A DNA stretch of 34,631 nt from Nitrospirota bacterium (GTDB lineage: Bacteria > Nitrospirota > Thermodesulfovibrionia > Thermodesulfovibrionales > UBA6898): contig JAJZPM010000042.1 in the NCBI GenBank assembly GCA_021811105.1, forward strand, positions 1 through 34,631. Direction: 5' to 3'. A program made the position numbers and the translations under genes. The notes beneath the pieces were generated by a model that saw only the letters and a program-made list of their open reading frames with translations, was not told the DNA's origin and searched no databases. Shown piece after piece: positions 1 to 34,631 of the stretch (its first letter is position 1; every line of letters starts with the position of its first letter).

Positions 1-16
1 GCATTCCCCATGCCAA
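1..16 (-). promoter_or_regulatory. Possible sigma-54 promoter firing out of the window
   Basis: On the minus strand the first bases of the window read TTGGCATGGGGAATGC. This has GG and GC separated by exactly ten bases, and TGGCAT at the -24 position agrees well with the sigma-54 consensus TGGCAY-N5-TTGC. The -12 part is ATGC instead of TTGC. Any transcript would run left, out of the window, so the target gene cannot be seen. It lies about 200 bases downstream of the waaA stop codon and could open a new transcription unit. This is a motif match only. Confidence 0.35.
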
Positions 17-60
17 CCATAACCCCCTGATTCTAAAAGATATCCCATCCGCTCCCCCGT

Positions 61-90
61 GCATCTCCGCAAATCCCTTTGCAGATATGC
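61..90. repeat. Short imperfect hairpin downstream of waaA
   Basis: Two 13-base arms (61-73 and 78-90) are reverse complements at 11 of 13 positions around a 4-base loop. No T-run follows on either strand, so it is a poor intrinsic terminator. It lies about 50 bases upstream of the possible sigma-54 promoter at the window edge, so it could be an activator site or an RNA stem. The remainder of 1-217 shows no convincing gene. Confidence 0.45.
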
Positions 91-217
91 GAAAAAAGGA
101 GGGGTAAGAAGCTGGAATCAAAAGGACGAGCATTACAGAGTGGAGACTAACGACACCTCACTTTTGCATAAGGATCATAGCAAAGAGGGCAGACTTGCAC
201 CTACGCGATTGCAACGG

Positions 218-1459
218 TTATCTAATAAAATCTCTGATCATATCCATCGCACGGTCGACAGCCCCCGAGTTCTTCACATACAGATCTCTCGCCTTCATGC
301 CGGCTGCACGTGCCTTTTCAGGAGCGAGGAGAAGCTCTTTTATCTTCTTTGCCAGTGCATTCGCCTCAACCTCGAATGCTGCCCCTTCGAGGAAGAAGTC
401 TTTAATGAACGGGAAGTTTTCCATGTGAGGACCACAGATGATGGGCTTTCCCCAAAAGGCCGGTTCGAGAGGGTTCTGGCCCCCTGTGGCTGCAAAGCTT
501 TTTCCGATCACTGCGATATCGGCAATGGAGTATACGGCTGACAACTCTCCCACCGTATCGAGCAGGAGAACTTTCTTGTCTCGAATGCCGGCATCCGGCA
601 CCTCCCCAATATACGAACGCCTCGCGTAGGCAATCCCTCTCGACTTCAGAAGTTCCTCCACTTCCCCAAACCTTTCTGGGTGCCTGGGGGCAAGGATCAA
701 TTTGAGGCCGGGGAACCTGTCGCGATTTTCATTATATGCCGCAAGGATTATTTCCTCCTCGCCTTTATGTGTGCTTCCCGCAACAATAACCGGATCGCCG
801 AGCGCTTTAGCCCACGAAGGAACCTCACCGGAAATGCTCATGTCGAATTTGAAGTTCCCCATTACCCTGACCTTGTCTTTCGGGGCGCCGATTTCCCTCA
901 GTCTTTCGGCGTCGACCTCTCCCTGCATGCCGAAGGCCCGCACAAAAGAAAAGACCTTTTTCATGAAGAAAGAGATCCGTCGGTACCCCCTCGCTGATTT
1001 TACGGATATCCTGCCGTTGACTACAACAACGGGAACGCCTGCGCGCGACAGTACCCTGAAGATATTCGGCCAAAGCTCTGTCTCCACTGCGATAAAGATA
1101 CGCGGATTGATTCTTCCGATGCAGCGTCTGAGGACGAAGCTGATGTCAAAGGGAAGATACACAACCTTTGTTCCCCCCGGGACCTTTTCATGAGCGACTC
1201 TTTGTCCTGTATCGGTTATCGTCGAAAGCATGAGCGGAGATTCGGGGAACTCCGCCCTCAGCCTCTGAAGGAGCCTTATCGAAGCGCCGACCTCTCCCAC
1301 CGAAACCGCATGTACCCATATGGCCGAATCGGTTTTCGGCAAGTAGCCGAACTTCTCCCTCAGCCACTTCCCCCTGAGGTCTTTAGGTCTCTTGAGATAC
1401 TCGGGCAGCAGCAACACCATGACAACAACCGCATAAAGCACGCTATAAATGAAGAACAT
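218..1459 (-). CDS. waaA: 3-deoxy-D-manno-octulosonic acid (Kdo) transferase
   Basis: Inner-membrane glycosyltransferase (GT30) that moves Kdo from CMP-Kdo onto lipid A precursor, starting the LPS core. From ATG at 1459 the protein has 413 residues, normal for the family. It has an N-terminal hydrophobic anchor (about residues 3-20), then HAVSVGEVGA with the presumed catalytic Glu at 56, ETELWPN at about 126-132, and a C-terminal GT-B half containing GKSF-ATGGQNPLEPA, which binds the CMP-sugar. A TTG at 1471 in frame has AGGA three bases upstream and is an alternative start. The gene is last in a minus-strand operon after lpxB, separated by 103 bases that hold an inverted repeat and a tiny ORF. 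I cannot tell from sequence whether it adds one or two Kdo units. Confidence 0.95.
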   Translation of the reverse strand: MFFIYSVLYAVVVMVLLLPEYLKRPKDLRGKWLREKFGYLPKTDSAIWVHAVSVGEVGASIRLLQRLRAEFPESPLMLSTITDTGQRVAHEKVPGGTKVVYLPFDISFVLRRCIGRINPRIFIAVETELWPNIFRVLSRAGVPVVVVNGRISVKSARGYRRISFFMKKVFSFVRAFGMQGEVDAERLREIGAPKDKVRVMGNFKFDMSISGEVPSWAKALGDPVIVAGSTHKGEEEIILAAYNENRDRFPGLKLILAPRHPERFGEVEELLKSRGIAYARRSYIGEVPDAGIRDKKVLLLDTVGELSAVYSIADIAVIGKSFAATGGQNPLEPAFWGKPIICGPHMENFPFIKDFFLEGAAFEVEANALAKKIKELLLAPEKARAAGMKARDLYVKNSGAVDRAMDMIRDFIR

Positions 1460-1460
1460 G

Positions 1461-1523
1461 TCAGCCGGCAATTATCCTAGTTCTTAACCTTACCTGTGCC
1501 GAGTTTATGTGCTTTTTCAGCAT
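1461..1523 (-). CDS. Possible 20-residue leader peptide before waaA
   Basis: An ATG at 1523 is preceded by AAAGGAG with nine bases of spacing, the best ribosome binding site in the lpxB-waaA gap. It opens a 20-codon frame (beginning MLKKHIN, basic, ending RIIAG) whose TGA is one base before the waaA ATG (TGACATG). Such spacing would allow a terminating ribosome to restart on waaA. The frame runs through the right arm of the 13-base inverted repeat at 1487-1554, so its translation would melt that stem. There is no homology to lean on, so it may simply be a short chance frame. Confidence 0.35.
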   Translation of the reverse strand: MLKKHINSAQVRLRTRIIAG

Positions 1524-1554
1524 GTTCGCCTACTCCTTTATGCACAGGTAAGGT
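1487..1554. repeat. Perfect 13-base inverted repeat in lpxB-waaA gap
   Basis: ACCTTACCTGTGC at 1487-1499 is repeated exactly as its reverse complement at 1542-1554, enclosing 42 bases. In the minus-strand message this makes a 13-pair stem. Its loop holds a strong ribosome binding site and the ATG of a 20-codon ORF. No T-run follows, so it is not a standard terminator. Possible roles are translational control of waaA or an RNA-processing site. Confidence 0.6.
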
Positions 1555-1562
1555 CATCATTT

Positions 1563-2702
1563 TTATTTCCATCCCGCCATATCGATGACGATATCGGCTA
1601 CCCTGTCGGACGGCCGCCTCCCGTCGAATTTCGCCCTGATTTCTCCGAAAGATTCGAGCATGCCCTGTCGGTACCGACTGTCGGTAAGAATTCTTCGCAG
1701 CTCAGCCACAATCTTCTCCGGCGAGGCATTGCGCTGAAGAAGCTCCTTAACCACTTCCCTTCCGGCAAGGATATTCACAAGTGAGATATGTTTCACCTGA
1801 ACAATCATCTTACCGAGCCAAAAGGTCAAAGGGAACAATTTATAGACTACTACGGAAGGGACGCCTAAAAATGCAGCCTGCAGAGTTGCCGTGCCGGATG
1901 CAATGACCGCCAGGTCGGATGCGGAAAGGACTCTGAGTGATTCGCCTTTATTGATCAAAGCTCCTTCTTCCCGGAAACGGTCCAGGATTTTTTCGTATGA
2001 GGCCAGGTCTGTATTCGGCGCGAGGGGGATGCAAAACCCGAACTCTCCGAACTCTTTCCTGAATCTCCGTATCACGGCGAGCATAAGAGGCAGGAGTCTC
2101 TGCAGTTCATGGGGTCTGCTCCCGGGAAGGAGCGACAAGAGAGGCTTTCCCGCCGGCAGACCGAGGGCCTCCTTTGCTTCGGCACTGGTGGTCCTGATTT
2201 GATGAATTTCATCAAGGACGGGGTGTCCGACGAATTCGCAGTCAAGCCCGGTCCCCCGGTAAATCTCTTCTTCGAACGGGAGAATGACCGCCATCCGGTC
2301 TACCATGCGGCTTATCTTTTTTATTCTGTTCCTTCTCCATGCCCATACCTGGGGACTGACGTAATAGAGTATCTTGGTGTTATTTTTTCTTGCGAGGGCG
2401 GCAAGCTTCAGGTTGAAATCGGGATAGTCGATAAGGACGAGCACGCCGGGACGCTCTTTCCTGAGGGCATCGGCAGCCCTCGCAAAGGTCTCCTTAATTG
2501 CTTTCAGCGATGACAGGGCCTCGGTGAGTCCAAAAGCGCTGGCGATGCCGGAAATGAGTTCGACCCCTGCTTCCCGCATCCTCTCCCCACCGATGCCGAT
2601 GACCCTGATACCCGGCAGATTTTTTTTCAAAGAAGCCGCAAGCAGCGCCCCGTACAGCTCGCCTGAGGTCTCGCCGCTCACGATCATGACAGTCTGAGGC
2701 AT
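1563..2702 (-). CDS. lpxB: Lipid-A-disaccharide synthase
   Basis: Peripheral inner-membrane glycosyltransferase (GT19) joining UDP-2,3-diacyl-glucosamine to 2,3-diacyl-glucosamine-1-phosphate to form the lipid A disaccharide. At 379 residues it has the normal length. Family landmarks are the N-terminal GETSGELYGA (residues 10-19), LIDYPDFN, YYVSPQVWAWRRNR, LPFEEEIY, FVGHPVLDE, LLPGSRPHEL and, near the C-terminus, SGTATLQAAFLGVPSVVVYK. The ATG lies 21 bases after the aminotransferase stop codon, indicating one operon. Because gnnA/gnnB-like genes precede it, its natural substrate may carry an amide instead of an ester at position 3 (inferred). Confidence 0.96.
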   Translation of the reverse strand: MPQTVMIVSGETSGELYGALLAASLKKNLPGIRVIGIGGERMREAGVELISGIASAFGLTEALSSLKAIKETFARAADALRKERPGVLVLIDYPDFNLKLAALARKNNTKILYYVSPQVWAWRRNRIKKISRMVDRMAVILPFEEEIYRGTGLDCEFVGHPVLDEIHQIRTTSAEAKEALGLPAGKPLLSLLPGSRPHELQRLLPLMLAVIRRFRKEFGEFGFCIPLAPNTDLASYEKILDRFREEGALINKGESLRVLSASDLAVIASGTATLQAAFLGVPSVVVYKLFPLTFWLGKMIVQVKHISLVNILAGREVVKELLQRNASPEKIVAELRRILTDSRYRQGMLESFGEIRAKFDGRRPSDRVADIVIDMAGWK

Positions 2703-2723
2703 CAGTTTCTCTGAATGGCACAG

Positions 2724-3818
2724 CTACAAAACATCATTTATGATGTCGGCAATGCGTCTGATCGCTGTGTCTTCAAGCTCGGGATACATCGGCAGAGAAA
2801 GCACCTTTTCCGAGCATTCCTCCGCAACGGGGAAATCGCCTTTCTTGTACCCCAGAAAGCCGACCGCCTCCTGGAGGTGCAGCGGTATGGGGTAATAGAC
2901 CACGGAAGAAATATCATCATCGCTCAAACGTTTCTGTATCTTGTCCCTTTCGTCGCTTCTGATCGTATACTGATGGTACACATGAATATGTCCGTCCAGT
3001 TCGACCGGGCATTGGACGCCCCCTGAAAGCAGCTCGTTGTAAAGGGAGGCATTCCGCCTTCTTTTTTCGTTATAGGATTCGATGCGCCCCATTTTTACCA
3101 GCAGAACGCCTGCCTGGATCTCGTCGAGACGGCTGTTGAAGCCCACTGATTCATGCCGGTACGCCCCTTTTGACCCGTGATTTCGCAGCATCCGTATATC
3201 AGCGGCAACGTCAGGATTGTTCAGGAGTACCATCCCGCCGTCCCCGAAAGCCCCCAGGTTCTTTGAGGGGTAAAAACTGAAGCACCCGGCGTCGCCGAAG
3301 CTGCCGGTCCTCTTCCCCCGGATTGAGGCGCCGAATGACTGTGCGCAATCCTCAATCACTTTCAAATTGTTTCTTCGGGCAATGTCCATGATCCTTTCCA
3401 TATCAGCGGGATGTCCGAAAATATGGACCGGCAATACTGCTTTGGTCTTCTCGGTGATCGCCTGCTCGATCCCGGCAGGATCGATGTTCATCGTCTCGGG
3501 TTCAACATCGACGAAGACCGGAGTAGCGCCCGTATAGAGGATGGCCTCGGCGGTGGCGAAGAAGGTAAAGGGAGTGGTGATCACCTCGTCCCCGTCGCCG
3601 ATGCCGAGCGCCTCTACCGACAGGTGCAGTGCATCGGTCCCTGAAGCGACGCCGATCGCCTCTGAGACGCCGTGATACCCGGCGATCTTCTTCTCGAGCT
3701 CCCGGACCTTGGGGCCAAGGATGTACTGGGAACTTTCGAGAATCCCGGTGATCGTCTCGAAGACTTCTTCTTTTATGTCGTTAAACTGTTTCTTAAGGTC
3801 TACCATCGGAACGGTCAT
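2724..3818 (-). CDS. gnnB: DegT/DnrJ/EryC1 sugar aminotransferase, GnnB-like
   Basis: PLP-dependent sugar-nucleotide aminotransferase of 364 residues. It shows GVASGTDAL (about 56-64), IEDCAQSFGA (155-164) and FSFYPSKNLGAFGDGG with the Schiff-base Lys at 186. The fold family includes WecE, ArnB and WbpE. Its place, between a Gfo/Idh oxidoreductase and lpxB, matches the known GnnA/GnnB pathway in Acidithiobacillus and Leptospira. There GnnA oxidises UDP-GlcNAc at C3 and GnnB transaminates it to UDP-GlcNAc3N, the precursor of lipid A with N-linked acyl chains. The ATG at 3818 has GGAG upstream, and the gene starts 41 bases after gnnA. A WbpE-like role in O-antigen sugar synthesis is the alternative. 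Confidence 0.85.
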   Translation of the reverse strand: MTVPMVDLKKQFNDIKEEVFETITGILESSQYILGPKVRELEKKIAGYHGVSEAIGVASGTDALHLSVEALGIGDGDEVITTPFTFFATAEAILYTGATPVFVDVEPETMNIDPAGIEQAITEKTKAVLPVHIFGHPADMERIMDIARRNNLKVIEDCAQSFGASIRGKRTGSFGDAGCFSFYPSKNLGAFGDGGMVLLNNPDVAADIRMLRNHGSKGAYRHESVGFNSRLDEIQAGVLLVKMGRIESYNEKRRRNASLYNELLSGGVQCPVELDGHIHVYHQYTIRSDERDKIQKRLSDDDISSVVYYPIPLHLQEAVGFLGYKKGDFPVAEECSEKVLSLPMYPELEDTAIRRIADIINDVL

Positions 3819-3859
3819 GACGAATTATCTCCACTCTGAATTTAGGGAAGTCCGCTTTT

Positions 3860-4774
3860 TCAGCGGGCATCTACCATCTCGTTTATCCGCAATGCAACCC
3901 GCAACGCATCGCGCGCTTCCAGCCCTGATACCCTGGGCCTACTTCTTGTCTCAACACAACGAATAAAGTCCTTCAGCTCTTCTTTGAGCGGCTCTTTGTC
4001 TTCAGGATTCAGGGTCTCGCAGGCGATATCAGAACCGTTCTTATAATAGCGCCGGACCTCGTGGCTCTGGTAATCCACCGAAACAAGCGAGTCCCTCTGA
4101 AACACCCTTAACCTCCTCTGTTTCTCGGGCGAAAGCCTGCTTGCAGTGATCAGCGCCTTGCATCCGTTTTCGAATTCGAGCCACGCCTTAGCGACGTCGA
4201 CCTTATCAGTAAGTACGCGCTCTCCTATCGCACGTATGTCCACAGGCTTCGCCTGCACGATGCTCAGAACGATATCAATATCATGGATCATCAGATCGAG
4301 AGTCACATCCACATCAATACCTCTCCCCAAAAAAGGGGAGATGCGTTCCGACTCCACGAACCGCGGCTGCGTTATCATGCCTGTTGCGGCCAGTATGCCG
4401 GGGTTATATCGTTCCAGGTGGCCGACCTGCAGAATGCGGCTCCTTCTTTCCGCCTCCCCGATCAGGGCATCGGCCTCATCGATGCTCTCCGTAATCGGTT
4501 TTTCGAGCAATATGTCCTTCCCGGCCGCGAGACACTCCATCGCCACCTCGTGATGGGTCGTTGTCGGCGTCACGATGCTCACTGCGTCGCAGAGCGGAAA
4601 CAGGTCGGCATATCGCATAAAGAACCTGCATCCGTACCTGCCCGCGATTTCTGCGCCCTGAACCGGGTCGGCATCCGCGACTGCCGTGAGTTCAACTCCT
4701 TCAAGTTCAGAATAAATCCTCGCATGGTGACGTCCCAGATAGCCGACGCCGATGACACCTATCCGTAAAGGCAT
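3860..4774 (-). CDS. gnnA: Gfo/Idh/MocA oxidoreductase, GnnA-like (UDP-GlcNAc 3-dehydrogenase)
   Basis: A 304-residue NAD(P)-dependent dehydrogenase. The N-terminal Rossmann motif is GVIGVGYLGRHH (residues 6-17). The family EKP motif (ILLEKPITE) carries the conserved active-site Lys, followed by GHLERYNP and DLMIHDIDIV in the catalytic domain. It heads a minus-strand operon with a DegT aminotransferase, lpxB and waaA. Similar oxidoreductases sit near lpxA/lpxB in Geobacter-like genomes, and GnnA itself belongs to this superfamily. I therefore predict oxidation of UDP-GlcNAc at C3. lpxA and lpxD, usual partners, are not next door. The start ATG is immediately preceded by GGGGGAGGA. Confidence 0.8.
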   Translation of the reverse strand: MPLRIGVIGVGYLGRHHARIYSELEGVELTAVADADPVQGAEIAGRYGCRFFMRYADLFPLCDAVSIVTPTTTHHEVAMECLAAGKDILLEKPITESIDEADALIGEAERRSRILQVGHLERYNPGILAATGMITQPRFVESERISPFLGRGIDVDVTLDLMIHDIDIVLSIVQAKPVDIRAIGERVLTDKVDVAKAWLEFENGCKALITASRLSPEKQRRLRVFQRDSLVSVDYQSHEVRRYYKNGSDIACETLNPEDKEPLKEELKDFIRCVETRSRPRVSGLEARDALRVALRINEMVDAR

Positions 4775-4808
4775 TCCTCCCCCATTCTAAAAGTTAGATG
4801 ATATTTTG

Positions 4809-4879
4809 CACTATCAGAGGATTTTTCAGCAAGGAATGAGTATTGTCCGCAAACGCTATTCTTATGCAAGCTGATAGTG
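4809..4879. promoter_or_regulatory. Inverted repeat in the divergent gnnA / DUF1015 intergenic region
   Basis: CACTATCAG at 4809-4817 recurs as CTGATAGTG at 4871-4879, a perfect 9-base inverted pair 53 bases apart between two divergent genes. A TACAAT hexamer at 4923-4928 could be the -10 box of the plus-strand gene, but I see no convincing -35. The pair could be an operator shared by both directions. Confidence 0.3.
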
Positions 4880-4959
4880 GATGGGTTCTGCCCCCCACTG
4901 GAATTAGCGGGAAACCGCATGCTACAATACCCAATCTTTTTCCCCGAGGAGTTGAACGC

Positions 4960-6222
4960 TTGGCTGAAGTAATCCCTTTTAACGGCGTCCTTTATAATGC
5001 GCCGCTCGTATTACACGAATCGGGCGCGGACCTGCTTGCGCCCCCGTACGATATTATTACTCCGGAATTCAGGGAGGACCTTTATCAAAGGAGTCCCTAC
5101 AACATTGTTCGGATAGACTTCGGCAAGGAACTTCCGGGTGACGACAGCTCACACAACAGGTACACAAGGGCAAAGGATTTCCTCGACGAGTGGCTTCGGG
5201 ACGGTGTTCTGACCGAGAGCCAACGCCCCTGCTTTTATTCTTACGAAATATCATATAAATTTGAGAATAAAGACAAAACACTGAGGGGTTTTCTCGGTCT
5301 GGTCAGGCTCGAGGAACTCGGCAAGGGCAATATCTATCCCCATGAGTATACCCATTCCAAGCCTAAGAAAGACAGGCTGAACCTAATGAGAATTTGCGGC
5401 GCGAATATAAGTCCGATTTTTTCACTCTACCGCAGTGACGAAGGGAAGACCGCGGCGGTATTTGCGGGAGCGCACGATGCCCCGGCGCGAGTTGAGGCGC
5501 GGGACCCCGACGGCGCTGTTCACAGGTTATGGGAAGTGAGTGACGCGAAGGCGATCGCCGTGATAGAGGAGGAACTTAAGGACAAGGCAATTTTCATCGC
5601 TGACGGTCACCACCGTTATGAGACCGCCCTAGCGTATCAGCGGGAGATGAGGATGAAAGAAGGCGCGTCCGGCAGCCCGAGACCCTACGACTACGTGCTG
5701 ATGTTCCTCGCAAACATGGCTGATGAGGGGCTTACAATCCTGCCGACTCACCGCCTGGTGAAGAAGATTCCGTCTGATGCGCTCGATCTTCTTTCAACTG
5801 ATTTCCGGATCGAGGAGATGAGTGACAACTTTGCTATCTCCCGTGCGATCGCGGGACAACGTGATGTATACGGCCTCTACACCGGGGGGGAAACCTGGTA
5901 TCGGCTGAGTTACAGGGGCGAAGGCATTTATGGCGTGCCGACGGCCTTGAGAGACCTCGATGTCACAATCCTTCATGACCTCATATTCAAGCAGCTTCTG
6001 GACATCGAGAGCGTCTCCTACGAGATGGATGTGCGGAAGTGCCTGCAGGCCGTCAGGGACTCGGCCTTCGCGGCAGCTTTCTTCCTCAATCCCACTAGGG
6101 TCGAAGATGTCGAAAAGGTGGCGCTCGCGTGGCTCCGGATGCCGCCGAAGTCGACGTATTTTTATCCGAAGCTTATGACCGGCATGGTGTTAAACATTTT
6201 CTACAATACTATTACACTTTAA
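4960..6222 (+). CDS. DUF1015 family protein
   Basis: A conserved cytoplasmic protein of unknown biochemical role. From TTG at 4960 it has 420 residues. The frame is open to 4843, but the TTG has GAGGAG eight bases upstream and yields the family-like N-terminus AEVIPFNGVLYN. Family marks are LAPPYDIITPEF near the start, YPHEYTHSKPKKDRL in the middle and the hallmark IADGHHRYETALAY. The conserved His/Glu cluster suggests a hydrolase or nucleotide-binding site, but none is established to my knowledge. It is 15 bases upstream of gap and likely in the same operon as gap-pgk. Confidence 0.88.
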   Translation: MAEVIPFNGVLYNAPLVLHESGADLLAPPYDIITPEFREDLYQRSPYNIVRIDFGKELPGDDSSHNRYTRAKDFLDEWLRDGVLTESQRPCFYSYEISYKFENKDKTLRGFLGLVRLEELGKGNIYPHEYTHSKPKKDRLNLMRICGANISPIFSLYRSDEGKTAAVFAGAHDAPARVEARDPDGAVHRLWEVSDAKAIAVIEEELKDKAIFIADGHHRYETALAYQREMRMKEGASGSPRPYDYVLMFLANMADEGLTILPTHRLVKKIPSDALDLLSTDFRIEEMSDNFAISRAIAGQRDVYGLYTGGETWYRLSYRGEGIYGVPTALRDLDVTILHDLIFKQLLDIESVSYEMDVRKCLQAVRDSAFAAAFFLNPTRVEDVEKVALAWLRMPPKSTYFYPKLMTGMVLNIFYNTITL

Positions 6223-7245
<1,023 letters not shown>

Positions 7246-8496
7246 ATGGCGAAGAAGAACAACACTAACGGGACGGCCGTCCCTATCAAGGACGTGCTGA
7301 ACAAGCTCTCGATCGACGAGCTCGACATAAAAGGAAAGAGAGTATTTATCCGTGCAGATTTTAATGTCCCGCTTGACGATAACCTGAGGATTACGGACGA
7401 CGGCCGGATACGTTCTACCCTCCCGACGATCAACTACGCGATTGACGAGGGTGCAAAGGTGATTCTCGCCTCTCATCTCGGGCGGCCCAAGGGCAAACCG
7501 GACCCGAGGTTCAGCCTTGCTCCCGTGGCAAAAAGACTTCACAGGCTGCTTGATAAGGAAGTGGTCTTTGCTCCCGACTGCGTGGGGCCGCAGGTGGAAA
7601 GCCTTGTCGCCAAGATGAAGGGCGGAGATGTGGTCCTCCTGGAGAACCTGCGGTTTCATCCGGAAGAGGAGAACAATGATGAAGGTTTCGCGCGAAGCCT
7701 CGCCAACCTCGCGGACTTTTTTGTAAACGATGCCTTCGGCGCCGCCCACAGGGCCCATGCGTCGACTGCCGGGATCACAAAGTTTCTGCCTTCTGCTGCA
7801 GGGTTCCTGATGAAGAAGGAGATCGAGTACCTCAAAGGGGTCGTGAATGCGCCGATACGCCCGTTTGTCGCGATCCTCGGCGGTGCCAAAGTTTCCGGCA
7901 AGATCGGCGTGCTCGAGCACCTCGAGGCGAAGGTGGACAAGGTCCTTATCGGCGGAGGTATGGCCTTTACCTTTATTAAGGCGATGGGGTACGAGGTCGG
8001 CGATTCTCTTGTTGAAAACGACATGCTCGAAACAGCGCAAAGGATTAGGAAGAAACTCAAGAATGCGGGCATAAAATTCTATCTCCCTGTCGATTGCGTG
8101 ATCGCGCAGACACTCGAACCGGGGGCCGAGACGAAGATCGTCCCGACCATGGAAATCCCGAAGGGATGGCGGGCGCTCGATATAGGACCGGCCACGGTCA
8201 AGCTTTTTTCCGAGGCCCTTGCGAACGCAAAGACGATCCTCTGGAACGGCCCCATGGGAATATTCGAGATCGATGCGTTTTCGCGTGGGACCTTCGCGAT
8301 AGCCCATTCCGTGGCGGATGCCTATGCGCTGACGATCGTCGGCGGCGGAGACACGGACCTCGCCGTCCACCGCGCCGGTGTTTCGGACGCCCTGTCGTTT
8401 ATCTCAACGGGCGGCGGCGCATCACTGCAGCTTCTTGAAGGGAAAGAGCTCCCCGGAATAGCGGCCCTGACGGAGAGGAATATCGAAAGCGTCTGA
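7246..8496 (+). CDS. pgk: Phosphoglycerate kinase
   Basis: Transfers the acyl phosphate of 1,3-bisphosphoglycerate to ADP, the ATP-forming step after GAPDH. It has 416 residues. An N-terminal stretch of about 20 residues precedes the usual start of homology (LDIKGKRVFIRADFNVPLDDN), so it is slightly longer than typical. Other marks are SHLGRPKG, LLENLRFHPEE, AILGGAKVSGKI, and the C-terminal nucleotide loop GGGDTDLAV followed by STGGGASLQLLEGK. The usual GGGDS is GGGDT here. ATG at 7246 follows the gap stop with GAGGAG upstream. The gene is followed by a strong terminator. Confidence 0.97.
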   Translation: MAKKNNTNGTAVPIKDVLNKLSIDELDIKGKRVFIRADFNVPLDDNLRITDDGRIRSTLPTINYAIDEGAKVILASHLGRPKGKPDPRFSLAPVAKRLHRLLDKEVVFAPDCVGPQVESLVAKMKGGDVVLLENLRFHPEEENNDEGFARSLANLADFFVNDAFGAAHRAHASTAGITKFLPSAAGFLMKKEIEYLKGVVNAPIRPFVAILGGAKVSGKIGVLEHLEAKVDKVLIGGGMAFTFIKAMGYEVGDSLVENDMLETAQRIRKKLKNAGIKFYLPVDCVIAQTLEPGAETKIVPTMEIPKGWRALDIGPATVKLFSEALANAKTILWNGPMGIFEIDAFSRGTFAIAHSVADAYALTIVGGGDTDLAVHRAGVSDALSFISTGGGASLQLLEGKELPGIAALTERNIESV

Positions 8497-8520
8497 AATT
8501 ACCTGTAGCAAGAGATGCGA

Positions 8521-8548
8521 AAATCCCCCTTTTCAGGGGGATTTTTTT
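8521..8548. terminator. Bidirectional intrinsic terminator between pgk and speD
   Basis: AAATCCCCC (8521-8529) pairs with GGGGGATTT (8536-8544) around a six-base loop, followed by a T-run to 8548. The minus strand gives the same hairpin followed by ATTTTT. It serves both convergent genes, pgk from the left and speD from the right. Confidence 0.9.
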
Positions 8549-8609
8549 ATAACAGAGCCGGGCGCATCTTTAGTGGACGGTGATGAGCGGTTAAATTGCG
8601 GATGGCGCT

Positions 8610-9017
8610 TCAGATCGTGGGCTGAAGCTCTGAGTCGGTGACTTTGTGCGGCAACTTTTCATTGGAATGCGAGAGTATCCCTCTTTTGAGCTCTACGATC
8701 GAAGGACTCTTGCTCTCGAACTGTTCGATAAGAAAAGACGCCGCTACTTCCGGTTTGATGATATCGCCGCAGGTAAAGATATCCACGGCCGCATAGGAAT
8801 ATTCCGGCCATGTGTGAATCGAAAGGTGAGATTCCGCGATAACTACCATGCCGCTGATACCGAAAGGATTGAATTCATGGAAGGATATGTCGACAATAGT
8901 CGCCTTGGCCTCTCTTGCCGCGGAGACCAATGCGTTCTTGACCCTCTTGAGGTCTTTGAGAATTTCGGGGTTGCACTCCCTCAACTCCACCAACAAATGG
9001 GTACCTAAAGCATGCAA
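8610..9017 (-). CDS. speD: S-adenosylmethionine decarboxylase proenzyme (bacterial class 1B)
   Basis: Self-cleaving pyruvoyl enzyme that decarboxylates S-adenosylmethionine, supplying the aminopropyl group for spermidine. The core is AESHLSIHTWPE. By analogy with the Thermotoga enzyme, cleavage precedes the Ser of ESH (residue 63 from the chosen start), and the nearby His and the Cys of IFTCGD complete the site. I chose TTG at 9017, giving MHALGTHLLVEL as in relatives and GAAGGGGGG just upstream. The longer frame to TTG 9038 overlaps a TATAAT box and lacks a binding site. Length is 135 residues. No spermidine synthase is in the window. Confidence 0.93.
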   Translation of the reverse strand: MHALGTHLLVELRECNPEILKDLKRVKNALVSAAREAKATIVDISFHEFNPFGISGMVVIAESHLSIHTWPEYSYAAVDIFTCGDIIKPEVAASFLIEQFESKSPSIVELKRGILSHSNEKLPHKVTDSELQPTI

Positions 9018-9078
9018 TCCTTTACCCCCCTTCAGCAATTATAATATGGGCCGTCACAACCGCCCTCTTAAGCTAAAC

Positions 9079-9108
9079 ATTTTACAGTAAAATCGCGAAA
9101 GTTGTCAA
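9079..9108 (-). promoter_or_regulatory. Sigma-70 promoter of speD
   Basis: On the minus strand TTGACA (9108-9103) and TAAAAT (9084-9079) are separated by 18 bases, a near-consensus promoter upstream of speD in the hisG-speD gap. A second TATAAT lies at 9043-9038 but has no matching -35 at normal distance. Confidence 0.65.
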
Positions 9109-9150
9109 GCCAAAACAGGCGATCCCTGAACGCCGCAAAAACAAAATTCG

Positions 9151-10035
9151 CTACGGTATCACCTTGTTCAGTTGATACTCGACAATCCCGGTTGCGCCCG
9201 CCTTCTTCAGCTTCGGGATGAGGTTGACCAGCGTCCTTTCGTCTATGACAACATCGAGGTCATACCATCCCGCATCTGAAAGCGCGGATATCGTCGGCGA
9301 GTGCATGGCGGGAAGGAGGCTCATCACCCGCGTGATGTCTTTTTTCTGGACGTTCATCTTGAGCCCCACCTTCTCCTCGGCGGCCAGGGCGCCTTTCACG
9401 AGCATCACGATGTTTTCCATTTTCTGCCTCTTCCACCTGTCCTGCCACGCCTTCCTGTTCGAGATAAAACGCGTGCTCGACTCGAGGATGGTTTCGACGA
9501 TCCTGAGGTTGTTTGCCCTGAGAGAGGTGCCGGTCTCGGTCAGCTCGACGATCGCATCGGCGAGATGCGGGGGCTTTACCTCGGTCGCGCCCCAGGAAAA
9601 ATCTATCTCGGCCTTTACCTTCTTCGACTTCAGATACCGTTTCGTATACCCAACAAGTTCGGTGGCGATCCTCTTTCCGTTCAGGTCCCTGACGCTTTTG
9701 ATCTTCGAATCGTTCGGCACCGCGATCACCCACTTGACCGGGCGGAGCCCCTCTTTCGCATAATTCAGTTCGGCAACTTCCTTGACGTCGGCCGCCTGTT
9801 CCATGATCCAGTCGTAGCCGGTGAGTCCGCAGTCGAGGATGCCGCTTTCAACATAGCGCGCCATCTCCTGAGCCCGGATCAGCATCGATTCGATTTCGGT
9901 ATCTTCGAATACGGGATAATAAGAGCGGGCCGAGACCGAGATATGATATCCGGCCTTCCGAAAGAGTTTGAGGGTCGATTCCTGCAGGCTCCCTTTTGGA
10001 AGACCGAGTCGTAGAATTTTATTTTTTGTTTTCAT
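9151..10035 (-). CDS. hisG: ATP phosphoribosyltransferase, long form
   Basis: First and committed step of histidine synthesis: ATP plus PRPP gives phosphoribosyl-ATP. It has 294 residues, the length of the homohexameric long form that needs no HisZ. Marks are [14 protein letters not shown] at the N-terminus, [14 protein letters not shown], and the PRPP-loop region TELTGT-like [16 protein letters not shown]. The last 75 or so residues are the ACT-like regulatory domain where histidine binds ([11 protein letters not shown] region). ATG at 10035 has AAAGGA upstream and is preferred over a GTG at 10050. It lies 27 bases after hisD, so the two are an operon. Other his genes are elsewhere. Confidence 0.95.
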
Positions 10036-10062
10036 AGCTTGTCCTTTCACCTGTATACATGA

Positions 10063-11349
10063 TTATTTCCTTTTTCTCATTTTTCTGATCCTTATGGTGT
10101 TTGCATGGGCCTCGAGCCCCTCGATGTCGGCGATCGTCTCGACGATATTCGATAATTTCAGGAACCCTTTTCTGGTAAACCCGATGAGGCTCGACCGTTT
10201 ATAAAAGTCGTATACCCCGAGGGGAGAAAAAAAACGCGACGTGCTGCCGGTCGGGAGTGTGTGGTTCGGACCGGCCGAATAATCACCGAGGGCCTCGGGT
10301 GTCCAGGGGCCGAGAAACACGGCGCCGGCGTTGTCCACAAGCGGCAGAAGCTGTTCAGGCTTCTCGGTCATGATCTCGAGATGCTCAGGGGCGATCCGGT
10401 TGGCAAGGGCAGCGGCATCCTGAAGGGTCTCTGTGATAATTGCCGCGCCGTAATTGTGGAGCGAGGCCTGTGCGATCTTTTTTCTTTTGAGGCGGGAAAG
10501 CTGTCTCAGTACCTCTTCGACGACCGACTCGGCAAGCCGCTCCGATACGGTGAGGAGAACGGATGAGGCGAGTTCGTCGTGTTCCGCCTGGCTTAACAGG
10601 TCAGCGGCGACGAACGAGGCGTCGGCCGAATCGTCCGCAATAATGAGTATCTCGCTCGGGCCGGCGATCATGTCGATATCAACGAGACCGAAGACCATCT
10701 TCTTTGCGGTTGCAACAAAGATATTTCCGGGACCGACTATTTTATCCACCTTGGGTATGCTTCTCGTCCCGAACGCCATGGCGCCGACCGCCTGCGCTCC
10801 GCCCACGCGGTAGACCTCGTTTACGCCCAGCATTCTTATCGCCGACATCACGTAGGGGTTGATCTCGCCGCCCGGCTGCGGAACGCAGAGGGCGATCTCC
10901 TTTACCCCGGCGACCTGCGCGGGGATGACGTTCATAAGCACGGTGGAAGGATAGGCCGCCTTTCCGCCCGGAACATAAACCCCCACCCTCCTGAGGGGCT
11001 TTATCATCTGGCCCAGTATAGCCCCGCTTTCGGTATAGGACCATGATTCTTCCCGCTGCATGGCGTGGAATTTCCTTATCCGCTTCGCCGATAATTCGAG
11101 TGCCTTCACGACCTTTCGATCAGCCTTGTCCGCGGATTTCGTGATTTCCGAAGGGCTCAGCCTGAGTTTGGCGGACGGATTTATGTCGAACTTTCGCGTA
11201 TATTTTATTACGGCGGTGTCGCCGTTTTTTCTGACGTCTTGCAGGATTTCCATTACCGTTTTCTCGGCGGTCAGATTACCCGACGAGTCGCGTGTTCGCA
11301 GCCGGGAAAGGAATTCCGCTAGCGCCCTCTTCTTCCTGATTATCCGCAT
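10063..11349 (-). CDS. hisD: Histidinol dehydrogenase
   Basis: Zinc enzyme oxidising L-histidinol to L-histidine in two NAD-dependent steps, the end of the histidine pathway. At 428 residues it has the normal length. Marks are RVGVYVPGGKAAYPSTVLMN, RVGGAQAVGAMAFGT, VDKIVGPGNIFVATAKK, DMIAGPSEILIIAD and LLSQAEHD, whose Gln and His are zinc or catalytic ligands, then APEHLEI and the GPNHTLPT loop. It precedes hisG in the same operon, joining the first and last enzymes of the pathway. The ATG has no Shine-Dalgarno sequence and lies at the expected transcription start of the promoter at 11356-11384. Confidence 0.96.
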   Translation of the reverse strand: MRIIRKKRALAEFLSRLRTRDSSGNLTAEKTVMEILQDVRKNGDTAVIKYTRKFDINPSAKLRLSPSEITKSADKADRKVVKALELSAKRIRKFHAMQREESWSYTESGAILGQMIKPLRRVGVYVPGGKAAYPSTVLMNVIPAQVAGVKEIALCVPQPGGEINPYVMSAIRMLGVNEVYRVGGAQAVGAMAFGTRSIPKVDKIVGPGNIFVATAKKMVFGLVDIDMIAGPSEILIIADDSADASFVAADLLSQAEHDELASSVLLTVSERLAESVVEEVLRQLSRLKRKKIAQASLHNYGAAIITETLQDAAALANRIAPEHLEIMTEKPEQLLPLVDNAGAVFLGPWTPEALGDYSAGPNHTLPTGSTSRFFSPLGVYDFYKRSSLIGFTRKGFLKLSNIVETIADIEGLEAHANTIRIRKMRKRK

Positions 11350-11355
11350 CTTTTA

Positions 11356-11384
11356 ATTCTATAGGTTGGCCTGTAATTATTCAA
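11356..11384 (-). promoter_or_regulatory. Sigma-70-like promoter of hisD, probably leaderless
   Basis: On the minus strand TTGAAT (11384-11379) and TAGAAT (11361-11356) are 17 bases apart. The -10 box ends six bases before the hisD ATG, so transcription should begin at or next to the start codon. The lack of a Shine-Dalgarno sequence fits a leaderless message. Confidence 0.5.
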
Positions 11385-11425
11385 GTTTTTTGACCGGAGG
11401 GGGAACGCCTTAAGATATCGGATTA

Positions 11426-11454
11426 TTGACATATTTTCGCGTCTACAGTAAAGT
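11426..11454 (+). promoter_or_regulatory. Sigma-70-like promoter of the GAF/HD-GYP gene, probably leaderless
   Basis: TTGACA (11426-11431) and TAAAGT (11449-11454) are 17 bases apart. The -10 ends five bases before the ATG at 11460, placing the transcription start at the start codon. No ribosome binding site is seen. It faces away from the hisD promoter. Confidence 0.5.
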
Positions 11455-11459
11455 TGATT

Positions 11460-12773
11460 ATGGCGGAAGAGGACCGGAAGGGCCACAACTCGGTTGTCCA
11501 GGAAATCGGCAAGAAGTTTCGTCTTTCTATCTCGGTAGTCGCTTTTGTTATTATCACGCTCTTCGCGGTCATTGTCAGGTACGTTCTCGCCCCTGCCCCG
11601 GCGATTCAGGACTTGTTGCCTGATGTCTCGCTCAAAGTTATTATTGGCATCTGCCTTTTCCTTTCGCTTGTCGGCCTTTATTATTCGGTGAGCATATCGA
11701 AGCAGGTGCTCCGGATCGTGAAGGATTACGGAAACAGGATCGAGAAGATATTGGGCATCACCAGTGACCTCAGAGAGGAGATGTACGGCGACATCCTTCT
11801 TGAAAAGATCATGGAGTATGCCCTGGCGATCACGAATTCCCAGGCAGGCTCGATCCTGCTGGCAGATAGCGAAGTCCTCGTTTTCAAAATCGTCAAAGGG
11901 GAAAAGGCGGAACAGCTTGTCGGCACTACCGTCGAAAAAGGGAAGGGAATTTCGGGGTGGGTGGCGCAGACCGGCAAGGCCGTCAGGATCTCCGATGTGT
12001 CGCGGGACGAAAGGTTTAATCCTGCCATCGACAGCATGACGGGATTTGATACAAAGTCCGTACTCTGCGTTCCTCTCAAGACAAAGTCCGGGGTCATCGG
12101 TGTGCTCGAACTGCTGAACAAAGAAGGGGGGTATGCCTATCGCGAGCGGGACGAGGAGGTCATCACGTACCTCGCGGAGCAGGCAGCGATTTCGATCATC
12201 AAGACAAAGTTCGTTGAAGACCAAAAGAACTACGAAATCCATCTCACCGAGATGCTGCTTGAGGCGATAGACTTTCATATCCCTGAGAAAAGGGGCCATT
12301 CAAAGAGAGTGGCCAGGTACAGCAACATCATCGCACGAGGGATCAACATGCCCGAGGATGAGAAGAAGAGGCTTTATTTCGCAAGCCTTCTTCATGACGT
12401 GGGTTTCCTGAAGATCCACTCAGACGAGGCATTCCGGAAAGAGGAATTTACGCGCCATCCTTCCGTCGGATACGAGATGATCAAGCCGATCAACTTTTAT
12501 GAAGACATCGCATTGTTCATTCTCCACCACCACGAGCGGTACGACGGCTACGGTTATCCTTCAAAGCTTCAGGGCGAAGGCATCCCCTTAGAGGCGAGGA
12601 TCATAGCGATCGCCGAGGCCTTTGATGCGATGGTCAGCACCACATCATACCGTGTACCGGTAAGCTTCCAGGAGGCTGTCGAAGAGCTGAAGCGGAAAGC
12701 GGGAACGCAGTTCGATCAGGAACTGGTAGAAATATTCGTGAGCAACATCGAGCCCCAGCATGTTACTGCCTGA
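11460..12773 (+). CDS. Membrane GAF / HD-GYP signalling protein
   Basis: A 437-residue protein. Two hydrophobic helices (about 20-40 and 58-78) anchor it, followed by a GAF sensor domain (about 105-250) and a C-terminal HD-GYP domain (about 265-430). The metal and catalytic signature is present: GHSKRVA, LLHDVGF (the HD pair), RHPSVGYEM, HHHERYDGYGYP and the later AEAFDAM. HD-GYP proteins hydrolyse cyclic di-GMP, and a PilZ protein sits 5 kb away. Since the GAF follows the helices directly, the sensor is cytoplasmic. ATG at 11460 was chosen although TTG at 11454 is in frame. It is convergent with the next gene, only 17 bases from stop to stop. The GAF ligand is unknown. Confidence 0.88.
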   Translation: MAEEDRKGHNSVVQEIGKKFRLSISVVAFVIITLFAVIVRYVLAPAPAIQDLLPDVSLKVIIGICLFLSLVGLYYSVSISKQVLRIVKDYGNRIEKILGITSDLREEMYGDILLEKIMEYALAITNSQAGSILLADSEVLVFKIVKGEKAEQLVGTTVEKGKGISGWVAQTGKAVRISDVSRDERFNPAIDSMTGFDTKSVLCVPLKTKSGVIGVLELLNKEGGYAYRERDEEVITYLAEQAAISIIKTKFVEDQKNYEIHLTEMLLEAIDFHIPEKRGHSKRVARYSNIIARGINMPEDEKKRLYFASLLHDVGFLKIHSDEAFRKEEFTRHPSVGYEMIKPINFYEDIALFILHHHERYDGYGYPSKLQGEGIPLEARIIAIAEAFDAMVSTTSYRVPVSFQEAVEELKRKAGTQFDQELVEIFVSNIEPQHVTA

Positions 12774-12790
12774 ACTCCTTGCACAGCAGG

Positions 12791-13873
12791 CTACAGTTGT
12801 TCCTGTGGCCCTTTGTCTATCAACTCCCTTTCGATTACTTTGCCTGCAGCGTCTCCTTGATGCCGGAAGATATCGAGGACCCTTTCTGCCAGTCCGCAAG
12901 CCCTCCGGTAGCCTTTTTTGCGGGCCGTCTCGACACGTACCCAGTCTTCTTTCTCGCTAAAATCCGGGAAGAGCAAGCCTATCTCAGGAAATATGACCGA
13001 CCTGAAGCCGCCCATGAATGAAAGATAAAAACCAAGCGCCCCCTTTTTTTTGTTTTCGATGATATATTTCAACATTCCTCTTTCCGAGGTGTCCGAGAGC
13101 ACGTCTTTGATGCTCCTCACATAAGTTTCCACACGCCGGTTCAACGGCCCGGCGAGAAGTGTTCGCCAGCGCTCGCCCAGCATCCTGCCCTCTATCCCCT
13201 CACCGATTTCGTGACGGACGAACACTTCCGCCTCTTCATCCGCGATCTGCAGTACCCGGTTATAGAGCGACTCGGAGACGACTTCTTCCGGGGTAATCCC
13301 GTACTGAAAAAAAGCATAGAGCAGCGCGCCTCGGTGCTTCCTGAGTCTGATCTCCTCCAATTTGTCCCAGAATAAAACGGCCAACGACTCCCGCCTGACA
13401 AAGATTGTCGTCCCCTGCAGCATTGCGGGATAGGCAGCCAGGTCTCTTGCGAATTCCCTGCCGGACATGATGACTTCATACCCATCCAGAGAATATTTAG
13501 AAAGAAGTTCGGCCAGGAAAAAAGAAGGCTTTCCGTAAACGCCGCACCCGGCCCCGTACATAATATCTTGCGCGGCCAATAACCGGCTGATTTCCGCCGC
13601 ATCAAAGGGCCCGTGTTCTTTTCCGCCGATGGCAAGACCGAGAAATTCGCGCTCCTCAATCTGATGCCATAACTTTTCCCGGTCTGCTATCCACTCGGAA
13701 ACGTCACCGTGAGGTATTTCCTCCCATGGCCCTATTTTTTTTTCGTGGCGAAAAAGGCCCCTGAGCGAAAGCAGCAGGCTGCAGATAGAATAGTTTCCCC
13801 AATATCTCGCATCGGAGATATCACAGTTCTGCTTCACCTGTCCGACAAGTCCTTCGATGTCAATACCCGTCAT
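12791..13873 (-). CDS. Conserved-looking protein of unknown function, 360 residues
   Basis: I do not recognise a characterised family. The protein has no signal peptide or membrane helix. It is rich in aromatic and charged residues, with CDISDARYWGNYSICSLLLSLRGLFR near the N-terminus (residues 17-42), GPWEEIPHGDVSEWIADRE, and a helical C-terminus. The ordered, motif-like N-terminal block and good codon structure indicate a real gene. ATG at 13873 has GAAAGGTG upstream. It is divergent from the acyl-ligase gene (113 bases between starts) and convergent with the HD-GYP gene, so it is probably transcribed alone. A Syntrophobacter-type conserved family of similar size exists in my memory, but I cannot confirm membership. 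Confidence 0.75.
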   Translation of the reverse strand: MTGIDIEGLVGQVKQNCDISDARYWGNYSICSLLLSLRGLFRHEKKIGPWEEIPHGDVSEWIADREKLWHQIEEREFLGLAIGGKEHGPFDAAEISRLLAAQDIMYGAGCGVYGKPSFFLAELLSKYSLDGYEVIMSGREFARDLAAYPAMLQGTTIFVRRESLAVLFWDKLEEIRLRKHRGALLYAFFQYGITPEEVVSESLYNRVLQIADEEAEVFVRHEIGEGIEGRMLGERWRTLLAGPLNRRVETYVRSIKDVLSDTSERGMLKYIIENKKKGALGFYLSFMGGFRSVIFPEIGLLFPDFSEKEDWVRVETARKKGYRRACGLAERVLDIFRHQGDAAGKVIERELIDKGPQEQL

Positions 13874-13986
13874 CTAACACCTTTCACTATTCTAACAGAA
13901 TATCAAGGTGGCAGACTCTTGTCCCGATGAGAAAGAATTTCCTTTAAGCGATTTTTTGGGGTATTATTGAGAAAAAGCCGAATCCC

Positions 13987-16668
13987 ATGAATGCAGCACA
14001 ACGGGAAATAACCACGGTATGGCAGACCTTCGTCTGCACGGCGAATCGCTATCCCGATAACGCCCTCTTTCATTTCAGCCAGGATGGGTGGAGGATACTT
14101 ACCTATAGGGATGTTTCGGCGTACGTTGCCGCGACTGCCTCGCACCTCCTACAGACAGGGCTAAAACCGGGAGGTCGGGTAGCGATCATTTCCGAGAACA
14201 GGCCGGAGTGGTGCGCGGCGTATCTGTCTGTCATCCGCTCCGGCGGGATCGCCGTACCGATCGATCCACAGCTCGGACCGGAGGAGATCGGCAATCTTCT
14301 GGCGGATTCCGAATCCGAGATAGTCTTCCATAGCCGGAAGACCTTCGACAGTATCTCGGCTCATCTGCATAGCATCTCCGGAAACCGGAACAAGCGGATC
14401 ACCCTCATCAATTTCGATACGCCGGGATATCAGTCCTTGCTCAAGACAAGACCTGCGGAGACCTTCCCCGAAATAGATCCGGGTGACATCGCATCGATCA
14501 TCTATACCTCCGGCACTACTGGAAAACCGAAAGGGGTCATGCTGACGCATGCAAACTTCTGCGCCGATGCTGCAGCTCTCATAGACGTGGGGCTGGTCTC
14601 GCACGATGACAATGTGCTCTCCGTTCTTCCGCTGCACCATACCTATGCATTTATGTGCACCTTTCTCGTCCCCCTTTTCCTCGGCGCCTCGATTACCTAT
14701 CCGGCAAGCCTGAAAGGACCTGATCTGATGGCCGCCGTCAGAGATAACGGGGTGACTGTCCTGATCGGTGTTCCCCAGCTTCTTGCAATGATACGAAACG
14801 GGATCGTGGCAAAGATAGAGGAGCTTCCGAAGCCTTTGGCTTTCGCCTATTCAAAGATCCTGCGTCTCTCCCGGTTTTTGCATGAAAAGTACGATCTCGG
14901 AGTCGGGCGTTTCTTTTTTTCATCCGCGCACCACGCCTTCGGTCCCCGATTCCGGTTCTTTGCGAGCGGCGGGGCACGACTCGACCCTGTGATCATGAGG
15001 GACCTGGAAGCCATGGGCTTCGCTGTGCTTGAAGGCTATGGCCTTACCGAGACTGCACCTGTGGTGACCTTCAACCCGATATCAAAGAGAAAGCCGGGCT
15101 CGGCCGGCATCCCCCTTCCCTCGGTTGAAATCAGGATCCTCGATCCGGCCGAAAACGGCGAGGGAGAGATCGAGATCAGAGGGCCGATGGTGATGAAAGG
15201 TTATTATAAGAATCCCTCCGCCACCGCGGACGTCATGGATGACGGATGGTTCAGGACAGGTGACATCGGCCGGATCGACAAAGAGGGATATCTATTTGTC
15301 ACGGGCCGGTCAAAAGAGGTGATCGTCCTCAGCTCGGGAAAAAACATCTACCCCGAAGAAGTCGAGAAGTTGTACATGAGATCACCGTTAATAAAGGAGA
15401 TCTGTATAATCGGGGCAGAAGAAAGGGAAGAATCGCTCCACGCCGTCATAGTTCCCGATCTCGAATATGCGGACAAGGCACGGGTCTCCAATGTCCGGGA
15501 GGCGATCAAATGGGAGATCAGCGATATCTCCGTGAAAGTGCCGCCATACATGAGGGTAACCGGCTTTTCTGTCCGGACCGAGCCTCTGCCCAGGACCCCT
15601 CTCGGTAAACTCAGACGTTTCATGATACATGAGGAATCCCGGCAGAATGGCGGTGTTACGGAGGGAAGGAAGGGCGGGGAGCCTTTCCCCGGGGAGATTG
15701 CACAAAAAATCGCGGCAGAACTGAAACGTTTCGTGAACGAAGGCAGGAGCATAGGGCTTGACGACGACCTTGAGCTGGATCTCGGCCTCGATTCACTTGC
15801 AAAGATAGAACTGCTCGTATCCCTTGAACGGGTGTTTTCCCTGAAGTTTCCGGAGGACCTCCTGGCGGACATCCACACTGTGAAGGAACTGATTGAAAGG
15901 GTATCTCTTCAGACGACCTGGGGATACTCGGCCGGGCCTGCAGCGGAGACGACCTGGAAAGATATTCTCTTCAGGGAGCCCTCGGAGAGCGACCTTAGAA
16001 TGGTCTCTCTGGAGAGGCCCGACAGCAGAATGGTCCCTTCCTTTTTGGTGCATTCTTTTCTGAAATATATTTTTAAGTTATGTTTTCGGCTTGAGGCAAG
16101 AGGGCTCGAAAATATTCCGAAGGCCGGCAATTTTATAATCGCCCCGAACCATTCAAGTTACCTCGACGGTTTTGCGGTGGTCCTGTCGCTGCCCTTTGCC
16201 GAATTCAGAAATCTCTATACGCTCGGGCTTAGCGATTACTTCACAGGCTCCGCGAAAGGTCTCTTCGCGAAAATCGCACACGTGGTCCCGATCGATTCCT
16301 CGGCATATCTGAACAAGGCACTGCATATCTCCGCCTATGTGATGCGCAACGGCCGATCACTCCTCATCTTTCCTGAGGGCGGCCGCTCGCCGGGGGGGAC
16401 CCTTCTCGAATTCAAGAAGGGCGTCGGCATACTGGCGGCCGAGATGGGGGCTGCCGTGGTGCCGGCATACATAAGCGGCGCCTTCGAGTCGCTTCCCCGG
16501 GGCAGGGCCATTCCCAGGTTCAAGAAGATCACGGTAGCCTTCGGGAAACCTCTCCGTGCGGAAGATATTGAACCATCGAAAAAGCCGGCCGAAATCGATG
16601 AATATCAATATTTCGCTTCTGTGCTGAGGGAGAGGGTCGAGAGGCTGAGGGGAAAAGACGGATCGTAA
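13987..16668 (+). CDS. Fused acyl-CoA/ACP ligase, acyl carrier domain and PlsC acyltransferase
   Basis: An 893-residue three-part enzyme. Residues 1-550 are an ANL-superfamily AMP-binding ligase: YTSGTTGKPKGV (173-184), YGLTET (351-356), FRTGD (422-426) and the C-terminal catalytic Lys541 in PLGKLRR. Residues about 565-640 form an acyl carrier domain with DLGLDSLAKIE, where Ser603 would carry phosphopantetheine. Residues about 690-885 are a PlsC-type acyltransferase with NHSSYLDG (721-728, the NHx4D motif) and FPEGGRSPGG (795-804). It can thus activate a fatty acid, hold it and pass it to a lysophospholipid or similar acceptor. E. coli Aas has ligase and acyltransferase in the opposite order and no carrier domain. 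Recycling of membrane lipids is the likely role; the acceptor is unknown. Confidence 0.9.
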   Translation: MNAAQREITTVWQTFVCTANRYPDNALFHFSQDGWRILTYRDVSAYVAATASHLLQTGLKPGGRVAIISENRPEWCAAYLSVIRSGGIAVPIDPQLGPEEIGNLLADSESEIVFHSRKTFDSISAHLHSISGNRNKRITLINFDTPGYQSLLKTRPAETFPEIDPGDIASIIYTSGTTGKPKGVMLTHANFCADAAALIDVGLVSHDDNVLSVLPLHHTYAFMCTFLVPLFLGASITYPASLKGPDLMAAVRDNGVTVLIGVPQLLAMIRNGIVAKIEELPKPLAFAYSKILRLSRFLHEKYDLGVGRFFFSSAHHAFGPRFRFFASGGARLDPVIMRDLEAMGFAVLEGYGLTETAPVVTFNPISKRKPGSAGIPLPSVEIRILDPAENGEGEIEIRGPMVMKGYYKNPSATADVMDDGWFRTGDIGRIDKEGYLFVTGRSKEVIVLSSGKNIYPEEVEKLYMRSPLIKEICIIGAEEREESLHAVIVPDLEYADKARVSNVREAIKWEISDISVKVPPYMRVTGFSVRTEPLPRTPLGKLRRFMIHEESRQNGGVTEGRKGGEPFPGEIAQKIAAELKRFVNEGRSIGLDDDLELDLGLDSLAKIELLVSLERVFSLKFPEDLLADIHTVKELIERVSLQTTWGYSAGPAAETTWKDILFREPSESDLRMVSLERPDSRMVPSFLVHSFLKYIFKLCFRLEARGLENIPKAGNFIIAPNHSSYLDGFAVVLSLPFAEFRNLYTLGLSDYFTGSAKGLFAKIAHVVPIDSSAYLNKALHISAYVMRNGRSLLIFPEGGRSPGGTLLEFKKGVGILAAEMGAAVVPAYISGAFESLPRGRAIPRFKKITVAFGKPLRAEDIEPSKKPAEIDEYQYFASVLRERVERLRGKDGS

Positions 16669-16755
16669 AACAGTACCCGAAACTTGGCGATAGTTAGCGG
16701 GCACTTCTCCTGGCATGCGGGGAGAAAGGCGGGAGGCCTTTCACGCTGTCAAGGC

Positions 16756-16905
16756 AAAAAAAAAGTGGCGCTTGCTTCCTCTTTCTATCGGCGGTTTGTG
16801 CATCTTGAGACTTACAGCGTGAGACTTTTGCGTCTTACTACTTTACGTCCTGAGACACTACACCCTTTTGCCGATTTTCAGAGGAGCAAGTCCACCACTT
16901 TTTTT
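16756..16905. terminator. Long symmetric hairpin, probable bidirectional terminator
   Basis: The gap 16669-16986 holds no gene. It has a long imperfect palindrome: left arm 16756-16792 begins with nine A, and right arm 16870-16905 ends with seven T. Paired blocks include GTGG/CCAC, CTTGC/GCAAG, TCCTCT/AGAGGA and ATCGGC/GCCGAT. The 77-base loop has three copies of TGAGAC (16806, 16820, 16851). Each strand therefore ends in a T-run, and the genes on both sides converge on it. The stem is unusually long, so a small mobile or RNA element used as terminator is also possible. Confidence 0.6.
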
Positions 16906-16986
16906 CTTTCACTTGTTCCTTGACTACATTAAACGCCTTTTATTGACGTTTGTCAAGCCTTATTTTGTATCCTGTTTCTTTTCCGC

Positions 16987-17391
16987 TCATTCGACCGTGA
17001 CCGAAATTTTTCTTGTCTTGGCCGATTCAGCCTTCGGAAGCATTAGCCGCAGCACGCCGCTTTTGACGGTTGCCCTGATCCTGTCCCGGTCGATTTCATC
17101 GGAGATTGCAAATACCCTCTGATAATCGCCTATCCCATATTCGGAAACGATCAGCCGATGACCCTCCGGGATTGCCGGCTCAACTTTTCCGTAGAGTGTC
17201 AGGACGTTTTTTTCGAGCGTGACGTCCAGAGATTTTTCGTCCACGCCCGGCATGTCGGCGACCACGACGATCTCCCCCTTCTTTTCTATGATATCGACCG
17301 CGGGCGTGTATACTTTTCTTGCCCGGGTGCGCTCGATACCTTCCTTTGTTTCAACTTCTTTCTTCTGCATTTCCTTAGCAACTTCAGCCAC
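16987..17391 (-). CDS. Small heat-shock protein, Hsp20/alpha-crystallin family (second of pair)
   Basis: ATP-independent holdase chaperone that keeps unfolded proteins from aggregating. From GTG at 17391 it has 134 residues. A charged N-terminal arm is followed by the alpha-crystallin domain (about 28-128): VYTPAVDIIEKKGEIVVVADMPGV, LTLYGK and GVLRLMLPKAE. The C-terminus KISVTVE offers an I-x-V version of the IXI oligomerisation motif. GTG 17391 is favoured because AGGAGG lies eight bases upstream; another GTG at 17400 would overlap that site. It is 12 bases after the first hsp20 gene, and its transcript would end at the hairpin around 16756-16905. Confidence 0.93.
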   Translation of the reverse strand: MAEVAKEMQKKEVETKEGIERTRARKVYTPAVDIIEKKGEIVVVADMPGVDEKSLDVTLEKNVLTLYGKVEPAIPEGHRLIVSEYGIGDYQRVFAISDEIDRDRIRATVKSGVLRLMLPKAESAKTRKISVTVE

Positions 17392-17403
17392 TGAGACCAC
17401 CTC

Positions 17404-17826
17404 CTATTCTGACTTTATCTCTATTTTTCTGGGTTTTTCAGCTTCTGCGCGCGGCAGGCTGATCTCCAGGATACCCCCGGCCAATTGCGCCCGGATCCCG
17501 TCGGCATCGATGTCGAACGGCAGCTCAAAGGTCTTGTTGAACTGTCCGAACCACCTCTCCTTGTGAGGAAAGGATTCCCCTTCGGCAAGTTCCTCGGACC
17601 TCCTGGAGCCTCTTACGGTCAGGGTCTTTCCGACTACCGAAATTTCGATCGCTCCACGGTCTATCCCCGGCAGCTCGCTTGTGACTATTGCATCGTCGCC
17701 GGAGACCCAGACGTTGAAAGCCGGAAATTCTGCGTTCGAGGGTTCAGTTTGTCCGAAAAAAGGCTGCCGCATGCTCTCACACTCATCCCATGGGTCGAGA
17801 AGCCTCGTAAAATTTGTCATCAACAT
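17404..17826 (-). CDS. Small heat-shock protein, Hsp20/alpha-crystallin family (first of pair)
   Basis: From ATG at 17826, which has AGGAGG seven bases upstream, the protein has 140 residues. The frame is open further upstream (to 17892) but without a binding site. The alpha-crystallin domain runs from PAFNVWVSGDDAIVTSELPGI to GGILEISLPRAEAEKPRKIEIKSE, with ERWFGQFNKTFELPFDID typical of class-A bacterial Hsp20. It differs clearly from its neighbour, so the two may form hetero-oligomers or act on different clients, as in other paired hsp20 operons. The C-terminal KIEIK is an IXI-like motif. About 270 bases separate its start from the PilZ gene, leaving room for its own promoter. Confidence 0.94.
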   Translation of the reverse strand: MLMTNFTRLLDPWDECESMRQPFFGQTEPSNAEFPAFNVWVSGDDAIVTSELPGIDRGAIEISVVGKTLTVRGSRRSEELAEGESFPHKERWFGQFNKTFELPFDIDADGIRAQLAGGILEISLPRAEAEKPRKIEIKSE

Positions 17827-17962
17827 CTTAATTCCTCCTCTCGTGTTTTTTGTAATCTTTCGTGTTAACATCGCAACAGTCTTGCCAGCCAAGTATTTAC
17901 TTTAATTCCAGAGCGTTATTGATTTTGCGAAATTCTTTTGTTGGCTTATTCGGTAAGTTTGG

Positions 17963-17977
17963 CCCATTTAAAATGGG
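17963..17977. promoter_or_regulatory. Palindrome upstream of the hsp20 operon
   Basis: CCCATTT-A-AAATGGG is a 15-base perfect palindrome about 137 bases upstream of the first hsp20 start. Read on the minus strand it contains ACCCATTTT, close to the -10 of sigma-32 heat-shock promoters (CCCCATWT), but I find no good -35 at the right distance. It could be an operator or part of a heat-shock promoter. The stretch 17827-18093 has no gene. Confidence 0.35.
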
Positions 17978-18093
17978 TCACTTTGTCCTATGGGCGGAAA
18001 AGTCCTGTATCTCGCCCCTCGATAGACATTCAGCTTGGGCACCAGCAAAAAAATAAATGATCTATACCGAAATAGGAAGGCTGGAGCAGACCA

Positions 18094-18762
18094 CTATTTC
18101 CCCCCGGTCACGAAACTCCTCAGTTCCAGGGAATCTTCAGGGGCTGCATTAACGAACGTCACCCCGTAGAAGGCGACGCTGTCATGTCTGATATCAGTTC
18201 TGCGAATAACCTTTGCTTTCAGGAAAAGTCTCTTCCTGGTGACGGGGTTAACGAAATTGACCATGATCCTATGACCTACTGGGAAGTCCGCGTTGCTCTT
18301 GAATGCCATGCCGTTTTCGCTAAAATCGATGGAGATTCCCGTATACTTTATGTTGTCATCTGAGGATTGTATCGTAATCACCATCTGCAGCACGCGGCGA
18401 GGCGGGACCTTAAGATATCTTGATACGGCGGAGAGAAATTTCAATTTGTTTACCGGCAGTTCGAAAGAGGTGGTCCCGTGGATGATATCCTTGACCGGGC
18501 TCCTCTCCGAGGTACCGAACGGCAGGCAGACTATCAACGGGATGCGGGAAAAGGAGTTCGATTTGTAGAGGGTCTCCATGTCCCTCCTTAAGTAGTCCAG
18601 GTTTCTCTGCGCGAGCAGTATTACAAGATCGCTTGTTTCTCCGGCGGATAATGCGTCACCGACCGAGTTGAATACCGAATACTCTCCGCTGATGTCGGAA
18701 AGATGCGATTTTATTATCCTCAGTCCGTCCGGAATATTCTCTATCACATGGATTTTTTTCAT
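18094..18762 (-). CDS. PilZ domain protein with receiver-like N-terminus
   Basis: A 222-residue cytoplasmic protein. Residues 1-115 resemble a response-regulator fold (KKIHVIEN start, DLVILLAQRN, IPLIVCLPFG) but lack the acidic pocket expected of a phosphorylated receiver. Residues about 117-215 form a PilZ domain. The DFSENGM motif fits [D/N]xSxxG of cyclic di-GMP binding, but the preceding RxxxR is degenerate (PPRRVLQ). It may bind cyclic di-GMP weakly or have become a protein-interaction module. No Shine-Dalgarno sequence precedes the ATG. It appears to be a single-gene unit; the HD-GYP gene 5 kb away could be functionally linked. Confidence 0.8.
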   Translation of the reverse strand: MKKIHVIENIPDGLRIIKSHLSDISGEYSVFNSVGDALSAGETSDLVILLAQRNLDYLRRDMETLYKSNSFSRIPLIVCLPFGTSERSPVKDIIHGTTSFELPVNKLKFLSAVSRYLKVPPRRVLQMVITIQSSDDNIKYTGISIDFSENGMAFKSNADFPVGHRIMVNFVNPVTRKRLFLKAKVIRRTDIRHDSVAFYGVTFVNAAPEDSLELRSFVTGGK

Positions 18763-19304
18763 GGGTAATTTCGACGCCAGAACAGGGGGAATCGCACTAA
18801 AGTTGCTGAAGTAATCTACACTTTTTACCGCGGTATGTCAATGGCAGCGAAGGGGAGAACGGAGGGTATGCTGACATGTATCGCAGGGTAGATGTACGCC
18901 AATTTTGCCTTGACAGAAGAGCACAAAAGGAGTAGTGTGTAAATAAAGAGCGAGTCTTAAATGGTGGTGGTCTTGCTCCTCTCTGCCAGGGCTCATGATA
19001 TAAGGCGCAAGCCGAAAGTCGAATGACTTAGTCGTGAGATGATTAATCTCTATGAGAAACCGGCGGAAAGGAACAGGCTCCACCTTTTTTGTCTATCCTT
19101 GAGAAGCTCTTTTCCCCCAGCAACCCTTCTTACCCGAAAGTACCTCTCCGACTACGCCGCATTGCACTGCACTCGCTGCATCTTTCCTGACTCCCCCGGC
19201 AAGAGCCGATCGACAAGTATCTGCTTGCCGTCGTCCCGGGCCGGGGTTATAAAGCTCTTGATCTTACCTTTGGGGTTGGACCTGAAAGACGCCCCCAAGT
19301 ACGA
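18763..19304. other. Gene-poor 542-base gap
   Basis: No confident gene. On the minus strand the cytochrome c frame continues for 50 sense codons past its TAA (19304-19155) and includes a protein-like run, KIKSFITPARDDGKQILVDR; it has no start or binding site. A second minus-strand frame (19083-18838, 81 codons) has an isolated CDTCQ cluster but no ribosome binding site. A small stem GAGAT-N5-ATCTC lies at 19036-19050. The region may be decayed coding sequence. Confidence 0.5.
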
Positions 19305-19634
19305 TTATTTGAAGGTCTTCATTATATATTCCGCGATCTCTTTCGCGTCCTTGTCCGAGATTGTCTTCTTATCAAATTTCGTCATGCCGGGCCCGGGATT
19401 TCTCATCTTCCCCACAATGTCTTTGGCTGTTTTTACGCCGTGAGCTTCGCGGTCTTTCTGATGAAGGGTGAGCGCCGGGTTAATAATGTTCCCCCCGCCG
19501 GGATGGCAGGGGGAGCAATTCTCCATAAAGAGCGTCTCGCCCCTGTTCTTCTTGCCGTCCTCCTTAGCCCAACCGGCGGTGATTAAAAGAGAGAGAAACG
19601 CCGCTGCAAAAAGCAGTACCACAGTCTTTTTCAT
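19305..19634 (-). CDS. Secreted class I c-type cytochrome
   Basis: A 109-residue periplasmic monoheme electron carrier. From ATG at 19634 (AAAGGAGA upstream) it begins with a signal peptide, MKKTVVLLFAAAFLSLLITAGWA. The heme-binding motif CSPCH is at 40-44, and the sixth ligand is probably Met84 in GPGMTKF. The ending KDAKEIAEYIMKTF is the usual C-terminal helix of cytochrome c6/c553-like proteins. The frame is open further upstream, but without a signal peptide. The gene starts 59 bases after the Slp-like gene and may belong to the CHRD-slp operon. Redox partners are not visible. Confidence 0.92.
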   Translation of the reverse strand: MKKTVVLLFAAAFLSLLITAGWAKEDGKKNRGETLFMENCSPCHPGGGNIINPALTLHQKDREAHGVKTAKDIVGKMRNPGPGMTKFDKKTISDKDAKEIAEYIMKTFK

Positions 19635-19693
19635 GCCATCTCCTTTCGAAACAAGATTTGATTTGCGATATGCGCGCGTGCAACATAAAAGGC

Positions 19694-20287
19694 TTAATCC
19701 CAATTCCAAAATTCTTCATACCGGTCGGGAGGCCCCTCATGGTCCATAATCCCCGGCTCCCTGTACCAGCCCCACCTCCACCAGTAATAGGAAGGATAAT
19801 GAGGCGTCAGTTTCCAGAGGTGCAGTTCCCTTATTGATATCACCGGATAGATGTATTCTTCCACCTCGTTCAGGGGACTCTTTTTCTGGCCGATGATTTC
19901 TCCCGCTACAGTGATCCTCCTCCCGGCCCTGTATATCTGCGGATCCAGATACCTGGATGTCCTCGCGATAAACCTTCCACGAACATGTCCCCTGCCCATC
20001 GGCCTCTCCCAGCGGTCGAGCGGCGTGGCGATTATGATTATCCCGGTGCTCGCGGGACTAACGCTCGTCTTGTAGATAACGCCCCCCCATATGACCGTCG
20101 CCCCCTTGAAGGCATCAGGATTGTCCAGTACGGTGGAGATGGTGAGTTCCTTGTTCGCCTCTTTTCTCCACTTGGCAGATATGCCGTACGCACATCCGGA
20201 CAGCACCAAGACGGTCAAGAGCAGTATGCAAAAAATCCTGCGGCTCCCAGTCGCCCGATCCCCGAATTTCTCTTCCATTAGGTTCAC
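19694..20287 (-). CDS. Slp-family outer-membrane lipoprotein
   Basis: A 197-residue lipoprotein with a charged N-terminus, a hydrophobic stretch and lipobox LSGC (Cys32), predicting lipid anchoring. The mature part has features of the Slp (starvation/stationary lipoprotein) family: TISTVLDNPDAFKGATVIWGGVI, TPLDRWERP, GRFIARTSRYLDPQIYRAGRRITVAGEI and YPVISIRELHLWK. The tail is rich in Trp and Tyr. The GTG at 20287 overlaps the TGA of the CHRD gene, which suggests translational coupling; ATG at 20278 is an alternative start. Function in envelope stress is inferred from the family. Confidence 0.88.
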   Translation of the reverse strand: MNLMEEKFGDRATGSRRIFCILLLTVLVLSGCAYGISAKWRKEANKELTISTVLDNPDAFKGATVIWGGVIYKTSVSPASTGIIIIATPLDRWERPMGRGHVRGRFIARTSRYLDPQIYRAGRRITVAGEIIGQKKSPLNEVEEYIYPVISIRELHLWKLTPHYPSYYWWRWGWYREPGIMDHEGPPDRYEEFWNWD

Positions 20288-20760
20288 TGAATCTGTCCCC
20301 GGATTTCCCCGTCAGGATATTGTTCTGTATGCACGTTCACATACGCGTCTCCCTTGTTAATCATCTCCACGAGCGACCCGACTGTTTTTCCCTTGAGAGG
20401 GCCGACCATCCTGTCCGGAGTGATTATGCCTTCCGCGAGGACCCCGCTGAATTTGCCGGGCTTCACCGGACCGGTGAAGAGAAGAACCACGGGCGGACCG
20501 TTTCGCGTTTTCTTACCTTCATGGATATGCGCTGCGGTCACATTTTCGATGTCGTGAACCGTGAGCGTGTATTCCATCTTGCCGTCATCGCCGAGGTGAA
20601 AAACTGCCTGCCCCGTTGCCGCGGTCGTCACAGTGGGGATTACCTGCCTTCCCCCGAGCTCCGCCTTAAAGCTCTTCACCGCTTTTTCGGCGGCAACGCC
20701 GATGGAAGAAAGACATACTACCACTGCAAAGAATATTAGATAGGCCCTGAACTTTTTCAT
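20284..20760 (-). CDS. Secreted CHRD-domain protein
   Basis: A 158-residue protein with a signal peptide ending near GVAA and a single CHRD domain: FKAELGGRQVIPTVTTAATGQAVFHL, YTLTVHDIENVTAAHIHEG, GPPVVLLFTGPV and VNVHTEQYPDGEIRGQI. CHRD domains were named from chordin and occur in many bacterial exported proteins, often with His residues as here (AAHIHEG, NVHTEQ), which has prompted ideas of metal binding. The role is not established. It is first in a minus-strand unit with the Slp lipoprotein and probably the cytochrome. ATG at 20760 follows a GGGGGGG run; GTG at 20763 is adjacent. Confidence 0.9.
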   Translation of the reverse strand: MKKFRAYLIFFAVVVCLSSIGVAAEKAVKSFKAELGGRQVIPTVTTAATGQAVFHLGDDGKMEYTLTVHDIENVTAAHIHEGKKTRNGPPVVLLFTGPVKPGKFSGVLAEGIITPDRMVGPLKGKTVGSLVEMINKGDAYVNVHTEQYPDGEIRGQIQ

Positions 20761-20997
20761 CACGCCCCCCCCCTTGTTAGTGACCGGTGGAAACTGGTTC
20801 GCCTTTATTTACTTCTTATCACAGAATCCGGGAGGTTTCAACAAACATTTTAGCAAGAAAGGGAAAGAATACGCCGCGCACTCACGATTACATTAATATG
20901 ACTTTTCCATACGTCTTTGCAATGGTGCCTATGCGGAGGGGAAGGCAGGGAATGCAGTGATTTATGAACGACCCGATCACATGAGCGGGAAGGGCCG

Positions 20998-22344
20998 TCA
21001 GTCGATCTTAAGTTCTTTAAGTCTTTTCCAGAGCGTGACCCTGCTGATCCCAAGGTGCTTTGCGGTGAGCGTCTTGTTGCCTTTAAACATCGCAAGTGCA
21101 GACTTGATGTTGCTCTCGGTGTCTCTCTGGTTTCCGCGGGTCTCTTCTTTCTTGTTGACAAAGACGTAGTCCGGCAGATCCGACACCTCGATCGTATCTC
21201 CCTTGCAGGTGATCGCGCTGTGTTCGAGTGCATTGATGAGTTGTCTGACGTTTCCGGGCCAGCTGTAGTTCTTGATCACTTCCACCGCTTGGGGACTTAT
21301 TCGCCGTATATCCTTATTATTGACAATAGAGATCTTTTTCAGGTAATGGAAGGCGATGATGGGGACATCCTCGACCCTCTCCCGCAGAGGGGGAACGTTG
21401 ATGAAGATCGAATTGACCCTGTAAAAGAGATCCTCACGGAACTTATCGGGCACCAGGTCGTGAAGGTCCTTGTTTGTGGCCGAGATGAGACGAACATTTA
21501 CCGGGATAGGCCTGTGGTCTCCCACTCGTTCCACAACTTTTTCCTCGAGGACCCTCAGCAGTTTTGCCTGCATCAGCAGTGGCATATCGCCGATCTCATC
21601 TAGGAAGATACTGCCGTCGTTGGCTGCTTCAAACCGACCTATCCTGTCGCTGACAGCGCCGGTAAAGGACCCCTTTTTATGGCCGAAGAGTTCGCTTTCC
21701 AGGAGATGATCGTTCAGTGAGGCGCAGTTCATGGTGATGAAGGGGCCGTCTTTCCGTCTGCTCAGCTTATGGATTGCGTTTGCGACAAGGTTCTTTCCCG
21801 CACCGCTTTCGCCGCAGATCAGCACAGGCGCTTCGCTCATTGCCGCGTTCCTGATCTGTTCGTAGAGTTTTGTCATCGCCGGGCTTTTCCCCAGCAGCCC
21901 CATAAACCAGTATTCCTGCCTCAGTTCCTGCTTGAGTTCCTCTATTTCCAGCTCTTTCATATAAAGAGAGGTAATGTCCGTCATGGTTTCGACCGCGCCG
22001 ACGACTGTTTCGTCGCTATCCTTCAGTACAACAGCATTCTTCAGCAGATATACCGCCCGACCGTCGCTCGACCGTATGCGGCATTTCTTGTTGCAGACAG
22101 CCCCTGTCCTGAAAAGGTCGCAGCTCTTTTGTACTCCACTGTCGGTCAGGACAACGCAGGTGTCGCTGTCGATCATGGTGCACTGCTTACCCATGACCTC
22201 GTCTCTGCGATAGCCGGTTATTTCCTCGGCGGCCTTGTTGAAGAATAAAATATTGCCCTCGGCGTCTACCACCATGAGGCCGTCCCTCATCGTCTCGACA
22301 ATCTGCGCCAGAAACCTTGGGTCTTGAAAAAATTGTTCAATCAT
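20998..22344 (-). CDS. PAS / AAA+ / Fis-type sigma-54-dependent activator
   Basis: An enhancer-binding protein of 448 residues. A PAS domain (about 10-125) is followed by a short coiled-coil (128-145), an AAA+ domain (150-390) and a Fis-type helix-turn-helix (about 425-446, TLTAKHLGISRVTLWKRLKEL). Walker A is GESGAGKN (178-185), the sigma-54-contact loop is GSFTGA (225-230, usually GAFTGA), and Walker B is GSIFLDE (244-250). The PAS domain has five Cys (55, 63, 75, 84, 88), hinting at redox, metal or thiol sensing. No receiver domain is present, so it is not a phosphorylated regulator. It is divergent from the USP operon, whose control region has a sigma-54 promoter and repeated palindromes just ahead of this gene; self-regulation is likely. 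Confidence 0.95.
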   Translation of the reverse strand: MIEQFFQDPRFLAQIVETMRDGLMVVDAEGNILFFNKAAEEITGYRRDEVMGKQCTMIDSDTCVVLTDSGVQKSCDLFRTGAVCNKKCRIRSSDGRAVYLLKNAVVLKDSDETVVGAVETMTDITSLYMKELEIEELKQELRQEYWFMGLLGKSPAMTKLYEQIRNAAMSEAPVLICGESGAGKNLVANAIHKLSRRKDGPFITMNCASLNDHLLESELFGHKKGSFTGAVSDRIGRFEAANDGSIFLDEIGDMPLLMQAKLLRVLEEKVVERVGDHRPIPVNVRLISATNKDLHDLVPDKFREDLFYRVNSIFINVPPLRERVEDVPIIAFHYLKKISIVNNKDIRRISPQAVEVIKNYSWPGNVRQLINALEHSAITCKGDTIEVSDLPDYVFVNKKEETRGNQRDTESNIKSALAMFKGNKTLTAKHLGISRVTLWKRLKELKID

Positions 22345-22353
22345 TAATCAACA

Positions 22354-22422
22354 TGTTAAATCATTAACAGTTAACACGTTAAGTTGTTAATTAACGCGCT
22401 TAACATTTTTTACCATTTTAAC
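22354..22422. promoter_or_regulatory. Array of GTTAA/TTAAC half-sites, probable enhancer (UAS)
   Basis: About eight GTTAA or TTAAC half-sites occur within 70 bases, arranged as several palindromes: TGTTAA-N4-TTAACA (22354-22369, also a TGT-N10-ACA site), TTAAC-AC-GTTAA (22371-22382) and GTTAATTAAC (22386-22395). The array lies directly upstream of the sigma-54 activator gene and some 100-170 bases upstream of the predicted USP transcription start, the usual distance for an enhancer of this protein class. I infer that the divergent activator binds here. Confidence 0.6.
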
Positions 22423-22498
22423 AGATGGATAGTCAACAGAAAAAAAGGTTTACATCGTAACTATCTGATATTAAATAATATTATTTTTTATTTCAATA

Positions 22499-22512
22499 GG
22501 CATGAAAAGTGC
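22499..22512 (+). promoter_or_regulatory. Sigma-54 (-24/-12) promoter of the USP operon
   Basis: GG at 22499-22500 and GC at 22511-22512 are separated by exactly ten bases (AGGCATGAAAAGTGC), fitting the sigma-54 spacing. The wider match to TGGCAY-N5-TTGC is moderate. Transcription would begin near 22524, about 70 bases before the first USP start. The 30 bases upstream are very A/T-rich and could bend, as at IHF-assisted promoters. Confidence 0.55.
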
Positions 22513-22532
22513 TTTATTAGATCGCAAATGCA

Positions 22533-22572
22533 ATTGCAAATAGCAACAAAGCTAAAATTGCAAATAGCAACA
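22533..22572 (+). repeat. Direct repeat in the USP leader
   Basis: ATTGCAAATAGCAACA occurs at 22533-22548 and again at 22557-22572 (period 24), with a third GCAAAT at 22524-22529. It lies between the predicted sigma-54 transcription start and the ribosome binding site, so it is in the mRNA leader. It may be a binding site for a second regulator or a recent duplication. Confidence 0.6.
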
Positions 22573-22596
22573 GAAGCAAGCAGGAAGGAGAAAACG

Positions 22597-23181
22597 ATGA
22601 AAAAGGTATTGATTGCGGTAGACGATACGAAGGGTTCAAAAGCCGTCTTATCGACCTTCTTCAACCTGGTCAATCCGGTGCAGGAAGTAGTACTGCTGAA
22701 TGTCGAGAGGCTCGAGGGGGAGTCGCTGATGATCGACATGCTCGGGGATGCCGAACTTTCTACCCTCCGGGATATGGTGAGAGACACCGAACATAAAAAG
22801 GCGCTCGATGCCCGGGCCGGCAGGATACTTGATTTTTATCGCAAAGAGATAGAAGAGAGTTGCAGGGCGAGCGTGAAAACAGTAATACGGGAAGGCATTC
22901 CGGCAGAAGAAATCCTCAAGGCGGCCGATGAAGAAGACGCCGAGCTTATCATTCTGGGCCAAAGCAAACAGAAGGCGTTCGGCAGGCTGGTCGGCGGCAA
23001 TGTCGCAAAGGATGTTCAGCAGCAGGGCAAAGTGCCTGTTCTGATCGCGAAGGCAGGCATTATGTGCGAGGAGCCCTATAGCTGGCGGGATGCATACGCT
23101 GCGGTTTCAATAACAACGGCAATAATTTTTTGTATGTTTCTTTTAGGGGTGATCCTTGAAAAAGGGACATTTTTACATTAA
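22597..23181 (+). CDS. Universal stress protein with C-terminal membrane helix
   Basis: A 194-residue protein. Residues 1-152 form a UspA fold (MKKVLIAVDDTKGS at the start, IREGIPAEEILKAA, PVLIAKAG at the end). Residues about 166-188 (AAVSITTAIIFCMFLLGVIL) are a single membrane helix, so the domain is held at the inner membrane. The ATP-binding motif G-2x-G-9x-G-S/T is eroded (GQSKQKAFGRLVGGN). ATG at 22597 follows GGAAGGAG. It is first of three paralogues sharing VERLEG, MLGDAELSTL and TEHK blocks, and is probably driven by the sigma-54 promoter at 22499. The role is unknown but likely stress adaptation. Confidence 0.9.
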   Translation: MKKVLIAVDDTKGSKAVLSTFFNLVNPVQEVVLLNVERLEGESLMIDMLGDAELSTLRDMVRDTEHKKALDARAGRILDFYRKEIEESCRASVKTVIREGIPAEEILKAADEEDAELIILGQSKQKAFGRLVGGNVAKDVQQQGKVPVLIAKAGIMCEEPYSWRDAYAAVSITTAIIFCMFLLGVILEKGTFLH

Positions 23182-23214
23182 CCAGCAGAACCAAGGAAGT
23201 AAAGGAGAATAGAC

Positions 23215-23724
23215 ATGAAAAAAGTATTGATCGCGGTAGACGACACGAACGGTTCCAAGGCAGTATTGAATGTTTTCCATAACCTGGTCCGGCCACCGGA
23301 AGAAGTGGTGCTTCTCCACGTCGAAAGGCTGGAAGGCAAATCGATGATGATCGATATGCTCGGCGAGGCCGAATTATCAACGTTGAAGGAATCATTAAAA
23401 GGCACGGAATACAAGGAGCAGCTCGACAAGAGGGCGGAGCAGATCCTGACCCATTACCGGAAGGCACTTGAAGACGGAGGGCTTATCAGGGTAAAGACCA
23501 TTTTACGCGAAGGCATCCCCTCCGAAGAAATCTGCAAGGTTGCAGAGGCCGAGAATGTGGACCTCATCGTGGTCGGCAGCAACGAAAAGAGGGGCTTCGA
23601 CAGGCTTGTCGCAGGATGCGTCAGCAAGGATGTTGAAAAGAATGCCTCAGTCCCGGTGATCATCGGGAAGTGTGACGCACGTGAAAAGGCGTTGGAGGTG
23701 AAGGAGGCAGCGGCGACGGCGTAG
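23215..23724 (+). CDS. Universal stress protein, second paralogue
   Basis: A 169-residue cytoplasmic UspA-fold protein. It is very close to the gene before it across the N-terminal 120 residues (VDDTNGSKAVLNVFHNLV, VERLEGKSMMIDMLGEAELSTLK). The nucleotide loop is VGSNEKRGFDRLVAGC, where the final Gly is followed by Cys instead of Ser or Thr, so ATP binding is doubtful. It has no membrane helix; the tail is a short charged stretch. ATG at 23215 is preceded by AAAGGAG, 33 bases after the first USP. It evidently arose by tandem duplication. Confidence 0.93.
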   Translation: MKKVLIAVDDTNGSKAVLNVFHNLVRPPEEVVLLHVERLEGKSMMIDMLGEAELSTLKESLKGTEYKEQLDKRAEQILTHYRKALEDGGLIRVKTILREGIPSEEICKVAEAENVDLIVVGSNEKRGFDRLVAGCVSKDVEKNASVPVIIGKCDAREKALEVKEAAATA

Positions 23725-23811
23725 GTCGGGCCTCCGGACAAAAACCGTTTATGTTCTTATGAAACAGCATTGAGATAGTCAGACTGAAAAAACATTCAAA
23801 GAGGAGGAGAC

Positions 23812-24333
23812 ATGAAGAAGATTTTGGTAGCAGTTGACGGCAAGAAAGACACAGCCGGCGTAGTGGCACTGTTCCAGAACATGGTGTCGACGCCGGACAA
23901 TGTAGTGCTGGTCCATGTCGAGCAGTTGGAGGGGAACGCGATGATGACCGCAATGCTGGGCGACGCGGAGATGGCGACCTTAAAGGAATCTCTTAAGGAC
24001 ACGGAGCACAAGGAAAAGCTCGACCAGAAGTCCGAAAGGATCCTCTCCTACTACAAAGAAGAGTTTAAAAAAGGCGGATTGACGAATATCAAGACCGTGG
24101 TGAGGGAAGGACATCCTTCCGAGGAGATACTGAAAGTCGCAGAAGAAGAGAAAGTCGATCTTATCATCGTCGGCTGCGGCGGCAAGACCCGGCTTCAGAG
24201 GCTCGTTACCGGCTGCGCATCCAGAGATATAGAAAGGAATGCGAAGGTACCTGTACTGATTGCGAAGGGCAACGGTTGCGGTGAGCATGCACATTCCTGG
24301 AGCGGGAGGGAAGAAGCATATGCCATACGGTAG
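23812..24333 (+). CDS. Universal stress protein, third paralogue
   Basis: A 173-residue UspA-fold protein, more diverged than the first two but sharing VEQLEGNAMMTAMLGDAEMATLKESLKDTEHKEKLDQ with them. The loop VGCGGKTRLQRLVTGCAS again lacks the Gly-Ser/Thr end of ATP-binding USPs. The C-terminal tail HSWSGREEAYAIR recalls the YSWRDAYA that leads into the membrane helix of the first paralogue, suggesting the helix was lost here. Its last 14 bases overlap the start of the transporter gene, pointing to coupled translation. ATG at 23812 has GAGGAGGAG upstream. Confidence 0.92.
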   Translation: MKKILVAVDGKKDTAGVVALFQNMVSTPDNVVLVHVEQLEGNAMMTAMLGDAEMATLKESLKDTEHKEKLDQKSERILSYYKEEFKKGGLTNIKTVVREGHPSEEILKVAEEEKVDLIIVGCGGKTRLQRLVTGCASRDIERNAKVPVLIAKGNGCGEHAHSWSGREEAYAIR

Positions 24334-25414
24334 TTATATTTCGGCTCTGACCGCGGTTGTTCTCGGTTTGTCCCTCGGATTTATCCTGCAGAGAGGCCGT
24401 TTCTGTCTCAATTCTGCCTTCAGGGACATCATATTCATACAGGACCTGACACTTTTCCGGGCGTATCTGCTCTGCGTAGTTGTTGCGCTGGTGGGGACGA
24501 ACCTTTTGGAAGATGCCGGGCTCATCATGTCGTTTGATCCGGAGACGGGAAAACTCGTATCAACCACTCTCCTGCGCCAGAATTTCGTTCCAATTGCAAA
24601 TATCCTCGGAGGTTTTATTTTCGGCCTTGGGATTGTTCTTGCAGGCGGGTGCGCCAGCGGTATCGTTTACAGGCTCGGAGAAGGGCAGATGGCTGCCCTG
24701 ATCGCAATCATCGGATTCTTCTTCGGCGTTGCCACGACGACAGACGGACTCCTGAGTCCCGTTCTCGGATATCTGAAAGGGTTCAGGGTCTCGATCTTCG
24801 GTAAGACAAACCCCGCTTTGTGGGACCTCTTCGGGGGAAGCCCCATTGCCAAATGGGCCACTATTGGGGTCTTTTCGATTGCGGCGCTGGCCTTTGTCTT
24901 CAAGGGGAAGCCGACTTTCGGCAAGTCGGGAAAGGGTTATTCATGGGGACTGACCGGCGTTCTCATCGGCCTCCTGACTGTCCTGGCCTGGGAAATATCC
25001 TCACTGTTCGGCGGCGTGCCGAGAGGTCTGGCGATTACTACTCCGATAAGGGAATTCTTCAATTCGGTGCTTACGAATAGCTCCCATTCCCCTTTCCCCG
25101 AGTTCAGCTTCCTCGGGATTTTCACGGGAACCTGGGGTGTCTTCTTCATCCTTGCCGTTCCTTTCGGTGCGGCGCTCAGTTCTCTGGGGCTTAAGGAATT
25201 CAAATGGAAGATACCGCCGGCGAAGGAATTTCTTACGGTCTTCTTCGGCAGCATCCTGATGGGAGTTGGTGCGGTAATCGCCGGCGGGTGCAATCTCGGT
25301 CATGGAGTAACAGGCATGTCGACGCTGTCCGTGGCGAGTTTTGTTGCCATCACTGCGATTATCCTCGGAAACTGGACAATGGTCTACTTTAAGTTTATAA
25401 GGGAAACAGAATAG
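24320..25414 (+). CDS. YeeE/YedE family sulfur-compound transporter (TsuA-like)
   Basis: An integral membrane protein of 364 residues with about nine or ten helices. The family includes TsuA, a thiosulfate importer whose conserved cysteines relay the substrate. Corresponding cysteines are seen at Cys29 (GRFCLNSAFRD), Cys111 (GGCASGIVYRLGEG) and Cys324 (GGCNLGHGVTG). The paired GGC-x-x-G motifs in the two halves show the internal duplication of the family. ATG at 24320 overlaps the third USP by 14 bases and has GGGAGG upstream; a longer in-frame start is unlikely. It ends the USP operon, before a strong terminator. Uptake of thiosulfate or a related sulfur compound is inferred; the exact substrate is unknown. 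Confidence 0.9.
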   Translation: MPYGSYISALTAVVLGLSLGFILQRGRFCLNSAFRDIIFIQDLTLFRAYLLCVVVALVGTNLLEDAGLIMSFDPETGKLVSTTLLRQNFVPIANILGGFIFGLGIVLAGGCASGIVYRLGEGQMAALIAIIGFFFGVATTTDGLLSPVLGYLKGFRVSIFGKTNPALWDLFGGSPIAKWATIGVFSIAALAFVFKGKPTFGKSGKGYSWGLTGVLIGLLTVLAWEISSLFGGVPRGLAITTPIREFFNSVLTNSSHSPFPEFSFLGIFTGTWGVFFILAVPFGAALSSLGLKEFKWKIPPAKEFLTVFFGSILMGVGAVIAGGCNLGHGVTGMSTLSVASFVAITAIILGNWTMVYFKFIRETE

Positions 25415-25433
25415 TTGTTCTTCCACTGCACTT

Positions 25434-25467
25434 GGGTCGCGGTACCCACTCCGCGACCCCATTTTTT
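25434..25467 (+). terminator. Intrinsic terminator of the USP-transporter operon
   Basis: GGGTCGCGG (25434-25442) pairs perfectly with CCGCGACCC (25451-25459) around an eight-base loop and is followed by a T-run (25462-25467). It lies 20 bases after the transporter stop codon. Confidence 0.9.
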
Positions 25468-25559
25468 GTTTTTATTTTTACGCCGGTCGAAAGCGCGCGA
25501 AGACGCGGGGCAGAGCTAAGGGGAGTTCGGGGCCTTTGAGAAGACAAGGAGGCCTTAAG

Positions 25560-25823
25560 ATGAAGAGAGAAGAGAAAGAAGCGACACTGACAAGCCGTTA
25601 CGACGAGACGGTAACCCGCCTATTCGAAAAGTGTCGGGGGATAGACGAAAAGATGCGGAAGGAGGGGAAAAGGCCCATTGTCACAGATACCCTGAAGGGG
25701 TTTATCCCGTCCGAAAACATGGGTTCGAAGAACATCGAACAGGCAATGGAATATATCACCTACCTCGAAAACGAGATTGATTCCCTCATCAGCCATTTCG
25801 AGATGGGCGATCATGCCGGATAA
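25560..25823 (+). CDS. Small protein of unknown function, 87 residues
   Basis: I recognise no family. ATG at 25560 has AAGGAGG four to five bases upstream, a strong binding site. The sequence is highly charged and mostly helical: a basic-acidic N-terminus (MKREEKEATLTSRYDETVTRLFE), a central RPIVTDTLKGFIPSENMG and a C-terminal NIEQAMEYITYLENEIDSL helix that could form a coiled coil. No signal peptide, cysteine pair or membrane helix is seen apart from one Cys. It stands alone after the operon terminator. A cytoplasmic adaptor or regulator is possible but speculative. Confidence 0.7.
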   Translation: MKREEKEATLTSRYDETVTRLFEKCRGIDEKMRKEGKRPIVTDTLKGFIPSENMGSKNIEQAMEYITYLENEIDSLISHFEMGDHAG

Positions 25824-25876
25824 ATTACTATCATTTCGAGGTCATTAACGGTCTCAGAATAGTGACAACGTCTTTT

Positions 25877-25954
25877 TTAAATCCCTCCTACCTCCCTTTG
25901 GCAAAGGGAGGAATAATGCCCCTCTTTGGAAAAACCAGGGGGTGGGGAGATTTT
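25877..25954. repeat. Palindromic REP/MITE-like element
   Basis: A 78-base block starts AAATCCCTCC and ends GGGGAGATTTT, which are imperfect inverted ends. Inside is a perfect palindrome CCTCCCTTTG-g-CAAAGGGAGG (25890-25910), then a second weaker stem (CCCCTCTTTGG/CCAGGGGG). This resembles dispersed intergenic repeats with the AAATCyCCC...CTTTG.CAAAG pattern in many environmental bacteria. It lies between an orphan gene and the next, with no ORF. Only this copy is in the window. Confidence 0.55.
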
Positions 25955-26048
25955 CCAAGTAAAGCAAATTCAATTTTGGGTTCGTTAATAACTATAGGTA
26001 AGAACGGCGCGAAAATCAAGGATGTATGACCCCTGGATGGAGGGAAAA

Positions 26049-26510
26049 TTGAAAAGAACAACGATAGCGGTAATCGGCGGCAGGAAGGTCGAGAAGTCTC
26101 TTTTGAAAGAGGCTGAAGAGGTGGGCAGGCTTCTTGCCGGGAGGAACGCTGTCCTCGTCAGCGGGGGACTCGGCGGGGTGATGGAGGCTGCCTCGCGCGG
26201 GATGAAAACAGCGGGCGGACTGACGGTCGGGCTACTGCCTCAGGACCACAAGCGGGATGCGAACGACTTTATCGACGTAGCAATAGCTACGGGGCTCGGC
26301 ATCGGGAGGAATGTCATCATCGCCCGTACAGCAGACGCGGTTATCGCGGTAGGGGGCGAATACGGGACGCTCTCGGAGATCGCCTTCGCGCTTCAGTTGG
26401 GGAAGCCGGTGGTGGGGATCAGGACATGGGATATCAAAGGAGTTATTTCGGCCGCCAGCGCCGGGGATGCAGTAGGGAAGGTCTTCGCGGCGCTTGAATC
26501 GGAGGGATGA
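26049..26510 (+). CDS. TIGR00725 / SLOG-type nucleotide-binding protein
   Basis: A Rossmann-fold protein of 153 residues related to the LOG/lysine-decarboxylase-like group. Marks are IAVIGGRKVEK at the start, VLVSGGLGGVMEAASRGMK and ADAVIAVGGEYGTLSEIAFALQLGKPVVGI, the glycine-rich loops that bind a nucleotide phosphate. Members of the wider group include nucleotide-5'-monophosphate nucleosidases, but the PGGxGTxxE motif is replaced here by GGEYGTLSE, so activity is uncertain. I chose TTG at 26049, which has GGAGG five bases upstream and gives the family-like start MKRTTIAVIGG; the frame is open from ATG 26022. It stands alone before the tRNA. Confidence 0.85.
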   Translation: MKRTTIAVIGGRKVEKSLLKEAEEVGRLLAGRNAVLVSGGLGGVMEAASRGMKTAGGLTVGLLPQDHKRDANDFIDVAIATGLGIGRNVIIARTADAVIAVGGEYGTLSEIAFALQLGKPVVGIRTWDIKGVISAASAGDAVGKVFAALESEG

Positions 26511-26535
26511 CGTGCCGTTTTCGGCATCTTTGTTG

Positions 26536-26541
26536 TATAAT
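26536..26541 (+). promoter_or_regulatory. -10 box of the tRNA-Arg promoter
   Basis: A perfect TATAAT lies 16 bases upstream of the mature tRNA 5' end. I see no clear -35 hexamer 17 bases upstream, so activity may depend on an extended or discriminator element. Confidence 0.5.
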
Positions 26542-26557
26542 ATTCGACAACCCCAGG

Positions 26558-26634
26558 GCCCCCTTAGCTCAGTCGGATAGAGCACAGGTTTCCTAAACCT
26601 GGTGCCGCAGGTTCGATTCCTGCAGGGGGCACCA
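26558..26634 (+). tRNA. tRNA-Arg (anticodon CCU)
   Basis: A complete 77-base cloverleaf. The acceptor stem GCCCCCT pairs with AGGGGGC, the D arm begins GCTC, the anticodon stem CAGGT/ACCTG encloses TTCCTAA with anticodon CCT at 26592-26594, and the T arm is GCAGG-TTCGATT-CCTGC. The discriminator is A, and the 3' CCA is encoded (26632-26634). It reads AGG codons. tRNA genes are frequent integration sites, but I see no integrase or attachment repeat beside this one. Confidence 0.97.
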
Positions 26635-26700
26635 CTTTTCTAACGCTTCAGCGGACGACTCCTCTTGATAATCCTCCTGCAGAATGTTAAAGTGAGTGCG

Positions 26701-27075
26701 ATGCGAAATCGCGGACCGAAAGGGCCTTGCACCGGCAGGAGAACGCGTTTCCCCCTCTCATGCGTTGCGCTATTTTCACTCATGCTCTGCGCGGGTTGCG
26801 ATATGCTCACGCAGGAGGTGCCGGCCGACAAGCTTCCGCCTGTCCCTGAAAAATGTCAGTCTCTCTCGGACACGCATAAGAATGCGCTCTCCGCTGCGTA
26901 TTCGTCGGCAGAGGCGAGCCAGATGCAGGTCGCGAGGGTAGCCAACCAATTCGCGCAGTGCATGCAGGATGAAGGGTTGTCGAGGGCCGAGGCCAAAGGC
27001 ATCCTGAAAAAGAACGAGGCCGAGGCGAAACAGGAGATCGAAAAAAGCGGCGGCCAAGGCGTCTACGTCCCGTAG
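26701..27075 (+). CDS. Putative small lipoprotein, unknown function
   Basis: A 124-residue protein. A long basic N-terminus (MRNRGPKGPCTGRRTR) leads into a hydrophobic segment ending LMLCAGC, a lipobox-like sequence with Cys33 as the predicted lipid-bearing residue; Cys at the -3 position is unusual. The mature part is soluble and helical, rich in Ala, Glu and Gln (SAAYSSAEASQMQVARVANQFAQ, AEAKQEIEKSG). Two further Cys (CQSL and QCMQD) could form a disulfide. I recognise no family. ATG 26701 lacks a strong ribosome binding site; an in-frame TTG at 26665 is possible. Confidence 0.65.
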   Translation: MRNRGPKGPCTGRRTRFPLSCVALFSLMLCAGCDMLTQEVPADKLPPVPEKCQSLSDTHKNALSAAYSSAEASQMQVARVANQFAQCMQDEGLSRAEAKGILKKNEAEAKQEIEKSGGQGVYVP

Positions 27076-27177
27076 TAGCCGGACGCGCCCGGGTCTTATT
27101 TCCTATGGAGCTGCAGCGCGGACGAGAGCAAAGAGCTTTTGCTGTACACTTTTCACCTTTCACCTTTCACAGTTGTG

Positions 27178-27594
27178 TCAGTGAGCCAAGAGCTTTGAGC
27201 GGTTTCCTGCATGGGCCTGCTGCTTGAGTTCGATGCGGTTTCCGGAGAAGTCCTCGGTAAAATAGACTGTCCGGCCGCCCCGCTCTGCGACGATCACTGT
27301 GACCCCTTCTCCTTTTGCCTTTTCGAGAAAACCGGGAAGGTCAGGCACCTGGATGCAGAAATGAGGCACGGAAGGAGAAGGCGGAGTGAAGCCCGGGATG
27401 ATGAAGATCTCGACCTTCAGGCTCTCCTTCCCGTAGACAAGCATCCCTATCTCCTGACCGAGGGAGAATAGCTTCTGCGCGAGTTCCGGTGAAACAGAAG
27501 ATTCCTTCATCTTTTCGAGACCGAGAAGGTCGCCGTAAAACCGGATAGCACTTACCTCGTCTTTGTTCATTATTCCTACGTGATCGAGCACCAT
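27178..27594 (-). CDS. VOC-superfamily (glyoxalase-like) protein
   Basis: A 138-residue protein with two beta-alpha-beta-beta-beta modules. All four expected metal ligands are present: His5 (VLDHVGI), Glu62 (KVEIFI), His78 (VPHFCIQV) and Glu122 (NRIELKQ). The arrangement fits glyoxalase I or methylmalonyl-CoA epimerase-like enzymes; substrate-specific residues are not decisive. FYGDLLGLEK and TVYFTEDFSGNRIEL are typical. ATG at 27594 has GAGAGGA just upstream. It is a separate unit, with the DUF4197 gene 73 bases upstream on the same strand. Confidence 0.9.
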   Translation of the reverse strand: MVLDHVGIMNKDEVSAIRFYGDLLGLEKMKESSVSPELAQKLFSLGQEIGMLVYGKESLKVEIFIIPGFTPPSPSVPHFCIQVPDLPGFLEKAKGEGVTVIVAERGGRTVYFTEDFSGNRIELKQQAHAGNRSKLLAH

Positions 27595-27667
27595 GTCCTC
27601 TCCTCTTCCCGTTACATTGCAGCAGGACCCGCTCCGGCAGGGGCTGCCTTAACCTGGGTCCTGAATC

Positions 27668-28390
27668 CTATTTCCCCCCGAAGACGCTCTTGAGAAGGTC
27701 TGTCGTGCGGGCAGCGGGGTTTGTCCGGATATTCTTTTCCTCCTGGCCGACTACGAGAAAGAGACCGTCCAGTGCCTTGTTCGTCACATAGTGGTCGAGA
27801 TCGAACGACTGCGAGCTCATAAAAGGCAACGACTCGTATTTCCCCATCATCTCTTTATAGGACCTGGTCATGCCGACCTTGTCCATGCTTGATGAGATGA
27901 TCGGCTTGAACTTGGCGTAGAGCCTGTCATGGGTCTTTTCCTTGAAAAAATCCGTTGCCGATGTATCGCCGCCCGCCAGGATCTTCCTTGCGTCGTCGAA
28001 TGTCATCTCCCTGATCGCGTCGCCGAATATCGAGGCGGCTTCGGGTGCGGCCTTTTCGGCCGCCCGGTTCATGCTCAGGACGAACTCGTCGACCTGCTGC
28101 TGATATCCGACCCGCTTCATCACGTCGGCCACGGTCCGGAGCTTCTCGGGCATCAGGATCTTCACCAACTCGTTGCCGAAGTACCCATCGGGTTTGGAAA
28201 GGCTCTTGACGGCATTCTCGGTGCCGACGGCAAGCGCCTCCTTCAGCCCCGCGGCCGTAGTACCTTCCTCGGAAGAACTTTGAGAGCCCTTCGGAGTGCT
28301 GCCGAAAGACCGCAGCATGTCTTCCAGGCCTGCGGCCTGAACCGATATCACCGAGCAGAGCATAAGGACTGTTACAAGGAACGCTTTCAT
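27668..28390 (-). CDS. DUF4197 exported protein
   Basis: A 240-residue protein with signal peptide [20 protein letters not shown]. The mature part matches DUF4197: [70 protein letters not shown], and the C-terminal [42 protein letters not shown]. The family is found in many proteobacteria with no known function. It is mostly helical with a low-complexity Ser/Gly linker after the signal. The gene is a likely single unit, with a 240-base gap upstream that shows no gene. Confidence 0.92.
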
Positions 28391-28630
28391 TTCGTTTCCC
28401 TCTTTCTCGATTATCCGCCCTGATCAATAGATTTTCCCTTTTTTCACATTCTATCACTAAATGCATCCGCACCCTACCCGTCGCATTCGCTCAGTTCTAT
28501 GTTTAATGTTCAATATTCTGCTTTTGCCGTTTCTTTTAATATTTCAACATTTTACCCTCAACGATTTAACGTCTTCATTACTTACCATTCGCTATTCACT
28601 GCAGTTACTCACGGACTGCCGAAAGGTTAC

Positions 28631-29152
28631 TTACCAAATTTCCCAGTGGATGTTTTCTTCCCTGAATTTATCGATCACCGCACCTTTTCCCTTCGGAACG
28701 CCTATCGGTATGACATTCAGCGGGATTATGTTATCAGGCATGTTAAGGATCTTTCTGACGTTGCGCACCCTCTCCTCGTCTACATACACCGCCGTCCAGA
28801 CGGCGCCGAGTCCCAGGGCATGGGCCGCAAGGAGAATATTTTCAGTCGCTGCCGAGCAGTCCATGACCCAGTATTTCCCGCTATACACCGCGTCTTTGTC
28901 AGGGACTCCGCAGACGACGATTGCGGCGCCTGCCTTATCGAGCATTTTCGCATAGGGGAGCCTCTCGCAAAGCCCATCGAGGGTCTCCCGCTTTGTCACG
29001 GTGATAAACGCCCACGGCTGAATATTCACCGCCGAGGGTGCCGACATGCCCGCACGGAGAATCTTCATCAGGTCTTCGCGGGCAACGGCATCGCCGGTAA
29101 AAGAACGCACGCTCCTGCGGGTATAAATAACATTGAGGGCTTCGTTATCCAT
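28631..29152 (-). CDS. Nitroreductase-family flavoprotein
   Basis: A 173-residue FMN-dependent oxidoreductase of the short nitroreductase type. Marks are the N-terminal IYTRRSVRSFTGD with Arg residues that hold the FMN phosphate, LRAGMSAPSAVNIQPWAF, DCSAATENILLAAHALGLGAVWTAVY and the C-terminal IGVPKGKG. ATG at 29152 has GGGAGG eight bases upstream; a GTG at 29161 is in frame. Natural substrates are not deducible: members reduce quinones, nitro-compounds, flavins or enoyl groups. It is divergent from the aminotransferase gene, with 221 bases between. Confidence 0.92.
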   Translation of the reverse strand: MDNEALNVIYTRRSVRSFTGDAVAREDLMKILRAGMSAPSAVNIQPWAFITVTKRETLDGLCERLPYAKMLDKAGAAIVVCGVPDKDAVYSGKYWVMDCSAATENILLAAHALGLGAVWTAVYVDEERVRNVRKILNMPDNIIPLNVIPIGVPKGKGAVIDKFREENIHWEIW

Positions 29153-29373
29153 TTCACACACCTCCCTGGTTAATGGTATCAGATTTTATTTCTGAAGTGT
29201 ATGAGATGACGTATAACACCGAAATCCGGCGCCGGTCTCCCCGTCTCTCTTGCCAATCTGATTTTTGAAGTGTAATTGTTCTAAAATAGAGAAAATTTCT
29301 CTCAATTCAACCGGCAACAACATTCCCGCGCAACACGCAGGGAGTGGAGCCATAAAATGCAAAGGATGAAGAC

Positions 29374-30549
29374 ATGTTACACCTGAAACGGCAGTTGCCT
29401 TATCGACCGACGGAAAGGATGAACGTCGTAAGCTATCCGATACGGGACATCGTGATGGAGGCGAAGCGCGAAGAGGCAAAGGGCAGGAAGATGATCTACC
29501 TCAATATCGGAGATCCGCCCCAGTACGGCTTTGAGCCGTTTAAGGTGATCGCCGAGCGCGTGAAAAGCGCCCTCAAGGAAAACTGGAAGGGATATGCTCC
29601 TTCTGAGGGCGATGAGGAGTTCAGGAACACTGTGGCAAAGATCGAGAAGTGCAGACCCGAGGATGTGTTTGCCGTTGCCGGCCTTACCGAGGGAATAGAC
29701 TTCTTCTTCCATGCGTTCATCGGTTTCGGGGAGAAGGTGCTCCTCCCCAACCCGGTATATCCGCTTTACCTGAGCAAGGCGAAACAGTTCGAGGGCGACA
29801 GCGTATTCTACAGGCACGACGAGAAGGGACAGATAGACATAGGAAATCTGGCAAGGAAGATCGAGGGCGCAAAGGCGATGGTGATCATCAACCCGAACAA
29901 CCCGCTCGGTTCGGTCTATTCGGAGAAGAACCTCTCGGAAGTCGTGAAGCTATGCGATGAGTACGATGTCCCTATATTTTACGACGGCTCCTATGACCAG
30001 CTGATACTGGAAGGCAGACCGGTGGACTTCAGGAAGATCGCGCGGGGCAAAGTGCCCTTCATATACGGAAGTTCGCTTTCCAAAGACTTCAGCTATACCG
30101 GCGCACGGCTGGGATGGGTGACGTTCCACGGCGATAAGTGGTCGGAGGTAAAGAATGCATTCTTCCTGCTCTGCAACCAGCGACTCTCCGTGAACTGGGA
30201 ATACCAGAAGGCGGCTGCGGCTGCGCTCATGCACCCGTCGTATCCGGCTTACGTCGCGGAGATGAGGGAGAAGCTTATCGAAAGAAGGGACACCTTTATG
30301 AAGATGGCCGCGAAGCTGCCGCTCTCATTCCCTGTTCCAAAAGGCGCGTTCTACGCGTTCATGAAGATAGAAACAACGAAATGGAAGAAGGACGTGCAGT
30401 TCGTGCGTGCGGCGCTGAAAGAAGGCGTCGTTTTTGTCCCCGGCTCGGGATTCGGACGGCAGGAGGACGGGGTGTATTTCAGGACGACGTTCCTGCCTGA
30501 GCCGGAGATAATAGAAGAGGCCTTCGCTAAAATCAGACGGATACTATGA
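29374..30549 (+). CDS. Class I/II PLP aminotransferase (alanine/aspartate type)
   Basis: A fold-type I aminotransferase of 391 residues. Marks are YPIRDIVMEA and YLNIGDPPQYGFEP, which resemble AlaA-like and archaeal aspartate aminotransferases, NPNNPLGS (173-180) that contacts the PLP ring, and GSSLSKDFSYTGARLGW with the Schiff-base Lys at 237 and the phosphate-binding Arg. The acceptor-Asp strand reads FYDGSYDQL instead of the common DEIY. The C-terminal PGSGFG and FRTTF contain the substrate-carboxylate Arg. ATG at 29374 has AAGGA upstream. The amino-acid substrate cannot be fixed by sequence. Its stop overlaps the start of a tiny zinc-ribbon gene (ATGA). Confidence 0.92.
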   Translation: MLHLKRQLPYRPTERMNVVSYPIRDIVMEAKREEAKGRKMIYLNIGDPPQYGFEPFKVIAERVKSALKENWKGYAPSEGDEEFRNTVAKIEKCRPEDVFAVAGLTEGIDFFFHAFIGFGEKVLLPNPVYPLYLSKAKQFEGDSVFYRHDEKGQIDIGNLARKIEGAKAMVIINPNNPLGSVYSEKNLSEVVKLCDEYDVPIFYDGSYDQLILEGRPVDFRKIARGKVPFIYGSSLSKDFSYTGARLGWVTFHGDKWSEVKNAFFLLCNQRLSVNWEYQKAAAAALMHPSYPAYVAEMREKLIERRDTFMKMAAKLPLSFPVPKGAFYAFMKIETTKWKKDVQFVRAALKEGVVFVPGSGFGRQEDGVYFRTTFLPEPEIIEEAFAKIRRIL

Positions 30550-30656
30550 ACCTGAACAAGATATGTCCTCATTGTGAAACCGAGTATCTCCCGCATATCG
30601 GAAAATGCCCGGATTGCGGGCTGCCTCTGCTTATTGTCGAGGGGGAGGAAGAGTAA
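30546..30656 (+). CDS. 36-residue zinc-ribbon protein
   Basis: The ATG overlaps the aminotransferase stop codon (ATGA at 30546-30549), so translation is coupled. The 36-residue product has two CxxC knuckles, CPHC (7-10) and CPDC (21-24), ten residues apart, making a rubredoxin-like zinc ribbon, and an acidic tail ending EGEEE. No other domain is present. Such mini-ribbons occur next to enzymes in anaerobes. It may bind the aminotransferase or nucleic acid, or store zinc. Function is not established. Confidence 0.75.
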   Translation: MNLNKICPHCETEYLPHIGKCPDCGLPLLIVEGEEE

Positions 30657-30688
30657 GAAGGCACCCTTCCCTCTCGGCCCGGGAAATC

Positions 30689-30874
30689 CTAGAAATCAAA
30701 CCTCGGCGCCCAGTAGTCCAGGTAGTTCATGCATTTGATTCTGACGCGGCACCGTTTGCAGACATTGATGTACTTATAGCACTCGTAGTGTATGCACCAT
30801 ATGGTGACCTCGGGGTGCGTCTTGGCCGCTCCCTGCGGGGACGACATTGCAGCGGAAGAAAAATGCTTTTCCAT
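30689..30874 (-). CDS. Small cysteine-rich protein of unknown function
   Basis: From ATG at 30874 the product has 61 residues. The C-terminal half has an ordered cluster: WCIHYECYKYINVCKRCRV, then IKCMNYLDYWAPRF. Five Cys and one His within about 24 residues suggest zinc or iron binding, or disulfides. GGAGG lies only one base before this ATG, so the start is uncertain; the frame is open upstream to 31018, where it would overlap the next gene. I recall similar short Cys/His proteins in related bacteria but cannot name a family. Confidence 0.5.
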   Translation of the reverse strand: MEKHFSSAAMSSPQGAAKTHPEVTIWCIHYECYKYINVCKRCRVRIKCMNYLDYWAPRFDF

Positions 30875-30994
30875 GCCTCCACTATTATGCCATTTCTCTG
30901 CGTATCCAGCCAGACCCACGTTTATCGGCGAGTTGCGCCCGGCTTCTGCTTTGCGTATCATATGTTCTGATCCGACAAGAGAACGGAGTCGCGC

Positions 30995-32182
30995 ATGTAC
31001 TTGACATCGTTTATACACCGGGAGCCTTTATTCGATATCGCGGAGCGCTGGTTCTGCAGCCGCCCTGAATCGGGGGACGCTCGGTCCATCACCGAGATCC
31101 TCATCTGCGACGGTTTTGTTATCGCCGAAACCCTGGAGCTATTAACCGGCCGCCTGATAGGGATAACCCACCAGAGACGTTTCGGGCGAAGGCCGATCCG
31201 CCTGAAAGGGGAACTCCGGGACATGCTCTGCCGCGACGACCGGGACCGAAATGCGAGGGTGGCGGAACTCGTCGGACGATACCGGGGAAACCCCGACTAC
31301 TTTTTTCTCGAGGCACCGATCAATGCGGTCGTCTGCCTAGATGAACAGGACCATCTGCTCGGGTTATACCGGATGAAGCGGCCGAAGAGGATCGCGGAAA
31401 AGGCGAACCGGAGAATCGCCGACTGGATCTTCGAGAATGTCCTCGGCAGGGCGCAGGAAATGGCCAGGGAGAGGGCAAGGCTGTCGGGGGTCCCGCTTGA
31501 CCGGTTTGTCACCCCTGCAGAGGAGATGGTGAAAGAGTTCATACGTGCCGAGGAATTGATCTCCGCGAGCTTCCGGGACGGCAGCATCAGGTTCGACAGG
31601 GCCGCAATGACGATCCATGACGCAGGCGCGATAAAGATCGTGGCCGCCCAGGATGAGCTTCGGCATCTGGAAGAGACCCTGCTGGAGACCCGTGACATCA
31701 GGGTTATCGAAAGGGCGGATTTCCGCGGAGCGTATCAGGCTACCAACCTAATCCTCGAGGTGCCATGGGACGCAGCGTATGTCTGCCGGCGGTACGCAGA
31801 GACCAGGGGCTGGAAGAAATACCTGAACCGCGGTATACCGGAAGAGGACCTGAAAAGGGGATTGGAGCCCTTACTCGGAAGTGCAGAACCGCAGATAAAC
31901 ATAGAGGTGATACTCACCACATTGCCCGACATGGTCGAATCGGAACTCGGTAACAGTATTCATGAGGAAAGGATAATCGCCCAGAGGGACAACAAACGCT
32001 ACAAGGGCCATATCCCGACGAACGTCGAGCTCCTTGTCGAGTCCCTGTTTGCGGTCGGCTTCAGCCCCAGAATCGATATCGACCGGGTGCCGATTAAGCT
32101 CTGGGGAAGATACCTGCCCGAGACCCTGGGCTCATATATCCGGCGCCTGCATAACCTTCCTGAATATGACCTGATCAATTAG
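30995..32182 (+). CDS. Uncharacterised protein, 395 residues, possible RelA/SpoT-like fold
   Basis: I recognise no established family. No signal peptide or membrane helix is seen. The central and C-terminal parts show several invariant-looking blocks: IHDAGAIKIVAAQDELRHL (207-225), RADFRGAYQATNLILEVP (240-257), INIEVILTTLPDMVESELG (301-319), SIHEERI and PIKLWGRYLPET. The order D-x-G-x-x-(K/R)-I-V, then a Tyr-containing strand, then I-E-V-I recalls the RelA/SpoT nucleotidyltransferase core (DiaGxR, GYxxxH, EIQIRT), but spacing differs and the match is weak. ATG at 30995 has GGAG six bases upstream. It is divergent from the small Cys-rich gene. Treat the fold idea as a hypothesis. Confidence 0.75.
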   Translation: MYLTSFIHREPLFDIAERWFCSRPESGDARSITEILICDGFVIAETLELLTGRLIGITHQRRFGRRPIRLKGELRDMLCRDDRDRNARVAELVGRYRGNPDYFFLEAPINAVVCLDEQDHLLGLYRMKRPKRIAEKANRRIADWIFENVLGRAQEMARERARLSGVPLDRFVTPAEEMVKEFIRAEELISASFRDGSIRFDRAAMTIHDAGAIKIVAAQDELRHLEETLLETRDIRVIERADFRGAYQATNLILEVPWDAAYVCRRYAETRGWKKYLNRGIPEEDLKRGLEPLLGSAEPQINIEVILTTLPDMVESELGNSIHEERIIAQRDNKRYKGHIPTNVELLVESLFAVGFSPRIDIDRVPIKLWGRYLPETLGSYIRRLHNLPEYDLIN

Positions 32183-32236
32183 CGCCAGGGCCGCACAACC
32201 TTTACGGCAAGGCGGGCCGCCGAGATATAATAAAAC

Positions 32237-33235
32237 GTGTCGAGAATCATCACGATTGCGGCGCTGCTGGCGTCCCTCCTTTTCTCCACGTCACTGCGGC
32301 CGGCAATGGAGAAGACCTATTCCAATCCAGTCCTTGTCGATATTTACTCCATCAAGAGGCCGAAGCCGGCGCCGTACATCGGAACGCTCGGCATAGGAGA
32401 CCCGGCGGTCATCTTTCATGAGGGGAAATACTATCTCTACCCGACCGGTGACAACCACAGCTATCATGTCTACAGATCCGGCGACCTCGTCCACTGGACA
32501 AAAGGGCCGAAGGTGTTTCAGACAGGCGAGACCGGCCTCTGGGCCCCCGACGTCTTCTTCAATCCCGTCGACGGAAAGTTTTACCTGTATTACACGGTTG
32601 ACGGCAGGATCGGCGTTGCCTCATCCGGTCGCCCCGACGGAGTTTTCCATGACCTGGGGAGCCTGATCAGCAAGGCAATAGACGCGCACATGTTCCGGGA
32701 TGACGACGGCTGTTACTATCTGTATTACGCACGATACCCGGAATTCGGGATATTCGTACAGCCGATGGCAAGCCCGGTCCGCAAGCAGGGTAGCCCTGTT
32801 CAACTGATCACGCCCGAACGAGGCTGGGAGATGAGGGATGTCCCGATCACCGAGGCGCCATGGATACTCAAACATAAGGGCGTCTATTATCTCCTCTATT
32901 CCGGAGGCAGCGCGGATTCGGAACATTACGCCATCGGCTACGCAACCGCGAAAAGCCCCCTCGGGCCGTTTACCAAGTATCGTGAGAACCCGATTGTCCG
33001 GGAGGGCAAAGGTATCCTCGGGCCAGGGCACGTCAGCGTCACCAGCGACCTGGAGGGGAAGCTGTGGATGGTCTACCACCAGCAGAAGAACGGGACGAGG
33101 GGCTGGAACAGGATAATCTGCATCGACCCTCTCTGGTTCGACGAAAAGGGAGTGCTCCACGGAAGGGCATCGAGGGCAACCCCGGAGCCTGCGCCCGTGA
33201 CAGCCGTTGGGACCGGTGAAACAGCACGGAAGTAA
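32237..33235 (+). CDS. Glycoside hydrolase family 43-like exported protein
   Basis: A 332-residue protein starting at GTG 32237, which includes a signal peptide (IITIAALLASLLFSTSL). The five-bladed propeller of GH43 is evident from repeated YYLYYT-type strands. The three acidic active-site residues can be assigned: Asp55 in GIGDPAVI (base), Asp149 in AIDAHMF (pKa modulator) and Glu206 in ITEAPWI (acid). GHVSVTSDLEGKLWMVYHQQ is the conserved C-terminal block. Members act on arabinans, xylans or galactans; the exact substrate is unclear. No carbohydrate transport or sensor genes are beside it. No ribosome binding site precedes the GTG. Confidence 0.88.
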   Translation: MSRIITIAALLASLLFSTSLRPAMEKTYSNPVLVDIYSIKRPKPAPYIGTLGIGDPAVIFHEGKYYLYPTGDNHSYHVYRSGDLVHWTKGPKVFQTGETGLWAPDVFFNPVDGKFYLYYTVDGRIGVASSGRPDGVFHDLGSLISKAIDAHMFRDDDGCYYLYYARYPEFGIFVQPMASPVRKQGSPVQLITPERGWEMRDVPITEAPWILKHKGVYYLLYSGGSADSEHYAIGYATAKSPLGPFTKYRENPIVREGKGILGPGHVSVTSDLEGKLWMVYHQQKNGTRGWNRIICIDPLWFDEKGVLHGRASRATPEPAPVTAVGTGETARK

Positions 33236-33296
33236 AGAATATAGCGGGCGTGAGAGTTCTACTGGCGCATCACGGACAGAGGGGAGACATGAGACA

Positions 33297-34406
33297 TCAC
33301 GAAACCAGCGCGATCCAGGCGACCGCGATGCCGAAGGAGGCGACGGTCACAGGGATCCCGATGCAAGCATGCTCTCTGAATCCTATCTCGACCCCGTAAG
33401 CCTTTGCCTGTTCGAAGGTTATGAGGTTCGCGATGCTTCCGATCGTGAGAAGGTTGCCTGCGAATGTGCTCGAAAGCGCAAGCGCATACCACTGGACATG
33501 CTGCGAAGGATCGAGGAACTTGGTGAGGAGCATTGTGGCCGGAACGTTGCTCACGAGGTTGCTGAGTACGCCCGAGATCATGGTGAGGAAGAAGAGGTCC
33601 CGGATGTCGATGCCATGCGACCGGAGAGAATCTACGATCAGGAGAGGCGCTCCGGTTGTCTCGAGCCCCCTGATGACGATGAAGAGTGCGCAAAAGAGGG
33701 TGAGGAGATGCCAGTCTACGAGCCCGAGGATCGAGCGCGTATGCATGCTCCTGCTGCAGAGGAGTATGCCCGCAATGCAGATCGCGCTTATCTCACGCGG
33801 AACCGAAGTGAAGAAAAGGGCTATAAGAACCACAGTCGCTGCGATGCCCTTCAGGCTCTGATGCCTGTCAAAGGCCGGCCATGAAGTCCCGATGGTTTTA
33901 CCCGGGGCAGGCGTCTTTACAAGGTCCATTTTGTAGATCGTCCGGATGATAAGATACGCAGCTCCCAGCGCAAGGGCGGAGGGGGGACCGCACCAGAGGA
34001 GAAAACGTCCGAAATAGAGCCTACCGAGCTGTCCTATGAGCATGTTCTGGGGGTTTCCGATGATCGTTGCCGCGGACCCGATGTTGCTCGCTGCGACCAT
34101 GCCTATGAGAAACGGTACGGGGTTGAGGCCGGCGTTCAGGACCGAGACAGCGAGGACCGGCGTAAAGGCGAGACAGACGATGTCGTTCATCAGCACTGCG
34201 GACAAAAGGGCGCTTGCGCACATCACGGCCAGGAGGAACCTCCCCGGTTTTTGAAGAAGCGCGGTAAGCCGGAGCGCAACCCAGGTGTAAAACCCGCTCA
34301 GCGTGAACTGCGACGACAGTACCATCAGTCCGTAGAGGAGCAGGATCGTGGGCATGTCTATCGACATGACAGCTTTGTGGACCGAGAGTTCCCCTGTGGC
34401 GATCAT
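33297..34406 (-). CDS. ArsB/NhaD/SLC13-type anion permease, 5' end removed by an IS element
   Basis: A membrane permease of the ion-transporter superfamily with about ten remaining helices. Marks are LMNDIVCLAFTPVL, SNIGSAATIIGNPQNMLIG, LVSNVPATMLL and FAGNLLTIGSIANLI, two re-entrant-loop repeats typical of ArsB, NhaD and citrate-type carriers. From ATG 34406 it has 369 residues. The reading frame stays open and homologous upstream to about 34511 (AVTYAGIALGGVPGLALDRTGIALLGAIA), but contains no start codon before an IS630-type transposase end. It has thus lost its original start and first few codons. It could be made from ATG 34406 without its first helix, or be a pseudogene. Substrate (arsenite, sodium/proton or dicarboxylate) cannot be set. 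Confidence 0.85.
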   Translation of the reverse strand: MIATGELSVHKAVMSIDMPTILLLYGLMVLSSQFTLSGFYTWVALRLTALLQKPGRFLLAVMCASALLSAVLMNDIVCLAFTPVLAVSVLNAGLNPVPFLIGMVAASNIGSAATIIGNPQNMLIGQLGRLYFGRFLLWCGPPSALALGAAYLIIRTIYKMDLVKTPAPGKTIGTSWPAFDRHQSLKGIAATVVLIALFFTSVPREISAICIAGILLCSRSMHTRSILGLVDWHLLTLFCALFIVIRGLETTGAPLLIVDSLRSHGIDIRDLFFLTMISGVLSNLVSNVPATMLLTKFLDPSQHVQWYALALSSTFAGNLLTIGSIANLITFEQAKAYGVEIGFREHACIGIPVTVASFGIAVAWIALVS

Positions 34407-34507
34407 GGCGATCGCCCCCAGAAGCGCGATGCCCGTCCTGTCGAGGGCAAGGCCCGGGACGCCTCCTAACGCGATTCCCGCGTAGGTGACCGCCGCGACC
34501 GCAAGAA

Positions 34508-34631
34508 CTAGTGTAGTGTCTCCAACGCTTCTTTACATTTAGCTATTTTGGTCAGAATCTTTTCTGCTGGAGCGGTCCATGAAAATACCCGAGGATTCTG
34601 ATTATGATTTTCCAGATACTCCTTGATTGCC
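34508..34631 (-). CDS. IS630-family transposase, C-terminal fragment (runs off the window)
   Basis: On the minus strand, reading from the window end, 40 codons encode the tail of a DDE transposase: IKEYLENHNQNPRVFSWTAP, then AEKILTKIAKCKEALETLH and TAG at 34510-34508. The pattern fixIxxyNxxxxxFxWTxxAxxILxKI is the end of IS630-type enzymes. The catalytic DDE residues lie outside the window. The TAG lies inside the palindrome CTAG at the junction with the permease gene, suggesting the stop codon was completed by the target, as described for IS870. Only this part can be judged. Confidence 0.8.
   Translation of the reverse strand, partial: AIKEYLENHNQNPRVFSWTAPAEKILTKIAKCKEALETLH
34511..34631 (-). 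mobile_element. IS630-family insertion sequence, one end only
   Basis: The element runs from the right edge to the CTAG at 34508-34511. IS630 elements insert at TA and duplicate it; the TA here is 34509-34510, so the element end should read GTGTAGTGTCTCC on the plus strand. The other terminus and the matching TA are outside the window. It interrupts the 5' end of the permease gene. Confidence 0.7.

Follow-up and report, generated by a model that had tools for sequence, protein, structure and literature searches.

An IS630-family insertion at CTAG that truncates a permease gene and takes its transposase stop codon from the target

A cut-and-paste element of the IS630/Tc1-mariner type, about 1136 bp long, appears to have recently entered a CTAG tetramer spanning codons 4 and 5 of a permease gene, in the context ATG AAC CAG CTA GTT. 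The insertion duplicated the target TA and produced a transposase stop codon, TAG, in which the ...CAC that ends the element is followed by the TA and G of the target, and it removed the ribosome-binding site and first four codons of the permease. We are highly confident of this combination of insertion, borrowed stop and beheaded permease.

The element and its copies

The window is the whole stretch of DNA that was analysed, 34,631 nucleotides, and corresponds to the entire contig C35 of a genome assembly of 3,942,611 bases in 93 contigs; it also contains a tRNA-Arg (CCT) gene at 26558-26634. C35 stops inside the insertion sequence (IS), carrying its terminal 121 bp and none of the remainder (Table 1). 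Throughout the assembly, contigs break within this repeated IS, 120-124 bp from its ends, and the shared interior (about 0.9 kb) was not recovered from the assembly, perhaps because of a size limit on contigs.

Table 1. Features at the junction of the permease gene and the insertion sequence (window coordinates)
Feature	Position	Strand	Evidence
End of the IS630-family element (121 bp), truncated where the contig stops	34511..34631	-	96% identity with the matching end of the full-length copy on C45; C39 and C27 identical
Last 40 codons of the transposase	34511..34630	-	Reading frame
CTAG, composed of the target's C and TA and the IS's first base	34508..34511	.	Sequence; C69 junction; empty site in G001
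One copy of the duplicated target TA	34509..34510	.	Single TA at the uninterrupted G001 site; TA flanks both sides of the C45 copy
Borrowed transposase stop TAG	34508..34510	-	Frame; same at C27, C39 and C45
Permease (CitMHS/ArsB-NhaD type) without ribosome-binding site and first four codons	33297..34508	-	403 open codons; Pfam CitMHS; start on C69; orthologues begin MNQL/MNQL/MNPV
Internal ATG, not the native start	34404..34406	-	Three same-genus orthologues reach 38 codons further upstream to their own ATG

The sole complete copy in the assembly, on C45, is 1136 bp long, encodes one 368-codon transposase and has 12-bp perfect tips, GTGTAGTGTCTC, its terminal inverted repeats matching at 12/12 bp at the tips and more weakly inward. 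The IS630-type assignment made in an earlier sequence-only reading of the window was borne out by this copy, the transposase of which matched the IS630 model NF033545 with 270 bits (cut-off 100, E 2.1e-80) and Pfam DDE_3 with E 1.6e-21. The IS630 family is defined by a DDE triad in which about 34-35 residues separate the second and third members; D185, D268 and E304, which we take to be these catalytic residues, are invariant in three aligned transposases, and 35 residues lie between D268 and E304.

Ends of the type seen in the window (left) were also found on C27, C39 and C45, and the opposite (right) ends on C6, C11, C19, C69, C89 and C45, with the repeat match at left ends starting at the CTAG or, at C27, 3 bp earlier. 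The other end of the element, to which the sequence-only reading had looked for a matching inverted repeat and TA, carries both on the C45 copy, and the window's own other end was assigned to C69 by homology. No partner left end was found in the assembly for the right ends on C6 and C19 (L012, L013). No difference separates the left ends on C35, C39 and C27 across 121 bp, nor the five unpaired right ends across 120 bp, so the insertion looks recent, as had been proposed. Because these ends are identical and the C45 copy differs from the other left ends at 5 positions and from the right ends at 7, the pattern points to a single subtype that spread in one recent burst, the C45 copy being older.

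Together, the element and its diverged copy interrupt at least four genes in the genome. In addition to the permease, joining the flanks of C39 and C11, of C27 and C89, and of the two sides of the C45 copy gave uninterrupted frames. The C27 and C89 ends (L002:1-180, L010:120-300) divide a small KTSC-domain gene (E 3.1e-21). The C45 copy (L004:1-3022; G000:C45 about 237181-240202) splits, in frame, an aldehyde dehydrogenase-type gene (E 4.1e-24), the longer frame of which presumably resembles a proline-utilisation enzyme. The C39 and C11 ends (L003:1-1503, L009:121-1624) interrupt a long frame with a zinc-ribbon-like start, the product of which has a DnaJ-like region of weak score (21.7 bits against a cut-off of 27.8); inspection by eye placed a resolvase-like gene farther upstream on C39.

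CTAG targets and transposase stops

The transposase frame is not closed within the element. On C45 it stays open through the final IS base (...CTA CAC) and is ended by TAG, made from TA and the next flanking base, and the transposase tail in the window ends likewise at TAG 34510-34508, as the sequence-only reading had described. Without the borrowed stop, the frame would stay open for a further 13 (C35), 3 (C39), 7 (C27) or 189 (C45) codons. Within the CTAG of the window, the G at 34511 is the first base of the IS, and the G that belongs to the target is found past the opposite IS end, on C69. All ten IS-host junctions found in the genome had this form, with CTA at 4/4 left ends and TAG at 6/6 right ends. 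CTAG is rare in the window (7 among 1257 TA sites before 34511), and the chance of ten CTA/TAG junctions against this window background is about 4e-9.

The association of CTAG with the stop was compared among relatives found with the three-transposase alignment, of which at least 506 were confirmed in genome contigs and the best 80 retained; together with L027 and the C45 copy these 80 make 82 elements. Among the matches listed, the two nearest transposase relatives came from a Thermodesulfovibrionales MAG and a Nitrospiraceae MAG, and the host itself is probably a member of the Nitrospirota. Element ends were placed with a tip profile that started from the tip of the present IS and made no use of the flanks, and 76 of the 82 were scored automatically for stop and right flank (L106, L040, L045, L079, L087 and L109 being left out). 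A borrowed stop was present in 35 of the 76, and the other 41 had their own stop 13-40 bp inside the tip. Both classes occupied the same sites: the right, stop-side flank was TAG in 32/35 borrowed-stop and 40/41 own-stop elements (Fisher p 0.33), and the left flank, where left tips scored well enough, was CTA in 33/33 and 36/38 (p 0.50), counts that are not independent owing to shared ancestry. L065 and L066, both counted, have identical proteins and the same nearest flanks and look like one insertion in two near genomes. The own-stop exceptions were one TAA on the right and one ATA and one CGA on the left. Since the own-stop and borrowed-stop elements keep to CTAG with about the same strictness, the borrowing of a stop looks like a side effect of targeting CTAG and not its cause.

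An alternative that we consider unlikely is that the transposase enters many TA sites and that only copies in CTAG (or in TAA/TAG) keep a properly ended gene and persist. Such survival would fit the junction stop present in 35/35 scored borrowed-stop elements, the three without TAG on the stop side having TAA, TAA and TGA; the TGA element, L027, has an additional stop within its transposase and is probably dead. TAA would suffice for survival, yet TAG outnumbered TAA 32:2 on the stop side, compared with 170:271 in the window (p 1e-11, a background from this genome only, its base rates being the window's also where applied to other organisms). Furthermore, the same strictness holds at the end where no stop is formed and among the own-stop elements. 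On these three grounds we ascribe the choice to the transposase, which most likely selects the CTAG tetramer, the stop following as a consequence.

A 4-bp duplication of CTAG cannot be told from a TA duplication at a CTAG site. In three elements (L030, L060 and L086) the next base outward from the TA is an A although the IS tip is unaltered, which disfavours the 4-bp duplication, and we therefore favour duplication of TA.

The distribution of the two classes was followed on an unrooted tree of 81 transposases made by a quick method, omitting L104 and comprising 41 own-stop, 37 borrowed-stop and 3 unclassed proteins; for this tree only, L106 and L109 (borrowed) and L079 (own) were classed by eye, and L040, L045 and L087 remained unclassed. 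The stop classes required 6 changes, 5 of them forced by starred branches, compared with 26.2 for shuffled labels. On balance, we lean toward CTAG targeting being older and fixed, with the stop dropped into the target or retaken inside the element several times in this IS630 branch. An own stop would be dispensable because the target always begins with TAG at that end. As the tree is unrooted, the own-stop elements could also have descended from stop-borrowers and kept the CTAG habit.

L043, L047, L049, L050, L051 and L052 have their own TAG 14 bp in from the end. Since 14 is not a multiple of three, this TAG lies in a different frame with respect to the tip, and an indel can apparently convert a borrowed stop into an own stop.

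The truncated permease

The permease frame matched Pfam CitMHS with E 2.3e-53, and its NCBIfam matches to MamN and NhaD were far under their cut-offs. It was confirmed to be open up to the CTAG at 34508-34511 without a start, the earliest ATG, GTG or TTG in frame being the ATG at 34406, and the missing start was located on C69. There, against the right end of the IS, stands GGAGGAGAA ATG AAC CAG CTA, a ribosome-binding site and start that read in frame into GTT CTT GCG of the window (GTT at 34508).

A search of 61 genomes, including the genome under study, gave 11 with a permease match at E 1e-40 or better; among the four other genomes of the same genus, G003 (83% complete) had no permease match. 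None of the same-genus orthologues starts at the position of ATG 34406. Their uninterrupted proteins begin MNQL (G001), MNQL (G004) and MNPV (G002) and are 83-94% identical to the window frame across the whole 402-403 residues up to the junction. The sequence at the insertion site is CTAG in G001, CTGG in G004 and GTCG in G002, and G001 carries the uninterrupted ATGAACCAGCTAGTT. The stretch of the C69 flank that reaches the site matches sequence immediately before the permease in G001 (86%) and in G004 (84%), and in G002 the match is to a part of the flank farther from the site (73%), whereas the flanks of C11, C89, C6 and C19 had no match to the permease loci of the five relatives compared. 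From these alignments we infer that C35 and C69 are linked. Thus the orthologue starts and the C69 junction indicate that ATG 34406 is internal and that the ribosome-binding site and four codons were lost.

The permease is therefore very probably not made, and we infer loss of function. Continued synthesis, through reinitiation at ATG 34406 or a change of frame out of the transposase, might be imagined, as the permease lies on the same strand as the transposase with its frame intact and shows no excess of replacement changes. We regard it as very unlikely: no ATG, GTG or TTG precedes 34406 in frame, the product would lack the first 38 residues, and an intact frame is also expected after a recent insertion. 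The codons unique to the window permease comprised 25 silent and 14 replacement changes, against 34 and 12 for two sisters together (p 0.35), which provides no evidence either way for relaxed selection.

Misjoining of an IS end to C35 during assembly, conceivable for a repeat within which contigs break, is still less probable, given that the C35 junction has CTA like every other left end found and is located where C69 and a relative predict. The reading in which ATG 34406, the first ATG in frame, is the native start and the IS lies merely upstream is refuted by orthologues that start four codons upstream of the insertion site and align at high identity to the junction.

Stop borrowing in the IS630 family

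The sequence-only reading had likened the arrangement to IS870, an IS630-family element of Agrobacterium that reportedly needs CTAG for its stop. This comparison held: a copy annotated as IS870 on pTi_CFBP2407 is flanked by CTA...TAG, and its transposase ends, as here, in a TAG formed by TA and the flanking G. The transposases share 48% identity over 97% of their length, which rules out identity with IS870 itself; the elements also differ in tips (GTGGTTTGATC in IS870, GTGTAGTGTCTC here), in length (1146 and 1136 bp) and in host group.

Searching plasmids with the transposase yielded 610 records; from these, 60 were taken at even steps and 8 copies read, IS870 included. CTA...TAG flanks were present in 8/8, with the TA imposed by the end finder so that only the C and G were observed. 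The stop was borrowed in five of the eight (IS870, ISMex18, two Rhizobium copies and one Streptomyces copy), whereas ISRj1 and the Rhodococcus and Variovorax copies each carry one of their own, inside the tip. Among these copies, L115 and L116 have weak repeat scores (4 and 6, respectively).

Other members of the family have been tied to the same target or to TA. The title of Tenzen and Ohtsubo 1991, as cited in PMC2170065, gives Shigella IS630 a preference for the TA in CTAG. For ISPsy32, a 1176-bp IS630-family element of Pseudomonas syringae with 49% transposase identity to the present one, a passage of PMC8027508 names CTAG as the target. ISY100 (IS630/Tc1-mariner) moves by cut-and-paste at TA, which is duplicated (PMC2170065); passages of that paper on ISY100 give no CTAG rule or borrowed stop, and the term 'stop codon' is absent from its text. 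In the literature within reach of our search, no account of stop borrowing in the IS630 family was recognised, a result that says little as most subscription papers lay outside that reach.

The element is a further case of the already described IS870-type arrangement. The present analysis contributes the empty site in a relative, the missing permease start, the second IS end, a count of the sites and the comparison with elements that carry their own stop. The element provides a clean, recent example of an insertion sequence gene completed by its target. The own-stop comparison separates a CTAG chosen for the sake of the stop from a stop obtained through the CTAG, and the data favour the second. 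A stop-borrowing transposase is liable to be mis-called when its flank is missing, and, if this reading is correct, the gene of a stop-borrower would be complete only after integration.
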